A DNA stretch of 64,000 nucleotides. Origin: Rubricella aquisinus (lineage in GTDB: Bacteria > Pseudomonadota > Alphaproteobacteria > Rhodobacterales > Rhodobacteraceae). Under the pieces are notes generated by a model, which saw only the letters and a list, made by a program, of their open reading frames with translations, was not told the origin of the DNA and made no database searches. Shown piece by piece: positions 1 through 64,000 of this stretch. The stretch lies in contig NZ_JACIJS010000005.1 in the NCBI RefSeq assembly GCF_014199445.1, forward strand, positions 124,001 to 188,000. Reading direction: 5' to 3'. A program made the position numbers and the translations under genes. Positions within the stretch are counted from its first letter, which is position 1. Each line of letters opens with the position of its first letter.

Positions 1-389
1 CTGACGCGCCCACCGTGATGGATGCGCTTCTCGACAAAGGCATTGGAATCGAGGCAGGCATCTGGACCCATGCAGACGCGCAGCGCTTTTGCACTCTGCG
101 ATCGGCGGACGCGGCGTTGCGCATTCTTGTTGAGATACCGGATTGCCCCGGCCCGGTCGCAAAAGCTGATGCGGCCCGGATCATCGCCTATCTCGAAGAC
201 CACGGTCCAAACGTGCCCATTCTGCTTCATGGCGCAGGGCACAGCGCGTGGCCGATGGTGATGGAGGCAGTTACGCGCGGCCTTGCGACCCGCGTGGGGC
301 TAGAGGATATGCTCACCCTGCCGGGGGGTGACATGGCGCAGGACAACGCAGCGCTGATCCGCTGCGCTCTTGATCTGGGTGCGTCGTGA
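1..389 (+). CDS. BKACE-family (DUF849) beta-keto acid cleavage protein, C-terminal part
   Basis: This is the last ~128 residues of a protein whose start lies before the window; the frame is open from base 3. The ending, with RVGLEDMLTLPGG followed by a helix, is what I know from the 3-keto-5-aminohexanoate cleavage (BKACE) family. These are metal-dependent TIM-barrel enzymes that react a beta-keto acid with acetyl-CoA to give acetoacetate and a new CoA ester. The substrate cannot be told from this fragment, and the metal-binding N-terminal half is missing. The TGA stop overlaps the GTG start of the next gene (GTGA at 386-389), so the two are probably translated together. Confidence 0.75.
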   Translation, partial: DAPTVMDALLDKGIGIEAGIWTHADAQRFCTLRSADAALRILVEIPDCPGPVAKADAARIIAYLEDHGPNVPILLHGAGHSAWPMVMEAVTRGLATRVGLEDMLTLPGGDMAQDNAALIRCALDLGAS

Positions 390-1087
390 CACCCCGCCTC
401 TATATCTCCTACGGGATGACCAAAACGGGATCGACGCTCGCTTATCATATCGCGCGCACCGTGTTGGAGGAGGCGGGGTTCGCGCAGCCGCAATTGTCAG
501 AGCGGGCGCTGGGGGCGGTGCGGCGGATCAACTATGTGGATGACCTGACCGAGGGTCTGGTGGCAGCCATTCTGAATGAGGCCCCCGGCCCCATCGTGAT
601 CAAGACACACCAGCGCCCCACTCCCACCGTCGCGGATATGTTGGCCGAAGGGACCGCCATGGGCCATGCCTGCCTGCGCGATCCGCGCGATATGGCCCTG
701 TCGATGCTCGATCACGGGGCGCGGGCGCGCGCCAAAGGGCACCTGCCCTTTGCCGAATTTGCCCAAATTGATGACACGCTGCCGAGCCTTAGGGATCAGG
801 CCGAAACCTTGCGCCAATGGCGCGCCCTGCCCGGCATCCTGACGCTCAGCTATGACCAGATCGCGTTTGGTGAGGACGCAGCCCCGATCCTGATCGCCGC
901 GCAGATGGGCCTGCCCGTCGCACCCGGCGCGGCCCGCCGCGCGAAAGACGGGCACTTCACCCAGTTCAACAAGGGCATCCCGGATCGCCACCGCAGCGAG
1001 ATGGCCGCAGCGGATGCAGAGCGGATTGCGACGCTATTCCCCGAATTGGTGGCGCTGGCGGCTCAGCCCAATGTGGCGCGGCAATAG
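386..1087 (+). CDS. Sulfotransferase-like protein
   Basis: The 233-residue protein carries the two co-substrate (PAPS) motifs of the sulfotransferase fold. The first is a P-loop-like KTGST near residues 13-17. The second is the 3'-phosphate motif LRDPRD near 97-102 followed by a serine. KTHQRP near 73-78 and FNKGIPDRHR near the C-terminus also fit the family. The acceptor substrate is unknown. The start is a GTG overlapping the stop of the BKACE gene, so co-translation is likely. Its 3' end overlaps by 25 bases the end of a homologous gene on the other strand. The family call is good; true sulfotransferase activity is inferred. Confidence 0.75.
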   Translation: MTPRLYISYGMTKTGSTLAYHIARTVLEEAGFAQPQLSERALGAVRRINYVDDLTEGLVAAILNEAPGPIVIKTHQRPTPTVADMLAEGTAMGHACLRDPRDMALSMLDHGARARAKGHLPFAEFAQIDDTLPSLRDQAETLRQWRALPGILTLSYDQIAFGEDAAPILIAAQMGLPVAPGAARRAKDGHFTQFNKGIPDRHRSEMAAADAERIATLFPELVALAAQPNVARQ

Positions 1088-1761
1088 GTTTGGATGAAAT
1101 GCTCGAATTCCCGACCGTAATGGCGCACCGCTTCTTCCGACATGTCCCGCAGATGCCGCGGCTCCTGCGCGGGCAGCGACGTCTCCCCACCCAAAACGGC
1201 CTCCGCCGCGGCGACCGCGTCGCATCTCAGGCCAAGGTCAACCGCGATATGCCGCGCGGCGCGCACGGTGTGCTGGGTCAGATCCGTATGGCTGAGGGTG
1301 ATCACATGGTCCTGCTCCGCCCAGCTAAGGAATTTGGCCACATGGTTGCGCACGATGGACATCGCACCTTCGATGTCATGCACCGGCTCACCGCCCGGCA
1401 GGGACCACGCGCCACCGTGACGGGCCGATTCGAGAATGGCACAGGCAATGTCGCGCGGATCACGCGCCACCGCGACCGCGCCGATTTCATCATCCGCGAC
1501 CATCTCGGCCACTTTCGGGCGCAATCCGGTATGGGTCTTGACCGCGAGGGTCGCGCGCCGCTCCGATCCGGCGACCGCCAGTGCGGCGCGCATCGTCTCC
1601 ACCTTGGTGTCGCGCAGGAAATTCTCACGCCGGTCCCCGACCAGCATGCGCGGCAGCAGCGCCTGATCGTGCCCGCTTTGCATCAATATCTCTTGGGTCA
1701 GCCGGAACGCGAGCGCGCTTCCGCTCTTGGCCATTCCGTAAACCACATATACAAGCGGCAT
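1063..1761 (-). CDS. Sulfotransferase-like protein, paralogue of the convergent neighbour
   Basis: The 232-residue protein is nearly the same length as its convergent neighbour and shares its plan: YGMAKSGSALAF near residues 8-19, VKTH near 74-77 and ARDPRD near 99-104. The start is placed at the ATG at 1761 because the protein then begins MPLVYVVYGM, matching MTPRLYISYGM of the paralogue. A longer upstream start would run into ilvN. The stop lies inside the 3' end of the other gene. Sequence divergence between the pair is high, so this is an old or separately acquired duplicate. Substrate unknown. Confidence 0.72.
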   Translation of the reverse strand: MPLVYVVYGMAKSGSALAFRLTQEILMQSGHDQALLPRMLVGDRRENFLRDTKVETMRAALAVAGSERRATLAVKTHTGLRPKVAEMVADDEIGAVAVARDPRDIACAILESARHGGAWSLPGGEPVHDIEGAMSIVRNHVAKFLSWAEQDHVITLSHTDLTQHTVRAARHIAVDLGLRCDAVAAAEAVLGGETSLPAQEPRHLRDMSEEAVRHYGREFEHFIQTYCRATLG

Positions 1762-1804
1762 GCGTATGCCCGCCTTGTTTTGCTGTATTGATAAGGATCC
1801 GACC

Positions 1805-2365
1805 ATGAATGCTTTGTCCATCAAGAAGGGCACTTCGCGCAAGTCCGCCTATGACCTGAAAAACCCCCTCGGGGATGAGCAGGAACGTCACACGCTGGCC
1901 GTTCTGGTCGATAACGTGGACGGAGTGCTGGCGCGCGTGATCGGCCTGTTCTCGGGCCGGGGATATAATATCGAAAGTCTGACCGTTGCGGAAGTGGATC
2001 ATACTGGCCACCGGTCCCGCATCACCATCGTGACCACCGGCACCCCGCAAGTGATCTACCAGATCAAGGCGCAGTTGGAGCGGATGGTCGTGGTGCATGA
2101 GGTCCATGACCTCACGGTTGAGGGCGCAAGCGTGGAGCGCGAACTCGCCCTCATCAAGGTGGAAGGCACCGGCAACAACCGCGTTGAGGCAATGCGCATG
2201 GCCGAAGTGTTCCGCGCCAGTGTCGTGGACACCACGCTCGAAAGCTTCGTCTTTGAATTGACCGGCACCCCCGAAAAGATCGACGCTTTCGTCGACCTGA
2301 TGGTGCCCCTTGGCCTGCAAGAGGTCGCGCGCACTGGCGTGGCCGCGATGGCGCGGGGCATCTGA
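1805..2365 (+). CDS. ilvN: Acetolactate synthase small (regulatory) subunit
   Basis: This 186-residue protein is the regulatory subunit of acetohydroxyacid synthase, first shared step of valine, leucine and isoleucine synthesis. An ACT domain (about residues 29-100, with the typical VLARVIGLFSGRGYNIESL) binds valine for feedback inhibition. The C-terminal half is the usual ALS small-subunit domain. The start at 1805 is preceded by AAGGAT and yields MNALSIKKGTSRKSAYDL. The catalytic subunit gene is not adjacent, but ilvC lies 1.8 kb downstream. The following gene starts 5 bases after the stop. Confidence 0.95.
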   Translation: MNALSIKKGTSRKSAYDLKNPLGDEQERHTLAVLVDNVDGVLARVIGLFSGRGYNIESLTVAEVDHTGHRSRITIVTTGTPQVIYQIKAQLERMVVVHEVHDLTVEGASVERELALIKVEGTGNNRVEAMRMAEVFRASVVDTTLESFVFELTGTPEKIDAFVDLMVPLGLQEVARTGVAAMARGI

Positions 2366-2369
2366 CGGG

Positions 2370-3143
2370 ATGATGATCACTGGGGCCATGATGGTGACGG
2401 GGGTGCTGAGCCTTCTTGCCCTCGTGATCCTTGTGTCCCTGATCTGGCGCCCGAAATGGACCGGGTTTGCCGAAAAGACGCTCTGGGACTGGCTCGGGCT
2501 TTTGTCCGTTCCGGTGCTCATTGGGGTGTTGTCCATCGGGTTCAACCAGATGCAGTCCGAACGGGAATTGCAACGCGCGCAGGAAACGGCGGTGCAGTCT
2601 TTCATCTCTCAAATCACGGATTTGATGCTGCTTGATGCCCCCGAGGACGTGATCAATCCTATCGGGCGCGCGCACACAACTGCCGTCTTGCGGCTTGTGG
2701 ATGGCGAACGGGCCGGGAGGATCATCCAGTTTCTTGAAGACCTCGGGGTCGTGACCCGGTTCGGTGTGATCGCAGAAGAACTGGACCTGCGGGGGACCGA
2801 ATTGAAACATGCCTCCCTCCCCGGTTTTGATTTTGAGGGGAGCGATTTGCGGGATGCCGATCTTGAAGGAAGCGACCTGCGCGGTGCCGATTTCGAGCGG
2901 ACGCGGCTGAATCGTGCCGATTTCAAGAATGCCGATCTGCGCCATGCCGACCTCACGGGCGCGTCCCTTGAGGGGGCGGACCTTGACCATACGGATTTGC
3001 GCGCGGCCATTCTGACCGGGGCCACCGGGCTGACGGCCGCACAATTGCGCATGGCCTGCACCAACGAGGAAACGCTGCTGCCCGCTGGCATCGCGCGGGC
3101 GGATGTGACCCCCCGCGGCTGTGACGGCTGGGCCGATGACTGA
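2370..3143 (+). CDS. Membrane-anchored pentapeptide-repeat protein
   Basis: The 257-residue protein has two predicted membrane helices (about residues 8-27 and 41-58), then a helical linker. A run of pentapeptide repeats of the A(D/N)LXX type follows (about 138-220; for example DLRDADLEGSDLRGADFE). The tail has two cysteines. Such repeats fold into a right-handed square beta-helix. Known roles range from gyrase protection to scaffolding, and none can be assigned here. It sits 5 bases downstream of ilvN and probably shares its transcript; a functional link to amino-acid synthesis is not evident. The start is the first of two adjacent ATG codons. Confidence 0.82.
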   Translation: MMITGAMMVTGVLSLLALVILVSLIWRPKWTGFAEKTLWDWLGLLSVPVLIGVLSIGFNQMQSERELQRAQETAVQSFISQITDLMLLDAPEDVINPIGRAHTTAVLRLVDGERAGRIIQFLEDLGVVTRFGVIAEELDLRGTELKHASLPGFDFEGSDLRDADLEGSDLRGADFERTRLNRADFKNADLRHADLTGASLEGADLDHTDLRAAILTGATGLTAAQLRMACTNEETLLPAGIARADVTPRGCDGWADD

Positions 3144-3149
3144 TCGCGG

Positions 3150-3590
3150 CTAAAGCTCGTCGCTCAGCAACACGTTGCTCTCGATATCGCCCACCCCGGG
3201 CAGGGTCATGATCCGGCGGCGCAGGATCCGTTCGAAATCCGCCAGATCGCGCGCCACGACCTTGAGCCGGTAATCATAGACGCCAAGGACGTGTTGCACG
3301 AGTTGCACCTCCGGGATGGCCACAACGGCCCGCTCGAAATCGGCCATGGAGGCGCGGCCACGCACCGCGAGTTTCACCCCCAAGAACACCACCACCTCAA
3401 ACCCAAGCGCGGCGCGGTCCACGATCAGGCTGCGCCCGGTGATAACGCCCTCTTCCTCCAGCCGTTTGATCCGGCGATAGGCGGCAGGCTGGCTGAGGCC
3501 GATGGCATCCCCGACCTCCTTCGCATTGAGGCCCCCATCCCGGCGCAACGCTGCGAGGATCGCGCGGTCTGTTGCGTCCAACTCCGTCAT
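3150..3590 (-). CDS. Lrp/AsnC-family transcriptional regulator
   Basis: This 146-residue regulator has an N-terminal winged helix-turn-helix (about residues 5-60, with GLSQPAAYRRIKRLEEEGVI) and a C-terminal RAM/AsnC ligand-binding domain ending in DIESNVLLSDEL. Lrp-type proteins bind amino acids and DNA as dimers and octamers. It is the second gene of a tandem pair: its ATG overlaps the TGA of the upstream paralogue by 4 bases (3587-3590), so the two are probably translated together. The pair reads away from ilvC. Ligand and targets cannot be read from sequence. Confidence 0.9.
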   Translation of the reverse strand: MTELDATDRAILAALRRDGGLNAKEVGDAIGLSQPAAYRRIKRLEEEGVITGRSLIVDRAALGFEVVVFLGVKLAVRGRASMADFERAVVAIPEVQLVQHVLGVYDYRLKVVARDLADFERILRRRIMTLPGVGDIESNVLLSDEL

Positions 3591-4042
3591 ATCGGCAGGC
3601 TTTCGGTGTTTTTCAGTTCCGACACCAGCATCAGCGCCTCCACATCCAGAATATGCGGCAGGGCCATGATCCGGTCGCGGTATATCTGCTGATAATGGGC
3701 AAGGTCGCGGGCCGCCACGTCCATACGGATATCAACCCGGCCCAGCAGGGTCTGGATCGCCTCGACCTCCGGGATTTTGCGCGCCTCGGTGATGAAGGCG
3801 TCAAACGCGTTGCGCGCGGTCTTATCAAGTGTGATGCGTAAGAACACCTGCACTTCCTGCCCCATTTTGCGCCGATCCAGCGTGATGCGCCGGCCCCGGA
3901 TCACGCCTGCCTCCTCCATCTTGCGGATGCGCCGCCAGCAGGGCGCATGGCTGAGGCCCGCGCGCTCTGCTATCGTCGCGACGCTTGCCCCTGGTTCGGC
4001 TTGCATCTGGCGCAGGATGCGCCGGTCCGTGTCATCAAGCAT
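3587..4042 (-). CDS. Lrp/AsnC-family transcriptional regulator, divergent from ilvC
   Basis: This 151-residue regulator has an N-terminal helix-turn-helix (GLSHAPCWRRIRKMEEAGVI, about residues 28-47) and a C-terminal AsnC domain ending near LDVEALMLVSELKNT. It is first in a two-gene operon with a second Lrp-type gene. It is transcribed divergently from ilvC across a 131-base AT-rich gap that holds a 44-base dyad. Local control of ilvC, of itself, or of both is a reasonable inference but not shown. Confidence 0.9.
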   Translation of the reverse strand: MLDDTDRRILRQMQAEPGASVATIAERAGLSHAPCWRRIRKMEEAGVIRGRRITLDRRKMGQEVQVFLRITLDKTARNAFDAFITEARKIPEVEAIQTLLGRVDIRMDVAARDLAHYQQIYRDRIMALPHILDVEALMLVSELKNTESLPI

Positions 4043-4056
4043 GATGTTTTCTCAGT

Positions 4057-4100
4057 CTGAATATTATTGCATGATTTTTCGCATATCTCTCGAAATTCAG
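4057..4100. promoter_or_regulatory. Candidate Lrp-type operator between regulator pair and ilvC
   Basis: Within the divergent gap, CTGAAT at 4057-4062 is mirrored by ATTCAG at 4095-4100. An AT-rich centre contains GCAT twice. Lrp-type proteins often bind extended AT-rich dyads. No clear sigma-70 boxes could be fixed. Confidence 0.35.
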
Positions 4101-4119
4101 CAAACAAAGAAATCCATAA

Positions 4120-5196
<1,077 letters not shown>

Positions 5197-5219
5197 GTCC
5201 GTTTGGGGGCTTACAGAGG

Positions 5220-5255
5220 GGCGCGCCTTCGTCGAAACGGAGGCGCGCCTTTTTT
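5220..5255 (+). terminator. Intrinsic terminator after ilvC
   Basis: Nine-base arms GGCGCGCCT (5220-5228) and AGGCGCGCC (5241-5249) form a perfect GC-rich stem with a 12-base loop, followed by six T residues (5250-5255). It lies 24 bases after the ilvC stop. Confidence 0.9.
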
Positions 5256-5348
5256 CATACATGCGGCCATATGGCAGATGTCCATTCCATCAGGTGGACG
5301 CATCGCCACGATAATCATGCTATGTCCCGTGTCAGCATAAGGAGTGCC

Positions 5349-5870
5349 ATGATGACCCAATTCCCGCCCACTGCCGATATTTGCGATGCGCTTGGCCATG
5401 CCGTGCGTGTGATCGACCTGCCCCTGAAATCCTTTACCGATGTCACGGTTTTTGCGGGTCCAGCGAAGCTGATCACGCTTTACGGGCCGGATGTGGCCCT
5501 AGCCGATCTTCTGCGCGGCGATGGGGAGGGGGCCGTTGCGGTCGTTCAGGTTCATAATGCTCGCAAACCCGCCGTGTTTGGCGATGGTATGGCCCGCGCG
5601 GCAGAGGCCAATAATTGGGCCGGGGTGCTGATCGACGGCAACCTGCGCGACACGGCCCTCATTGCGCCGCGCCGTGTCGGTGTGCTGGCCACCGGGATCA
5701 ACCCGCGGATCGAGCGGACCGGGCCCCTAGCCGAGGCGGACCAGCCCACGACGCTTGGCACCACGCCGATTGCACCGGGAGACTGGATCGTGGCCGATGC
5801 GGACAGCACCCTCATCCTGACCACAGAGCAGGCTGCGCAATTGACAAGCGGAAAGCATCAGGCCACCTAA
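5349..5870 (+). CDS. RraA-like protein (HMG/CHA aldolase or ribonuclease-regulator family)
   Basis: About 173 residues with the RraA fold signature: WAGVLIDGNLRDTALI near the centre, then a hydrophobic strand and TTPIAPGDWIVADADS near the end. Family members are either metal-dependent aldolases of 4-hydroxy-4-methyl-2-oxoglutarate type or RNase E regulators; the sequence alone does not decide. AAGGAG at 5339-5344 supports a start at 5349 or at the second ATG at 5352. Upstream is the ilvC terminator, so it starts a new transcript. Confidence 0.75.
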   Translation: MMTQFPPTADICDALGHAVRVIDLPLKSFTDVTVFAGPAKLITLYGPDVALADLLRGDGEGAVAVVQVHNARKPAVFGDGMARAAEANNWAGVLIDGNLRDTALIAPRRVGVLATGINPRIERTGPLAEADQPTTLGTTPIAPGDWIVADADSTLILTTEQAAQLTSGKHQAT

Positions 5871-5897
5871 CGGTGCACGTCAAAAAAGTGAGCGATC

Positions 5898-6299
5898 ATG
5901 GGCTATCTGCTGCGCATTCTCGGGGCACTGGTGCTGGTGCTCGCGACCTATAATCCAAGCGGCCTGTCCTACCTCACTTGGGCGCGGGCCGCGTGGGCGG
6001 ACAGCGCGCCTTTTGTGGCGCTTGCCGGTCTGATCCTGCTGATCGGCTATGTCATTTATGTGCGCGCGACGATCCGGTCCATCGGTGGGTTCGGTATTGC
6101 GCTGGTGGCGGCCCTTGTCGCGGTGCTGGTCTGGATCATGGTGGATATGGGCTGGATGGCGGCCAATGATCAAACGGCCCTGACATGGGCCGGGCTGATT
6201 GGGGTTGCCCTGATTCTCGGGATTGGCCTGTCATGGTCGCTGATCCGGCGCAAATTGTCGGGTCAGGTCGATACCGATGATGTCGAGGATCAGGAGTAG
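5898..6299 (+). CDS. DUF6524-type inner-membrane protein
   Basis: The 133-residue protein has four predicted membrane segments and a short charged tail (residues ~118-133, rich in D and E). The beginning MGYLLRILGALVLVLATYNP followed by GLSYLTW matches my memory of the DUF6524 family. No function is known to me. It starts 27 bases after the RraA-like gene and may be cotranscribed. Confidence 0.7.
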   Translation: MGYLLRILGALVLVLATYNPSGLSYLTWARAAWADSAPFVALAGLILLIGYVIYVRATIRSIGGFGIALVAALVAVLVWIMVDMGWMAANDQTALTWAGLIGVALILGIGLSWSLIRRKLSGQVDTDDVEDQE

Positions 6300-6338
6300 C
6301 ACGCTCGACATTCGCGGCTGCATTTGGTTCGCTAGGAT

Positions 6339-7058
6339 ATGGCCCATTTCGACTTTCTGGCAGACCACCCCGCCTATCGCAGCAATCTTGTAGCCCTTGC
6401 GCGGTTGGAAACGCGGCATCGGTTCATCATCAGCCCGTATCAGGCGTTGCTTGAGAATGCGCGGGTTCTTGATCTTGCCGACCATGATGGCCGCTGGTCC
6501 TATGCCTTGGCGCGGGCAGGTGCGGCGTCCGTCCATGCGGTGGAGCGGCGGCAGGCGCTTCTGGATCGCTTTGACACCTTCCAGACCGACCCAAAAACCG
6601 CTGAGAAGATCACCTTAGAATGCAACGATATTTCGGACGTGTTGATCCGGTTTGGGCGGGATGGGGAGCGGTTCGACGTCGTGACACTCTATGGCATCCT
6701 CTATCATGTGGCCGACCATTACCGATTGCTGTCGCAGGTCTGCGCGCTTGGGCCAAAGCTGGTCATCATCGACGGGATGTTCGTCATCTCCGCCAACCCA
6801 AAGATCCATTTCGGGCAGGAGGATACGAGCAAGGAGTTGAACGCCACAGGCCTGCCCGGTCAGACCAAAACGCTGGTCGGCACGCCGTCACGCGGCTGGG
6901 TGGGATTGGCCGCAGGCACGCTCGGCTATGCCGCAAACTGGGCGGATTGGACCCAATTGCCCGAGGATGAGCGCACCGGTGTGAGGGACTATTTCCGCAA
7001 GGAAACAAAACAGCGCGGTACCGTCGCCTTGACCCCGCTGCCAGTTGACACATCCTGA
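6339..7058 (+). CDS. Class I SAM-dependent methyltransferase
   Basis: The 239-residue protein has a Rossmann methyltransferase core. Motif I is degenerate (VLDLADHDGRWSYALARAGA; usually two glycines after the D), followed by the acidic motif VHAVERR and the post-motif DVVTLYGILYHVADH. The C-terminal third has an extra aromatic-rich region (GYAANWADW). Overall it looks like a small-molecule methyltransferase. Substrate unknown. It stands alone between the DUF6524 gene and the hemerythrin gene. Confidence 0.72.
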   Translation: MAHFDFLADHPAYRSNLVALARLETRHRFIISPYQALLENARVLDLADHDGRWSYALARAGAASVHAVERRQALLDRFDTFQTDPKTAEKITLECNDISDVLIRFGRDGERFDVVTLYGILYHVADHYRLLSQVCALGPKLVIIDGMFVISANPKIHFGQEDTSKELNATGLPGQTKTLVGTPSRGWVGLAAGTLGYAANWADWTQLPEDERTGVRDYFRKETKQRGTVALTPLPVDTS

Positions 7059-7094
7059 GCCCCTGTTGAGGGACATGAAAAGGGCCGCCACGCG

Positions 7095-7661
7095 ATGGAC
7101 TTGACGCTGAAAGACAGGGACGGACTGCCCGCGCATCTGAGAGTGCTGGCGGATAAATACCCGCGCGACATCTGGGAGGGCCATCCGCATTTCAGCCAGC
7201 TCACGCGGTTCTGGCTTGACCGGCACCTGATGTTCCGGCGCGCCCATGCACAACTGACCACCACGACAGAGGCTTTTCTGGACGGCAACGCCGATCCACG
7301 CCGCACGCAAGCCGAAATCGCGCGGATGGGGCAATTTCTGCTTGAGCAGCTTCATGGCCATCACCAGATCGAGGACGCGCATTACTTTCCTATCTTCGCG
7401 CAGTTCGACAAACGGCTGGAGGCGGCATTTACCCTGCTCGACAGCGATCATCACGAGTTGGACGCGACGCTGAGCAGCTTTACTCAGGCGGCCAACGGCG
7501 CGCTGCGCGGGCTTGGCGGTGAAGGGGATGCGACGGCGGCGATGGGTCGGTTTCACGGAACCGTGCAGGAACTGGGGCAGTTTCTCGACCGGCATCTGAT
7601 GGACGAGGAAGAGGTGATCGTGCCACTTGTGCTGGAATACGCGCCCGAAGAATTCCGATAA
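7095..7661 (+). CDS. Hemerythrin-like HHE domain protein
   Basis: The 188-residue protein has spaced histidine/glutamate ligands typical of a di-iron four-helix bundle: HGHHQIEDAHYFP, SDHHELD and DRHLMDEEEVIVPL. Such domains bind oxygen, nitric oxide or iron, or act as sensors. No attached signalling domain is present, so it is a free soluble protein. The start at 7095 is preceded by little recognisable ribosome-binding sequence. Confidence 0.85.
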   Translation: MDLTLKDRDGLPAHLRVLADKYPRDIWEGHPHFSQLTRFWLDRHLMFRRAHAQLTTTTEAFLDGNADPRRTQAEIARMGQFLLEQLHGHHQIEDAHYFPIFAQFDKRLEAAFTLLDSDHHELDATLSSFTQAANGALRGLGGEGDATAAMGRFHGTVQELGQFLDRHLMDEEEVIVPLVLEYAPEEFR

Positions 7662-7726
7662 CCGCCCTCCCCTTGCGTTTTCGCATCGACAACCCAAGTC
7701 ACTGGGGGTAGAACGCCGCCCGAACC

Positions 7727-7740
7727 GGCGATTAATCGCC
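7727..7740. promoter_or_regulatory. Perfect 14-base palindrome upstream of secG
   Basis: GGCGATTAATCGCC is perfectly self-complementary and lies 31 bases before the secG start. It could be an operator or overlap the -10 region. The protein that would bind it is unknown. Confidence 0.3.
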
Positions 7741-7771
7741 CCCATTCGCATTGCCTGAAAGGTCACGCACC

Positions 7772-8143
7772 ATGGAAAACGTCATCCTGATCGTGCATCT
7801 GATCCTTGCCCTGTCGCTGATCATCGTTGTGCTGTTGCAGCGCTCCGAAGGAGGCGGCCTTGGGATTGGGGGTGGCGGCGGTGGCGCGATGAGCAGCCGG
7901 GGGACGGCGACCGCGCTGTCTAAGGCGACATGGCTTCTGGCGATTGCCTTTATCGCGACCAGCATCACGCTCACCGTGATCTCTACCCGTGAGAATGCGC
8001 GCGACAGCGTGATTGATCGTCTGGGCGTCGAACAGCCGGTTGGCGGCGGGGATGCGCCGCTTCTGCCGCCGGGCCTGTCGGGGGACAACCTCCTGCCGCC
8101 CACGACCGGGGACGCGCCGGCCCTGCCGCCCGCCGCGGACTGA
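7772..8143 (+). CDS. secG: Preprotein translocase subunit SecG
   Basis: The 123-residue protein has two membrane helices (about 3-22 and 50-70) flanking LLQRSEGGGLG and a glycine-rich loop, the SecG hallmark. It stabilises SecYEG export. The tail after residue 85 is proline- and glycine-rich and longer than in E. coli, as is usual in alphaproteobacteria. The ATG at 7772 follows GAAAGG with suitable spacing. Next comes a glycosyltransferase gene 16 bases on, before pyrG. Confidence 0.9.
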   Translation: MENVILIVHLILALSLIIVVLLQRSEGGGLGIGGGGGGAMSSRGTATALSKATWLLAIAFIATSITLTVISTRENARDSVIDRLGVEQPVGGGDAPLLPPGLSGDNLLPPTTGDAPALPPAAD

Positions 8144-8159
8144 TCCGGCCCCCATCCCC

Positions 8160-9860
8160 ATGCTGATGTGGCTTCACAGGTTCGATGAGACAGTCGCGGG
8201 CCTGATCGCCCGCCTGTCGGCACGACCGCTTTATGCCTATGCGCTGGTCGCACTGATCGCGACCATCGTGCTTTTACCCGGTCTTGCGCAACTCCCGGTC
8301 ACCGACCGGGACGAGGGCCGCTATGTGCTTGCCTCCAAACAGATGATGGAGAGCGGCGATTATATCGACATTCGCAATCAGGATGAGCCGCGCTGGAAAA
8401 AGCCCGTGGGCATTTATTGGCTACAGGTCGTCGCGGCCAAGATCACCGGATTTGCCGAGGCCGCTCCCATCTGGGTGTACCGCCTGCCCTCTTTTCTGGG
8501 GATCGTTGCCGCGAGCCTTCTGACGATCTGGGCCGTGCGCCCGCTGACCGGCCCGCCCGGCGCGCTGATCGCCGGGATCGTGGTGGCAAGCGCTGTCGTC
8601 TCCCTCGGCGAAGGGTCCATCGCCAAGACTGACGCGGCCCTGCTTGCTACCTGCGTCGCGATGCAAGGCGCGCTCCTGCGGGCATGGCGCAGCGAAGAGC
8701 GGCAGTTTGACCGGACCCGCGCGCTGTTCTGGATTGCCCTCGCGCTTGGCGTGCTGATCAAGGGGCCGATCATTCTGCTTCTTGCCCTTGGAACGCTTGG
8801 ATGGCTCTGCTGGGTGGAGCGGGATTTCGATCCGGTCCGGCAGGTGATGCCATGGCCGGGCATCGCGCTGTTCGCGGTGATTGCCGCACCATGGTTCATC
8901 GCGATTGGCATCGTGTCGGACGGTGCGTTCTACCTTGCGTCCGTCGGCGATGATCTGTTGGGCAAGGTGGGCGACAGTTCCAACAATCATGGCGGGCCAT
9001 ATGGCTATTACCTGATGACGGTCTGGATCACCTTCTGGCCATGGGCGGTGCTGGCGCTGCTGGCGCTGCCGTTTGCATGGGCCAATCGGGACAGTGACGC
9101 GGTGCATTTCCTGTTTGGCTGGGTCGTGCCGTTCTGGCTGGTATTTGCGGTGACGACGACAAAGCTGCCCCATTACATCCTGCCAATTTTGCCCGCCTTC
9201 GGCGCGTTGATCGGCCTGTGGATCACATCGGAAGCCCCGAAACGGCGCCCGGTGTTGCAAGGCGTCGCAGCGCTTTTGTTCCTGATCGGTGGCGGCGCGG
9301 TCGCGGCCCTTGTGGCGGGGGGTGGATTTCTGCTGGACGGGCGGCTTGATCCGCTTGGTCTGGTGCTTGGTGGAGTTGGTGCGGCCCTGATCCTCGCGGC
9401 GGCCATGGCGCTGATCCTGCGCGCGATCTATGGGTTTGGCGCGCTGGCGCTGGCCGCCGCCCTGATCCTGTTGCCGAGCATCACGGCGGTGACGCTTGCC
9501 TCCCCCAAACTCGATCTTAGCGGCCAGATCGCAGGCGGCTATGCGCGCTATGCCGCTTGCACCACGCAGCCATTGCACACCATCGGCTACCGCGAACCGA
9601 GCCTTGTGTTCCTCGCAGGCACCGAGACGACCTTTATGGCATTCACGGACGCGCATCTGATCGCCAGCGCGCCAGAGGGCACGCTTTTTGCGCTAGATAC
9701 CGCGCGGGCGGGGAGCCTGATGGATCTTGAAACAGCCGCAGGCGTGCCGATGGTCGTGCTCGGCACCTATGACGGGATCAACTATAATCGCGGCGGTGAG
9801 ACGCGGGTGCTGCTGTTGGCCCGTGCCGATGACGCGACGCTTGCCGCGTGCCGTGATTGA
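8160..9860 (+). CDS. ArnT/PMT-like glycosyltransferase (GT39/GT83 type)
   Basis: The 566-residue, highly hydrophobic protein has about 12 membrane segments. The N-terminal part has DRDEGRYVLASKQMMESGDY and DEPRWKKPVGIYWLQ, the conserved periplasmic-loop motifs of polyisoprenyl-phosphate-sugar-using transferases. It would move a sugar from an undecaprenyl carrier to lipid A, another glycan or a protein on the outer face of the inner membrane. The next two genes encode a carrier-loading GT2 enzyme and a lipid A-type small membrane protein, which supports this. The start is at 8160, with a second ATG at 8166 also possible. Confidence 0.85.
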   Translation: MLMWLHRFDETVAGLIARLSARPLYAYALVALIATIVLLPGLAQLPVTDRDEGRYVLASKQMMESGDYIDIRNQDEPRWKKPVGIYWLQVVAAKITGFAEAAPIWVYRLPSFLGIVAASLLTIWAVRPLTGPPGALIAGIVVASAVVSLGEGSIAKTDAALLATCVAMQGALLRAWRSEERQFDRTRALFWIALALGVLIKGPIILLLALGTLGWLCWVERDFDPVRQVMPWPGIALFAVIAAPWFIAIGIVSDGAFYLASVGDDLLGKVGDSSNNHGGPYGYYLMTVWITFWPWAVLALLALPFAWANRDSDAVHFLFGWVVPFWLVFAVTTTKLPHYILPILPAFGALIGLWITSEAPKRRPVLQGVAALLFLIGGGAVAALVAGGGFLLDGRLDPLGLVLGGVGAALILAAAMALILRAIYGFGALALAAALILLPSITAVTLASPKLDLSGQIAGGYARYAACTTQPLHTIGYREPSLVFLAGTETTFMAFTDAHLIASAPEGTLFALDTARAGSLMDLETAAGVPMVVLGTYDGINYNRGGETRVLLLARADDATLAACRD

Positions 9861-9902
9861 TCCTGCCTGCCCTGCGGGTTAGAAGCATCTGAACAGTCGC
9901 AT

Positions 9903-10658
9903 ATGGATACCCACATGACCGCACCGCAGATCAGCATCATCACTCCGATGCACAACGAGGCGGACAATGTCGAAGGCATGGTGCGCGAGACCGCCGAAGG
10001 CTGCGCAGCGCTTGCGCCGTTCGAGATGCTGATCGTCGATGATGGCTCCACCGATGCGACCGTCGCGCGGGCAGAGGCGCTCCAGTCGGAATTCCCATGG
10101 CTGCGCATCATCCAGCACAAAAAGGCCTGCGGGCAATCCTCCGCCGTGCTGAGCGGGGTGAAGGCCGCGCGCGCGCCGATCTGCGCCACGCTGGACGGGG
10201 ATCTGCAAAACCCGCCCGCTGAAGTGCCTAAGCTCGTCAAACCGCTGATGGCGGATCAAACCGGGCGCGTGGGCCTTGTCGCGGGCCAGCGTATCAAGCG
10301 GATGGACACCAATTCCAAGCGCCTTGCCTCCCGGGCGGCCAATACACTCCGCGCGTGGGTGTTGAAGGACGACACGCGCGACACCGGCTGTGGGGCCAAG
10401 GCGTTTCGCCGCGATGTGTTCCTTTTGCTTCCGTTTTTCGATCACATCCACCGCTATCTGCCCGCACTGGTGAAGCGCGAAGGCTATGAGGTGATCCTGG
10501 TCGATGTGGAGGATCGCAGCCGCGTGGCGGGCACGTCCAACTACACCAACCTGCATCGGGCGATCGTGGGTGCGTCTGACCTTTTTGGTGTGTGGTGGCT
10601 GATGCGGCGGCGCAAATTGCCCGTGGTGTCAGAGCGGGGCCATTCCGATGCCTCCTGA
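9903..10658 (+). CDS. GT2 glycosyltransferase, polyprenyl-phosphate sugar synthase type
   Basis: The 251-residue protein has a GT-A fold: VDDGSTDATV near residues 41-50 and the metal motif DGDLQNPP near 99-106. RDTGCGAKAFRRDVF in the C-terminal half is typical of DPM1/ArnC-like enzymes that load a sugar on a polyisoprenyl phosphate. No C-terminal membrane helices are present. It probably makes the donor for the preceding ArnT-like enzyme. It overlaps the next gene by 11 bases. The sugar identity is unknown. Confidence 0.85.
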   Translation: MDTHMTAPQISIITPMHNEADNVEGMVRETAEGCAALAPFEMLIVDDGSTDATVARAEALQSEFPWLRIIQHKKACGQSSAVLSGVKAARAPICATLDGDLQNPPAEVPKLVKPLMADQTGRVGLVAGQRIKRMDTNSKRLASRAANTLRAWVLKDDTRDTGCGAKAFRRDVFLLLPFFDHIHRYLPALVKREGYEVILVDVEDRSRVAGTSNYTNLHRAIVGASDLFGVWWLMRRRKLPVVSERGHSDAS

Positions 10659-10968
10659 GTGGCTGACCAACGTCCTTTTGGTGGACACATGGCCTGCCGT
10701 GTGGCTCGCTCTCTTTGGCCTGTTGGCGCAAGCGGTGTTCATGTGCCGGTTTCTGGTGCAATGGATGGCCAGCGAAAAGGCGCACCGCTCCGTTATCCCA
10801 ATCCAGTTTTGGTGGCTGTCGATCATCGGCGCGTCCATGCTTCTGCTTTATGGGTTTCTGCGGCAGGATGTGGTGATCATCCTTGGCCAAGCCTTTGGTT
10901 TCATTGTCTATGCCCGCAATCTGTGGTTCCGCCACAACGAGGCGCGTGAGGACAACCCGCCGATCTGA
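10648..10968 (+). CDS. Small lipid A biosynthesis N-terminal-domain (LABN) membrane protein
   Basis: The 106-residue protein has three predicted membrane segments. Its sequence around residues 30-95 (FMCRFLVQWMASEKAHRSVI and PIQFWWLSIIGASMLLLYG) is the stand-alone LAB_N domain. It is often found beside ArnC/ArnT-type genes. It may act in flipping or handling lipid-linked sugars, though the function is not settled. The start overlaps the GT2 gene by 11 bases, indicating coupled translation. Confidence 0.85.
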   Translation: MPPEWLTNVLLVDTWPAVWLALFGLLAQAVFMCRFLVQWMASEKAHRSVIPIQFWWLSIIGASMLLLYGFLRQDVVIILGQAFGFIVYARNLWFRHNEAREDNPPI

Positions 10969-11099
10969 GCGCAAAACGATGCTGCGTCAGGGCTTGCCGG
11001 ATCGCCGCTTTTGCCCTATCCCCCGAGTCCCGTGGGTAGTGGTGCAATTCGGTCGTCGCACTCGCAGTGAACGATGCAAAACACACGGGGGATTTGAGC

Positions 11100-12743
11100 A
11101 TGGCGCGCTATATTTTCATCACTGGCGGCGTTGTCTCCTCCTTGGGCAAGGGTTTGGCCTCTGCCGCTCTTGGCGCGCTGTTGCAGGCCCGCGGATACAC
11201 GGTGCGCCTGCGCAAACTTGACCCCTATCTCAACGTTGACCCCGGCACGATGAGCCCGTTCGAGCATGGCGAAGTGTTCGTGACCGATGATGGCGCGGAA
11301 ACCGATCTCGACCTTGGTCATTATGAGCGGTTCACTGGTGTGGCCGCGCGGCATACGGACAGCGTATCCTCCGGGCGCATCTATCAGACCGTTCTGGATA
11401 AGGAACGGCGCGGCGAATATCTGGGTAAAACCATTCAGGTGATCCCGCATGTCACCAACCAGATCAAAGAATTTCTTGAGGTCGGCGCCGATGAGGTCGA
11501 TTTCATGCTCTGTGAGATCGGTGGCACCGTGGGCGATATCGAAGGCCTGCCATTCTTCGAGGCGATCCGCCAATTCGGTCAGGAAAAGCCGATGGGTCAG
11601 TGCATTTTCATGCACCTTACGCTCCTGCCCTATATCGCCGCATCGGGCGAGTTGAAGACGAAGCCGACCCAGCATTCCGTGAAGGAATTGCGCTCCATCG
11701 GGATCGCGCCGGATATCCTTGTCTGTCGCGCCGATCAGCCGATCCCGGACAAGGAGCGCGCGAAACTGGCGCTGTTCTGTAACGTGCGGCCAGAGCGGGT
11801 GATCGCGGCGCTTGATTTGAAATCCATCTATGAGGCCCCGCTCGCCTATCACGCCGAAGGGCTCGATCAGGCGGTGCTTGATGCTTTCGGCATTGCGCCC
11901 GCACCCGCCCCGAAACTCGACCGCTGGCATGATGTTGCGGACCGCGTGAAAAACCCCGAAGGCGAGGTTCGCATCGCGGTGGTGGGCAAATACACCCAGC
12001 TTGAGGACGCCTATAAATCCATCTCCGAGGCGCTGACGCATGGTGGCATGGCCAACCGGGTGAAAGTGCGCGTCGAATGGGTCGATGCGGAAATTTTCGA
12101 GGCGGATGAGCCCGCGCCAATGCTCGAAGGCTTCCACGGCATTCTCGTGCCCGGCGGCTTTGGGGAGCGCGGGACCGAAGGCAAAATCCGCGCCGCGAAA
12201 TACGCGCGTGAGGAAAAAGTACCCTATTTCGGCATCTGTCTGGGGATGCAAATGGCCGTGGTGGAGGCATCGCGCAATCTTGCGGGTATAGACAAGGCAG
12301 GGTCAGAAGAATTCGACAATGAAGCCGGGCAAACCCGCTATGAGCATGTGATCTACCACATGAAGGAATGGGTCGAGGGCAACCGCACGATCCAACGCTC
12401 CATTGATGACGATAAGGGCGGCACGATGCGGCTTGGGGCGTATGACGCAACGCTGGTTGATGGCTCTCAAGTGGCGGAAATCTATGGCACTTCCGCGATC
12501 AGCGAACGCCACCGCCACCGGTTTGAGGTCGATATCACCTATCGGCAAAAGCTGGAGGATAGCGGGCTGACCTTCTCCGGCCTGTCGCCCGATGGGCGCT
12601 TGCCTGAGATTGTGGAGATCAAGGATCATCCGTGGTTCGTAGGCGTGCAATTCCATCCCGAGCTGAAATCGAAACCCTTTGAGCCGCATCCCCTCTTTGC
12701 CGATTTCGTGCGTGCGGCCCTAGAACAGTCGCGCCTTGTCTGA
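11100..12743 (+). CDS. pyrG: CTP synthase
   Basis: The 547-residue enzyme converts UTP, ATP and glutamine to CTP. The N-terminal synthase domain begins [19 protein letters not shown] with the P-loop. The C-terminal class I glutamine amidotransferase domain has the nucleophile motif GICLGMQMA and the catalytic H-P-E in VQFHPELKS. The start at 11100 gives the standard N-terminus. The stop lies inside the start of the next gene. A 131-base gap upstream probably carries its own promoter. Confidence 0.97.
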
Positions 12744-13224
12744 CCTGACGATACGCCCCTTGCGGGCCGAGGATATCCCGGCGCTGCGCGCGGTGCTCAA
12801 CGACATTATCGCAATCGGCGGGACGACCGCGAATGAAGAGCCCTTCACCGATGAGGGTTTCGCGGTCGAATTCGGACCGGGGCCAGAGACGATCTGCTGC
12901 ATCGTGGCAGTGCTGAACGGCGCACCAATCGCGTTTCAGCATCTGGGGCGCTATGGCGCGGATCGGCCCGAATGGGGCTATATCTCGTCCTTCGCTGCCC
13001 CATCGGCGCAGGGCCACGGGATCGGGCCGCAGCTTTTCGCGCAGACAGCAGCCCTTGCAAAGGACGCGGGGCTTTTGAAGATCAACGCGACGATCCGCGC
13101 CGATAACGTGCCGGGCTTGCGATATTACGCGAAGATGGGCTTTGTGGAATATGACCGCGCGGTCGGCGTGCCGCTGCGCGATGGCACCCCGGTGGATCGG
13201 GTCAAAACCGTTTTCACACTCTAG
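12736..13224 (+). CDS. GNAT-family N-acetyltransferase
   Basis: The 162-residue GNAT protein has the acetyl-CoA-binding loop QGHGIG within [17 protein letters not shown], and the family ending [19 protein letters not shown]. The start appears to be TTG at 12736, overlapping the pyrG stop by 8 bases. No ATG is available upstream in frame, and [17 protein letters not shown] is a normal GNAT N-terminus. Substrate unknown. Confidence 0.82.
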
Positions 13225-13275
13225 ACGCTTTCGACGGGCACCGTTCGCCTCTGCCAAATGCATCGCTCTTGCCGG

Positions 13276-13309
13276 AGGCCCGGTGACGGGCGCAGCCCCC
13301 ACCGGGCCT
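13276..13309. terminator. Hairpin between convergent genes, possible bidirectional terminator
   Basis: AGGCCCGGTG (13276-13285) pairs perfectly with CACCGGGCCT (13300-13309) around a 14-base loop. It lies between the GNAT gene and the convergent hydrolase gene. No good T tract follows on either strand, so it may rely on Rho or only protect mRNA ends. Confidence 0.5.
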
Positions 13310-13313
13310 TCCC

Positions 13314-13919
13314 TCAGGTGTCGCCTGCAACAAATCGCCGGGCAGCGTCCAGTTCCGCCCATTGCAAGCCATGCCCGCCGGGCAGCACCATTGCCTCCAC
13401 ATCCGCGCCCGCCGCGCGATACCCCGCAATCAGGCGCTCGGTCAGCGGAAGGGGACAGATCGGATCCTGATTGCCCGCCGTGATCAGCACCTGCCAATCC
13501 GACAGGTCCGGCCAATCCGGGTCATGCGGGGTCAGTGGATGCATCAACACCGCACGGCGCAGTGGCCCCTGCCCCGTCAGGCTCAGATTGGCGAGGATAT
13601 TGGCGCCGTTGGAATAGCCGATCCCCACGGCGTAAGTGATGCCGTATTCCGCAAAAGCCGCCTCCAGAAAGCCTGCCATCTTCGCCGTTGCGCGCGCAAA
13701 ATCCGTCATGTCATAGACGCCCTCCCCCGTCCGGCGAAAGAAGCGGCGCATCGGCCCCTCCATCACGTCGCCATCCATGGCCAGATAGGACGCATCCGCG
13801 TCGATATGCTGGGCAAGCCCCGCGATATCCTCTTTCCCGCTCCCAGTGCCGTGGAACAGGACCAACACCGGCGCGCCGTCCGCGCCCCGGTGCCAGATGT
13901 GATCATATGCCGTCAGCAT
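13314..13919 (-). CDS. Alpha/beta hydrolase (carboxylesterase/phospholipase type, MhqD-like)
   Basis: The 201-residue alpha/beta hydrolase has an oxyanion region LVLFHGTGSGKED, nucleophile elbow GYSNGA near residues 100-105, and catalytic Asp (NQDPICP) and His (GGHGLQW). It follows the dioxygenase gene by 3 bases. A ring-cleaving dioxygenase next to this hydrolase mirrors the MhqO/MhqD pair that detoxifies quinones in Bacillus. The function here is inferred from that arrangement. Confidence 0.82.
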   Translation of the reverse strand: MLTAYDHIWHRGADGAPVLVLFHGTGSGKEDIAGLAQHIDADASYLAMDGDVMEGPMRRFFRRTGEGVYDMTDFARATAKMAGFLEAAFAEYGITYAVGIGYSNGANILANLSLTGQGPLRRAVLMHPLTPHDPDWPDLSDWQVLITAGNQDPICPLPLTERLIAGYRAAGADVEAMVLPGGHGLQWAELDAARRFVAGDT

Positions 13920-13922
13920 CGG

Positions 13923-14858
13923 TCAGACCGAAAGCTTTGGCAAAACAGCCTCGATCCGCGCGCGCATCGGTTCGTGCTGCGTCGGCAGTTTGAGCGCCTG
14001 ACCTAGGCTTTCGACCGGTTCGTCGGCGGCAAATCCCGGCTCTTCGGTTGCCACTTCAAACAGGATGCCACCGGGTGTGCGGCTGTAGATCGCCCAGAAA
14101 TAATCCCGGTCAATCTGCTGGGTCACGCGCATGCCCGCAGCCTCCATCCGCGCCCGCACGGCCATCTGTGCCGCCCGGTCCTTCACGGAGAAGGCCACAT
14201 GATGGACGGAGCCGCCACCCTCAACCCCCATGGGCATTTCAGGGTCGATATGCAGATCGACAATCTCCGCCGCCCCCGCATGGGTCGTGGTCAGCCGCGT
14301 CACGCGCCCCTCTTGGCCCGTTACGGCATAGTCGAACACCTCCGTCAGGATCGTGCGCTCCGCCTCACCATCGCGCAGGGCCAGCGTCACACCGCGAAAC
14401 CCGCGAATGGCGTGTCCAGCCGGGATGCCATCTGCTGGCCACGGGGTGCGGGTGTCGTCTGCCATTTCAACCAAGGCAAAGGCAAGGCCATCGGGATCGG
14501 TCCAAAGGCTGCGCGCCTCTCCAAAGAGCGTGTCATCGCCAGTATGGGTTGCGCCCATCGCGGGCAACCGCTCCGCCCAGAAAGGCAACGCGCCCGCAGG
14601 CACCGCAAATTGCGTCAGGCTGACCTGCCCCGCGCCAATCCGACCCGCGCGGGCATTTTCCCACGGGAAGAAGGTCATGATGGTGCCCGCACTGCCCGTC
14701 TCATCGCCATAATAGAGGTGATAGGTGCCGGGGTCGTCGAAATTAACGGTCTTTTTGACAAAGCGCAGGCCAAGTGCCTTTGCGTAGAAATCGAGATTGC
14801 GCTGCGCCCCGCCGGAGATGGCGGTGACGTGGTGCAGGCCTTGGATATGGTTGGACAT
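13923..14858 (-). CDS. Ring-cleaving dioxygenase, MhqO-like (vicinal oxygen chelate fold)
   Basis: The 311-residue protein has two glyoxalase-type halves: N-terminal GLHHVTAISGGAQRNLDFYA and C-terminal VHHVAFSVKDRAAQ, with the later metal-ligand glutamate in ILFEVATEEPGF. This is the MhqO/PnpC-like family acting on catechols or hydroquinones with Fe(II). A strong GAGGAGG ribosome-binding site precedes the ATG. It is translated just before the MhqD-like hydrolase. A dyad upstream could be an operator. Confidence 0.85.
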   Translation of the reverse strand: MSNHIQGLHHVTAISGGAQRNLDFYAKALGLRFVKKTVNFDDPGTYHLYYGDETGSAGTIMTFFPWENARAGRIGAGQVSLTQFAVPAGALPFWAERLPAMGATHTGDDTLFGEARSLWTDPDGLAFALVEMADDTRTPWPADGIPAGHAIRGFRGVTLALRDGEAERTILTEVFDYAVTGQEGRVTRLTTTHAGAAEIVDLHIDPEMPMGVEGGGSVHHVAFSVKDRAAQMAVRARMEAAGMRVTQQIDRDYFWAIYSRTPGGILFEVATEEPGFAADEPVESLGQALKLPTQHEPMRARIEAVLPKLSV

Positions 14859-14876
14859 TGGATGTGCCTCCTCTCA

Positions 14877-14890
14877 TGTTCTGTTGAACA
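14877..14890. promoter_or_regulatory. Dyad upstream of mhqO-like gene
   Basis: TGTTC-TGTT-GAACA is a perfect 5-base dyad 19 bases ahead of the dioxygenase start. The Mhq genes of Bacillus are controlled by a MarR repressor at palindromes; a similar role here is a guess, and no MarR gene lies nearby. A separate 6-base hairpin (CGCCGG/CCGGCG, 14909-14927) lies further upstream. Confidence 0.3.
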
Positions 14891-14961
14891 AGAAGATGGC
14901 ACGATTCACGCCGGAGACAAACCGGCGCAAATCCCACAAATTGTCTACGATTCGGATACGA

Positions 14962-15756
14962 TCAGCCGACGAATGCCTTTTCGAGCACGAAATCACCCGG
15001 ACGATTGACCGATCCTTCCTCAAATCCGAGCTCGGCGAGAATGTCCTTGATCTCGAGGTTCAGGCCCATGGAGCCGCAGATCATCACCCGATCCGCTGCG
15101 GGATCAAGGCTGGGGACGTTCAGATCTTCGAACACCTGACCGGAGCGCATCAAATCCGTGATCCGCCCCTGATTGAGGAACGGCTCGCGCGTGGTGGAGG
15201 GGTAATAGAGGAGTTTATCCGCCACATGCTCCCCAATCAGCGGATCGTCGGGCAGACCCTCGATCAGTTCCTGCCCGTAGGCCAGTTCGGCCACGGTGCG
15301 GCAGGTATGGGTCAGGATCACCTGATCATAGCGCGCATAAGTGTCCGGATCACGCAAGATCGACGCAAACGGCGCGATGCCAGTGCCGGTCGCCAAAAGC
15401 CACAGCCGCTTGGCCGGAGTGAGCGCGTCAAGGATCAGGGTGCCCGTCACCTTGGGCCGCACGATGACCTGATCGCCCTCACTGATGTGCTGAAGCCGGG
15501 AGGTCAGCGGGCCGTCAGGCACCTTGATCGAGTAAAACTCAAGGCTGTCATCCCAGGACGGCGACGCGATGGAATAGGCGCGCAGGAGCGGTTTGCCATC
15601 CTCTTTCAACAGGCCAATCATCGCGAATTCACCAGACCGGAACCGCAGGGAGCGGGGCCGGGTCACGCGGAAAGAAAACAACGTATCGGTCCAGTGGCGG
15701 ACCTCCGTCACGGTCTGCGCGTCGGGATGGACGGCAATGGGTGTTTGCACGGTCAT
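14962..15756 (-). CDS. fpr: Ferredoxin--NADP reductase
   Basis: The 264-residue flavoenzyme moves electrons between NADPH and ferredoxin. FAD-binding RAYSIAS lies near residues 59-65, NADP-binding ATGTGIAPFAS near 122-132, ICGSMG lies in the C-terminal domain, and the ending FVLEKAFVG is typical of bacterial FPR. It is the last gene of the sulfite-reductase run, so a likely task is supplying reduced ferredoxin to CysI. It is separated from the DUF934 gene by 73 bases that hold a repeated 34-base element. Confidence 0.9.
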   Translation of the reverse strand: MTVQTPIAVHPDAQTVTEVRHWTDTLFSFRVTRPRSLRFRSGEFAMIGLLKEDGKPLLRAYSIASPSWDDSLEFYSIKVPDGPLTSRLQHISEGDQVIVRPKVTGTLILDALTPAKRLWLLATGTGIAPFASILRDPDTYARYDQVILTHTCRTVAELAYGQELIEGLPDDPLIGEHVADKLLYYPSTTREPFLNQGRITDLMRSGQVFEDLNVPSLDPAADRVMICGSMGLNLEIKDILAELGFEEGSVNRPGDFVLEKAFVG

Positions 15757-15796
15757 GAGAGAACCTTAAAGGGCAGCGCCGGTGGCAAGGGTGGAA

Positions 15797-15830
15797 GCCT
15801 CCGGCGGGGTATATTTGAAGAAAGTGAAAT
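15797..15830 (+). repeat. 34-base intergenic element, copy 1
   Basis: The element starts GCCTCCGGCGGGG, has an AT-rich centre (TATATTT), and ends GAAAGTGAAA plus one base. A second copy with the same length and the same two conserved blocks lies on the other strand at 28193-28226. Here it abuts the stop codon of the DUF934 gene and reads opposite to the transcripts. Confidence 0.7.
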
Positions 15831-16231
15831 TACGCGGCAGTGCCAACGCGGAACTGATACGCGGGCGGCAGATCGCGCGGCCAGTGATCCTCCGGCTGGC
15901 GCAGGGCCTGCGCGTCGGATATTTCCACCTCGTCAAAGCCGCAGCGGCGCGCGTGGCGGAACTGGTCCGACAGGATGTGGCCCTCGGCGCGCAGCGTGCC
16001 AGCATAGCCCAGGCGGCGCAGGCGGCGCGCAAGGGTGAACCCGCGCCCATCCGCGAAGCTCGGGAACGGGATGCGCAGGGCGGGCGCGTCTTTGACCTTG
16101 TCGAAAACTTCCGCCGCGTCGGCCGTATTCGGCAGGTCGATCCCGCCGGCACCCTGCCAGTCGTCAAGCGGGGTGAAACCCGCGTTGCTGGTGTCCTTGG
16201 AGAAGCCGTTTTTGGTGACGATCACGCTCAT
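15830..16231 (-). CDS. DUF934 protein (sulfite-reductase-linked)
   Basis: The 133-residue soluble protein matches the DUF934 family: LRIPFPSFADGRGFTLARRL, then LRAEGHILSDQFRHARRCGFDEVEI. DUF934 genes regularly lie beside cysI/cysH in alpha- and betaproteobacteria. It has been proposed to be an accessory to sulfite reduction, with no proven mechanism. The ATG at 16231 gives MSVIVTKNGF. It follows cysH by 13 bases. Confidence 0.85.
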   Translation of the reverse strand: MSVIVTKNGFSKDTSNAGFTPLDDWQGAGGIDLPNTADAAEVFDKVKDAPALRIPFPSFADGRGFTLARRLRRLGYAGTLRAEGHILSDQFRHARRCGFDEVEISDAQALRQPEDHWPRDLPPAYQFRVGTAA

Positions 16232-16244
16232 GGGTCTGGTCCTT

Positions 16245-16973
16245 TCAAGCCGCCGTGAGGGGGCCGCGCACGGCGCGCCCGTCGATGAAGTGGATGCCGC
16301 ATTCTTCCTTATCCTGCCCGCGCCAGCGCCCGGCGCGGGGATCTTCGCCCGCGGCCACGGGGGTGGTGCAGGGGGCGCAGCCGATGGAGGGATAGCCCTG
16401 CGCCACCAGCGGATGCCGGGGCAGCGCGTGCTGATCGAAATAGGCCGCGATCTCTTCCCTGCCCCAATTGGCGAGCGGATTGATCTTGATCCGGCCATCG
16501 GCGTCCTGCTCAAACAGGGGCAAGGCCGCGCGGGTGCTGGCCTGATGCCGCTTGCGTCCCGACAGGATCACATCGAACTCCCGCAACGCACGCTCCAACG
16601 GGCGCACCTTGCGCAGATCGCAGCAGGCATCGCTGTCGCGGATGTGCAGATCGCGCGCGCGATCCTCCGCCAACAGCTCTGCCGGGTCCGGCGCGATACG
16701 CCGAATGTCAATGAGGCCAAGGGTTTCGGCCACTTCCTGCTGGTATTTCAGCGTCTCCGCAAACAGCATCTGAGTGTCCGCGAACAGGACCGGCGTGTGC
16801 GGCTCGGCCTCTGCCATCAGGTGCAAAAGCACCACCGATTCCGCGCCAAAGGAGGACACCATCGCCACGCGCCCGCCAAACAAGCCGCCGACCGCATGGG
16901 CAAGGATCACCTCCGCCCCCTGCCCTTCATAAAAGGCATTGAGCGCCGCTATCCGTTTGGGATCAGGCCGCAT
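16245..16973 (-). CDS. cysH: Assimilatory adenylyl-sulfate/phosphoadenylyl-sulfate reductase
   Basis: The 242-residue enzyme reduces activated sulfate to sulfite with thioredoxin. It has the catalytic C-terminal ECGIH (Cys225). It also has the paired-cysteine set C117-C118 and C199-x-x-C202 (GCAPC) that holds a [4Fe-4S] cluster, the mark of the APS-using type. The start at 16973 overlaps the cysI stop by 11 bases, indicating coupling. Confidence 0.93.
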   Translation of the reverse strand: MRPDPKRIAALNAFYEGQGAEVILAHAVGGLFGGRVAMVSSFGAESVVLLHLMAEAEPHTPVLFADTQMLFAETLKYQQEVAETLGLIDIRRIAPDPAELLAEDRARDLHIRDSDACCDLRKVRPLERALREFDVILSGRKRHQASTRAALPLFEQDADGRIKINPLANWGREEIAAYFDQHALPRHPLVAQGYPSIGCAPCTTPVAAGEDPRAGRWRGQDKEECGIHFIDGRAVRGPLTAA

Positions 16974-18612
16974 TTGCCTGCACCTCATCATAGGCCGCTG
17001 CCTTGAACGGTGCGGGGCCGACACGGACATATGCCTCAAGGAAGGTTTCCTGCGGGGTCAGGCGCAGATCAAGATAGGCCGCGATCAACCGCTCGACCGC
17101 GGGAACGATCTCATCGGCGGCAAAACCGGGGCCAAGCCGCTCCCCAATCGCTGCATTTTCCGTGCCGTCACCGCCAAGGGTGATCTGGTAGCTTTCCACG
17201 CCCTTCTTCTCCAACCCCAGAATGCCGATATGGGCGACATGGTGGTGGCCGCAGGCGTTGATGCAGCCTGATATCTTGATCTTGAGCGGGCCAACATCGC
17301 GCTGCCGGTCGAGATCGGAAAAGGCTTCGCTGATCTCTTGCGCGATGGGGATGGAGCGTGCGGTGGCCAGCGCGCAGTAATCCATGCCGGGGCAAGCAAT
17401 GATATCCGACACCAGCCCGATATTCGCGGTGGCAAGGCCCGCCGCGCGCAGCGCGTCATAGACGGCGGGCAGATCAGCCTTATGCACATGCGGCAAGATC
17501 ACGTTCTGCTCATGGCTGACGCGCAATTCGTCGTGACTGAAGCGCTCCGCCAGATCGGCCATCACGCGCATCTGATCGGAAGTGGCATCGCCGGGCGTCT
17601 CCCCAATGCCCTTCAGGCTGATCGTGACAATGGTGTAATCGGCCTGCTTATGCGTATGGGTGTTGGTGTCGATAAAGCTGCGCAAGCCGGGATCGCGCAC
17701 GGGGGCAATATCCGCCTCTTTCCACACCGGAGGGAGGAAGCCCGCGCGGATCCGCTCCACCACATGCTGCGGCACGCCGTCAAATTCGGCCTTGATCCGG
17801 GCAAATTCGGCATCGACGCGGCTGCGCATCGTCTCAACGCCCTCTTCATGGATCAGGATCTTGATCCGGGCCTTGTATTTGTTGTCGCGGCGACCGTGCT
17901 GGTTATAGACGGCGAGGATCGCCTCAAGATAGGGCAGCAAGTCCTCACGCGGCAGGAAGTCATTAAGCACCTTGCCAATCATCGGCGTGCGGCCAAGGCC
18001 ACCGCCCACGATCACCTCATAGCCCGGCACGCCATCACGGCGGATCATGCGCAGGCCAATATCATGCGCCTTGGTCACGGCCCGGTCATTCGGGGCACCT
18101 GTCACGGCCACTTTGAACTTGCGCGGCAGATAGGCGAATTCCGGGTGGTCGGTGGACCATTGGCGGATCAGCTCTGCAGTCGGGCGCGGGTCTTCGATCT
18201 CATCGGCGGCGGCCCCGGCGAAATGGTCCGCCGTGACGTTGCGGATGCAATTGCCGCTGGTCTGGATCGCGTGCATCGACACATCCGCCAGCGCGTCAAG
18301 CATATCTGGCACATCCGCGAGTTTCGGCCAGTTGAACTGGATGTTCTGGCGGGTAGTGAAATGGCCATAGCCCTTGTCCCAGCGGTCCGCGATATAGGCA
18401 AGCTGGCGCATCTGCGCGCCGTTGAGCGTGCCATAGGGCACCGCGACGCGCAGCATATAGGCATGGAGTTGCAGATAGAGGCCATTCATCAGGCGCAGCG
18501 GCTTGAACTCGTCCTCCGTCAGCGCGCCAGAGATACGGCGCTCCACCTGACCACGGAATTCCTGCACGCGGGCGCGCACGAATTGCTCATCGAAATCGGT
18601 ATATTGGTACAT
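16963..18612 (-). CDS. cysI: Sulfite (nitrite/sulfite-family) reductase hemoprotein
   Basis: The 549-residue siroheme-[4Fe-4S] enzyme reduces sulfite to sulfide with six electrons. The cluster/siroheme cysteines lie in CPGMDYCALATARS and SGCINACGHHHVAHIG. N-terminal GHFTTRQNIQFNW and RNVTADHFAG are typical of the family. It is flanked by DUF2849 upstream and cysH downstream. With fpr in the operon, ferredoxin rather than a CysJ flavoprotein is the likely donor; no cysJ is present. Confidence 0.93.
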   Translation of the reverse strand: MYQYTDFDEQFVRARVQEFRGQVERRISGALTEDEFKPLRLMNGLYLQLHAYMLRVAVPYGTLNGAQMRQLAYIADRWDKGYGHFTTRQNIQFNWPKLADVPDMLDALADVSMHAIQTSGNCIRNVTADHFAGAAADEIEDPRPTAELIRQWSTDHPEFAYLPRKFKVAVTGAPNDRAVTKAHDIGLRMIRRDGVPGYEVIVGGGLGRTPMIGKVLNDFLPREDLLPYLEAILAVYNQHGRRDNKYKARIKILIHEEGVETMRSRVDAEFARIKAEFDGVPQHVVERIRAGFLPPVWKEADIAPVRDPGLRSFIDTNTHTHKQADYTIVTISLKGIGETPGDATSDQMRVMADLAERFSHDELRVSHEQNVILPHVHKADLPAVYDALRAAGLATANIGLVSDIIACPGMDYCALATARSIPIAQEISEAFSDLDRQRDVGPLKIKISGCINACGHHHVAHIGILGLEKKGVESYQITLGGDGTENAAIGERLGPGFAADEIVPAVERLIAAYLDLRLTPQETFLEAYVRVGPAPFKAAAYDEVQANAA

Positions 18613-18624
18613 CTGATTATTCCC

Positions 18625-18933
18625 TCAAACGCTGCGCAAATCGGCTTGCTTGCCGTGGTCGTAGTTGGACGGGCCGCGGGTGCGGAAAGCCTCCCGGAAA
18701 TGGACAGGGGCAGGGCGGCCTGCATCGTCGAGAACCGTATCCGCCAGATAGGGGCCAACGATCTTGAGCGCTTGTGCCTGCGCGGTGGCGAGCATCTCCT
18801 GCGCCTCGCTTGCCGACCGGGCTACCAGCGCATCGCCATGACGACGGGACCAGCCCCCTTCGGTGAGGTAGATCACATCGCCAAGCATCAGATCATTCGC
18901 GGTCACGATCTGGGGAGTGAAGGATTTGGGCAT
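18625..18933 (-). CDS. DUF2849 protein in sulfite-reductase operon
   Basis: The 102-residue protein begins MPKSFTPQIVTANDLMLGDV and contains YLTEGGWSRRHGDALVA, the DUF2849 pattern. Members sit between cysG and cysI in many alphaproteobacteria. No cofactor motif or catalytic residue can be seen, and the function is unknown. It follows cysG by 2 bases and precedes cysI by 12. Confidence 0.85.
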   Translation of the reverse strand: MPKSFTPQIVTANDLMLGDVIYLTEGGWSRRHGDALVARSASEAQEMLATAQAQALKIVGPYLADTVLDDAGRPAPVHFREAFRTRGPSNYDHGKQADLRSV

Positions 18934-18935
18934 GA

Positions 18936-20339
18936 TTAAAGCGCCTCCGCCAATTGGGGGGAAAGGGAGTGGACCGCCTGCGCCGCACTGCGCGGGGCAA
19001 GGCCCAGCATCATCAGGACAGGGCCGGTCAGGCCCTGCGTATCAAGTGTTTCAGGCAGATCAAGCAGGGTGGTCTCTACAATCCGCTGATCGGCGCGGGT
19101 CGCGTTCTCGATCACGGTGACGGGGGTCGTGTCCGCGCCGCCATGGATCATCAGCCGCCCCCGGATAAAGGTCGCAGCCTTGCGCCCCATATAGATCGCG
19201 GCCACCGCGCCGGGTTTGGCAAGCGCGCGCCAGTCCTGCTCGGCAAAGCCTTTCACGTCATGTCCGGTGAGGAGCCGAAAGGAGGCATTGCGCCCTCGCT
19301 TCGTCAGGGATTGGCCCATCGCCGCTGCTGCGGCAGACGCGGTGGTGATGCCCGGCACGATGTCCCAAGTCACGCCCGCCGCGTCCAGCGCGTCGATCTC
19401 CTCGTCGAGCCGTCCGAACACCGCCGGATCGCCGCCCTTGAGCCGCGCCACCTTGGCACCGGCAAGGGCCTTCTCGACGATCAGCGCGTCAATATCGGCC
19501 TGTTTCCATGAGGGGCCAAAGCCGGTTTTGCCAACGCAGATCACCTCTGCCTCGCGCCGCGCAAGCTCCAACACACCCGGCCCCACGAGCCGGTCATGGA
19601 TCACCACATCGGCCTCATGCACCAGGCGGCGGGCCTTGAGCGTCAAAAGCTCAGGATCACCGGGGCCCGCACCGATGAGGGAAACATGGCCGGGGGTGGC
19701 GTCGTGTGACAGGGTATCGGCCAAGAGGGCGTCAAGCGCTTCACGCGCCGCGTCCTCACCCCCGGCTTCGAGCGCGCGGGGCCCGCGCTCGAAATAGAAT
19801 TTGCTCCAGAAATCCCGGCGGACGCGGCCCTTTGGCAGCGCATCCGCTAAGGGGCGAAACGCCTGCCCGATCCGCGCCAGAAGGCCCAGCGAGGTCGGCA
19901 GCATCTCCTCAACCCGGCGCTTGATGTCGCGGGCAACGACTGGGGCCGCGCCCTCTGTCCCGATCGCAACGGTCACCGGGTCACGGTCCACAATCGCGGG
20001 CGTGATGAATTGGCTATCGGCAAGGTTGTCCACGATGTTGGTAAGCGCCCCGGCACGGCGACCGATGGCCACGGCGCGCGCGTCCTCCGCCGCGTCCTCA
20101 TTCGCGCCATAGACGAGCACGGCGCAGGTCGCGTCACCCTCCGCAATCGGGCGGGGCGTGAGGCGCAATTTGCCTTCGGCTGCCCATGCGATCACTTGCG
20201 GGTCCGGGTCCGATCCATAGACGGCCACGGTCGCGTCGGTCTTGAGAATAAGGCGCAGCTTGGCCACAGCGCATTCGCCCGCACCGGACACGACAACCCG
20301 CCGCCCCTCAAGCGCTACAAAGATCGGAAAATGCCGCAT
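18936..20339 (-). CDS. cysG: Siroheme synthase (fused dehydrogenase/ferrochelatase and methyltransferase)
   Basis: The 467-residue fusion makes siroheme for CysI. The N-terminal half is the precorrin-2 dehydrogenase/ferrochelatase (VVVSGAGECAVAKLRLIL), and the C-terminal half the uroporphyrinogen-III methyltransferase (VSLIGAGPGDPELLTLKA, RLKGGDPAVFGR). The usual glycine-rich GGGxVA nucleotide motif appears as SGAGECA. The start at 20339 gives MRHFPIFVALEGRRVVV. It is first in the operon, facing an Lrp-type regulator. Confidence 0.93.
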   Translation of the reverse strand: MRHFPIFVALEGRRVVVSGAGECAVAKLRLILKTDATVAVYGSDPDPQVIAWAAEGKLRLTPRPIAEGDATCAVLVYGANEDAAEDARAVAIGRRAGALTNIVDNLADSQFITPAIVDRDPVTVAIGTEGAAPVVARDIKRRVEEMLPTSLGLLARIGQAFRPLADALPKGRVRRDFWSKFYFERGPRALEAGGEDAAREALDALLADTLSHDATPGHVSLIGAGPGDPELLTLKARRLVHEADVVIHDRLVGPGVLELARREAEVICVGKTGFGPSWKQADIDALIVEKALAGAKVARLKGGDPAVFGRLDEEIDALDAAGVTWDIVPGITTASAAAAAMGQSLTKRGRNASFRLLTGHDVKGFAEQDWRALAKPGAVAAIYMGRKAATFIRGRLMIHGGADTTPVTVIENATRADQRIVETTLLDLPETLDTQGLTGPVLMMLGLAPRSAAQAVHSLSPQLAEAL

Positions 20340-20416
20340 CTGACCCTCACATCCGTGATCGTGTTTCAAATCATGTGGAGAGTTAGAACATTTTTCTCAA
20401 TAATAGGGTATATACG

Positions 20417-20442
20417 GGCGGAAATAAGGATTATCGTCCGCC
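20417..20442. promoter_or_regulatory. Dyad in the cysG-Lrp divergent region
   Basis: GGCGGA (20417-20422) and TCCGCC (20437-20442) form a perfect 6-base dyad around an AT-rich centre. It is in the 152-base gap between cysG and the Lrp-type gene, next to a TATATA-like stretch. It is a candidate operator for the neighbouring regulator. Confidence 0.35.
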
Positions 20443-20491
20443 ATGGGCTTCGTGCCGATAACGTCCTTCTCGAAACTGGAGCATATCAGGA

Positions 20492-20962
20492 ATGACCGTC
20501 CAATTGAGTGAGATCGACCGGAAAATCCTCACCGTCGTGCAAACGGATGCAACACTGCCCTTGGATGAAATCGCCCGCCGGGTCGGCTCATCCAAGACGC
20601 CCGTCTGGAACCGGTTGAAGAAATTGCGCGACGCGGGCGTGATCCGGGAAACGGTTGCAGTGCTAGATGCGGAGCGTCTGGGGCTGGAGGCGTGTTTCTT
20701 CGTGCTGATCAAAACGGCGGAGCATGACGCGGGCTGGCTCGCGCGCTTTCTCAACGCCGTGCGCAACCGCCCTGAAGTGATGGAGGCGCACCGGCTTGCG
20801 GGTGATATCGACTATATCCTCAAGGTCCGCGTGCCCAATGCCAAAGCCTATGACGATTTCTATCGTGCGCTGATCTCGGAAGTGTCGATCTACAACGTGA
20901 CCTCGACCCTCTCGATGGAAGAGATCAAGAATACGACCGCGCTGCCCATTCCCGTTGCCTGA
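20492..20962 (+). CDS. Lrp/AsnC-family regulator divergent from cysG operon
   Basis: The 156-residue regulator has an N-terminal helix-turn-helix (RVGSSKTPVWNRLKKLRDAG) and an AsnC-type C-terminal domain ending STLSMEEIKNTTALP. Its position back-to-back with the cysG-cysI operon suggests control of sulfur assimilation. This is positional inference; no ligand can be read. Confidence 0.9.
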   Translation: MTVQLSEIDRKILTVVQTDATLPLDEIARRVGSSKTPVWNRLKKLRDAGVIRETVAVLDAERLGLEACFFVLIKTAEHDAGWLARFLNAVRNRPEVMEAHRLAGDIDYILKVRVPNAKAYDDFYRALISEVSIYNVTSTLSMEEIKNTTALPIPVA

Positions 20963-21008
20963 CGCCAAATCATGCCTATGTCCCAATCAACAGGATAACT
21001 TCAGCAGG

Positions 21009-21512
21009 ATGCGGTTCATGCACATCTTACTTGGCCTTCTGGCCCTCACGATTGTTCTGGCCGCAATGGTGCAGCGGCCACGATTGCGGGTGCCGGGGGC
21101 CGTGTTTCTGGGGGCCGTCGGGATTGCCGCCGTCGTCACCTTTCAGATCAACCCGCGCTATGATCTGCCGGACCTGTCGGCGGATCAGATCGTGCTGTCG
21201 GATATCGTGTTTGAACAGGATCCACGCCTGACCACCGTGACCGGGCGGGTCAGCAACCTGTCGGAGGAGGCAATCCTTGCCCGTTTCACCCTCGACACAA
21301 GGCTGCTTGATTGCCCGGAGGCCACCGTGAGTGCTGCCTGTGTCGTGATCGGGGAGGACCGGACCGCCGTTTATCCCGACGTGCCCCCTGGTCAGGTGCG
21401 CGGGTTCACCGCGACCCTGCGCTTCGTCAATCTGCCGCCGATCGCAGGCGTGCTCGTATGGGATGCACAACTGGCCGAGGTCAGCGCCCGCTCCCCCGCG
21501 CAACCCAGATAA
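21009..21512 (+). CDS. Membrane-anchored protein of unknown function
   Basis: About 167 residues with two hydrophobic segments at the N-terminus, then a beta-rich domain likely outside the membrane. It has two cysteines 9 residues apart (LLDCPEATVSAACVV) that could form a disulfide. The pattern LTTVTGRVSNLSEEAILARF recalls FxLYD/transglutaminase-neighbour beta domains, but I do not recognise the family. The start may be the ATG at 21009 or at 21018, the latter with AGGA at better spacing. Confidence 0.7.
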   Translation: MRFMHILLGLLALTIVLAAMVQRPRLRVPGAVFLGAVGIAAVVTFQINPRYDLPDLSADQIVLSDIVFEQDPRLTTVTGRVSNLSEEAILARFTLDTRLLDCPEATVSAACVVIGEDRTAVYPDVPPGQVRGFTATLRFVNLPPIAGVLVWDAQLAEVSARSPAQPR

Positions 21513-21605
21513 AGCCTGAAATCGGTCCTGCGGACTGGCATCACCACAAAAGTTCGTGTTTACGCTAGGGCCTGCATCTAGAATGGGTGCGAGCGAGGCA
21601 AGAGC

Positions 21606-22082
21606 ATGGACAAAATCGACGCGCGCATTCTCAAATCGCTTCAGGCGGATTCCAGTGGCACCATCGCGCAACTGGCCGAACAGGTCGGGCTGTCTTTGTC
21701 CGCCTGTCACCGCCGGATCAAGATGCTGGAAAAGGCGGGATATATCACTGGATATGGTGCCTCCCTGAGCCGGGAGGCGCTGGGACTGGCAGTGGAGGTG
21801 TTCGTCGAAATCTCCCTCCATTCCCAAAGCGTCGCGTCCCTCAGCGCCTTTGAAAAGGCGGTGAACAACACCGATGAAATCCTTGAATGCCACCTGACGG
21901 CAGGCAATGCCGATTATCTGTTGCGACTGGCCGCGCGGGATATCGCGCAGTTTGAGGAAATCCACCGCACGCGGCTCGCGGAATTGCCAGGCGTCGCCTC
22001 AATGCGAACGACATTCGCGCTCAAGGCGGTCAAAAGCTGGAATGGCCTGCCGGTGCCCGCAGCCCCCCACACGCCCGGTTGA
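21606..22082 (+). CDS. Lrp/AsnC-family transcriptional regulator
   Basis: The 158-residue regulator has the helix-turn-helix QVGLSLSACHRRIKMLEKAG near the N-terminus and a C-terminal ligand domain ending MRTTFALKAVKSWNGLPVP. It is the fourth Lrp-type gene in the window. A 93-base gap upstream separates it from the membrane protein, and it converges on the DUF1801 gene with no spacing. Targets unknown. Confidence 0.9.
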   Translation: MDKIDARILKSLQADSSGTIAQLAEQVGLSLSACHRRIKMLEKAGYITGYGASLSREALGLAVEVFVEISLHSQSVASLSAFEKAVNNTDEILECHLTAGNADYLLRLAARDIAQFEEIHRTRLAELPGVASMRTTFALKAVKSWNGLPVPAAPHTPG

Positions 22083-22454
22083 TCACAGCCGATAGGTCAG
22101 CGCGCGGTGGATCATCAGGCGCAGCGCGTCTTGAGGCACGGGTGCCGAGGCATCAAGCAGCATGGCCCGGTTGCCCTCAAACCTGACGTTGGTGCCTAGC
22201 GCCTCCCGCATCTCTGAGATCACGCTTGTCTGACAATGGGTCAAGAGGGCGATCCCTCCCCCGTCCCGTGCCTCAAGCCGCAGTGGCGTTCCGGTCGCGG
22301 CGGCAAAGGATGGCTGCCCCCATTTGAGGCTTTCGCTCAGCGGACCGATCCGTGGATCACCCTGCGCGACCTCATGGATCAGCGCGCGCAATTGGGACAG
22401 GCGGGCGCGGGTCTCAGAAGGCTGGGCCGCGATATAAGCCGCCACTCCTGTCAT
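22083..22454 (-). CDS. DUF1801 (YdhG-like) protein
   Basis: The 123-residue protein matches DUF1801 with LSQLRALIHEVA, LSESLKWGQPSFA and a C-terminal IHRALTYRL. These small soluble proteins have no clear biochemical role. It ends exactly where the convergent Lrp gene ends and begins 52 bases after the fdsD stop. Confidence 0.8.
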   Translation of the reverse strand: MTGVAAYIAAQPSETRARLSQLRALIHEVAQGDPRIGPLSESLKWGQPSFAAATGTPLRLEARDGGGIALLTHCQTSVISEMREALGTNVRFEGNRAMLLDASAPVPQDALRLMIHRALTYRL

Positions 22455-22506
22455 GCGATCGGCCCCTCTCCCATAGGGCGGTGGTGTGGGCCTGACACGT
22501 CGCGGC

Positions 22507-22734
22507 TCAGGCGGTCGCCGGGCGTCGGATCAGCGTCTCCGCCGCTTGAATAACCAAGGGATCAAACCGCGCCACATCGCCCGCGTCCAGCATCGCGAAA
22601 AGCTCCGTGCGCATCCGCGGCTCCCAAAACTGGTTGATATGATCGGCAATGCCGGTCAGTCGCTCCGTCTCGGGTTGGCTCTTGAAGAAGGTCGCGATCT
22701 GGTTGGCCATGCGAACGGTCTTGTCATGCGACAT
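22507..22734 (-). CDS. fdsD: Formate dehydrogenase delta subunit
   Basis: The 75-residue protein begins MSHDKTVRMANQIATFFKSQ and contains INQFWEPRM, the signature of the FdsD small subunit of NAD-dependent molybdenum formate dehydrogenases. It helps maturation or stability of the complex. It overlaps the fdhD end by 11 bases, so translation is coupled. The start at 22734 is the only ATG giving the family N-terminus. Confidence 0.9.
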   Translation of the reverse strand: MSHDKTVRMANQIATFFKSQPETERLTGIADHINQFWEPRMRTELFAMLDAGDVARFDPLVIQAAETLIRRPATA

Positions 22735-23512
22735 CGGTGCTGCTCCCCCGCGTGATGCGGTGCTGATATGTGTAGGTTTCAAATCGGTCGCCGCGCGCAC
22801 GCGCCACCAGCGTGACGCCCGCAGCCTCCGCCATACGCACGGCAAGCGCGGTAGGGGCAGACACGGCAACGAGCACAGGCGCCCCCATCACGGCGGCTTT
22901 CTGCACCATCTCCACCGAGATGCGGGAGGTTATGAACACGGCCCCCGCCGCAAACCCCTGCCGCGCGGCGAAGCCTGCAAGCTTATCAAGCGCGTTGTGC
23001 CGGCCCACATCCTCGCGCACCGCGACAATCCCCTGCCCCGGCAGCCACAGGCCCGCCGCATGTACCGCATGGGTCTCCTCATGGAGCCGCTGATGCCGCC
23101 ACAGCGCCTCAAGCCCACGGCGAATATTCGCGTCACATAAGGTCAGGTCAGCGGTGACGGCGGGGGCGGCGCGCATCGCCTGTTCGATGCTTTCCACGCC
23201 GCACAAGCCACAGCCCACAGGCCCGGCCATGCGCCGGTGCCGGTCGCGCAGGCTGTCCCCTGCGCCCTCGGTCAGACGGATTTGCAGGTCGATCCCGTCC
23301 GGGACCGGCTGGATGGTGATTTCCTCAATCTCATCGCGCGTTGCGATCCCCTCATAAAGGGTAAAGCCAACCGCGAAATCCTCCAGATCAGCCGGGGTCG
23401 CCATCATCACCGCATGGGTCGTGCCCCCATAGCTAAGCGCCACCGGCACCTCCTCCGGCACCGCGCGCGCGCCCTGATCGGTGGGCAAAACGGTATGGGT
23501 GGGGAAGATCAT
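22724..23512 (-). CDS. fdhD: Formate dehydrogenase sulfurtransferase (FdhD/FdsC)
   Basis: The 262-residue chaperone passes sulfur from a cysteine desulfurase to the bis-MGD cofactor of formate dehydrogenase. The CGLCG motif has Cys101 and Cys104. REDVGRHNALDKL and FITSRISVEMVQKA are conserved in the family. It equals FdsC of the fdsGBACD operon. It is separated from fdsA by 190 bases that hold a long palindrome. Confidence 0.92.
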   Translation of the reverse strand: MIFPTHTVLPTDQGARAVPEEVPVALSYGGTTHAVMMATPADLEDFAVGFTLYEGIATRDEIEEITIQPVPDGIDLQIRLTEGAGDSLRDRHRRMAGPVGCGLCGVESIEQAMRAAPAVTADLTLCDANIRRGLEALWRHQRLHEETHAVHAAGLWLPGQGIVAVREDVGRHNALDKLAGFAARQGFAAGAVFITSRISVEMVQKAAVMGAPVLVAVSAPTALAVRMAEAAGVTLVARARGDRFETYTYQHRITRGSSTDVA

Positions 23513-23536
23513 GTTCGACCCTCAATCGAACCGCGT

Positions 23537-23673
23537 GCCGAGCCAGCGGCCGTCCGAGGGGGCCGCATCGCCGGATGTGCTGCTCCGTTTATCGCGCAAG
23601 CTACTCCGAGCATGTGGCTGACTGGTACCGTCGCAAAGCGGCCGCCTGAGGGGCGGACGGCCGCTGGCTCGGC
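23537..23673. repeat. 137-base palindromic element between fdsA and fdhD
   Basis: A perfect 20-base inverted repeat (23537-23556 and 23654-23673, starting GCCGAGCCAGCGGCC) encloses 97 bases. Inside, GGCCGC near 23560 is mirrored near 23639, so the stem may extend with bulges. It lies wholly in the gap of an operon and would form a large RNA stem in the fds transcript. Confidence 0.65.
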
Positions 23674-23702
23674 GCCTGCGGCTTGATTCCGAGCCAAAAG
23701 CA

Positions 23703-26654
23703 TCACTCCGCTGCCTCCACACGCGGCAAGATCCGGCGCGAAAGATCGGCCTGCGCCTGATAATCGCGCTGCCAATCCGTTTGCCCGTTGGACAGGCTGA
23801 CCTGCACCGCGGTCACCTTGTATTCGGGGCAATTCGTTGCCCAATCGGAATAGTCAGTCGTGATCACGTTGGCCTGCGTTTCGGGGTGGTGGAAGGTCGT
23901 GTAGATCACGCCCGGTGCCACGCGATCCGTCACGGTCGCGCGCAAAGTCGTCTCCCCCGAACGGGAGGCGAGTTTCACGAAATCGCCATCCCGAATGCCA
24001 CGGTTTTCCGCGTCATGCGGGTGGATTTCCAACAGATCCTCCGCGTGCCATGCGACATTCGCCGTGCGGCGGGTTTGTGCGCCCACATTGTATTGTGACA
24101 GGATGCGCCCCGTGGTCAGCAAGAGCGGGAAGCGCGGGCCGGTCCGCTCATCGGTGGCGACATATTCGGTGCGGATGAACTTGCCCTTCCCGCGCACGAA
24201 CCCGTCCACATGCATGATCGGGGAGCCGTCGGGCTTTGCCTCATTGCAGGGCCACTGGATGGAGCCGCGCTCCTCCAGCATTGCATAATTGACCCCGGAA
24301 AAGCTGGGCGTGGTCGCAGCGATTTCGTCCATGATCTCAGACGGATGGCTATAGGTCCAGCCACAGCCCATCGCGTTGGCGAGGTTCAGCGTCACCTCCC
24401 AATCGGCATAGCCGTTTTTCGGTGTCATCACCTTGCGCACGCGGTTGATCCGGCGCTCGGCGTTGGTGAAGGTGCCGTCCTTCTCAAGGAAGGTGGAGCC
24501 GGGCAGGAACACATGCGCGTAATTCGCCGTCTCATTGAGGAACAGATCATGCACCACAACGCATTCCATCGCAGCAAGCCCTGCGGCGACATGCTTGGTG
24601 TCCGGGTCCGATTGCAGGATGTCCTCACCCTGAATGTAGATGCCCTTGAACGTGCCCTCCACAGCCGCGTCAAGCATGTTGGGAATGCGCAGGCCCGGTT
24701 CGTCGTCGATCTTGGTGCCCCAGATGCCTTCGAAAATCGCGCGGGTGTCTGCGTCGGACACATGGCGGTAGCCCGGCAATTCATGCGGGAACGAGCCCAT
24801 ATCGCAGGCCCCCTGCACGTTGTTCTGGCCGCGCAATGGGTTCACACCCACGCCCTTGCGCCCGATATTGCCGGTCGCCATGGCAAGGTTCGCAATGGCC
24901 ATCACGGTGGTGGAGCCTTGGGAATGCTCCGTCACACCAAGGCCGTAGTAGATCGCGCCATTCCCACCCGTCGCAAACAGGCGCGCGGCGGCGCGCAGGT
25001 CGTCTGCGGGCACGTTGGTCAAAAGCGCGGTCGCTTCGGGCGAATGCTTCGGATCGGCCACGAATTCCGCCCAGTCAGCAAACTCGTCCCAATCGCAGCG
25101 TTCGCGGATGAAGGCCTCGTCCGCCAGTCCTTCGGTCACGATGACATGCGCAATCGCGGTGAGCACCGCGACGTTGGTGCCGGGCATCAGCGGCAAGTGA
25201 TACGCGGCCTCGACATGGGGTGTTTTGACCAGATCAATCCGGCGCGGGTCTATCACGATCAGTTTCGCACCCTGCCGCAACCGTTTCTTGAGGCGGGAGC
25301 CAAACACCGGATGCCCATCGGTCGGGTTTGCACCGATCACGATCACCACATCCGTATGCTCGACAGAGTCGAAATCCTGCGTTCCGGCAGACGTGCCGAA
25401 GGTCGTCTTGAGACCATAGCCCGTGGGCGAATGGCAGACCCGCGCGCAGGTATCGACATTGTTGTTGCCAAAGCCGGAGCGGATCAGCTTTTGCACCAGA
25501 TAGGTTTCCTCATTGGTGCAACGGCTGGAGGTGATGCCCCCGATGGACGCGCGCCCGTGATCCGCCTGCAACTGGCGGAATTTCTGGGCGGTGTAGGTCA
25601 GCGCCTCCTCCCATGACACTTCCTGCCAGGGATCAGTGATCTTTTCGCGGATCATCGGCTTGAGGATGCGGTCGGAATGGCTGGCATAGCCATAGGCAAA
25701 GCGGCCCTTCACACAGGAATGCCCGCGGTTGGCCTTGCCGTCCTTGTAGGGCACCATGCGTACAAGTTCCTCGCCACGCATCTCTGCCTTGAACGAGCAG
25801 CCAACGCCGCAATAGGCGCAGGTGGTGACCACCGAATGCTCGGGCTGGCCAATCTCGATCACCGATTTTTCCTGCAAGGTCGCGGTTGGGCAGGCCTGCA
25901 CACAGGCGCCGCAGGACACGCATTCGGAATTGAGGAAATCCTCGCCCATCCCGGCGGAAATGCGGCTCTCAAACCCGCGCCCTTCCATGGTGAGCGCGAA
26001 GGTGCCCTGCACTTCCTCACAGGCCCGGACGCAGCGCGAACAGGCGATGCATTTTGAGGGGTCATAGGTGAAGTACGGGTTGCTTTCGTCCTTGGACATA
26101 AAGAGCGGGTTATGCGCCTCACCGCAGGCCTCCGTTGCGGCATCGGCGGCTGGGATATATTGCGGTTGCGCGGTCGCCGCCCCGCGCAGGTTTGGCACCG
26201 TCGGCTTGACGTGGTTGGCACCATCATAGCCATAGCGCACATCGCGCAGGCCCACGGCCCCCGCCATATCCTGCAATTCGCAATCGCCATTCGCCGCACA
26301 GGTCAGACAATCCAGCGGGTGGTCGGAGATATAAAGCTCCATCACACCGCGACGCAGCTTCTTGAGCTTGCCGTTCTGGGTGGTGACGACCATGCCATCG
26401 CGCACCGGCGTGGTGCAGGAGGCGGGCGTGCCGCGCATGCCCTCGATCTCCACCATGCACAACCGGCAGGAGCCGAACGCATCAACCATATCCGTGGCGC
26501 AAAGTTTCGGGATCGCGATGCCCGCATCCATGCTGGCGCGCATCACGCTTGTGCCTTCGGGCACCGTGATCTCGCGGCCATCCACCATGAGCGTCACCAT
26601 CGTTTCCGACGTGCTGGCAGGTGTGCCAAAGTCAATCTCTTTGATCAGGCCCAT
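23703..26654 (-). CDS. fdsA: NAD-dependent formate dehydrogenase alpha subunit (molybdenum)
   Basis: The 983-residue catalytic subunit oxidises formate to CO2 at a bis-MGD molybdenum centre. From the N-terminus: a [2Fe-2S] domain (C52, C63, C66, C80), a His-Cys cluster region (HPLDCLTC), and two ferredoxin clusters (CIACSRCVRAC, CVSCGACVQAC). A further [4Fe-4S] (CAYCGVGC...C) precedes the molybdopterin domain with C407-His408 in ARVCHSPT; Cys407 is the expected Mo ligand. GGAG 8 bases before the ATG supports this start, giving slightly more length than known FdsA proteins. It follows fdsB by 5 bases. Confidence 0.95.
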   Translation of the reverse strand: MGLIKEIDFGTPASTSETMVTLMVDGREITVPEGTSVMRASMDAGIAIPKLCATDMVDAFGSCRLCMVEIEGMRGTPASCTTPVRDGMVVTTQNGKLKKLRRGVMELYISDHPLDCLTCAANGDCELQDMAGAVGLRDVRYGYDGANHVKPTVPNLRGAATAQPQYIPAADAATEACGEAHNPLFMSKDESNPYFTYDPSKCIACSRCVRACEEVQGTFALTMEGRGFESRISAGMGEDFLNSECVSCGACVQACPTATLQEKSVIEIGQPEHSVVTTCAYCGVGCSFKAEMRGEELVRMVPYKDGKANRGHSCVKGRFAYGYASHSDRILKPMIREKITDPWQEVSWEEALTYTAQKFRQLQADHGRASIGGITSSRCTNEETYLVQKLIRSGFGNNNVDTCARVCHSPTGYGLKTTFGTSAGTQDFDSVEHTDVVIVIGANPTDGHPVFGSRLKKRLRQGAKLIVIDPRRIDLVKTPHVEAAYHLPLMPGTNVAVLTAIAHVIVTEGLADEAFIRERCDWDEFADWAEFVADPKHSPEATALLTNVPADDLRAAARLFATGGNGAIYYGLGVTEHSQGSTTVMAIANLAMATGNIGRKGVGVNPLRGQNNVQGACDMGSFPHELPGYRHVSDADTRAIFEGIWGTKIDDEPGLRIPNMLDAAVEGTFKGIYIQGEDILQSDPDTKHVAAGLAAMECVVVHDLFLNETANYAHVFLPGSTFLEKDGTFTNAERRINRVRKVMTPKNGYADWEVTLNLANAMGCGWTYSHPSEIMDEIAATTPSFSGVNYAMLEERGSIQWPCNEAKPDGSPIMHVDGFVRGKGKFIRTEYVATDERTGPRFPLLLTTGRILSQYNVGAQTRRTANVAWHAEDLLEIHPHDAENRGIRDGDFVKLASRSGETTLRATVTDRVAPGVIYTTFHHPETQANVITTDYSDWATNCPEYKVTAVQVSLSNGQTDWQRDYQAQADLSRRILPRVEAAE

Positions 26655-26659
26655 GTCAG

Positions 26660-28183
26660 TTACTCCGCCGCCATCGGCGCCGCGCGCCGGAAATCTTCAG
26701 GGAAATGGGTGAGCGCGCTCATCACCGGATAGGGGGTGAACCCGCCCAGCGCACAGAGCGAGCCGAATTTCATCGTCTCACACAGGTCCGTGAGCAAGTC
26801 GATATTCGCATCCACATTGACGCCCGCCATGATCTTATCGAGCGTCTCGAACCCGCGGGTCGAGCCGATGCGGCAGGGCGTGCACTTGCCGCAGCTCTCA
26901 ATCGCGCAGAACTCCATGGCGAAGCGCGCCATATGGGCCATGTCAGCCGTATCGTCAAAAACCACGACGCCCGCGTGGCCGATCAGCGCGTCCTGCGCGC
27001 CGAAAGCCTCATAGTCGAACGGCGTGTCGAACTGGCTGCGCGCAAGATATGCGCCAAGCGGCCCGCCGACCTGCACGGCCTTCACCGGGCGACCCGTCAC
27101 GGTCCCGCCCGCAATCTCATCAACGATCTCTCCAAGCGTCAGGCCAAAGCCCGCCTCGAACAGCCCGCCGCGCGCCACGTTGCCCGCGATCTGAATGGGC
27201 ATGGTCCCACGCGACCGGCCAAAGCCGATATCCGCATAGGCCTGCGCCCCATTGGCCATGATCCACGGGACGGAGGCGAGCGTGACCACATTGTTCACGA
27301 TGGTCGGTCGGCCCATGAAACCCTTATGCGCGGGCAAGGGCGGCTTTGCCCGCACCACGCCACGCTTGCCCTCAAGGCTTTCCAAGAGCGCGGTTTCCTC
27401 TCCGCAGACATAAGCCCCCGCGCCCACGCGAATTTCCATGTCGAACCGATGGCCCGAGCCAAGCACATCGCCCAAAAGCCCCTTGTCGCGGGCGATCGCA
27501 CAGGCCGCATTCATCACCTCGATCGCATGGGGATATTCGGAGCGGAGATAGACAAAACCCTTCTCCGCCCCCACCGCGATGCCCGCGATGACCATGCCTT
27601 CGATCAGGCAAAACGGATCGCCCTCCATCACCATCCGGTCCGCGAAGGTGCCGCTATCGCCCTCATCGGCGTTGGCCACGATATATTTTTGACCGGGCGG
27701 GCAATCCGCGACGGTTTTCCACTTGATGCCGGTGGGGAAGCCCGCACCGCCCCGGCCCCGCAGGCCGCTGTCCGTTACCGTGCCCACAATCCCGGCCTGA
27801 TCCGCAATCGCGGCGCGCAGGCCCGCAAGCCCGCCATGGGCCTCATACTGCTCAAGCGACAGGGGATCGGTGATGCCCGCACGGGCAAAGATCAACCGCT
27901 CCTGCTTGGCAAGGAAGGGATGCGCCTCAACCGGTCCGATGGCTTTCGGCCCTTGCCCGGCGAGCAGACCGGCGGCGAGCAGGTCTGTGACCTCCCCTGC
28001 CGCGACCGGCCCGTGACCATGGCGCACGCCATTAACCTCGACTTCCACCAACGGCTCCAGCCACATCATGCCCCGAGAGGAGGTTCGCACCACCTTGACC
28101 CCCGCTGCAACAAAAGCCGCCGCAACGGCATCCGCGCCACAGGCCAGCGCCGCGCTGTCGCGCGAGACAAATACCGTGCTCAT
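26660..28183 (-). CDS. fdsB: Formate dehydrogenase beta subunit (NADH-binding, NuoF-like)
   Basis: The 507-residue diaphorase subunit passes electrons to NAD+. FMN/NAD motifs are seen in SGLRGRGGAGFPTGIKW and NADEGDSGTF. A [4Fe-4S] site is seen in SCGKCTPCRIGSTRG with a later cysteine. An N-terminal thioredoxin-like extension (~110 residues) is typical of FdsB. It lies between fdsG (49 bases upstream) and fdsA. Confidence 0.95.
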   Translation of the reverse strand: MSTVFVSRDSAALACGADAVAAAFVAAGVKVVRTSSRGMMWLEPLVEVEVNGVRHGHGPVAAGEVTDLLAAGLLAGQGPKAIGPVEAHPFLAKQERLIFARAGITDPLSLEQYEAHGGLAGLRAAIADQAGIVGTVTDSGLRGRGGAGFPTGIKWKTVADCPPGQKYIVANADEGDSGTFADRMVMEGDPFCLIEGMVIAGIAVGAEKGFVYLRSEYPHAIEVMNAACAIARDKGLLGDVLGSGHRFDMEIRVGAGAYVCGEETALLESLEGKRGVVRAKPPLPAHKGFMGRPTIVNNVVTLASVPWIMANGAQAYADIGFGRSRGTMPIQIAGNVARGGLFEAGFGLTLGEIVDEIAGGTVTGRPVKAVQVGGPLGAYLARSQFDTPFDYEAFGAQDALIGHAGVVVFDDTADMAHMARFAMEFCAIESCGKCTPCRIGSTRGFETLDKIMAGVNVDANIDLLTDLCETMKFGSLCALGGFTPYPVMSALTHFPEDFRRAAPMAAE

Positions 28184-28192
28184 GCCACAGCC

Positions 28193-28226
28193 CTTTCACT
28201 TTCCAAAAAATATCCCCGCCGGAGGC
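28193..28226 (-). repeat. 34-base intergenic element, copy 2
   Basis: Read on the minus strand it starts GCCTCCGGCGGGG, has ATATTTTTT in the centre, and ends with GAAAGTGAAA plus one base. It fits copy 1 (15797-15830) with no gap. It fills most of the 49-base space between fdsG and fdsB and reads in the same direction as the transcript. Confidence 0.7.
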
Positions 28227-28232
28227 CCAAAA

Positions 28233-28706
28233 TCATGACGCCACCTCCGCCACGAGTATATCCACCCGATCCGCGCTCACCCGCCCGATGGGCGCGCCAT
28301 CCACGAACAATGCGGGCGCACAGGCACACAGGCCAAGGCAATAGGCTGGCTCCACCGTCACTTTTCCGTTCGCCGTGGTGCCGTGCCAGTCGATGCCCAG
28401 AAGGCTCAGAAGCCGGGCCGACATCGCCTCCCCACCCGCAGCCTGGCACGCCTCTGCCCGGCACACTTTGATCACATGCTCCCCGGCCGGGTGGTCGCGA
28501 TAATCGTGATAAAAGCTGACAACCCCATGGATTTCCGCGCGCGAAATGTTCAGCGCCGCGGCCACATCGGGCAGAACCGATTTCGGGACATAGCCGAACT
28601 CCGCCTGAAGCGCGTTCAGGATGGGCAGGAGTGGCCCTTCAAGGGACTGGTATTGCTTAACAATTTCTGCCGTACGGGCATCAAGATCGGATTGGGTTGC
28701 GTGCAT
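28233..28706 (-). CDS. fdsG: Formate dehydrogenase gamma subunit (NuoE-like)
   Basis: The 157-residue protein binds one [2Fe-2S] cluster through C82, C87, C123 and C127 (VCRAEAC and CLGLCAC) on a thioredoxin fold. It works with FdsB in passing electrons to NAD+. The start at 28706 gives MHATQSDLDARTAEIV. It is the first gene of the fds operon, preceded by a 92-base gap with a LysR-type site. Confidence 0.93.
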   Translation of the reverse strand: MHATQSDLDARTAEIVKQYQSLEGPLLPILNALQAEFGYVPKSVLPDVAAALNISRAEIHGVVSFYHDYRDHPAGEHVIKVCRAEACQAAGGEAMSARLLSLLGIDWHGTTANGKVTVEPAYCLGLCACAPALFVDGAPIGRVSADRVDILVAEVAS

Positions 28707-28783
28707 GAGCGGCTGCCTTTCGTCTGGTGCAACGACGAAAACCCGATGGCGCGCCACCACTCAATAAAGCAGTTTCGTTTAAC

Positions 28784-28800
28784 GATAGATGTTTTCTATC
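28784..28800. promoter_or_regulatory. LysR-type operator in front of fdsG
   Basis: GATAGA-TGTTT-TCTATC is a perfect 6-base dyad and contains ATAG-N7-CTAT, the classic LysR-family half-site layout. It touches the stop codon of the LysR gene and lies 78 bases before fdsG. It is the likely control site for fdsG-B-A-fdhD-fdsD. Confidence 0.6.
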
Positions 28801-29695
28801 AAAGGGAGGTCAGCCCCGGTGCCACCTTCCGCGCCGTGGCCAGCATCGCCTCGACCAAGGGCGTGTGCGGCTCCCGCTCCGGCACCACGAGCCCGATGGC
28901 ATGGGTCGCGTCCGGCTCCACGATCGGGATCGCGCGCACATCCGACGAAAAGCCAATCGCCCCCGCCAGATCAAGCGGCAGAATGCTGGCCCAATTGCCG
29001 GTCAGCACATGGGCATAGAGGACGATCATGGAGTTTGCCTCCAGCATCGGATGGGGTTTTGCGCCCGCTTCTTCGAAATGGCGGTTGATGAGGCGGCGGT
29101 TCTGCATCTCTGGCGTCAGAAGGCACAATGGCTCCGACGCGATTTCCGCCCATGTCACGCTGTCCCGATCTGCCAAGGGCGCGTCCGCCGTGGTGATGAA
29201 TTGATACCGTTCGTCATATAGCGGGATGGTGCTGACCCGGCCCAACGGCTCGTCATCAAGATAGGTGATGCCCACGTCAATCTCGAACCCGTCAAGCCAG
29301 CGCAGCACATCGACGGAGGACGCGGAATGGACCCGCACCTGAACATCCCCATGGCGCGCCCGAAAGGGCTCGATCAGGCGGGGCAGCATCGGCAGGGCGG
29401 TCGGAATGGCCGCGATGCGCAATGTGCCAGAGAGGCCGCGCTTGGCCTCCCGCATCTCCGCACGCATCGTGCGCACGTCCCCCACGATTTGCCGCGCCCA
29501 GTCCAGCACCCGCCGCCCCTCGGGCGTCAGCCCGCGAAAGCGGGAGCCGCGCTCCACCAGCATCACGCCAAGCTGATCCTCCAATTGCCGGATCGCCGTG
29601 GACAAAGTGGGCTGGGTCACGCCCGCCGCCTCTGCCGCGCGGCCAAAATGCTGCTCCCGCGCCAGAAGGATGAACATCTCCAGCTTATCAATCAT
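28799..29695 (-). CDS. LysR-family regulator of formate dehydrogenase (inferred)
   Basis: The 298-residue regulator has an N-terminal helix-turn-helix (HFGRAAEAAGVTQPTLSTAI) and a periplasmic-binding-like effector domain. It lies directly upstream of fdsG in the same direction, as is usual for fds loci with a LysR activator. The start at 29695 is chosen because MIDKLEMFILLAREQHFG is the standard LysR N-terminus. It overlaps the end of the ABC transporter gene by 8 bases. The effector is probably formate or a related metabolite, by inference. Confidence 0.88.
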   Translation of the reverse strand: MIDKLEMFILLAREQHFGRAAEAAGVTQPTLSTAIRQLEDQLGVMLVERGSRFRGLTPEGRRVLDWARQIVGDVRTMRAEMREAKRGLSGTLRIAAIPTALPMLPRLIEPFRARHGDVQVRVHSASSVDVLRWLDGFEIDVGITYLDDEPLGRVSTIPLYDERYQFITTADAPLADRDSVTWAEIASEPLCLLTPEMQNRRLINRHFEEAGAKPHPMLEANSMIVLYAHVLTGNWASILPLDLAGAIGFSSDVRAIPIVEPDATHAIGLVVPEREPHTPLVEAMLATARKVAPGLTSL

Positions 29696-31478
29696 CGGCT
29701 TTTTCCCGGTCAAAGCCGTCACGCTGCGCGGTGAACATGGTGGCGTAGAGCCCGCCTTGAGCGATCAGCGTGGCATGGGTGCCCTGCTCCACCAATTTGC
29801 CGCTCTCCAGCACATAAATCTGATCGGCGGCCTTCACGGTGGACATGCGGTGCGCGACCGTGATCGTGGTTTTGCCGTCACCGAGCCGCGCAAGCGCGCG
29901 GGTGATGCGATCTTCGGTCTGTTGGTCCAGCGCACTGGTTGCTTCATCAAGGATCACGATCGGGGCATCGCGCAGAAAGGCGCGCGCAATCGCGATGCGC
30001 TGCTTTTGCCCGCCTGAGAGTTGCGCCCCTTTCGGCCCCACAGGCGCGTCGCCCCTGCGGCGAATAAGGTCGGCAATCTCTGCGTTCTCCGCCGCCTCCC
30101 AGATTTCATCCTCCGTCGCATCGGGGCGGATATAGCGGATGTTTTCCCAGATCGATTTGTTGAAGATCACGATATCCTGCGCCACGACACTGAAGGAATT
30201 GCGCAATGCACGCACCTTGAGGCTGCGGATATCCTTGCCATCAAGGGTGATCGCCCCGCCCTGCACCTCATAGAGCCGCGCAAGAAGGCTCAGGATCGTG
30301 GTTTTGCCCGATCCAGTGGAGCCGACAATCGCGGTGGTCTTCCCGCCTGTGAGCGTCAGGTTCAGACCATGGAACAATGGCTGATCGTCGGAATAGCCAA
30401 AGGTCACATCCTCAAACACCAGATCGCCGCGCGGGTCGAAATCATCCGTCGCGTCGGGCGCGTCCTTGATCGTTGGCTCCAGCGTATAATAGTCGCGGAT
30501 CGACCCCAACAGGATCAGATTGGCCTGCAAAGTCACGAAAAACTGCGCAACGCGCCGGGCGGGATCAAACACGATCACCAGTCCCAAAAGGAAGGTGACG
30601 ATATCCGCGCCATCCACGTCATATGCGGGATCAAGCACGATATATCCGCCGATCCCGATCACCAGCATATAGACAATCGCGGAGGCCATATCGAGCGTGG
30701 GCATCACGACCGCCTGCGCTGTTTGCAAACGGATCAGGAGCCGCTTGATCAGGCCGGTGGCTTCGGTCAGGCGGGCCTGCTCGACCTCCTCCTGCCCCGC
30801 GATCTTGACCGTGCGCATCCCGCCCGTCATCTCTTCGATATCGTTGATATAGGCGCCGAAACTGTCCTCGGCCGATTGCTGAAACTTCTTCACGAAATGA
30901 GAGGTCACCAGCATGATCCCGATGATCACTGGCATCACGAGGATCGACACGCCAAACAGGAAGGGCTGCTGCCAGATCAGCCATGCCGACACGATGATCA
31001 CCGTCAATGCGTCGCGCGCGGCATTCACCGTGCTTTGCCCGATAAAGAGGCCAAGCTGATCGGCCTGACGGTAAAGGCGCAAGATCACTTCGCTCGACGG
31101 GGTGCGCTCGAAAAACGCGAGGTCAAGGCGCATCAGCCGCGCGATCAGATCACGCCGCATCTGATAGATCGCGTCATTGGCGACAATCGCGGACACGCGT
31201 GGCACGACATAGCTTGTCACAGCGCGGAACGTGAACAGGCCAAACACCATCGCGCAGATAATGAGCAATTCACGGATCGTGCCGGAGTCGAAGATGACGC
31301 GCAGCCCCTCCTCCGTCATTGCGAGGAATTGCTGATACACCACACCCTGCGCGAGGATCAGGACAAAGATCAGCCCCAGCCAGCCCAGTTTAGGCCGTAG
31401 ATATTTGCGGAAAAACCACCCGATATTCACCTTGTCGACGGGGGTGAAAAGCGGGCCTTTCTTGCGGGTCTTGGCCAT
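29688..31478 (-). CDS. ABC exporter (fused membrane and ATPase domains, MsbA-like)
   Basis: The 596-residue half-transporter has six membrane helices in the first ~320 residues. Its nucleotide-binding domain has Walker A GSTGSGKT (386-393), signature LSGGQ (487-491), Walker B IVILDE (507-512) and the H-loop His543. As a homodimer it would export a lipid or hydrophobic molecule. The substrate cannot be told. Its 3' end overlaps the LysR gene, and a promoter probably lies in the gap before the tRNA gene. Confidence 0.9.
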   Translation of the reverse strand: MAKTRKKGPLFTPVDKVNIGWFFRKYLRPKLGWLGLIFVLILAQGVVYQQFLAMTEEGLRVIFDSGTIRELLIICAMVFGLFTFRAVTSYVVPRVSAIVANDAIYQMRRDLIARLMRLDLAFFERTPSSEVILRLYRQADQLGLFIGQSTVNAARDALTVIIVSAWLIWQQPFLFGVSILVMPVIIGIMLVTSHFVKKFQQSAEDSFGAYINDIEEMTGGMRTVKIAGQEEVEQARLTEATGLIKRLLIRLQTAQAVVMPTLDMASAIVYMLVIGIGGYIVLDPAYDVDGADIVTFLLGLVIVFDPARRVAQFFVTLQANLILLGSIRDYYTLEPTIKDAPDATDDFDPRGDLVFEDVTFGYSDDQPLFHGLNLTLTGGKTTAIVGSTGSGKTTILSLLARLYEVQGGAITLDGKDIRSLKVRALRNSFSVVAQDIVIFNKSIWENIRYIRPDATEDEIWEAAENAEIADLIRRRGDAPVGPKGAQLSGGQKQRIAIARAFLRDAPIVILDEATSALDQQTEDRITRALARLGDGKTTITVAHRMSTVKAADQIYVLESGKLVEQGTHATLIAQGGLYATMFTAQRDGFDREKADD

Positions 31479-31534
31479 GTGCTATCCAGTTTTGCGTTCC
31501 CACCCCGCGTAGCACGGGTCACGCGCAGGCTCAA

Positions 31535-31556
31535 ATGCCATTGACATGCAAGGCAT
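31535..31556 (-). terminator. Weak hairpin downstream of tRNA-Val
   Basis: On the minus strand ATGCC-TTG pairs with CAA-T-GGCAT with one bulged base and is followed by TTTGA. This is a poor U tract, so the terminator call is tentative. Confidence 0.35.
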
Positions 31557-31580
31557 CGGACGTGCGATTTGTCGGAGGGA

Positions 31581-31656
31581 TGGTGGGACGTACTGGATTC
31601 GAACCAGTGACCCCAGCGATGTGAACACTGTGCTCTACCAACTGAGCTAACGTCCC
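31581..31656 (-). tRNA. tRNA-Val (anticodon CAC)
   Basis: The 76-base cloverleaf on the minus strand begins GGGACGTTAGCTCAGTTGGT and ends GTCCCACCA with CCA encoded. The anticodon stem CAGTG/CGCTG encloses TTCACAT, giving anticodon CAC. The T arm holds GGTTCGAATCC. All stems pair. Confidence 0.97.
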
Positions 31657-31702
31657 GACGCCGCGCTAATTGCCCGTTTCCGCGCGCGGGGTCAAGCGGG
31701 TT

Positions 31703-32365
31703 TTATGCACCGATGAGTTCGGCAGCGATCCGGGGCATGTCGTCGTAATGGGACAACAGCACATCAGGCTCCAACCGGTCGATCCCGACCCCTTCCGGCC
31801 CGAAGGCGACGAGGATCAATGGCACGCCCGCCGCGCGCGCCGTCTTGGCATCCGTGATCGTGTCACCGACCAGCATGGTAAGCGCCATATCCCCGCCCAG
31901 CGCCTCCACCGTTGCGGTCAGGTGCGTCGGATCGGGTTTGCGCACCGGCAGGCTATCGGCACCCAGCACCGCGCCAAACATATGCAACACGCCCAACCGC
32001 TCCAGTAGGCTCAGCGCGAGGCTTTCGGGTTTGTTCGTGCACACGCCCAAAAGCCAGCCATCGGCCTGCAAATCCTCAAGGGCGGAGATAACACCGGGGT
32101 AAAGCTCCGTCTCCACGTCGATATTGTCTGCGTAATAATCCAGAAGAAGCTGGTAATCCTCATCCGCCACGTCCTCATCCAGATCCAGCCGTTCAATGCC
32201 AAGCTTCAGCATCGCCCGCCCGCCCCGAAACGCCGTGAGCGCATCGTCAATGGGATCCAGCGGGCGGCCAAGCCCGCGTTCCTCGAAACAATGGTTCGCC
32301 GCTGCAATCAGATCAGCACTGGTATCGGCAAGAGTGCCGTCGAGGTCGAAGATGACGCTTTTCAT
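31703..32365 (-). CDS. gph: HAD-family phosphoglycolate phosphatase-like hydrolase
   Basis: The 220-residue HAD hydrolase has the nucleophile motif FDLDGTLADTS (D8, D10), motif II GVCTNKPE, motif III lysine in RKPDP and motif IV LVGDTITDA. Length and cap fit Gph, which removes phosphate from 2-phosphoglycolate; other sugar phosphates are possible. It is divergent from glmU across 107 bases. Confidence 0.82.
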   Translation of the reverse strand: MKSVIFDLDGTLADTSADLIAAANHCFEERGLGRPLDPIDDALTAFRGGRAMLKLGIERLDLDEDVADEDYQLLLDYYADNIDVETELYPGVISALEDLQADGWLLGVCTNKPESLALSLLERLGVLHMFGAVLGADSLPVRKPDPTHLTATVEALGGDMALTMLVGDTITDAKTARAAGVPLILVAFGPEGVGIDRLEPDVLLSHYDDMPRIAAELIGA

Positions 32366-32381
32366 GGGGGCTTCCTGTGCT

Positions 32382-32446
32382 GTAACGGACGGTAACGATT
32401 TCTGAACCAACGGGGCCTGTTCGCCCCAAACTCGCGCTGTTATAAG
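32382..32446. promoter_or_regulatory. Divergent gph/glmU promoter region
   Basis: GTAACG occurs twice, ten bases apart (32382 and 32392). GGGGC-CTGTTC-GCCCC forms a small hairpin (32412-32427). TATAAG at 32441 could be the -10 box of glmU. No convincing -35 box was found. Confidence 0.3.
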
Positions 32447-32472
32447 CCGCGCCGAGCAGTGGAGAAAGTCGA

Positions 32473-33825
32473 ATGAATACGGCGCTTGTGATTCTGGCCG
32501 CGGGCAAAGGCACGCGGATGCAATCTGATTTGCCCAAAGTCCTGCACGAAGTGGCGGGAGCACCCTTGTTGGTGCACGCCATTTCGTCGGGTGAAACGCT
32601 GGAGCCGGAGCAGATTGTCATCGTGACCGGGCATGGCGGCGCGCTGGTCGAAAAAGCGGCCATCGCCCATACCGAGCGCGCGCAGACCGCCACCCAGACA
32701 GAGCAGCTTGGCACCGCGCACGCGGTCCGCGCGGCAGAGCCGGCGCTCGCGGAATTTCAGGGCGATGTGTTTATCCTTTATGGCGACACGCCCTTCATCA
32801 CTGCTGACACGCTGTCGCGGATGCAAGCCGCGCGCGCCGGGGGTGCCGATGTGGTCGTGCTTGGTTTTGAAGCGGCTGATCCGGGCAATTACGGTCGCCT
32901 GATCGTGGAGAATGGCGCGCTCGACCGGATCGTCGAGGCGAAGGAAGCCAGCCCCGAAGAGCTTACCGTGACCCTGTGCAATTCCGGCGTGATGTGCGCG
33001 GATCGTGAAACGCTGTTTTCCCTTTTGGCAGAGGTCCGCAACGACAATGCCAAGGGCGAATACTACCTCACCGACATCGTGGAGATTGCCCGCAAGCGTG
33101 ACCTCAAGGCCGCGGCTGTCGCCTGTTCGGAGGCCGAAACGCTTGGCTGTGACAGCCGGGTGGACCTCGCCACGGCAGAGGGCATCTTTCAGGCCAAGGC
33201 GCGGCGGGAGGCGCTGGAGAACGGCGTGACCATGCACGCGCCGGAGACGGTCTATTTCTCATTCGATACCCATATCGGGCGCGACGTCGTGATTGAGCCG
33301 AATGTCGTGTTCGGCCCCGGCGTTACGGTCGAGACGGGCGCGCGTATCCGCGCCTTCAGCCATCTTGAGGGCTGCCATGTGGGCGAGGCGGCGATCGTTG
33401 GCCCCTATGCCCGTCTGCGCCCTGGCACCGAGCTTGGCGGTGAAACCAAGGTCGGCAATTTTGTCGAGATCAAGAACGCCACAATCGACCGCGGCGCGAA
33501 GGTCAATCACCTTACCTATATCGGTGATGCGGAAATCGGGGAGGGTGCCAATATCGGCGCGGGCACCATCACCTGCAATTACGATGGCGTGAACAAGCAT
33601 AAAACAATCATCGGCAAGGATGCCTTTGTTGGCTCGAACTCGTCACTGGTCGCACCATTGGAGATTGCCGAAGGGGGCTATATCGCCTCCGGGTCCGTGA
33701 TCACAAAATCCGTTGGCGAAGGCGATCTTGCCATCGCGCGGGTCGAGCAAGTGAATAAAGAAGGGCTTGGGGCCCGCATGGTCGCGAAATTGCGTGCGGC
33801 CAAAGCAAAAAAGAAGGACGCGTAA
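32473..33825 (+). CDS. glmU: Bifunctional GlmU (glucosamine-1-P acetyltransferase / UDP-GlcNAc pyrophosphorylase)
   Basis: The 450-residue enzyme makes UDP-GlcNAc for peptidoglycan and LPS. The N-terminal uridyltransferase has LAAGKGTRMQSDLPKVLHE. The C-terminal left-handed beta-helix acetyltransferase has hexapeptide repeats (IGEGANIGAGTITCNYDG). GGAGAAAG precedes the ATG. The next gene, glmS, starts one base after the stop, placing two steps of one pathway together. Confidence 0.97.
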   Translation: MNTALVILAAGKGTRMQSDLPKVLHEVAGAPLLVHAISSGETLEPEQIVIVTGHGGALVEKAAIAHTERAQTATQTEQLGTAHAVRAAEPALAEFQGDVFILYGDTPFITADTLSRMQAARAGGADVVVLGFEAADPGNYGRLIVENGALDRIVEAKEASPEELTVTLCNSGVMCADRETLFSLLAEVRNDNAKGEYYLTDIVEIARKRDLKAAAVACSEAETLGCDSRVDLATAEGIFQAKARREALENGVTMHAPETVYFSFDTHIGRDVVIEPNVVFGPGVTVETGARIRAFSHLEGCHVGEAAIVGPYARLRPGTELGGETKVGNFVEIKNATIDRGAKVNHLTYIGDAEIGEGANIGAGTITCNYDGVNKHKTIIGKDAFVGSNSSLVAPLEIAEGGYIASGSVITKSVGEGDLAIARVEQVNKEGLGARMVAKLRAAKAKKKDA

Positions 33826-33826
33826 C

Positions 33827-35653
33827 ATGTGTGGTATCGTCGGGGTTATCGGCAATCATTCCGCAGCACCCATCATTCTGGACGCCCTGCGGCGGCTCGA
33901 ATATCGCGGCTATGACAGCGCCGGGGTGGCCACGGTGCATGACGGCGTGTTGGATCGTCGCCGCGCGGTCGGCAAACTTGTCAACCTCGCCGACGAATTG
34001 AACACTAATCCCATTCAGGGCAATGTCGGGATCGGCCATACGCGCTGGGCTACCCATGGCGTGCCGAACGTGCCGAACGCCCACCCCCATATCGCGGGCA
34101 AGGTTGCGGTGGTGCACAATGGCATTATCGAGAATTTCAAACCCCTGCGCGAAGAACTGATCGCCGCCGGTAAGACATTCGACAGCGACACCGATACCGA
34201 AGCCGTCGCCAAATTGTGCGAGCACTACATGGATGCGGGCCTGCCGGCCGATCAGGCCGCGATCAAGACGATTGGGCGGCTTGAGGGCGCATTCGCGCTC
34301 TGCTTCCTGTTTCAGGGTGACGAGGAAATGCTGGTCGCTGCCCGGATGGGCCCACCGATTGCCATCGGCTATGGCGAGGGGGAGATGTTTGTCGGCTCCG
34401 ACGCGCTGGCGCTTGCCTCCAACACCAACCGCATCTGCTATCTGGTGGATGGCGATTACGCGATCGTGCGGCGCGACGGGGCGGAGATTTTCCTCGCGGA
34501 TGGCACCCCGGCCAATCGCGAAATTCGCACCGTGAACCTTGAATCCGTGATGGTGCACAAGGGTGAGCATAATCACTTCATGTCCAAGGAAATCCACGAG
34601 CAACCCATGGTGCTTGGCTATGCGCTGGCCAAATACACCTCAGCGGAGCGTGACCGGATTGCCGGTGGCGGCGAAAGCGTGGATTTCAAGGACGCAACAC
34701 GCCTCATCATGGTCGCCTGCGGCACCGCGTTCTATGCCTGCAATGTCGCGAAATACTGGTTCGAAAAGATCGCGAAGCTGCCCGTGGAAATCGACGTGGC
34801 CTCCGAATTCCGCTACCGCGAACCGCCCGTAACCTCTGGTGATGTGGCCCTGTTCGTGTCCCAATCGGGGGAAACCGCGGATACGCTCGCCGCGCTGCGC
34901 TATTGCGCCAAAGATGCGGGTAAGATCGTGTCGGTCGTCAACGCCATGGAAAGCACCATCGCGCGCGAAAGCGACGTGGCCCTGCCGATCATGGCCGGGG
35001 CGGAGATCGGCGTCGCCTCGACCAAGGCGTTCACCTGCCAATTGCTTGTGCTCCTGTCGCTTGCCATTCAGGCGGGCCGCCAGCGCGGGTTGATCGACGC
35101 GCAGGAAGAGGCGCGCCTGACGACAGAGATGTACGAACTCCCGCGCCTGATCAATGAAGCGCTCGCGCTGGAAAAGCAGATCGCCGGCGAGATTGCCCAC
35201 TGGCTGAGCAATGCACGTGACGTGTTGTTCCTTGGCCGTGGTGCGCTTTATCCCATCGCCCTTGAAGGGGCGCTGAAGCTCAAGGAAATCAGCTATATCC
35301 ATGCGGAAGGCTATGCCTCCGGTGAATTGAAGCACGGGCCGATTGCCCTGATTGATGAGCATGTGCCCGTGATCGTGTTCGCCCCCCGCGACGCGCTTTT
35401 CTCCAAGACGGTCAGCAATATGCAGGAGGTCATGGCCCGCGACGGTAAGGTGCTTTTGGTCACCGATGCCGAAGGGGTGAAAGAGGCTGGCGCGGGCGTC
35501 GAAAAAGTGCTCGTCATGCCCACGATGGACGATCTGATCGCGCCCATCGTCTATGCCGTGCCCGCCCAGTTGATCGCCTATCACACTGCGGTGCAGAAAG
35601 GCACGGATGTGGACCAGCCCCGCAACCTCGCCAAATCGGTGACGGTGGAATGA
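33827..35653 (+). CDS. glmS: Glutamine--fructose-6-phosphate aminotransferase
   Basis: The 608-residue enzyme makes glucosamine-6-phosphate. The N-terminal glutaminase begins MCGIVGVIG with catalytic Cys after Met removal. Two SIS domains follow, with SQSGETADTLAALR and the ending DVDQPRNLAKSVTVE. The start one base after glmU and the conserved N-terminus fix the coordinates. No glmS ribozyme is expected or seen. Confidence 0.97.
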   Translation: MCGIVGVIGNHSAAPIILDALRRLEYRGYDSAGVATVHDGVLDRRRAVGKLVNLADELNTNPIQGNVGIGHTRWATHGVPNVPNAHPHIAGKVAVVHNGIIENFKPLREELIAAGKTFDSDTDTEAVAKLCEHYMDAGLPADQAAIKTIGRLEGAFALCFLFQGDEEMLVAARMGPPIAIGYGEGEMFVGSDALALASNTNRICYLVDGDYAIVRRDGAEIFLADGTPANREIRTVNLESVMVHKGEHNHFMSKEIHEQPMVLGYALAKYTSAERDRIAGGGESVDFKDATRLIMVACGTAFYACNVAKYWFEKIAKLPVEIDVASEFRYREPPVTSGDVALFVSQSGETADTLAALRYCAKDAGKIVSVVNAMESTIARESDVALPIMAGAEIGVASTKAFTCQLLVLLSLAIQAGRQRGLIDAQEEARLTTEMYELPRLINEALALEKQIAGEIAHWLSNARDVLFLGRGALYPIALEGALKLKEISYIHAEGYASGELKHGPIALIDEHVPVIVFAPRDALFSKTVSNMQEVMARDGKVLLVTDAEGVKEAGAGVEKVLVMPTMDDLIAPIVYAVPAQLIAYHTAVQKGTDVDQPRNLAKSVTVE

Positions 35654-36120
35654 GGCGCGCTGCCTTCTTCCTGCCGCTGCTGGCCCTTGCCTGCGCCCCG
35701 GTGACGCAAGAGGCCGCAGCCCCTGCGCTGGAACAGGCCGATTGCTATACCGTTGATCTGTTCCCCAGCCGCGATGATCGGCGGCAGGTGATCGCGCCCG
35801 ATGACAGCCTGCGCGCGGATTGGGCGGCCTATTCGGGCGTTTGGGGTCAGGGCGCATGGGATGGCGGGCAGTGCCACGAAATCCACATCACCCAGATTTT
35901 CGCCGATGGCTCTGCCGTGGTGATGGACACGCACGCGCCCTTCGGCACCGAACGGGCCACCGGGTTTCGGCGGGTCGCCCTGCTGAACGAGGATGGCAGT
36001 CTGACCATCAGCGGAGGACAGGGCACGCGGCGCTATATGTTGCAGGATGGCAAGGTTTTCGGCACCCGGTTTAATGAGGACGGCACCACCTCTCAGGTGA
36101 TCCTGTCGCGGCAGGAATGA
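35650..36120 (+). CDS. Putative lipoprotein of unknown function
   Basis: The 156-residue protein begins with a short signal and lipobox (LLALAC, Cys at about residue 15). A mature part follows with DCYTVDLFPSRDDRR and a beta-rich C-terminus (LNEDGSLTISGGQGTRRYML). I do not recognise the family. Its ATG overlaps the glmS stop by 4 bases, and its stop overlaps the next start by 4, so three genes appear coupled. Confidence 0.72.
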   Translation: MRRAAFFLPLLALACAPVTQEAAAPALEQADCYTVDLFPSRDDRRQVIAPDDSLRADWAAYSGVWGQGAWDGGQCHEIHITQIFADGSAVVMDTHAPFGTERATGFRRVALLNEDGSLTISGGQGTRRYMLQDGKVFGTRFNEDGTTSQVILSRQE

Positions 36121-36794
36121 CCCCCGGCGCCGCACTGGCAGAGTTGGAGGCGCGCGCCAATCCCGCCAAGGCGGCGGATATGGCGCGCTATCACAAGGCG
36201 AAACGCCGCTATCTGGGGCTTGCCAATCCCACCATCGACGCGCTTTGCAAGGAATGGCGGGCGGAGATGGCACTTGATGCGCGCGTCACACTCGCAGCCG
36301 GGCTATGGGACAGCGACGTGTTTGAGGCGCGGATCGCGGCGGGCAAGCTGTTCACACAGGCGCGCATCCGCCCCGATGACGCCGTTTGGGCAGAGATTTG
36401 CCGCTGGATGCCGATGCTCGATTCATGGGCCATTGCGGACCAGGTCGCGAGTGCGGGCGCGCGCAGGCTGACGGCGGAGCCAGCCCGGCTTGAGACGGTC
36501 GCGGACTGGACCACCGATCCCAACAAATGGGTGCGCCGCGCGGCGCTTGTGTTCACGCTCCCATGGGCCAAATTGCCTCACCCCAACGCGGTGCAAACGG
36601 CAGAACGCGAGCGCATCCTCGGCTGGGCCGAAGGCTACGCTACCGATCACGACTGGTTCATCCAGAAAGCCATCGGCTGGTGGCTGCGCACCCTGTCCCG
36701 GCATGATGCGGCGCGTGTCATCGCCTTTACCGACGCCCATGGGGACAAGCTGAAACCCTTTGCCCTGCGGGAGGCATTGCGAAGCCTGCCTTAG
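36117..36794 (+). CDS. DNA alkylation repair protein (AlkD-like)
   Basis: The 225-residue, HEAT-like helical protein matches AlkD-type DNA glycosylases: LAAGLWDSDVFEARIAAGKL, MLDSWAIADQV and a C-terminal DWFIQKAIGWWLRTLSRHD. These remove bulky or cationic alkylated bases without flipping. It overlaps the lipoprotein gene by 4 bases and converges with the antiporter gene with another 4-base overlap. Confidence 0.87.
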   Translation: MTPGAALAELEARANPAKAADMARYHKAKRRYLGLANPTIDALCKEWRAEMALDARVTLAAGLWDSDVFEARIAAGKLFTQARIRPDDAVWAEICRWMPMLDSWAIADQVASAGARRLTAEPARLETVADWTTDPNKWVRRAALVFTLPWAKLPHPNAVQTAERERILGWAEGYATDHDWFIQKAIGWWLRTLSRHDAARVIAFTDAHGDKLKPFALREALRSLP

Positions 36795-38602
36795 GCGGTA
36801 TCCTGCTTCTTCGTTGGTGCCTTGTCCTTCGGCTCTTGTGGCGCGACCATCGCGATCAGGCGCAACCCCGTGGTCGGACGATCCTCTTTCGGAGCCTCAA
36901 ACCGCAACCGTCCGCTGCCGGAAATATACCCCAAAAGCAGTGCATCCGGGCGCGCAGCGCGCCAATCGTCCAGCGTGTATTCCTCGGTCAGCTTGGTCGC
37001 GCGGAAAGTCCAGCCCTGCGCATGACGTTTGGCAAAATCCTCGAATGTCGCATCACAATCGAGCCGCCGCCCGCCAAGGCTCGCAGGAAGGGTCGCGCGG
37101 CCGCTTTCCTTCACCCGCGCCAGTTGGAACACCGCGTCGCGGCCAAATTCCGGGCCAAGATCGGTGCAAATCAGGGTGTTGTAGGCGTCATTATCGCTCG
37201 CCGCGAGGATCAGGCCATAACTCATCAATTCCACCTGATGTTCCGCCGCCTCTGACAGGATATCCCCCTGAAACACCGGCAGCCCAGCTTCGCGCGCGGC
37301 GCGCAGGCGCCACCAATTCGCATCGGCCAGCAGGACGGGCACTTTCGCCTCTTGCAGCACCTTGGCCAATTCGACAGTCCAGCGCGACGCCCCGGCGATC
37401 AGCAATCCCGGGGGGCCGGACTCGGCCAATCCGATCCAGCGCGCAAGCGGGGCGAGCGAGAAGCCATGCAACACCACCGTGACCGCCACCAGAACAAAGG
37501 CGAGGGGCGCCATCAGTTCGGCCCCCTCAATCCCCAGCTTGACCAATTGCTCCCCAAAGAGGCCCGCAACGGCCACCAGCACCACACCGCGCGGCCCAAT
37601 CCATGCGATCAAGGCACGCTCTTTCAACGGCACGTCAGACCCGGCGAGGGAGATCATCACCGTCAGCGGGCGCGCGACCAGCACGATCAGCACCACGAAC
37701 AGCACCGCGCGCCAATCCAGCAGCGCCAAAGTCTCCATCGACATATTTGCGGCCAACAGCACGAACACGCCCGACACCAAAAGCACCGTCGCATGTTCCT
37801 TGAACCGGCGGATTTCGTCATATGCAGCAAGGCGTGCATTGGCGATGATGATCCCCATGAAGGTTACGGCCAGAAGGCCGCTTTCATGCAGCACGAAATC
37901 GGAAGCCGCGAAGGCTGCGAGTACCGTGACGAACAGCACCGGCACCTTCATGTATTCCGGCACCAGCGCGCGGCGGAACGCCTGCACGATCCCCACACCC
38001 GCCAGCCCGCCGACGACGACCGCCACGATGATGCCCAGCACCAGATGCCACGCGGCCTCCCCCAATGTCTCGGCTGTGTTGAGCGCGGAGATCACCTCAT
38101 AGGCCAACACGGCGGCAAGCGCGCCGAAGGGATCGTTCACAATCGCTTCCCATTGCAGCAGAGCCGCCGGGCGGTGTTTCAGCCGGGCCTGCCGGAGCAA
38201 AGGCGCGATAACGGTGGGGCCCGTTACGATCAGGATGCCACCAAATACCGCTGCGACCTCCCATGACAGGCCCGCGCCATAATGCACCGCCAGAGCCGAC
38301 AGCAGCCAGCCCAGCGGCGCGCCGATCAGGACAAGCCGCAGCACACCCTTTTGCGCGTCGCGCAACCCTTTGAAATCGAGCGTCAAACCACCCTCAAACA
38401 GGATCACCGCGACAGCCAGCGCGATCATGGGCTGCAACAGATCGCCAAAGGCGACGGACGGATCCAGCAGGCCCGTGACAGGCCCCACGACGAACCCTGC
38501 AAGCAGCATCAAAACGATAGCGGGCATCCGCAGGCGCCATGCGATCCATTGCGCGCCAACGCCAATCACACCGACAAGTCCGAATACGGCCACGGGATCC
38601 AT
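36791..38602 (-). CDS. Monovalent cation:proton antiporter with C-terminal TrkA-N-like domain
   Basis: The 603-residue protein has about 12 membrane segments of the CPA (NhaP/KefB-like) type, including GLLDPSVAFGD and LFEGGLTLDFKG. A Rossmann-like C-terminal domain follows from about residue 400 (LLIAGASRWTVELAKVLQEA) with LILAASDNDAYNTL, the pattern of a nucleotide-gated TrkA-N regulator. The likely role is Na+ or K+/H+ exchange at the inner membrane; the ion is not determined. Confidence 0.85.
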   Translation of the reverse strand: MDPVAVFGLVGVIGVGAQWIAWRLRMPAIVLMLLAGFVVGPVTGLLDPSVAFGDLLQPMIALAVAVILFEGGLTLDFKGLRDAQKGVLRLVLIGAPLGWLLSALAVHYGAGLSWEVAAVFGGILIVTGPTVIAPLLRQARLKHRPAALLQWEAIVNDPFGALAAVLAYEVISALNTAETLGEAAWHLVLGIIVAVVVGGLAGVGIVQAFRRALVPEYMKVPVLFVTVLAAFAASDFVLHESGLLAVTFMGIIIANARLAAYDEIRRFKEHATVLLVSGVFVLLAANMSMETLALLDWRAVLFVVLIVLVARPLTVMISLAGSDVPLKERALIAWIGPRGVVLVAVAGLFGEQLVKLGIEGAELMAPLAFVLVAVTVVLHGFSLAPLARWIGLAESGPPGLLIAGASRWTVELAKVLQEAKVPVLLADANWWRLRAAREAGLPVFQGDILSEAAEHQVELMSYGLILAASDNDAYNTLICTDLGPEFGRDAVFQLARVKESGRATLPASLGGRRLDCDATFEDFAKRHAQGWTFRATKLTEEYTLDDWRAARPDALLLGYISGSGRLRFEAPKEDRPTTGLRLIAMVAPQEPKDKAPTKKQDTA

Positions 38603-38630
38603 CTACCTTCTCCTCACATGATGGCGCGGA

Positions 38631-39266
38631 TCATGCCGTGATCGGCACGCGCGCCTCTTCGGACCAGCCCAAAGCGCCCAGAGCATACCACAGCGCCATG
38701 CGCGCGATATTGAACCCCCATGCAGCACCCTCACGCGTCAACCGTTTCAGGAGGGACCATCCCTGCGGCGGCGGGCTGGCGGCGGTGGCCGCGATATCGT
38801 AGCCCGCCCAGCGAAATGTTAACACGCTGCGCGCCATATGCGTTCCCTCTGTCACCAAAAGGATGCGCCGCCCCCCCGCCAGTGGTTTGGAGAAAAGCGC
38901 GTTCTGAAGGGTAGAGAGCGACGCGCCCTCCACAGTGATCGCATCCACCGGCACCCCCTCTGCAACCATCACATCCGCCATGCGCTGCGCGGTGGAGAGA
39001 GGATGACCACGGCTTGTTCCACCCGTCACGATCACCTGTGGCGCGGCCCCCTGACGGAAGAGTGCCGCGGCATAGCGCGCGCGGCTCCCACTTTCGGCGT
39101 CGATTGTACCATCGGGCCGCAACCCGGCGCTGAGCACCACCATGACCTCGGCCTGCGCGCCCGAAACGGCCTCGGCGGGTTGGCCTGCGTAATACCACGC
39201 GCTGCCCAGAATAAGCGCCATACCGCCAATCCACACCGCGATCAGCCGCAGCGCCCAGCGGATCAC
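38631..39266 (-). CDS. YdcF/DUF218-family membrane protein
   Basis: The 211-residue protein has one N-terminal membrane helix and a DUF218 domain: VMVVLSAGLRPDGTI, VIVTGGTSRG and LLVTEGTHMARSVLTF. E. coli relatives (ElyC, SanA) act in envelope or undecaprenyl-lipid balance. It overlaps the acyl-CoA synthetase end by 4 bases (39263-39266). Confidence 0.85.
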   Translation of the reverse strand: MIRWALRLIAVWIGGMALILGSAWYYAGQPAEAVSGAQAEVMVVLSAGLRPDGTIDAESGSRARYAAALFRQGAAPQVIVTGGTSRGHPLSTAQRMADVMVAEGVPVDAITVEGASLSTLQNALFSKPLAGGRRILLVTEGTHMARSVLTFRWAGYDIAATAASPPPQGWSLLKRLTREGAAWGFNIARMALWYALGALGWSEEARVPITA

Positions 39267-40879
39267 GGCGCGTCCGCTTTCAGGACGCGGCGCATGATCT
39301 TGCCCGTGGCGGTCATCGGCAGGCTATCAACAAACCGGATGTCGCGCGGGGCGACATGGGGCGAAATCCGCTCCCGCACCCGTTGGATCAGGGCAGCGGC
39401 CAGATCGTCACTGCCCTGCCCCGTCACTGGCACGACAAAGGCGCGCACGACCTCCGTGCGCACCTCATCTGGCACGCCGATCACTGCCGCCATCGCGATA
39501 TCGGGATGCCCGGTCAGGCAATCCTCAATCTCCGTCGGGCCAATGCGGTAGCCGCTGGAGGTGATCACATCATCGGCACGGGCGCGGAACCAGAAATAGC
39601 CATCGGCATCCATCACGCCCTCATCCCCGGTGCGCATCCAATCCCCGACGAACTTATCCTCCTTCACACCCGGCCTGCCCCAATAGTCAAGGAACATGGA
39701 GCGGCTGGAGCGGTGGATCGCGATCTCCCCCGGAGTATCGGGTGGCAAGGGGCGGCCCTCCCGCCCGATCACGGCGACGCGGTGGCCCGGCACCGGCTTC
39801 CCGGTGGAGCCGGGGCGGGGTGGAAACAGCGTGTGCGAATTGCCCAGCACCGCGTTGCATTCCGTTTGGCCGTAAAACTCGTTGATCTGGGTGCCAAGCG
39901 CGCTGCTGCTCCAATCCGTCAGATCCGCGCCCAGCGCCTCCCCCGCCGCGCCGACGCTGCGCAACTCTGCGCGGCCATTCGACTGGCGCATCAGCTTGAG
40001 CGCCGTGGGCGGCAGGAACGCGTTGCGGATGCCCTGCGCCTTCATCAACCAAAACGCGTGATCAGGATCGAATTTGGTCATGCGATGCGCGACCACCGGC
40101 ACGCCGAACCACAGGCTCGGCATCAGGCAATTCATCAAGCCACCCATCCATGCCCAATCGGCGGGCGTCCACATCCGGTCGCCACTCTGCGGCAAGAAAT
40201 CGTGATGGGTCTGCACCCCCGGCAAATGCCCCATCAAAACCTTATGCCCATGAAGCGCCCCTTTCGGCGGCCCCGTCGTGCCGGAGGTGAAAGAGATAAA
40301 GGCCGGGCTGTCCGGCCCGGTTTTCGCCGTCGCACAGCGATCCGCCGCCTTCCCCAATTCCTGCCAAAAGCCGAACGTGCCTGCGATCCGCTCGTCGATG
40401 GAATAGAGGATTTGCAGATCAGGCAGCGCGTCGCGGATGGCGAGCACTTTGGGCAGGTTATCGCGATCCGTCACCAGCGCCTTCACCCCTGCCTGTTCCA
40501 GCCGGAACCGCAACCCGTCCTCCCCGAACAGGGTGAACAGCGGCACGACAATCGCGCCCAGTTTGTAGCATGCCAGATGGGTCAGCAGCGCCTCGGGCGT
40601 TTGCGGCAGCAGGACCGCGCAGCGATCCCCGGCCCTCAGCCCCCGCGCGGCCAATGCATTGGCCAGCCGCGACGAGGCACGCGACAATTGCAGATAGGTG
40701 TAATCCCGCGTCTCTCCATCGGGCCGCAGGTAGGTCATCGCCACCCGATCCGGCGCGACCCGCGCCCACCGCTCGCAAACCTCCTCCGCGATGTTAAAGC
40801 GCGTGCGCCGCGGCCAGCGGAACGACGCCTGAAGCGCCTCCCACGCGCCCGGTTCAACGAAACGCGTATTCGGGGTCAT
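39263..40879 (-). CDS. AMP-forming acyl-CoA synthetase
   Basis: The 538-residue ANL-family enzyme has FISFTSGTTGPPKGALHG (ATP/Mg), YGQTECN, WMRTGDEG and the C-terminal catalytic lysine in TATGKIMRR. It resembles medium-chain or aryl acyl-CoA synthetases; the substrate is not fixed. The GST gene upstream overlaps its start by 4 bases and YdcF follows with a 4-base overlap, so the three form one operon. Confidence 0.87.
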   Translation of the reverse strand: MTPNTRFVEPGAWEALQASFRWPRRTRFNIAEEVCERWARVAPDRVAMTYLRPDGETRDYTYLQLSRASSRLANALAARGLRAGDRCAVLLPQTPEALLTHLACYKLGAIVVPLFTLFGEDGLRFRLEQAGVKALVTDRDNLPKVLAIRDALPDLQILYSIDERIAGTFGFWQELGKAADRCATAKTGPDSPAFISFTSGTTGPPKGALHGHKVLMGHLPGVQTHHDFLPQSGDRMWTPADWAWMGGLMNCLMPSLWFGVPVVAHRMTKFDPDHAFWLMKAQGIRNAFLPPTALKLMRQSNGRAELRSVGAAGEALGADLTDWSSSALGTQINEFYGQTECNAVLGNSHTLFPPRPGSTGKPVPGHRVAVIGREGRPLPPDTPGEIAIHRSSRSMFLDYWGRPGVKEDKFVGDWMRTGDEGVMDADGYFWFRARADDVITSSGYRIGPTEIEDCLTGHPDIAMAAVIGVPDEVRTEVVRAFVVPVTGQGSDDLAAALIQRVRERISPHVAPRDIRFVDSLPMTATGKIMRRVLKADAP

Positions 40880-41493
40880 GCGGCAGGGCGGCTCTTGGCA
40901 AAGGCGGGGATGTCGTTGGCCATGGCACTCAGTGCGGCAAGCTTGGGATATCCCGGTTTCAACAGATGCCCATGCACCGCATTCACCAGATCATAGGCGA
41001 TGACGGCAGAGATATCCGCGCCATTCGGCCCGCCAGCGCCAAAGAACCAGCCTTCTGCTGGGCAATGGGCCTCCAACTCCGCAAGGCCCGCCGTGATCTG
41101 CCCTTCGACCCGCGCGATCCAGTCGCCCCAGTGCAGCTCCTCCGGCCTGCGGATGCGCTCATAGACCAGTGCGACGGCTTTCTCAGAAGTGGAATGGGCC
41201 ATTGCAACGATCTGGAGCGCCGCGCGCCGCGCCACGCCGCTTTCGGGCAGCAATCGCTGATGGGCGGGGGCGGTTTCCTCAAGCCAGTCGATGATCGCGA
41301 AACTTTCGGTCAGCACCGTTCCGTCATCAAGCACAAGCGCAGGCACCCGCCCCACCGGATTGACGGCCTTCAACTCTTCCCATTCGGGGCCGGACACCAT
41401 GATCTTGCGCCGCTCGACCGGGCGATCCTGCAAGTCACACCAGATCGCCACGCGGCGGGCGAAGGGGGATAGGTCACGGCCATAAAGGATCAT
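40876..41493 (-). CDS. Glutathione S-transferase-like protein
   Basis: The 205-residue protein has a thioredoxin-type N-terminal half (MILYGRDLSPFARRVAIWC, PVGRVPALVLDDGTVLTES) and an all-helical C-terminal half. LSPFARR replaces the CxxC of glutaredoxins, consistent with a Ser-type catalytic site. It is first in the operon with the acyl-CoA synthetase and YdcF genes. Confidence 0.87.
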   Translation of the reverse strand: MILYGRDLSPFARRVAIWCDLQDRPVERRKIMVSGPEWEELKAVNPVGRVPALVLDDGTVLTESFAIIDWLEETAPAHQRLLPESGVARRAALQIVAMAHSTSEKAVALVYERIRRPEELHWGDWIARVEGQITAGLAELEAHCPAEGWFFGAGGPNGADISAVIAYDLVNAVHGHLLKPGYPKLAALSAMANDIPAFAKSRPAA

Positions 41494-41515
41494 GCGAAAC
41501 GCTCCTGTTCAGGGG

Positions 41516-42082
41516 TTAGCCCGGCAAATCACGGGTGTCGTAATGGATGGAAGTCACCACCAGCCGCACGGATGAAACACCCAAACGGGTGAGCGCTTCA
41601 ACCGAAATGCGGTCTCGCGTGCCATCGGTGCGGGGCAAAAGCAGAATGCGCGTGGAGCGCCCGGTTTCCAGATCGGTGACCCAGCCTTGCGCCTCGCTGG
41701 TGACGGCGAGCGTTTCGATCCAGCGACCAGGACGGTCAGCGGGGCCAAGCTCTGCGACGGTATGCGTGAGGAACCGTGCGCTGACGGGGCTTGGCGGCTC
41801 CTCCACCGTGCCCGGCGGGGCGGGGCCAACCAGCGTCTCATAGATGAAGCGCAAATCCTCCTCCGACGTGCCGGGAGCAAGCACAAGCCATTCAGGCAGC
41901 ACAATCTGCTCGATCGGGATTTCCGCCACCGGCTCTGGCTCCGGCGCGGGCGCTTCCAGCCGAAAGCCCCCAAAGGACACGCCAGAGAAATCGAATTGCG
42001 GCAAGCTCCATTGCGGCAGGCCAAGCTGCGCGCAGCCCGACAGGCCAAGCATACAGGTCAGAGAAAGGGCAATACCGCGCAT
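41516..42082 (-). CDS. Putative lipoprotein of unknown function
   Basis: The 188-residue protein has a signal peptide and lipobox LSGC (Cys at about residue 17), a proline/glutamate-rich linker (APAPEPEPVAEIP) and a globular C-terminus (VSARFLTHTVAELGP, SVRLVVTSIHYDTRDLPG). No family is recognised. Its start faces moaA across a gap of 136 bases in which I see no riboswitch. Confidence 0.7.
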   Translation of the reverse strand: MRGIALSLTCMLGLSGCAQLGLPQWSLPQFDFSGVSFGGFRLEAPAPEPEPVAEIPIEQIVLPEWLVLAPGTSEEDLRFIYETLVGPAPPGTVEEPPSPVSARFLTHTVAELGPADRPGRWIETLAVTSEAQGWVTDLETGRSTRILLLPRTDGTRDRISVEALTRLGVSSVRLVVTSIHYDTRDLPG

Positions 42083-42218
42083 GTCGTCCATCTTTTGTCA
42101 TCCGTTCCGGGCAACCTAGGTCGCCAGACGGATGAAGGAAACCGCTTTTGACCCGCCGCCGCCTTGCACCTGCCCGAAGGGCTGCATAGTCTCAGCCCGA
42201 ACCAGATGGAGCCGCCCA

Positions 42219-43226
42219 ATGGACATCACCGCGCCCCTGATTGACCCGTTCGCCCGTGCGATCACCTATCTGCGCGTGTCGGTAACGGATCGCTGCGATT
42301 TCCGCTGCACCTATTGCATGTCCGAAAACATGACCTTCCTGCCGAAAAAGGAGCTTCTGACGCTGGAGGAGCTTGACCGGCTGTGCAGCGGGTTTGTCGA
42401 TCTGGGCGTGAAAAAGCTGCGCATCACTGGCGGGGAGCCATTGGTGCGGCGGGGCATCATGACCTTCTTTGAGGGGATGGGCCGGCATCTGGCCACGGGC
42501 GCGCTTGAGGAATTGACCCTGACCACGAATGGCAGCCAGTTGCGCCGTTTTGCGCAGCCTTTGGCGGATGCAGGCGTGCGCCGGGTCAATGTCTCCCTCG
42601 ATACACTGGATGAGGAGAAATTCGCGCGCGTCACCCGCTGGGGGCGGCTCGCGCAAGTCCTTGACGGGATCGACGCGGCACAGGCGGCCGGGCTGAAGGT
42701 CAAGATCAACGCCGTGGCACTCAAGGGTGTGAATGACGACGAATTGCAGCACATGGTGACATGGTGTGCGGAGCGCGGCATGGACCTTACCTTTATCGAA
42801 GTCATGCCGATGGGCGATGATATCGACCGTCTCGATCAATATTGGTCGCTCAAGGATGTGCGCGCTGAACTCGCAAAGCAGTATCGCCTGACGGATATTC
42901 CGCTCAACACGGGTGGCCCTGCCCGCTATGTCCGGGTGGAAGAAACCGGCCAGCGCATCGGCTTTATCACCCCGCTCAGCCATAATTTCTGCGAAAGCTG
43001 CAATCGCGTGCGGCTGACCTGCACGGGCCAGCTTTACATGTGTCTGGGTCAAGAGGATGACGCCGATCTGCGTGCCGTGCTGCGCGACAATCCGACTGAT
43101 GACGCACCATTGCATGAGGCGATCCATCGGGCCATCGCGCGCAAGCCGAAAGGGCACGATTTCGATTATTCCCGCCAATCGGTCGCCGGTCAGATGCCCC
43201 GCCACATGAGCCATACGGGCGGATAA
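42219..43226 (+). CDS. moaA: GTP 3',8-cyclase (molybdenum cofactor synthesis)
   Basis: The 335-residue radical-SAM enzyme carries out the first step of molybdopterin synthesis. The N-terminal cluster motif is CDFRCTYC (C26, C30, C33). The C-terminal second cluster lies in [12 protein letters not shown]. The protein ends with the required Gly-Gly. ATG 42219 gives [21 protein letters not shown], the normal beginning. The product is needed by the formate dehydrogenase encoded 14 kb away. Confidence 0.95.
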
Positions 43227-43230
43227 CATC

Positions 43231-44235
43231 GTGGCGAGCCTGCCCAAACCTGTCCGCCGGGCAAGCTGGCCGCTGCGGGCCATCCGCCTTTACCAGATGT
43301 TGCGCCCCTACCGGGTCGCTGGCTCCGCGCTGGAGGGGTTGGGCGGGATAAGACTGTTGCGCCGCCACGCCGGTATCTCGGAATTTGAGGCCGAAAGCGA
43401 CGCCGGGCCATTGTTGATCCTGCGCGTGACCCGCGACGATCCGGGCATCGTCGCCCGCAACATCCATTTTGCCTATGAAAACCTGATGAAGGAAATGCGC
43501 GATCATACGGGTTGCGACGTGCTTGTCCCGCTCGACCTGATCGAGCCGTTGGGCATTGTCGTGCTTGGCCGGGTCGAGGCGCCGAGCCTGCAAGACCTTA
43601 TCGCGCGCGGGAAGGCCACATCGCTGCACCTGCGCCGGGTCGGGGCGTGGCTGGCCGCACTCCATGCCTCATTCCCGGTGCGTCCCGGCGGCTTTGACGC
43701 GATGGAGCGGATGGACGAGACCGCCTATCCCTACCGCCGCTTGCGCCTAGGCGGAGGGCACCCGGAGCCGAGCATCATGGACCAGATCGCCGACAGCGTT
43801 GAGGCGATGGCGCCAAGTTTTGACGGTGAAATCGTCGATTTCGTGAAGTTTCACAAGGATATCGCGCCGCGCTCATTCTATATCACCGCCGATGAGGTCG
43901 TGGCCCGCGATGTGACCAACACCCGCCGTCGCCCCCGCTGCTATGACCTTGCGCATCTGTTGATCGAGGCGGGCATTGATGCGGGGCTTGGCATTGCGCG
44001 GGACAAGCATGGCCTGCCAGATGGCTGGTATGATGCCTGTCTAGCGGGCTATGGGCAGGATGGGGGCGGTTTTCAGCGGGCGATCCATTATGCGATGTGG
44101 GCGCGGATGCTCGATATCTATACATCCGGCTACACCACCCCGAAACAGAGCGCACGGTTCCTGCGCCGCCGCGCTGTTCTGCTTGAGATGGCTGCGGCAA
44201 TCGAGCTTGAACCGATTGGCGATATTCGCGCGTGA
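43231..44235 (+). CDS. Uncharacterised protein resembling a degenerate kinase-like fold
   Basis: The 334-residue soluble protein starts with GTG 4 bases after moaA. The late segment FVKFHKDIAPRSFYITADEV followed by RPRCYDLAHLL resembles the HGDxHxxN and DxxD region of aminoglycoside-phosphotransferase-like kinases. The expected catalytic Asp/Asn pattern is altered, and no clear ATP-binding glycine loop is seen. I cannot name the family. The close spacing suggests cotranscription with moaA. Confidence 0.6.
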   Translation: MASLPKPVRRASWPLRAIRLYQMLRPYRVAGSALEGLGGIRLLRRHAGISEFEAESDAGPLLILRVTRDDPGIVARNIHFAYENLMKEMRDHTGCDVLVPLDLIEPLGIVVLGRVEAPSLQDLIARGKATSLHLRRVGAWLAALHASFPVRPGGFDAMERMDETAYPYRRLRLGGGHPEPSIMDQIADSVEAMAPSFDGEIVDFVKFHKDIAPRSFYITADEVVARDVTNTRRRPRCYDLAHLLIEAGIDAGLGIARDKHGLPDGWYDACLAGYGQDGGGFQRAIHYAMWARMLDIYTSGYTTPKQSARFLRRRAVLLEMAAAIELEPIGDIRA

Positions 44236-44274
44236 CCGCTTGATCACGGGGCCAACCCGCCCCATTTCCTGTGC

Positions 44275-44961
44275 ATGATCAAACTGCTTCCTCTACTTCT
44301 GGCGCTTGGCGCGGGTCTGGTGATGTGGTGGACGTCCTCGCGGCGGCTGTCTCGGGAACTTGACCACAAATCGACCGAGATGACCGATCCGGTGATCCGG
44401 TCGCATGTCCGCTCCATGGCGGATGCGCTGGGCCTGCCGGATTTGCGGGTGTTTGTGTATGAAACCCCGGCGATCAACGGGCTTGCCGCACCCGATGGCC
44501 GTATTTTCATCACCCGCGGTTTCATGGATAAGTACCGTCTGGGCGAGGTTCGGGGGGAGGAGATCGCCTCTGTCATCGCGCATGAGTTGGGCCACGTGGC
44601 GCTGGGCCATTCCAAACGGCGGATGTTTGATTTTACCGGGCAGAACGCGGTGCGCGTGGTGCTGGGCATGGTGTTGGGCCGGTATATCCCCTTTGTCGGG
44701 GTCTGGATCGCCAATCTGGTTGCGGGCATGATCGCCGCGCGCCTCAGCCGTCAGGACGAATATGAGGCCGACGCCTATGCCGCCGCCGTGATGACCAAGA
44801 TCGGGCTGGGCACCGGGCCGCAGATCACGATGTTCCAGAAACTCGACCGCATCGCGGGTGGGCAAGGCGGGCAGCTTGCGTGGCTCATGTCCCACCCCAA
44901 AACGGAAGAGCGGATCGCGGCGATCAACGCGTTGTCCGACGGCTGGCGCAGCGCGCGCTAA
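44275..44961 (+). CDS. M48-family metalloprotease (HtpX/Ste24-like)
   Basis: The 228-residue zinc protease has one N-terminal membrane anchor and the HELGH motif (His103, Glu104, His107) with the third ligand Glu164 in DEYEADAYA. A second hydrophobic region (~127-155) could cross the membrane. It may degrade or trim envelope proteins. Its 3' end overlaps the convergent PIN gene by 4 bases. Confidence 0.87.
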   Translation: MIKLLPLLLALGAGLVMWWTSSRRLSRELDHKSTEMTDPVIRSHVRSMADALGLPDLRVFVYETPAINGLAAPDGRIFITRGFMDKYRLGEVRGEEIASVIAHELGHVALGHSKRRMFDFTGQNAVRVVLGMVLGRYIPFVGVWIANLVAGMIAARLSRQDEYEADAYAAAVMTKIGLGTGPQITMFQKLDRIAGGQGGQLAWLMSHPKTEERIAAINALSDGWRSAR

Positions 44962-45485
44962 CCCAGCAGCTTTCCCATCCGGGGCAGATGGGAGCGTTTG
45001 AGCATCTTCCGAAGCGGATATGGCTGGCCATAGGCGGCCTCGGCCCGGGCATGGGTGTCATGAATGACACGCGCCACCTGCTCGGGTGCCTCCCCATGAA
45101 GCGACCATAAGAACGCATCGGGATGCAACGGCTGCACGCCGTAGCGCGCGAGCGTCCGGCCCGGAAAATCCTTGAGGTTAAACGTGATGATCGCATCGGC
45201 CCGCCCCGCGATCGCAGCGGCGAGCACATGCCGGTCATTGTTGTCGGGGAGGGAAAGGTCGGCCACGGCCTCCTCCGGCACATCGACCGACGCGCCCCGA
45301 AACCGATCTTCCAGAAGCGTGATGGTCACCCGATCATCCTCCCCATGGCGCAGCGCCGCGCGCCGCCATTCCTCAAGGATGCGCGGGGACCATAGCGGGG
45401 TGAACGCGCCCTCTGCCGCAACGCCCGTCAGCACCTCCCGCACGATGGTGGGGTAAAGCACGCAGGCATCGAGCAGGCAGCGCAT
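44958..45485 (-). CDS. PIN-domain ribonuclease-like protein
   Basis: The 175-residue protein has the acidic PIN set: Asp6 in LLDACVLYP, a central Glu in ILEEWRRA, and DNNDRHVLAAAIAGRADAI with FNLKDFPG. Many such proteins are VapC-type toxins. No small antitoxin gene lies beside it; the upstream neighbour is rlmI, one base away. It may be a solitary RNase or a toxin whose partner is elsewhere. Confidence 0.8.
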   Translation of the reverse strand: MRCLLDACVLYPTIVREVLTGVAAEGAFTPLWSPRILEEWRRAALRHGEDDRVTITLLEDRFRGASVDVPEEAVADLSLPDNNDRHVLAAAIAGRADAIITFNLKDFPGRTLARYGVQPLHPDAFLWSLHGEAPEQVARVIHDTHARAEAAYGQPYPLRKMLKRSHLPRMGKLLG

Positions 45486-45486
45486 C

Positions 45487-46680
45487 CTAGTCGAGCCGCA
45501 GGAACAGCGCCTTGAGATACGCGCTTTCCGCAAGGCCCGGATGCACCGGATGATCCGGCCCGGCTTCACCCGTATGGATAATCTGCGCCGCGCGCCCGGC
45601 ACGATGGACGCCCTTCGTGGACACCTGCCGGAACCGCGCCAGATCGGCGGCGTGGGAGCAGGAGCACAGCACCAGATACCCGCCCGGCGCGACCAGCTTT
45701 GCCGCGAGTCGGGCCACTCGCTCATAGGCGCGCAAGCCCGCCTCGGCGGCAGCTTTGTTCGGGGCAAAGGCGGGCGGATCGCAGATCACGACTTCAAACC
45801 GCGCGCCCTCTCCGGCCATCGCGGTCATCGTGTCGAAAGCGTCGCCTTTCCGGGTCGCGAATTTGTCCGCCATCCCCATCTTGGCCGCGCCGGCTTCTGC
45901 CAGCGCCAGCGCAGGGGCGGACCCATCGACTGCCGTAGCATGGGCCGCACCACCTGCAAGGGCTGCAAGGCCAAAGCCACCGACATGAGAGAACACGTCC
46001 AACACGCGCGCATCTCGCACCAAACGGGCCGCGAATGCGTGATTTGGTCGTTGATCATAGTAAAGGCCGGTTTTTTGCCCGCCCAGAAGGTCCGCCTGAT
46101 AGATCGCGCCATTCATGGGCACATCGACAACACCATCCAGCGCACCCTGCAAAACCGTGGTTTCCTCCGGCAGGCCATCTAGCGCGCGGGCGCGGCCCGT
46201 GCCGTTCTTGATCACCGTGGACACGCCCGTCACGGCCATCACTGCAGCGGCGATGTCCTCGATCAGGAGATCGGCCCATGCAGCATTCGGCTGGATCGCG
46301 ACCGCGTCCCCGAACCGGTCGATGATCACACCGGGAAGACCATCGGCCTCCGCATGGATCAGCCGGTAGAAGGGCGCGTCGAACAGGTGGTCCCGCAGGG
46401 CATGGGCATGGGCGATCTTGGCATGGAGCCACGCGCGATCAATCGCGTGATCCGGCATCCGTTCCAGCACCCGAAAGGCGATCTTGCTGGTGGGATGGAA
46501 CGCGCCGGTGGCCATCGGCTGACGCTCCGCATCTTCCAGCGTGACGATGGTGCCCGCAGGCAGCGCGCGGGTGCGCCGATCCAGCACGAGTTCATCGGAA
46601 TAGACCCAAGGCGCCCCGGTCCGAAACCGGGAGCCGCCCTTTGGGCGCAGGCGAAGGCGGGGATGTGTGATATCGGTCAT
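45487..46680 (-). CDS. rlmI: 23S rRNA cytosine methyltransferase RlmI-like
   Basis: The 397-residue protein has an N-terminal PUA domain (RLRLRPKGGSRFRTGAPWVY) and a C-terminal SAM methyltransferase with VLDVFSHVGGFGLAAL, DPPAFAPNKAA and the catalytic cysteine region VLCSCSH. E. coli RlmI methylates C1962. It is followed directly by the PIN gene. Confidence 0.85.
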   Translation of the reverse strand: MTDITHPRLRLRPKGGSRFRTGAPWVYSDELVLDRRTRALPAGTIVTLEDAERQPMATGAFHPTSKIAFRVLERMPDHAIDRAWLHAKIAHAHALRDHLFDAPFYRLIHAEADGLPGVIIDRFGDAVAIQPNAAWADLLIEDIAAAVMAVTGVSTVIKNGTGRARALDGLPEETTVLQGALDGVVDVPMNGAIYQADLLGGQKTGLYYDQRPNHAFAARLVRDARVLDVFSHVGGFGLAALAGGAAHATAVDGSAPALALAEAGAAKMGMADKFATRKGDAFDTMTAMAGEGARFEVVICDPPAFAPNKAAAEAGLRAYERVARLAAKLVAPGGYLVLCSCSHAADLARFRQVSTKGVHRAGRAAQIIHTGEAGPDHPVHPGLAESAYLKALFLRLD

Positions 46681-46734
46681 GGCGCTCGCTTACTCCGCCC
46701 GCGACCCGTTGGAAAGCCCCAAGCGTGAGGCGGC

Positions 46735-48576
46735 TCAATACTTCGCTTGTTTGCGGCGCAGGCCATGCAGGGTCGCGCAGGCATCCACCGCCTGTTTCAG
46801 CGTGGTGATCCCCTGTCGGTCCAACAGCGGCAACAGCTTGAGAAACACCTCCGCCGTGGCGACCGCATCGCCCAGCGCAGTGTGGCGCAGCGCCTCGGGG
46901 ATGGTCACGTCCAGCCGCGTCGCCAACCCGTCGAGCGTATGATCCGCCTCATGCGGGAACGCCAGCGCGGATAGAAGAACCGTGTCGAGCACCACCGCAT
47001 CCGCCCGCGCCCCGGCTTGCGCCAGAAACGCCATGTCAAAGGGCGCGTTATGGGCGATCCAGACGGCCCCTTCAGCGTAATGCTCAAATGCCGCCACAAC
47101 CTCTGCCGCATCGGGTGCATGGGCGACACCGGCGTCAGACAGGCCGTGTATCTTGGTCGCGGCAGGCGGGATCGGGCGCCCCGGATTGACCAGCCGGTCA
47201 AACACGTCACCCGGTTGGATGCGCCCGTTCACGATGCGCTGCCCGGCAATCTGCACCAAGCGATCCCCGCCCGACGGCGACAGACCCGTGGTTTCGGTGT
47301 CAAACACCACATAGGTCAAATCGGCCAGCGCCTCCCGCCCCACATCGGGATGTGTCATGAGATCGAAATCATAGAATTCCGGGCGGGCCTCGGGCGCTGT
47401 CGCGGCCCCTGCCCCGGTTTGCAAAAGCGGTAGGTTGAGGGACACATGCCCATCCTCGGAGCGGATGCGCAAGCCATGCGCGCTCAGCACATCCGCGACG
47501 GACGGGGCACCATGGGCGGCCTTGAGCTGTGCTGCACGCCATGCCGCAAGCGCCGCATCATCCAAGGCCGGACCGTCCCAAGACAGGTGCAAAGCGTCCT
47601 GTGACACACGCACGCCGATGTCGCCCGTCGCGGTGTCAGCCACATGGCTCACCAATCGCGCGACCAGCCGGATCATCGCCACGCCATCGGCGCACAGAAC
47701 GGCCCGCGCGCCGTCTGATCCACGCAGGCGAAACGCGGTGTCCGATGGCAGCGCACGGGCCACGACCTCGATCAGCGTGTCGGTGGTGAACACCTCCCGC
47801 GCGGTGGCGTCCTCCGTGCTGCCCGCCACGCGATCGGTGATGTTGCGCAGCGCAAGCGTATAGCCCTGCGCCTCCTGCCCATCACGCAACAGGGTCATGC
47901 GACCTGTAAGCACCCGCCCGCCCGCCTGTGTCGCCAGCATCAGATCAAGATGCGGCATCCGCCCGCCCTGCCCGTGGAGCACCGCAAGCGCATCCTCCAG
48001 CGTCTCCCGATACAAAAGCGTGGTGATATCGCGATCGAGCCCAACTTGCCCCTCCGGCGCAAGGAGCCGTTCCGCCTCCCTGTTCATCAGGGTAATGCGG
48101 TGGCGTGTCGTGGCGACGATCACCGCATCGGCTAGGCTTTGCAGCACAAGGCCCAGGGTTTCACGCTGTCCGGCAAGCCGCGCGGTTTCACGGGTCAGGC
48201 GCTCCTGCTCCGCCTCCCGCCGTTCCGCGAGGACACGCGCGACCTCCCCCACGGCAGGGGTGATGTCACCAAGGTATTTGCCAAGCTCCAGATCGACGCT
48301 GCCATCGGCAACCCCGCGCGCGCGCAACGTGAGGGCAGAGGCCAGTCGCTCCAGCGGGCGGGCGACATTCTCGTCAAACATGAGCCACACCCAGGCCGTG
48401 ATCCCTGCCACACCCACGATCCCCACAACCGCGGGCATCACAAAGGGCGCGCCATAGCCCGTGCGCACCATCCCCCACCACGCGCCCCCAATAATGACCG
48501 CCGCACTGCCCAGCACGATCAGCGCGAAAAACAGCGCCATCCGCAGCCGCAGGGGCCATGGGTGCCGCGTGGCCAT
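46735..48576 (-). CDS. Membrane PAS/pseudokinase protein fused to DnaQ-like 3'-5' exonuclease
   Basis: The 613-residue protein has, in order, two membrane helices (about 11-37 and 43-66), a HAMP-like and coiled stretch (~67-145), and a PAS-like region (~145-245). Next is a segment resembling a histidine-kinase ATPase domain but lacking the N, G1 and G2 boxes (~260-385). A DEDDh exonuclease follows, with FDTETTG (D426, E428), NAPFD (D514) and H565/D570. No phospho-accepting His was found. It is last in a run containing acs and actP. A role in acetate sensing is inferred from location; the target of the exonuclease is unknown. Confidence 0.85.
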   Translation of the reverse strand: MATRHPWPLRLRMALFFALIVLGSAAVIIGGAWWGMVRTGYGAPFVMPAVVGIVGVAGITAWVWLMFDENVARPLERLASALTLRARGVADGSVDLELGKYLGDITPAVGEVARVLAERREAEQERLTRETARLAGQRETLGLVLQSLADAVIVATTRHRITLMNREAERLLAPEGQVGLDRDITTLLYRETLEDALAVLHGQGGRMPHLDLMLATQAGGRVLTGRMTLLRDGQEAQGYTLALRNITDRVAGSTEDATAREVFTTDTLIEVVARALPSDTAFRLRGSDGARAVLCADGVAMIRLVARLVSHVADTATGDIGVRVSQDALHLSWDGPALDDAALAAWRAAQLKAAHGAPSVADVLSAHGLRIRSEDGHVSLNLPLLQTGAGAATAPEARPEFYDFDLMTHPDVGREALADLTYVVFDTETTGLSPSGGDRLVQIAGQRIVNGRIQPGDVFDRLVNPGRPIPPAATKIHGLSDAGVAHAPDAAEVVAAFEHYAEGAVWIAHNAPFDMAFLAQAGARADAVVLDTVLLSALAFPHEADHTLDGLATRLDVTIPEALRHTALGDAVATAEVFLKLLPLLDRQGITTLKQAVDACATLHGLRRKQAKY

Positions 48577-48579
48577 GCC

Positions 48580-49098
48580 TTAGCCCTCACACACGGGGGG
48601 CAGGATCGGGTCATCGGCGGCCATTGGGATCCAAGCGGCCCCTTGCGGGCGGCCATCCGCGCCAAAGGTCACACCCGGTCCGGCATCGGCGCGCGCGGGG
48701 GCCGCGCAATCAATGAACACCGGGCGCGCGCGGGGCGCGGTGAACCGCTCCATCAGGATGAGGGTGACAAGCGCCATGTCAGGCACCGCCTCGTTGCGCT
48801 GGATGCTGCTTATGTCCACGGCAAGCATCCGGGCCTGATAGGGCGCGGCCTTGGTCCACGGCTTCCACCAGACCGACGTTTCGTATTGGGCCACGACCTG
48901 AAATTCGCTTGGGAGCGCGTTCGCGGTGCGGTCCGCCCATGTGTATTCCGACCAGATCGTAAAGGCGATCATCGCGGCCCCTGCCGCCACAGGCACCGCC
49001 CATTTCGGCAAGCGACGACCGGTGAACCGGTTGACGATCATCACCACGCCTCCGGCGGCAACAGCAGCGACAACAGCAGCAACAAGTTCGTAAAACAT
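48580..49098 (-). CDS. Small membrane protein in acetate locus
   Basis: The 172-residue protein has two N-terminal membrane helices (about 3-21 and 33-49), then a soluble part with YETSVWWKPWTKAAPYQARM and two cysteines (one near the C-terminus, VCEG). No family is recognised. It sits between the DUF294 gene (3-base gap) and the exonuclease fusion gene (3-base gap), so it belongs to that operon. Confidence 0.7.
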   Translation of the reverse strand: MFYELVAAVVAAVAAGGVVMIVNRFTGRRLPKWAVPVAAGAAMIAFTIWSEYTWADRTANALPSEFQVVAQYETSVWWKPWTKAAPYQARMLAVDISSIQRNEAVPDMALVTLILMERFTAPRARPVFIDCAAPARADAGPGVTFGADGRPQGAAWIPMAADDPILPPVCEG

Positions 49099-49101
49099 GG
49101 T

Positions 49102-50919
49102 TTATCCCAGCATGGCGCGGCCCTGACCCAGGGCCGATTGCATTGTTTTGACTACCACGAACGCATCGCGCAGGTGGGAGCGTTCAAGGTCGGACAGGGT
49201 GGCGGGCTCCAGATAATTGCCCGGTGCCTCCCCCGCTTTGATCTGTTTGGCCTGATGCGCGAGGCGCACCTCCGCGATCAGGTCATAGGCATCCAAAAGG
49301 TCCCGCCCACCGGACGGGCTGATGATACGGTCCTCTACCGCACGTTCAAGTCGCGCGCGGGTGTTGACCTCTGGCATCCGGCCCATCAGCGCATAGACGC
49401 GCGCAAGGTCCACCACCGGCACAACGCCGTTATGTTTAAGGTCAATGGCCCGCCGATGCTCCCCAGAGCGGATCGTGGCAAACCCACGAAACAGGCCCAG
49501 CGGCGTTGTGTGCTTGAGCGCGTTTGACACGAGATGGGAGAGGAAGATCGAATTTTGCGCGGCCTGCTCCAACACCTCCGCCTGAAGGCTGTCAAACAAC
49601 TCCACCGCGCCCCCGATGGGCCGCAGATCGAACATGACAGAGGCGAGCATCTGCGCCTCTGGCCCCGGCTCCGCGATCCAGCGGGCGAAGTAGTCGCGCC
49701 AGACGCGCCGGGGCTGCCGCCAGCGATCCGCCGTCGCCATCATGTCCCCGGGGCAATAGAAATAGCCAACCCGGTCGAGCCCGTCCGACACAAACTGCGC
49801 GAGGGCCTTGAAATAAGCGTCATGCTCAGGCTTGGCCGCGTCATCAAGGATCAGGCAATTGTCCTGATCAGACACGCCGGTCTGCTCCCGCCGTCCTTGG
49901 GAGCCGCAAGCGAGCCAAAGGTATGGCACTGGCGGGGTGCCGAGTTTTGCCTCTGCGAGCGTGAGCAGCCGCCGGGTCGCCGCATCCGCGATATCGGTGA
50001 TCTGGCGCGTGACCATATCGTGCCGCTCTGCCCCGGTGAGGCTGGCCAGAAGCGGCCGGATCTCCACAACGGACGAAACCATGCCAGCCGCATCTGCCGC
50101 GCGGGCGATCCGACCCGCCAACCCAGCCGACGATAGGCTTTGCGCCGCGATAAGATCGGTCTGCGTGACGATCCCCACAATCCGGCCTTTGCGCGAAATC
50201 GGCACATGGGAGATGTGCCGCTCCGTCATCAGGGTCAGCGCATCGCGGCCAAAATCCGTCTCCGGCAGGGTCAGCGGATCGGGGGTCATCACCGCGACAA
50301 GCGGGGTGTTGGCCGCGCGGTCCTCGGCGATCACACGGGCGGTCAGATCGCGGGTGGTGAGGATGCCTTGCACCTTTGCGGGCGTGCCGACGAGCACGCA
50401 GGAAATCCGCGCCTCCGCCATGTGGCGCGCGGCGGCGCGCACGGTTGTCTCGGGCGGCAGGGTCACGGGATCGGGCGTCATCAGATCGGAAAGCGGCAGG
50501 CTGCCCGGTCCTTTCGGGGCGGCGACACGGGCGCGGCCCCGCTCAAAGAAGCGCGCGAATGGTCCGGCTTCGGCCATGAGCGTGTGAAACATCGGGGCGG
50601 GCAGCACGAACAGCCGGGTCCGCTCCGTCGCGCGCGCGCCGGTGCGCGCCGCCCCGTCCCGCAACAGCCCCCGCTCGCCGAAACTGTTGCCCGGGCCAAG
50701 CTCTGACAGGACCGTGCCATCGGCATCAGTGATCTCCACCCCGCCCTCATGGATCAGATACAGCCCGTCCAAGGGCGCGCCAAAGCGGTATATCTCATCC
50801 CCTGCCGGGATGATCCGCTGGTCCAGCACGCCAATGACGCCTGCGCGGGTGTCCTCCTCCAGCGCGTCATAGGGGTGATGGGAGCCAAGAAACCGGCTGA
50901 TGGCGGCATGGTCGATCAT
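49102..50919 (-). CDS. cNMP-binding / CBS / DUF294 nucleotidyltransferase-like protein
   Basis: The 605-residue protein has an N-terminal cyclic-nucleotide-binding-like domain (~15-125), two CBS domains (~145-260) and a DUF294 nucleotidyltransferase domain. The NTase motif is CGSQGRREQTGVSDQD, with acidic pair D351/D353. A helical C-terminal domain (DUF294_C) follows. These families respond to nucleotides, and the last resembles GlnD/GlnE-type protein nucleotidyltransferases. In other bacteria such genes also lie beside actP. The start at 50919 gives MIDHAAISRFL and fits the domain boundaries. Substrate unknown. Confidence 0.87.
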   Translation of the reverse strand: MIDHAAISRFLGSHHPYDALEEDTRAGVIGVLDQRIIPAGDEIYRFGAPLDGLYLIHEGGVEITDADGTVLSELGPGNSFGERGLLRDGAARTGARATERTRLFVLPAPMFHTLMAEAGPFARFFERGRARVAAPKGPGSLPLSDLMTPDPVTLPPETTVRAAARHMAEARISCVLVGTPAKVQGILTTRDLTARVIAEDRAANTPLVAVMTPDPLTLPETDFGRDALTLMTERHISHVPISRKGRIVGIVTQTDLIAAQSLSSAGLAGRIARAADAAGMVSSVVEIRPLLASLTGAERHDMVTRQITDIADAATRRLLTLAEAKLGTPPVPYLWLACGSQGRREQTGVSDQDNCLILDDAAKPEHDAYFKALAQFVSDGLDRVGYFYCPGDMMATADRWRQPRRVWRDYFARWIAEPGPEAQMLASVMFDLRPIGGAVELFDSLQAEVLEQAAQNSIFLSHLVSNALKHTTPLGLFRGFATIRSGEHRRAIDLKHNGVVPVVDLARVYALMGRMPEVNTRARLERAVEDRIISPSGGRDLLDAYDLIAEVRLAHQAKQIKAGEAPGNYLEPATLSDLERSHLRDAFVVVKTMQSALGQGRAMLG

Positions 50920-51028
50920 GGGCGCGGTCTCCGGTCCGGGTTCAGAAGGAAAAGGCGCACCCACCTTAGGGGCGGATGCGCAAGTCGGCCAGCCGCGCGC
51001 GAGGGGCGACGCGGCTGGACAGGGAAGT

Positions 51029-52828
51029 TCAGTGGCCTTCGACAGCCGCACCTGCGCCACGGGGGACACGGATGCCTTCGATCAGGTCTTGGATCTCCTG
51101 CGGCGGCGCTTTCGTCATGCTGCTGACGACATAGGCCGTAACGAAGTTCAAGAGAGCCCCAATCGCGCCAAAGGACGTGGATTGCACCGTCAGGAACAGC
51201 GGATCAGCATCCGTGAAGCTGTTGGTGTCCGGGATGAAGAACCAGCCCTTGTGGAGGAAGATGTAGAGGAGCGTCACGACAAGGCCCACCAGCATCCCCG
51301 CAACCGCACCGGTGTTGTTCACCTTCTTGGAGAAGATGCCCATCATCAGCGCAGGGAAGATCGAGGCTGCCGCCAGACCAAAGGCCAGCGCCACCGTCTG
51401 TGCCGCAAATCCCGGCGGGTTGAGGCCAAGGATCACGGCCACCACGATCGCGGCGACCATGGACAGGCGTGCCGCCATCAGCTCCGACTTTTCCGACATG
51501 TTCGGCGTGAGTTGCCCTTTGAGAAGGTCATGGCTCACCGCAGAACTGATCGCCAGCAAAAGACCCGCCGCCGTGGACAGCGCCGCCGCAAGGCCACCTG
51601 CCGCGACAAGGCCAATCACCCAGCCGGGAAGGTTCGCGATCTCAGGGTTGGCAAGCACGAGGATGTCACGGTTGAAGTTGGTCAACTCATTGCCCGCCCA
51701 GCCATTCGCCGCTGCCAAATCCTGCATCTCAGGGTTGGCATCGTTGTAGTACTGGATGCGGCCATCACCGTTTTTGTCTTCCCAGCCAAGAAGGCCGGTT
51801 TTCTGCCACGTCGCCATCCAGTCATAGCGCGGATCGTTCTCGATCTGCTCCACGGAGACCGCGTCGCCGGTCACACCATTGGGCCACATCATCTCAGAGA
51901 TGTTGAGGCGGGCCATGGCACCAACCGCAGGCGCGGTGAGGTACAAAAGCGCAATGAACACCAGCGTCCAGCCCGCAGACCAGCGCGCGTCAGACACCTT
52001 GGGAACGGTGAAGAAGCGCATGATGACATGCGGCAGACCCGCGGTCCCGATCATCAGGGACAGGGTGAACAGCACCATGTTGAGCGTGTCAGCGTGATGG
52101 GTGGTGTATTGGTTAAAGCCAAGATCGGTCACGATCTGATCAAGCTTTTCCAACAGGTACACGCCAGAGGCCACGCCATCGGGTTGATACTCGCTAAACA
52201 GGCCAAGACCCGGGATCGGGTTGCCGGTCAGTTGGAGAGAGATGAAGATCGCGGGGATCGTGTACGCGGTGATCAGAACGCAATACTGCGCCACCTGCGT
52301 GTAGGTCACGCCCTTCATCCCGCCAAACACGGCATAGGCGAACACGACACAGGCGCCGATCAGGAGGCCCCAGAACGCATCAATCTCAAGGAAGCGACCA
52401 AAGGCGATGCCGACCCCCTGCATTTGACCGATCACATAGGTGATGGAGGCCACAAGCAGACAGATAACGGCAACCATACGCGCCGTGGGGGAATAAAAGC
52501 GGCTGCCGATGAATTCGGACACGGTGAACGCGCCAAATTTGCGCAAGTAAGGGGCAAGCAGCAGCGCCAAAAGCACATAGCCCCCCGTCCAGCCCATCAG
52601 GAAGGTGGAATTGTCATAGCCGGTAAAGGCGATGAGACCAGCCATGGAGATAAAGGACGCAGCAGACATCCAGTCTGCAGCCGTCGCCATCCCGTTGGTC
52701 ACAGGGTGAACACCCCGGCCAGCAGCATAGAATTCAGCGGTAGAGCCCGCACGGGCCCAAATTGCGATGCCGATATAGAGCGCAAAGGACGCGCCCACAA
52801 ACAGCAGGTTGATGGTAAACTGATCCAT
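51029..52828 (-). CDS. actP: Cation/acetate symporter (SSS family)
   Basis: The 599-residue sodium:solute symporter has about 13 membrane segments, with the family motifs MATAADWMSAASFISMAGL and LTYVIGQMQGVGIAFGR-like sequences near the middle. It takes up acetate or other short monocarboxylates. DUF4212, whose genes accompany this transporter, lies 5 bases upstream; acs and adk follow further upstream. The sequence near residues 300-370 has a long acidic loop (NGDGRIQYYNDANPE) that looks calcium-binding. Confidence 0.9.
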   Translation of the reverse strand: MDQFTINLLFVGASFALYIGIAIWARAGSTAEFYAAGRGVHPVTNGMATAADWMSAASFISMAGLIAFTGYDNSTFLMGWTGGYVLLALLLAPYLRKFGAFTVSEFIGSRFYSPTARMVAVICLLVASITYVIGQMQGVGIAFGRFLEIDAFWGLLIGACVVFAYAVFGGMKGVTYTQVAQYCVLITAYTIPAIFISLQLTGNPIPGLGLFSEYQPDGVASGVYLLEKLDQIVTDLGFNQYTTHHADTLNMVLFTLSLMIGTAGLPHVIMRFFTVPKVSDARWSAGWTLVFIALLYLTAPAVGAMARLNISEMMWPNGVTGDAVSVEQIENDPRYDWMATWQKTGLLGWEDKNGDGRIQYYNDANPEMQDLAAANGWAGNELTNFNRDILVLANPEIANLPGWVIGLVAAGGLAAALSTAAGLLLAISSAVSHDLLKGQLTPNMSEKSELMAARLSMVAAIVVAVILGLNPPGFAAQTVALAFGLAAASIFPALMMGIFSKKVNNTGAVAGMLVGLVVTLLYIFLHKGWFFIPDTNSFTDADPLFLTVQSTSFGAIGALLNFVTAYVVSSMTKAPPQEIQDLIEGIRVPRGAGAAVEGH

Positions 52829-52833
52829 GGCGA

Positions 52834-53103
52834 TTATTCCTCGTCCACGCCGTATTCACGGTCGATCGCGTTCATGCGGAACGCATAGAAAAAGATGATG
52901 GCTAGAAACACGAGGATCGAGCCTTGCTGGGCGAACCAGAAGCCAAGATCCGTGCCACCGACGGAAATGCCCGCGAGCATGGGACGCAGCAGAATGCCAA
53001 ATCCGAACGAGCACACGGCCCAGATCACAAGCAGGATCGCGACCAGTCGGATATTGGCTTTCCAGTAGCCGCCTCCGTCCGTCACGTTGGGGTTCTTAGA
53101 CAT
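52834..53103 (-). CDS. DUF4212 small symporter-associated membrane protein
   Basis: The 89-residue protein has two membrane helices (about 20-42 and 52-72) and the ending RMNAIDREYGVDEE, as in DUF4212 subunits found with SSS-type acetate transporters. The start at 53103, preceded by AAGGGAG, gives MSKNPNVTDGGGYWKANIR. It probably forms part of the transport unit with ActP. Confidence 0.9.
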   Translation of the reverse strand: MSKNPNVTDGGGYWKANIRLVAILLVIWAVCSFGFGILLRPMLAGISVGGTDLGFWFAQQGSILVFLAIIFFYAFRMNAIDREYGVDEE

Positions 53104-53128
53104 TGGTTCACTCCCTTTCATTTGAATT

Positions 53129-53815
53129 TCAGGTATTTGTGGGATTGAGGGCCGCGATCATGGCGCCCGTCACATCATCAATCGCCGCCATCGCATCGAC
53201 GGGCCGCACGAGGCCCTTATCGGCGTAATAGGCGATCAGCGGCGCGGTTTCGGCGTGGTACGCCTTGAGCCGCTCTGCGACCGTCTCGGCGTTGTCGTCT
53301 GCGCGGCGGGTAAACTCGGTGCCACCGCACGTGTCGCAAATGCCTGCCGTTTCGGGCCGCTTTGCGGTGTCGTGATACCCTTCCCCGCAGCCCGCGCAGG
53401 TGGACCGGCCAGAGATGCGCGCGACCATCGCCGCGTCATCCACATCCATCGCAATCGCGGCAGTCAGTGTGAGGCCCTGCTCGGCAAGGATCACGTCCAA
53501 AGCCTGCGCTTGGCCGACCGTCCGGGGGAAGCCGTCGAAAATCACGCCTTTGGCCAGATCACCGGACGCAAGACGCTCCCGCACGATCGCGACGACAATC
53601 TCGTCAGAGACAAGATCGCCGGCCTCCATCACTGCTTTCGCGGCCAATCCGGCGGGGCTGCCCGCCTTGACGGCGGCGCGCAGCATGTCGCCGGTGGACA
53701 ACTGCACCAGCCCTTCGGCCTCAACCAGCCGGCGGGCCTGCGTGCCCTTACCCGCGCCCGGAGGCCCAAGCAGGATCACATTCGTCAGGGTTTGCGGGGT
53801 ATCTGCACCATCCAT
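53129..53815 (-). CDS. adk: Adenylate kinase
   Basis: The 228-residue enzyme interconverts ATP + AMP and 2 ADP. The P-loop is LLGPPGAGKGTQA near residues 15-27, followed by FDGFPRT. The lid has four cysteines that would bind zinc (CAGC and CDTC). It lies between acs (12 bases upstream) and DUF4212. ACS releases AMP and pyrophosphate, so an adenylate kinase here would recycle the AMP. Rhodobacteraceae usually carry another adk in the ribosomal-protein operon, so this may be a second copy. Confidence 0.95.
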   Translation of the reverse strand: MDGADTPQTLTNVILLGPPGAGKGTQARRLVEAEGLVQLSTGDMLRAAVKAGSPAGLAAKAVMEAGDLVSDEIVVAIVRERLASGDLAKGVIFDGFPRTVGQAQALDVILAEQGLTLTAAIAMDVDDAAMVARISGRSTCAGCGEGYHDTAKRPETAGICDTCGGTEFTRRADDNAETVAERLKAYHAETAPLIAYYADKGLVRPVDAMAAIDDVTGAMIAALNPTNT

Positions 53816-53827
53816 GATCCCGGCTCC

Positions 53828-55771
53828 TCAGGTGTTGCCGCGATTGGCGATGAGGTCATCCACGACCGACGGATCGGCAAGGGTCGATGTGTCCCCGAGT
53901 GCGCCGTAATCATCCTCCGCGATCTTGCGCAGGATACGGCGCATGATCTTGCCCGAGCGGGTCTTGGGCAGGCCGGGGGCGAATTGGATCACATCGGGCT
54001 TGGCAATCGGGCCGATCTCATGGCGGACCCATTTGACGAGGGCTGCGCGCAGCTCCTCCGACGGTGCCTCCCCGGTCATCAGGGTGACATAGCACCAGAT
54101 GCCCTGCCCTTTCAGATCATGCGGAAAGCCGACCACGGCGGCCTCCGACACGGCCTTATGAGCGACGAGCGCGCTTTCCACCTCTGCCGTGCCCATGCGG
54201 TGACCAGAGACGTTGATCACATCGTCCACGCGACCGGTGATCCAGTAATAGCCGTCGCTGTCACGGCGGCAGCCATCCCCGGTGAAGAAATAGCCTTTGT
54301 ATTGCGTGAAATAGGTATCGACGAAACGCGCGTGATCGCCCCAGATCGTGCGCGATTGACCGGGCCAGCTATCACCCATGGCAAGCACGCCTTCACATTC
54401 GGTCTGCGCGATCTCGTCGCCCGAATGGGGATCAAGCACCACGGGCTGCACGCCAAAGAAGGGGCGCGTCGCCGAACCGGGCTTTGTCGCCGTGGCACCG
54501 GGCAAGGGGGTGATGAGGATGCCGCCCGTCTCTGTCTGCCAGAAGGTATCGACGATGGGGCAATTCCCCTTGCCCACGACCTCATTATACCAGTTCCACG
54601 CCTCCGGGTTGATCGGCTCCCCGACGGAGCCCAGCACGCGAAGGGAGGACAGATCGGCGCTTTCCACGAAATCAGCCCCCAGCCCCATCAGCATACGGAT
54701 CGCAGTTGGCGCGGTGTAGAATTGGTTGACCTTGTGCTTTTCACAGACCTGCCAGAACCGCGACGCATCGGGATAATTCGGCACGCCCTCAAACATCACC
54801 GTGGTCGCCCCATTCGCCAGCGGGCCATAAACGATATAGCTGTGGCCCGTGACCCAGCCCACATCAGCGGTGCACCAATAAACGTCCCCTTCCTGATAAT
54901 CGAAGACGTATTGATGGGTCATCGCAGCATAAGTCAGGTAGCCGCCGGACGTATGGACCACGCCCTTTGGCTTACCTGTTGAGCCGGAGGTGTAGAGGAT
55001 GAACAGCGGATCTTCGGCGTTCATCTCCACGGGCGCGCAATGGGAGGACACGCGCTCGACCTCTTCGGCGTAAATGTAATCGCGCTCCGGGTTCATGGCG
55101 ACATCGCCGCCCGTCCGGTGCACCATGAGGCATTTCACATCCGCATCACATTTGCTGAGCGCCTCATCGACATTCTTTTTCAGCGGCGTCGCACGCCCAC
55201 CCCGGATCGCCTCATCGGCGGTCACCACAAGCTTGGCCCCCGATCCATTGATCCGGTCCGCCAGCGCATCTGCCGAAAAGCCCGCGAACACGATGGAATG
55301 AATGGCCCCGATCCGCGCGCAGGCAAGCATCGCATAGGCCGCCGCCGGGATCATCGGCAGGTAGAGCACAACGCGCTCCCCCTTTTTCACGCCAAGCGCA
55401 TGCAGGACATTCGCGAATTTCGACACCTGATCGTGCAGCTCGTTATAGGTGATGTGCTGCGCGATATTCGGATCATCGCTTTCCCAGATGATCGCCGTTT
55501 GCGTGCCGCGTGTTTCAAGATGGCGATCCACGCAATTGGCGCAGACATTCAGCGTGCCATCCTCAAACCATTTGATATCGACATTGTGGTGATCGAAGGA
55601 GGTGTTTTTGACCTTGGTATAGGGCTTGATCCAATCGAGCCGCTTGCCCGCCTCGCCCCAGAACGCCTCCGGATCCGCGATGGAGGCTGCGTACATCTCC
55701 TCATATTTCGCCTCATCAATGTGAGCGATCGAGGTGATCTCGGCTGAAGGCGGATGGGTGGCATCGAGCAT
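53828..55771 (-). CDS. acs: Acetate--CoA ligase (AMP-forming)
   Basis: The 647-residue enzyme activates acetate to acetyl-CoA with release of AMP and pyrophosphate. ATP motif: [12 protein letters not shown]; also [26 protein letters not shown], and the C-terminal catalytic lysine in TRSGKIMRR, often controlled by acetylation. The start at 55771 gives [14 protein letters not shown]. It leads a run with adk, DUF4212 and actP, so uptake, activation and AMP recycling are encoded together. The AT-rich 390-base gap upstream probably holds its promoter. Confidence 0.97.
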
Positions 55772-56162
55772 GGCGGTCTCCTTGCGGCGCTGTTTCCTCC
55801 GACCCGACACCGGATTGGTGGGGGTGGTCGTGATGGCAACATCTGAGGGTTGCTCACCGGATATTACGCCACGTCAGTAGGAGGCATCTTGATGCAAATC
55901 AACTCTAAAACGTATGTTTTTAAACAGTTTTTCTGTAAAGTATATGACGGGATACAATGGATTTTTGTAAATTTCCTTTCGCTATCAATTCCTCATTCAA
56001 ACGATTGAGCCAACAGGACAAGGAGATAAACACAAAGCAAAGTGTAAATTATTTGCGCCATCCGCGCCGGGCTGCGACACAACTCCGCAGCAAGATAATT
56101 TCGCCACTTCCGCGATGATGCGACAGAATCGAACCTGCCGCGCGTAGACTAAGAATCGCGGA
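55772..56162. other. 390-base gap upstream of acs: AT-rich regulatory region
   Basis: This is the longest non-coding gap in the window. It is noticeably AT-richer than its neighbours from about 55890 to 56050. It contains an imperfect dyad TTTAAACAG/CTGTAAA (55919-55939) and a small open frame with a strong ribosome-binding site (55892-56008). The rest is GC-rich sequence where I see no gene. The acs promoter is probably here; no firm -35/-10 pair could be set. Confidence 0.5.
55892..56008 (+). CDS. Possible 38-residue small protein in acs upstream region
   Basis: AGGAGG at 55879-55884 lies 7 bases before an ATG that opens a 38-codon frame. It encodes a hydrophobic, aromatic and lysine-rich peptide (MQINSKTYVFKQFFCKVYDG, then IQWIFVNFLS). 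Base use is much more AT-rich than in nearby genes, and the frame overlaps an operator-like dyad. It could be a leader or membrane micropeptide, or chance in an AT-rich promoter. Confidence 0.25.
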   Translation: MQINSKTYVFKQFFCKVYDGIQWIFVNFLSLSIPHSND

Positions 56163-57047
56163 TCAGGCGCCGATAAAGGCGCTTCGCCGTTCCAGAAACC
56201 GCGCGGCGAGAAAATCGACAAACAGGCGGACCCGCCGAACCCGCCGCAAATCCTCGTGATACACAATCCAAGTGGAGCGGCGCGTGTCCGTCGCCGTGCC
56301 GGGCACACGTTGCAGTTCGGGGAATTGTCCTTCGACCCAATGGGACAAAAAACTCATCCCCGCCCCTGCCCGCACCAGATGGAGATGCATTTCAGGGTCC
56401 GGCACCGCATGACGGATGCGCGCCCTGGGAAAGGCCGATTGGGCCACCATCCGCTCCAATTCGGGGACAGGGCCATAACCAATCCATGTCAACCCCTGCC
56501 CTTGCGCCCCGGCATTGGGCAAATGCACGTCGATATAGCTGCGCGCGGCATAGACCCCCAGCACCATCGGAAACAACTTTCGCCCCACCACATTCTCATC
56601 CAGCTTGAGCACATGGCGAATGGACATATCCGTCTCAGATTGGGTGATGGAATCGAGGTCATAGGACAGGCGCATCTCAAATTCGATCTCGGGGTATAGG
56701 GCGCAAAATTCCGCGACGATCGGGGCAAGCAGGTAATGCCCAGTCATTGGATCGGCTGACAGGCGGATGCGACCTGCCGCCTCCCTGTCAAGCCCCTGCA
56801 CCCGGTTAAACCCTTTGAGCAGCGCGGCTTCCGCTTCCAGCGCATCGGGCAAAAGCTGCCGCCCTGCCGCTGTCAGATCGAGCCCATCGGGCCGGCGACG
56901 GAAAAGCTGGGTGCCAAGTTGCGCTTCCAACCCCTCAACCTGTCGCCGCACCGTGGCATGGGTCGCACCAAGCTGTTCTGCGGCCGCCCGAAGCGACCCC
57001 TGACGGGCAACAGCGAGAAAGGCAGGAAGGGATTTCCAATCCATCAT
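56163..57047 (-). CDS. LysR-family transcriptional regulator
   Basis: About 295 residues with N-terminal LysR helix-turn-helix (SLRAAAEQLGATHATVRRQVEGLE) and a substrate-binding domain resembling AaeR/DsdC-type short LysR proteins. The start is one of two adjacent ATG codons (57047 or 57044). It is divergent from an oxidoreductase gene. Two matching repeats in the gap suggest it controls that gene and itself. Confidence 0.88.
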   Translation of the reverse strand: MMDWKSLPAFLAVARQGSLRAAAEQLGATHATVRRQVEGLEAQLGTQLFRRRPDGLDLTAAGRQLLPDALEAEAALLKGFNRVQGLDREAAGRIRLSADPMTGHYLLAPIVAEFCALYPEIEFEMRLSYDLDSITQSETDMSIRHVLKLDENVVGRKLFPMVLGVYAARSYIDVHLPNAGAQGQGLTWIGYGPVPELERMVAQSAFPRARIRHAVPDPEMHLHLVRAGAGMSFLSHWVEGQFPELQRVPGTATDTRRSTWIVYHEDLRRVRRVRLFVDFLAARFLERRSAFIGA

Positions 57048-57048
57048 C

Positions 57049-57107
57049 TGGTTCGATTTTGATCCATACTGGGTAGTTCTGGTCACTTATTGGTTCAAGA
57101 ATGATCC
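57049..57107. promoter_or_regulatory. Paired LysR-type operator repeats
   Basis: TGGTTC-N6-GATCC occurs at 57049-57065 and again at 57091-57107, in the same direction. The copies start exactly 42 bases apart, about four helical turns. Each copy is itself an imperfect dyad (GGTTC/GATCC). The first sits just in front of the LysR start codon, the second 42 bases before the oxidoreductase start. Confidence 0.6.
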
Positions 57108-57148
57108 GTTACATCCCCCTCGTCAACACAAACGGACGAGGCCCCAAC

Positions 57149-58132
57149 ATGACTGAAACACTGACCGCATGGCAGATCCGCGCCTATGGCACAGCCGATC
57201 AACTGACCCAGATTGAGCGACCGCTCCCTGAGTTGAAGGCAAATGACGTTCTAATCAAGGTGCGCGCATCCGCCGTGACGCGGGCCGACAGCATGATGTT
57301 GGCAGGCACGCCGCGGTTCGCCCGGCTGTTTCTGGGACTGAGACGACCAAAACAGGATTTGATTGGCACCTGCTACGCAGGAGAGGTGATGGCGTTCGGA
57401 TCGCAGGTCACCCATCTGCGGGTCGGTGATCCGGTCTTTGGTGAGGCGGGTTTGCGCTTTGGCGCGAATGCGACGCACCTCCTTGTGGACAGTGATGGCG
57501 TGATGCTGCCGAAGCCTGCTGGATTGCCCTTTGAAGAGGCCGCAACCCTCTGCGATGGGGCGCTAACCTCCCTGAATTTCTTACAAAACGTGGCGCAGCT
57601 TACGAAAAGGCAACGCTGCCTGATCATTGGTGCCTCTGGCGGGCTTGGGACGGCGGCGGTGCAGATCGCCAAGGCGATGGGCGCTGAGGTAACGGCTGTC
57701 TGTGGGCCCCGCAACCTCGACTTGGTGATGGGGTTGGGCGCGGATCATGTGGTGGATTACACCCGCCACCCGGTCGATCAGATCACCGGCCCGTTTGACG
57801 TGATTTTTGACACGACAGGGCGTTATCCCTTTGCGCGGATGAGAACCGCGCTGACACCAAAGGGCCGCTATGTCAGCCCGGTACTGACGCTGGGCCTGCT
57901 CCGGGCGATGTTGGTCACGCGCATGATAGGTCGGCGGCGCGCCTTGTTCTCGGCAACAGGCATGAAACCTGCGGCGGAGCTGCGCCCGATGTTGGCACAG
58001 GTCTTAACCCTGATCGCTGAGGAGAAGCTGACACCGATCATTGACCGGACCTATCCGCTCGCGGATTTGCCGGAGGCCCAACGCCGTGTCGCAACGGGGC
58101 ACAAACGGGGAAACATCGTTCTCTGCACATAA
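57149..58132 (+). CDS. Zinc-independent medium-chain (quinone) oxidoreductase
   Basis: The 327-residue MDR-superfamily enzyme has GroES-like N-terminal sequence (PLPELKANDVLIKVRASAVT) and the NADPH-binding motif IIGASGGLGTAAVQIAKAMGAEVT. No structural-zinc cysteine cluster is seen, fitting quinone reductase or enoyl-reductase branches. The start at 57149 follows GGACGAGG; an earlier ATG at 57101 lies inside an operator repeat and is rejected. Likely controlled by the divergent LysR. Confidence 0.85.
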   Translation: MTETLTAWQIRAYGTADQLTQIERPLPELKANDVLIKVRASAVTRADSMMLAGTPRFARLFLGLRRPKQDLIGTCYAGEVMAFGSQVTHLRVGDPVFGEAGLRFGANATHLLVDSDGVMLPKPAGLPFEEAATLCDGALTSLNFLQNVAQLTKRQRCLIIGASGGLGTAAVQIAKAMGAEVTAVCGPRNLDLVMGLGADHVVDYTRHPVDQITGPFDVIFDTTGRYPFARMRTALTPKGRYVSPVLTLGLLRAMLVTRMIGRRRALFSATGMKPAAELRPMLAQVLTLIAEEKLTPIIDRTYPLADLPEAQRRVATGHKRGNIVLCT

Positions 58133-58165
58133 AAAAATTCCTGCGCCGAACGGATCCGGCGCAGG
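58131..58165 (-). terminator. Intrinsic terminator for the giant repeat protein gene
   Basis: Arms CCTGCGCCG (58140-58148) and CGGCGCAGG (58157-58165) form a 9-base stem. On the minus strand it is followed by AA and seven T residues (complement of 58131-58137), just below the giant gene's stop. The convergent oxidoreductase gene ends at the T tract. Confidence 0.85.
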
Positions 58166-58169
58166 CTCT

Positions 58170-58214
58170 GACTTCATGAGAGGGGGGGTAAGAGGGGGGT
58201 TACAACATGAAGTC
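58170..58214. repeat. 9-base inverted repeat around the giant gene's stop codon
   Basis: GACTTCATG (58170-58178) and CATGAAGTC (58206-58214) are perfect inverted copies. The loop has two runs of six or more G, and the repeat contains the stop codon at 58200-58202. In the mRNA this would give a hairpin with a C-rich loop ahead of the main terminator. Confidence 0.6.
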
Positions 58215-61200
58215 GAAGTCATCCATGGCGAGGTGATTGCCGCCACCCGGCGTGCCTGCATCAGTACCGCCATAGGGGCGGAACGTGACCTCGTCCACAT
58301 CGTCCCAACCGAAGGTAAACACGGTGGGCGCATCGTCGCTTACGATGACGGTCTCGGAATGCAACAGCACCCCATCGCGATACCCCATCACGTCGATGTT
58401 GAGGTTATCATTCCATGCCGCCGTCAGGGTGACACCGTTGAAGTCGAACTCATCGCCGTTGATGCCCGTGACCCGCATGGTCGAAGACGCATAGACGACA
58501 TAGTCACCCGAGGTGGTCCCACGCACATAACCGCTGTCCTGAATGCTGTAATTCGCGGAATTCAGGATCCACGCGTTGGACCAGTTGAGGCCAGCATATC
58601 CTGCCGGAATACCGGAGAAATTCTGCGTGGTGATATCGTCGAAGCTGCCCGGTGCGGGCCCCTCATTCGCACCATTCACCGTGATATCGACGGTTGCCGT
58701 TGTCACACCGCCATTGCCATCGCTCACGTCGATGGCAAAGCTTTCAATCGCGCTCTCGCCAGCATCCAGGGTGTCGAGCGCCGTTGCCGCATTGTCCAGA
58801 ATGTAGGTCCAGTTGCCCGATGTATCGACGTCCAGTCGACCATAGGTGCCCAAACCATTGGCCAAAGCGTAGCTCAGCGCATCGCCATCCACATCCGCCG
58901 CCGCAAGCGCGCCGCTCACCGTCAACGCACCATCCTCGGTGACGGAGCCAGCCCCGTCCGTGACCGTTGGCGCGTCATTGACCGGCAGCACTGTCACGTT
59001 GAACGCGGAGGTCGCCGTTTGTGCGCCGCCCTGCCCGGTGTTGCCGTTGTCATTGGCGACCACGGTGATCGTGTCTTCGCCGTTGAAATCGGCGTCTGGC
59101 GTGTAAACCAGTGCCTCAAGCGCGGCATTCACCGCCGCAAGCGAGCCTGTCACCGTCATGGTGGCGCCGCCCTCTCCTGTGATCCCGGTCAATCCAGCCA
59201 CATCTGTAGAGTTCAGCGTGCCGTTAGCCGCCGACACTTCGACCGTCATCAGCGCGTTTGCCCCGGCTTCGTCCAGATCGACGTCAGAAATAGCGAGCCC
59301 GTTGATTTCGAGCGACCGATCCTCATCCGTGATCAGCGCGCCTTCGACGTCAAAATTGACGATGCGGGCAAGCTGCTCAGACGTGAGATGGTTCAACGCA
59401 CCAGCCTCAAACTCCAACAAGTCGGAGATCGTGGTCGTCATCGTCGTCCGGTTGTATGACTGGGACGCGAATTGCAGCAGCGAAACGCTCTCCCCCGCCG
59501 CGATATCAAGCTGGAAGGAGTAGCTTACGCCATCCCTGCTCAGGCTGGACGCGGTCATCGATTCCGATCCTTCGCCATCCTGAATGAGGTGCAGCACCAT
59601 TGGATCACCCGCGCCACCCCAGTAGATGCCCACATCATCGGTCAGAAGATGGGTGTCATCCGTCGAGAAGGAGAGATCACCGCTTCCGGTTTCAACAACA
59701 CCAGTCCAGCCATCAGAACCAAGATTGGTGTAGTAGTTCACCGTGATGGTCTGCGCGGTCCCGGTGGTGTTGGTAAAGGTGTCAAAAACCCGCGCATATT
59801 CCTGATCCGTTGGCACCCATTGTTCGCGCACGAACTCGATGCCATTGGAGCTGGTCAAGGCGCTGGTTTGCAAATGCCGCCCATCCGCACTGCGGGTGAG
59901 AGAGGCATTTGACATGTATTGGCCATCAATCCGCACCTGATAGCTGCCGTCATAGGCATCATTGGTGCCGTTGATGAAGCCGCCGGACTGGTAGCTGTAG
60001 CTGTCCCAGATAAACCCGCCAGCGTCATCAACACGGGAATACGTCCCGACGGGAACCGTAAATTCAGGCGCAGCACCCTCGGCAGAATAACCGGTGGGCA
60101 CCGTGATCTCAGGCGCGTCGTTCACCGCAGCAACTTGAACCGTAAATGCGGAGGTCGCGGATTGAGCGCCGCCAGCACCGGAATTGCCATTGTCATTGGC
60201 AGTGACACGAATGGTGTCTTCACCGTTAAAGTCCTGATCGGGTGTGTATTCCAGACCGGCAAGGGCTGCGTTCACTGCCGAAACCGACCCTGTCAGGGTG
60301 ATCGTGGCAGTACCGTCACCAGCGTAGCCAGCAAGCCCGCTTGCATCCACGCCCAGCGTGCCATTGCCTGCATCCACCGTGACCGTCATCAGCGCCCCGG
60401 CGGTTTCGCCGATATCCACGTCTGCCACGGAGATGCCCTCAATCACAACAGAGGTATCTTCGTCCGTGCCGATCCGGCTGTCTGCCGGTGGTGCAACCGT
60501 CGCAACCTCCGCCAAGCCAGAGGCGTTGCGCACCATCACAACAAGATTGCCGTCAGGGCCAAGGTCAATGGATGGCATAGAGCCTTGCATGACGTAGATG
60601 GCATCGCCGTTATAGCTGCCATCGGCATTAAAGCTTTGCACATAGACACCCGCAGGCAGTGCCTCGCCCGTGACCGGGTCGGTGGTCGGGTAGCTGTTTA
60701 CGAAGGCCGCTGCAAAACCGCCATCCGCAAGAGGCTGAATGTCGGAAATCGAACGTACCCCCGCGCTGCGCGCAAAATCGGAGAGGGACGCTGTTTCGGA
60801 CACTTGCGTGCCTTGTGCATCGAAGATTTCAAAGAAACCCTCCCAAACTCCATTAGGCCGGGCCTCATAGGAGACAACGATATTTCCATTGGCAAGCTGC
60901 GTGATGCTTCCGTCAATGAAAAGGGCCTCACCGGAATTGGCCACGGTCACTGTTGACGTGATCGCACCGGTATCATCCAAAAGCATCAACTCAAGCGGAT
61001 AAACCGCGGTCCCGTACCCGGACAATAGCGCGTAACCGCCATCCGCCAGATCCGTGATTGCTGTGTTGTAGCCATAAACGAGGGGGCTGTTGAGGTCGAT
61101 CGGACCAAACTCGATATCGCCAGAGGCATCGAGCTTGACCAGCCGCTCATCGTAATTCGCGCCACCTTCCCACTGGTGATAGCTCAACATCACGCCGCCA

Positions 61201-64000
61201 TCGCGTGTCGCGGTCAGGCTGATGCTGTTGTCGACATATGAACTGTTAATGTTCTGCTCATTCAAGAGCGTGCCGTCATTGTCAAAGAACTGAACATTCG
61301 CGATCGCTCGGTTGGACGAATACGCGACCGCAAAACCGCCGCCCTCCAGTGCGACAACTGTGTGATCTGTCCCAGTGGCATCATCAAGGAAAACGGGCGT
61401 TTCCGTTCCATCGGGACTGACGATCGAAACGAATGTGCGCCCGCCATTATTGGCAAAATTCGACTGGTTCGACGTTACAACGATTGAGCCATTGTCGAGC
61501 GCCGCCACATCGCCCATCGCGCCACCATTGGTGTTGTCAATGACATGGGTGCGCAGCACCGTGGTCCCGATGACGCCCCCGTCAACCTGCTGGGGAAGCG
61601 GAACCGTGACCTCTGGACCATCATTCACCGCCGCAACCGTGAGCGTGATTGTGCCCGTATCCGTTTCGCCAAGGGCATCCACCACTTCATAGGTGAAGCT
61701 GTCGGTGCCGTTGAAATCCGCGTTCGGCGTGTAGGTGTAGCTGCCATCGGCGTTCAGCGACAGGCTGCCATTGGCCGGACCCGTCAAAACGCCATGGGTC
61801 AGCACATCGCCGCTGCCCAGATCAGGATCGGTGGTCGGCAGACTGCCTGACAGTGTGGTATCCTCATTCAGCGTTGCAGAGGCATCCTCTGCCACTGGCG
61901 GGCGGTTGTCCTCGGACCCGGTAATGGAAATGGTAAGGGTCGCAATATCCGTGCCACCATTGCCATCCGATACCTCGTAGGAGAACACATCAGTGACCAC
62001 CTCACCGGGGGCAAGCGCCTCGGTATCCGGGTCGCTGTCATCCAGAAGGTAGGTCCATGTGCCATCCGCCGCGAGTGTCAGCGCACCGTAGGTGCCCACG
62101 ATCGCCGCGCCGACATTCGCCGCGCTCAGAACACCTCCGTCGGATGCTGCGCGCGCCACCGACAACACGTCCGTCGCATCGACATCCGTGTCATTGGCAA
62201 GCACAGTGCCCGTCGCCGTGGCATCGCCCGCCTCTGTCGAGCCTTGCTCGATCACGGCATCACCAGCATTGCTGTCATTCGCAGCAACTGGTCCATCATT
62301 GGTGCCGGTGACGGTGATGGTCACGTCATTCGTTGCGGTCGCGCCATGGGCATCTGTCGCAGTAACCTGAACCGTCACGTTTCGCGTTTCCCCGACAGCG
62401 AGGTCTTGGAAATCAGAGCCGGGATCAAAGCTGAGCGTCGTGCCGGAAATCGCGGCGGAGCCTTCGCCCGGCGCGCTGGTGATGCTGTAGATCAGCGTCG
62501 TGCCATCGTCATCGCTGTCGATGTCATCCCCAAGGGCGGAGAGATCAACCGCAATAGCAGCCCCATCCTCCTCAGCCGAGGCCGCAGCCGCCGCCATGCT
62601 CGGCCCATCATTGGAGCCAGTGATGGTCACTGTCGCGGTTTCTGTCGCCAAACCGCCATTTCCATCGTCAACGGTATACGTAAAGCTGTCGGTCGTGGTC
62701 TCCCCTTCCGCCAACCCTTCAAACTGGCCATTCGCATCATACTCGAACGTGCCGTCGCCATTATCGGTGACACTGCCCACCGTTCCGGTGGTGTCGATGC
62801 TGATCGTGTGGGTGTCAGAGGCGTCAACGTCGGAATAGACCGCTGTGAGGGTCACAGTATCGGTCCCTGCCGTCGGGGTCACCTCAGCCGTGACACCGTC
62901 GAGCTGGAGACTGCTCCAGACAAAATCAATGCCGGACAGGCTGAAGGTCACATCCGCCGTGCCCGCCGATGTGGCGGACGCCGGGACCGTGAGCGTGATA
63001 TCAGTGTCGCTCGTCGCGTCCTCGAAAATGAAGTAATCAAGCCCGACAACCTGCCGGTCGCTCGTGGCCCCGGTATAGGTGCCGCCGATTTCAAATGCGC
63101 TTGAGGGCACCAATTCCGGCACACCGTCTGTCATCGAAATCACCGACAACTCAAAATCGTAATTGTTCGGATTGACGTTGAGGATCATGCCATTGGCAGG
63201 CACCCAAGCGGCAGAAACGATATTGGCAAAATCGAAGGTCGCCAGCGTATTGGGCACGACAGACATGGACTCGGTGTCGTAGTCGACCACATAGAAATAG
63301 TTGGAATTGGGAATGTTCGCAGCACCGGCAGCCACGGAATAGCCGCTGCCATTCTCAGAAACAGCGCCGGAAATCGGCTGTGCGATCGGCGCATCATTGG
63401 TGCCGGTGACCGTGATCGTGACAGCATTGGTCGCAGTCGCGCCATGTGCGTCCGTTGCGGTGACCTCGATTGTCACATCGCGGGTTTCCCCAACGGCGAG
63501 ATCTTGGAAATCCGCGCCGGGATCAAAGCTGAGCGTGGTGCCAGAAATCGACGCCGCCCCCTCGCCAGGAGCGCCAGTGACCGCATAGGTCAGGCTGGCG
63601 CCATCGTCGTCGCTGTCCACATCCGCGCCAAGCGCGGAAAGATCAACTGACACCGCCCCACCGTCCTCAACGGCTGAGGTGGCAGCAGCCGAAAGGGTCG
63701 GCGCGTCATTCGTGCCAGTGACCGTCACAGTGACGGTATTGGTCGCGGTCGCACCATGCGCGTCCGTCGCGGTAACTTCCACCACGACATCGCGGGTTTC
63801 GCCCAAGGCGAGGTTCTGGAAATCAGCACCCGGATCGAAGGTCAGCGTCGTCCCACTGATCGCAGCCGAACCTTCTGCCGGTGCGCCTGTCACGCTGTAA
63901 GTCAGGCTGGCGCCATCATCGTCGCTGTCCACATCCGCGCCAAGCGCGGAAAGATCGACCGACACCGCCCCACCGTCCTCAACGGCTGAGGTGGCAGCAG
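58200..64000 (-). CDS. Giant cadherin/VCBS-type repeat protein, 3' part (start outside window)
   Basis: The frame is open from the window edge to a TAA at 58200, giving at least 1,930 residues. From the N-terminal side: two adjacent VCBS/cadherin-like repeats of 104 residues (TNDAPTLSAA, SALGADVDSDDDG), a distinct insert (VSENGSGYSVAAGAANIP), and another such repeat. Then come a VCBS unit with VLANDTDVDATD and a cadherin-like unit (NEDTTLSGSLPTTDPD). A long propeller-like region (about 60.5-61.6 kb), more repeats, an aromatic-rich insert (~59.4-60.1 kb) and a C-terminal beta domain ending HLAMDDFDFML follow. Calcium-binding D/N loops are frequent. The protein is probably a surface or secreted adhesin; the acidic, hydrophobic end fits a type I secretion signal. 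No transport genes are in view. Confidence 0.85.
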   Translation of the reverse strand, partial: AATSAVEDGGAVSVDLSALGADVDSDDDGASLTYSVTGAPAEGSAAISGTTLTFDPGADFQNLALGETRDVVVEVTATDAHGATATNTVTVTVTGTNDAPTLSAAATSAVEDGGAVSVDLSALGADVDSDDDGASLTYAVTGAPGEGAASISGTTLSFDPGADFQDLAVGETRDVTIEVTATDAHGATATNAVTITVTGTNDAPIAQPISGAVSENGSGYSVAAGAANIPNSNYFYVVDYDTESMSVVPNTLATFDFANIVSAAWVPANGMILNVNPNNYDFELSVISMTDGVPELVPSSAFEIGGTYTGATSDRQVVGLDYFIFEDATSDTDITLTVPASATSAGTADVTFSLSGIDFVWSSLQLDGVTAEVTPTAGTDTVTLTAVYSDVDASDTHTISIDTTGTVGSVTDNGDGTFEYDANGQFEGLAEGETTTDSFTYTVDDGNGGLATETATVTITGSNDGPSMAAAAASAEEDGAAIAVDLSALGDDIDSDDDGTTLIYSITSAPGEGSAAISGTTLSFDPGSDFQDLAVGETRNVTVQVTATDAHGATATNDVTITVTGTNDGPVAANDSNAGDAVIEQGSTEAGDATATGTVLANDTDVDATDVLSVARAASDGGVLSAANVGAAIVGTYGALTLAADGTWTYLLDDSDPDTEALAPGEVVTDVFSYEVSDGNGGTDIATLTISITGSEDNRPPVAEDASATLNEDTTLSGSLPTTDPDLGSGDVLTHGVLTGPANGSLSLNADGSYTYTPNADFNGTDSFTYEVVDALGETDTGTITLTVAAVNDGPEVTVPLPQQVDGGVIGTTVLRTHVIDNTNGGAMGDVAALDNGSIVVTSNQSNFANNGGRTFVSIVSPDGTETPVFLDDATGTDHTVVALEGGGFAVAYSSNRAIANVQFFDNDGTLLNEQNINSSYVDNSISLTATRDGGVMLSYHQWEGGANYDERLVKLDASGDIEFGPIDLNSPLVYGYNTAITDLADGGYALLSGYGTAVYPLELMLLDDTGAITSTVTVANSGEALFIDGSITQLANGNIVVSYEARPNGVWEGFFEIFDAQGTQVSETASLSDFARSAGVRSISDIQPLADGGFAAAFVNSYPTTDPVTGEALPAGVYVQSFNADGSYNGDAIYVMQGSMPSIDLGPDGNLVVMVRNASGLAEVATVAPPADSRIGTDEDTSVVIEGISVADVDIGETAGALMTVTVDAGNGTLGVDASGLAGYAGDGTATITLTGSVSAVNAALAGLEYTPDQDFNGEDTIRVTANDNGNSGAGGAQSATSAFTVQVAAVNDAPEITVPTGYSAEGAAPEFTVPVGTYSRVDDAGGFIWDSYSYQSGGFINGTNDAYDGSYQVRIDGQYMSNASLTRSADGRHLQTSALTSSNGIEFVREQWVPTDQEYARVFDTFTNTTGTAQTITVNYYTNLGSDGWTGVVETGSGDLSFSTDDTHLLTDDVGIYWGGAGDPMVLHLIQDGEGSESMTASSLSRDGVSYSFQLDIAAGESVSLLQFASQSYNRTTMTTTISDLLEFEAGALNHLTSEQLARIVNFDVEGALITDEDRSLEINGLAISDVDLDEAGANALMTVEVSAANGTLNSTDVAGLTGITGEGGATMTVTGSLAAVNAALEALVYTPDADFNGEDTITVVANDNGNTGQGGAQTATSAFNVTVLPVNDAPTVTDGAGSVTEDGALTVSGALAAADVDGDALSYALANGLGTYGRLDVDTSGNWTYILDNAATALDTLDAGESAIESFAIDVSDGNGGVTTATVDITVNGANEGPAPGSFDDITTQNFSGIPAGYAGLNWSNAWILNSANYSIQDSGYVRGTTSGDYVVYASSTMRVTGINGDEFDFNGVTLTAAWNDNLNIDVMGYRDGVLLHSETVIVSDDAPTVFTFGWDDVDEVTFRPYGGTDAGTPGGGNHLAMDDFDFML
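63391..64000 (-). repeat. 312-base tandem repeats in giant gene
   Basis: The same coding block recurs every 312 bases (104 codons). For example, the identical string encoding ATSAVEDGGAV appears at 63661-63688 and 63973-64000, and GCRTCATT at 63391 and 63703. The unit at 63661-63972 is complete; the array continues beyond the window edge. A more diverged copy lies near 62.3-62.6 kb. Confidence 0.85.

Follow-up and report, generated by a model that had tools for sequence, protein, structure and literature searches.

In Rubricella aquisinus, a gene designated EXO was found whose product is a putative membrane-tethered DEDDh 3′-5′ exonuclease carried on a kinase-dead transmitter. Judged from an alignment with its relatives, the transmitter is kinase-dead throughout the family and has conserved residues of its own. 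The gene lies in a 64,000-bp stretch (positions 124,001 to 188,000 of contig NZ_JACIJS010000005.1), referred to here as the window. There is precedent for kinase-dead transmitters, for single-domain REC partners and for DEDDh nucleases individually. In the titles and abstract starts of the open-licence literature, a scope that leaves subscription papers outside, no description of their combination or of a transmitter-nuclease fusion was found, and no open-licence paper was found that brings together a pseudokinase, a histidine kinase, an exonuclease and a PAS domain.

Domain organization and operon of EXO

The EXO frame is uninterrupted by stops, and its coordinates (Table 1) were correct in the initial annotation, in which the strand was absent. 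From the N-terminus, a pair of membrane helices is followed by a PAS-like domain, a predicted HATPase (CA) fold and a DEDDh exonuclease. The two hydrophobic stretches, detected by the Kyte-Doolittle method in 19-residue windows with values of at least 1.6, support the previous reading of EXO as a membrane protein. The PAS match in EXO (residues 144–188, E 0.0037) reached 17.7 bits against the Pfam cut-off of 22.6, and in the relative L041 the PAS match was above the cut-off (E 5e-8, 33.4 bits).

Table 1. Position of EXO, its parts and the neighbouring genes in the window
Feature	Position	Strand	Basis
EXO (membrane-bound pseudo-histidine-kinase/exonuclease), 613 aa	46735..48576	minus	ORF and Pfam
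EXO hydrophobic (membrane) stretch 1, residues about 8–37	48466..48555	minus	Kyte-Doolittle
EXO hydrophobic (membrane) stretch 2, residues about 41–68	48373..48456	minus	Kyte-Doolittle
EXO PAS-like domain, about residues 144–245	47842..48147	minus	Pfam, sub-threshold
EXO CA-like domain (predicted HATPase fold), catalytic boxes lost, residues 252–388	47413..47823	minus	hhalign, AlphaFold2, Foldseek, VIA
EXO DEDDh exonuclease (RNase_T), residues 423–578	46843..47310	minus	Pfam E 2.4e-28, PDB chains, motifs
tm172, 172-aa protein without known family	48580..49098	minus	homologue in 39/39 loci
cNMP-binding/CBS/DUF294 nucleotidyltransferase-like protein	49102..51069	minus	Pfam; 39/39 loci
VC_2705-family sodium/solute symporter	51029..52828	minus	TIGR03648, 814.8 bits vs 320.75; 39/39 loci
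DUF4212 protein	52834..53121	minus	38/39 loci
Adenylate kinase (adk)	53129..53815	minus	33/39 loci
Acetyl-CoA synthetase (acs)	53828..55810	minus	36/39 loci

The exonuclease domain was matched by RNase_T with 100.2 bits (Pfam cut-off 24) and by a second Pfam nuclease model with E 0.00023. All five catalytic residues, D-E-D-D-H, are present in EXO. Among 90 proteins, EXO counted and L033 left out (its gene is cut by a contig end), 87 passed the motif pattern and the remaining 3 were intact by eye, confirming the earlier statement that the nuclease motifs are intact; in L167, the motif reads FDCEMTG with its residues intact. Of the NCBIfam models, TIGR00573, which describes a broad subfamily, was passed with 85.9 bits against 71.5, and the equivalog models listed scored far under their cut-offs. 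The PDB matches include DEDDh nucleases of the DnaQ/PolC type, namely epsilon (2gui, E 1.7e-16), PolC (2p1j, 2.7e-16) and ExoX (4fzx, 3.3e-11), as well as DinG chains. In contrast to the DnaQ/PolC type, the EXO nuclease stands outside a polymerase and is joined to membrane, PAS and transmitter parts. In L104, L107, L109 and L111, an exonuclease of this type was seen fused to a many-helix membrane protein instead; this partner presumably resembles an EamA/DMT transporter.

EXO is the last gene of a minus-strand operon with the order acs, adk, DUF4212, symporter, cNMP-CBS-DUF294, tm172 and EXO. The core gene order was kept on one strand in 38 of the 39 family loci with EXO; some loci in the neighbour count stop short at the end of a contig or region, and L082, having no EXO, was left out. 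The tm172 protein, with no Pfam match under E 0.5 and no NCBIfam match, is encoded directly upstream of EXO, at the place taken by a REC gene in relatives. The presence of adk inside the acs operon could serve to recycle the AMP made by Acs. DUF294-like genes were also observed within about 8 kb of EXO where the acs operon is missing, at about 903 in L176, 13299 in L177 and 14830 in L178.

Fold and catalytic residues of the kinase-like middle

The segment that had been likened to the C-terminus of a kinase ATPase corresponds to EXO residues 361–385. Pfam gave no match of HisKA or HATPase_c in EXO at E<=1; of 42 DHp-CA segments from relatives, 8 were matched by HisKA (best E 2.4e-4) and none by HATPase_c. 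Three alignments were compared as profiles by hhalign: A1, EXO residues 246–402 together with the corresponding part of 58 long relatives; A2, the 42 relatives carrying the DHp part; and A3, 16 kinase cores from EXO's own genome, which were 16 of the first 17 kinase-like sequences with a clean frame among 24 matches of a PF02518 search. Over 200 columns each, A1 and A2 were aligned to A3 with hhalign probabilities of 97.0 and 97.1, respectively, compared with 1.16 and 0.82 for a reversed A3 and 1.15 and 0.95 for the best of 30 column shuffles. Since the controls stayed at about 1, the likeness is more than chance. Taken by half, the CA part alone gave 90.4 and the DHp part alone 86.3. The value of 97 is a property of the family profile, and the EXO sequence alone does not carry this score.

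An AlphaFold2 model of EXO residues 246–402 had a mean pLDDT of 81 and a pTM of 0.73, with the first 11 or so residues below 50. The PDB matches listed by Foldseek for this model were histidine kinases or related GHKL structures, the best among them having an E value of 3.4e-5; over the 50 matches listed, the fit was only 0.46–0.58 in TM and 3.7–7.0 Å in rmsd. Comparison by VIA gave Z 12.8 with 6lgq_C (3.4 Å over 138 residues) and Z 12.2 with 1ys3_B (2.8 Å over 124 residues). For L041, the model including the DHp part (pLDDT 90.6) showed two long helices followed by a CA domain, and it matched HK853 with a Foldseek E value of 1.9e-12. Its best VIA match had Z 15.0 and 2.7 Å over the CA part alone; the large rmsd in its Foldseek matches is due to DHp and CA being at a different angle. 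The predicted fold of the EXO middle is that of a HATPase/CA domain, and the HATPase-like middle proposed from the sequence in the initial annotation was upheld by the model.

Alignment of EXO with the 58 long relatives showed that the catalytic residues are lost. At the phospho-His column, 57 of the 59 proteins have a residue and none has His (Asp 28, Glu 19, others 10). The first N-box Asn is found in 0/59 and the second in 3/59; the G1 Asp is found in 0/59, with Trp at that column in 52/59, and of the two G1 Gly columns, the first is kept in 57/59 and the second in 1/59. In EXO itself, the phospho-His column is a gap, the two N-box Asn are replaced by Arg and His and the G1 Asp by Trp; the first G1 Gly is retained, and Ala stands in place of the second. 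The G2 motif GxGLG, present in all 16 genuine kinases, was not found in EXO, and the two matches to the pattern among the 59 proteins (GSGL in L006 and GLGL in L020) fall in the DHp-CA linker stretch, off the G2 site. In the 16 kinases of the same genome, the columns of phospho-His, both N-box Asn, G1 Asp and G1 Gly are invariant. The column counts agree with the former observation that the N, G1 and G2 boxes and the phospho-His are missing.

None of the 58 relatives is an intact kinase, because phospho-His, the first N-box Asn and the G1 Asp are absent from all of them. Of the two outcomes named in the initial annotation as refuting its reading, an unrelated fold and orthologues with an intact kinase, neither was obtained. 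The degenerate kinase recognized in EXO is thus real but not peculiar to it, being common to these relatives; the trait specific to EXO is the absence of the DHp hairpin, a loss that the initial annotation had merged with that of the boxes. Other non-catalytic residues are conserved, including a Trp past G1 (54/59) and an Arg in the former H-box (51/59), and conserved replacement residues at the former boxes argue against free decay.

An active kinase was ruled out, the catalytic columns being empty in every aligned row, and so was an accident specific to EXO as regards the boxes, which are lost in all 58 relatives. The phosphatase motif of DHp domains is HExxT/N. That the dead DHp serves as a two-component phosphatase was ruled out because the residues after the lost His do not fit this motif, position +4 being Arg in 32/59 and the next residue Arg or Gly in 40/59.

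DHp hairpin, REC genes and neighbouring kinases

Matches to EXO residues 1–400 were obtained in 179 of 199 family genomes. Eighty-six of them, EXO included, stood out with E 1.9e-18 or better and the rest were weak, one of these (L082) being a different protein at a locus without EXO. The sample was made up of the 86 strong family loci, named contigs, and loci from a search at class level; there, 387 genomes yielded 30 loci, of which only those with the PAS part were used. Left out before counting were the EXO duplicates L001, L003 and L102, the DnaQ-type gene L002, L082, and L163 and L174, which have the same sequences as L035 and L112. By profile, the 114 distinct genes were divided into 55 with a full DHp hairpin, 8 that keep the CA part and have the hairpin only as a stub or not at all (EXO, L004, L005, L007, L009, L012, L035 and L162), and 51 with neither. 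EXO, in which the DHp profile scored 0.1 bits and the hairpin is absent, is alone in keeping the CA part with the hairpin wholly gone, its genus being represented by its own genome only; the other seven keep a stub.

A gene for a single-domain REC protein was found upstream of 52 of the 55 full-hairpin genes. None was found for the genes without a full hairpin (0/8 for those with the CA part and 0/51 for those with neither, 0/59 in all), some PAS-exonuclease rows having less than 1000 bases upstream and four (L097, L099, L103 and L106) lying outside the acs operon type. The 1000 bases upstream of EXO contain no REC gene. L039, L044 and L088 have a full hairpin and no REC gene upstream or elsewhere in those loci. 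In 44 of 49 loci, the REC stop lies between a 20-base overlap and 146 bases from the EXO start of the relative; the other five distances come from misplaced EXO starts, the start codons having been chosen by script. Both the phospho-Asp and the Lys were present in 49/49 of the aligned REC proteins.

Fisher's test of the association between REC and hairpin gave p 2.6e-29, ignoring relatedness. The exonuclease tree, which had 114 rows with one gene twice (L105 = L173) and L167 left out, showed 10 state changes for the hairpin, 12 for REC and 6 for the CA part. Four independent pairs were available on well-supported branches (median p 0.125); on average, REC changed the same way in 3.7 of the 4, and never the opposite way. 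The co-loss of REC and hairpin is consistent but not statistically proven, with only four such pairs, and it is not significant after correction for relatedness.

The 172-aa gene is missing from thirteen long loci of the class-level or contig sets (L036, L041, L043, L085–L090 and L092–L095; L044 excluded), and so are the acs-operon neighbours, as seen in wide context for 7 loci and in 1.5-kb flanks for the other 6. In 12 of the 13, a kinase gene lies directly downstream on the same strand, encoding about 910–930 aa where complete; in L088, for which locus L178 was also used, the kinase gene is convergent. The L041 kinase has HisKA (1.5e-21) and HATPase_c (3e-29) behind a hydrophobic N-terminal half, and in most of the short loci the identity of the kinase was judged by its N-terminal part. 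Those beside REC and EXO are kinases that we take to be of the SLC5/STAC type. Like SLC5/STAC kinases (CrbS/MxtR), the neighbour kinase has a long hydrophobic N-terminal half, HisKA and HATPase_c; here it is a protein separate from EXO. SSF was not reached in these kinases by Pfam at E<=0.001 or 0.05, and the symporter of the EXO operon gave weak tblastn matches to three kinase loci (E 2.6e-7 to 2.1e-5).

Kinases of this sort occur in 176 of the 199 family genomes, including that of EXO. Where EXO is in the acs operon, the kinase is encoded elsewhere in the genome, as on contig C3 of the EXO organism, where locus L183 (C3:216500-225500) has on one strand the genes for an ScfR-type (short-chain fatty acyl-CoA) regulator, a single-domain REC protein and a symporter-like kinase with HisKA and HATPase_c. 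In 4/4 family loci examined, a REC gene adjoins the kinase irrespective of the hairpin in EXO; the kinase thus need not serve the REC of EXO, and the link between the two is weaker.

Possible modes of action

The frequent REC neighbour of the full-length relatives suggests a switch directly controlling the nuclease. As a whole explanation, we tentatively favour, at a little short of an even chance, a dead transmitter that acts as a receiver for REC and gates the nuclease. The single-domain REC would be phosphorylated by the symporter-like (SLC5-type) histidine kinase and would then dock on the DHp hairpin of the kinase-dead transmitter; the altered DHp/CA arrangement, together with PAS, might open or close the nuclease, and a nutrient signal would act on nucleic acids with no transcription factor involved. 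Besides the predicted fold and the lost catalytic residues, this explanation is favoured by the REC genes upstream of full-hairpin genes, by the invariant phospho-Asp and Lys of the REC proteins and by the downstream kinase gene in 12/13 loci. In the EXO organism, control of the nuclease would fall to the PAS and CA parts alone, or the nuclease would be always on, since the hairpin and the operon REC gene are both missing. A two-component pathway with a nuclease output, of which the CA-like domain alone is left as regulator in this organism, is a somewhat doubtful reading, although a possible one.

A dead transmitter turned receiver, for which DivL and DivK are a precedent, is the best-fitting mechanism. 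According to excerpts of the source, DivL of Caulobacter binds phosphorylated DivK and has no kinase or phosphatase activity (PMC4211667). Like the EXO family, DivL is described in excerpts as a transmitter core without kinase chemistry, with PAS in front (PMC4211667, PMC9491836). Its partner, DivK, is a single-domain REC, and the full-hairpin relatives likewise appear with a REC gene, unlike EXO. The DivL chain 4q20 was among the fold matches of the EXO model (E 1.5e-4) and the L041 model (4.1e-11). EXO differs from DivL in its C-terminal nuclease output, the lost N and G boxes and the missing hairpin, and the binding of REC is what we infer here.

The 51 relatives that lack the transmitter altogether indicate that it is dispensable for the task of the nuclease; this speaks against the favoured explanation, as do the three full-hairpin genes without REC and the lack of a REC gene at EXO. 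It is conceivable, but unlikely, that the nuclease acts without the transmitter and that DHp and CA persist by history, above all in EXO. The repeated changes of hairpin and CA part on the exonuclease tree (10 and 6) and the 51 of 114 genes without both speak for such a vestige, as does a free-standing protein of Pseudomonas putida, PP_0353, which, unlike EXO, presumably has no sensor half. This RNase_T protein belongs to the MxtR/ErdR regulon, and in the excerpts consulted, its deletion impaired growth on pyruvate and left growth on acetate and succinate unaffected (PMC9927547). Its gene, like EXO, is downstream of a CBS-protein gene (pp_0354), and its homologues adjoin actP/yjcH in P. aeruginosa, a tie to acetate and pyruvate resembling that of the EXO operon, as far as the same excerpts go (PMC9927547). 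A vestige is opposed by the conservation of non-catalytic residues where the boxes used to be, by the open frame of ordinary length and the folded model of EXO, and by the retention of REC beside 52/55 full-hairpin genes.

Pairing of the dead transmitter with the symporter-like kinase is improbable. In such a heterodimer, the output of the kinase would be altered in a RetS/GacS-like manner, with the nuclease as a second effector and REC as the common partner. The kinase gene directly downstream in 12/13 loci without acs-operon neighbours fits this arrangement, RetS is among the Foldseek matches of the EXO model, and heterodimers of this kind are on record in excerpts of PMC9491836; however, where EXO belongs to the acs operon the kinase gene has another location (C3 in the EXO organism), and the DHp parts of the two families are about 17% identical in the profile alignment, which disfavours mixing. 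We give equally little credence to a CA-like pocket that reads a small molecule (e.g. adenylate or acyl-CoA) and controls the nuclease without REC: EXO and 7 other genes have the CA part without full hairpin or REC, and the acs/adk operon makes and uses AMP, but every nucleotide-binding box is altered in the 59-row alignment.

If the favoured mechanism, a dead transmitter receiving REC, is true, the dead kinase would be a receiver, and two-component signalling would act directly on RNA or DNA at the membrane, with no transcription factor in between. It would also yield a definite hypothesis about PP_0353, the so far unexplained nuclease of acetate/pyruvate operons. The relatives form a natural series, from full hairpin with REC, through truncated hairpin without REC and CA only (EXO), to PAS and nuclease only, which is a ready set for judging which parts are needed.

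Elsewhere in the window, positions 58200-63965 of the minus strand contain a 1921-aa frame rich in Ig/cadherin-like repeats (Big_9, Cadherin_4 and Cadherin_5).
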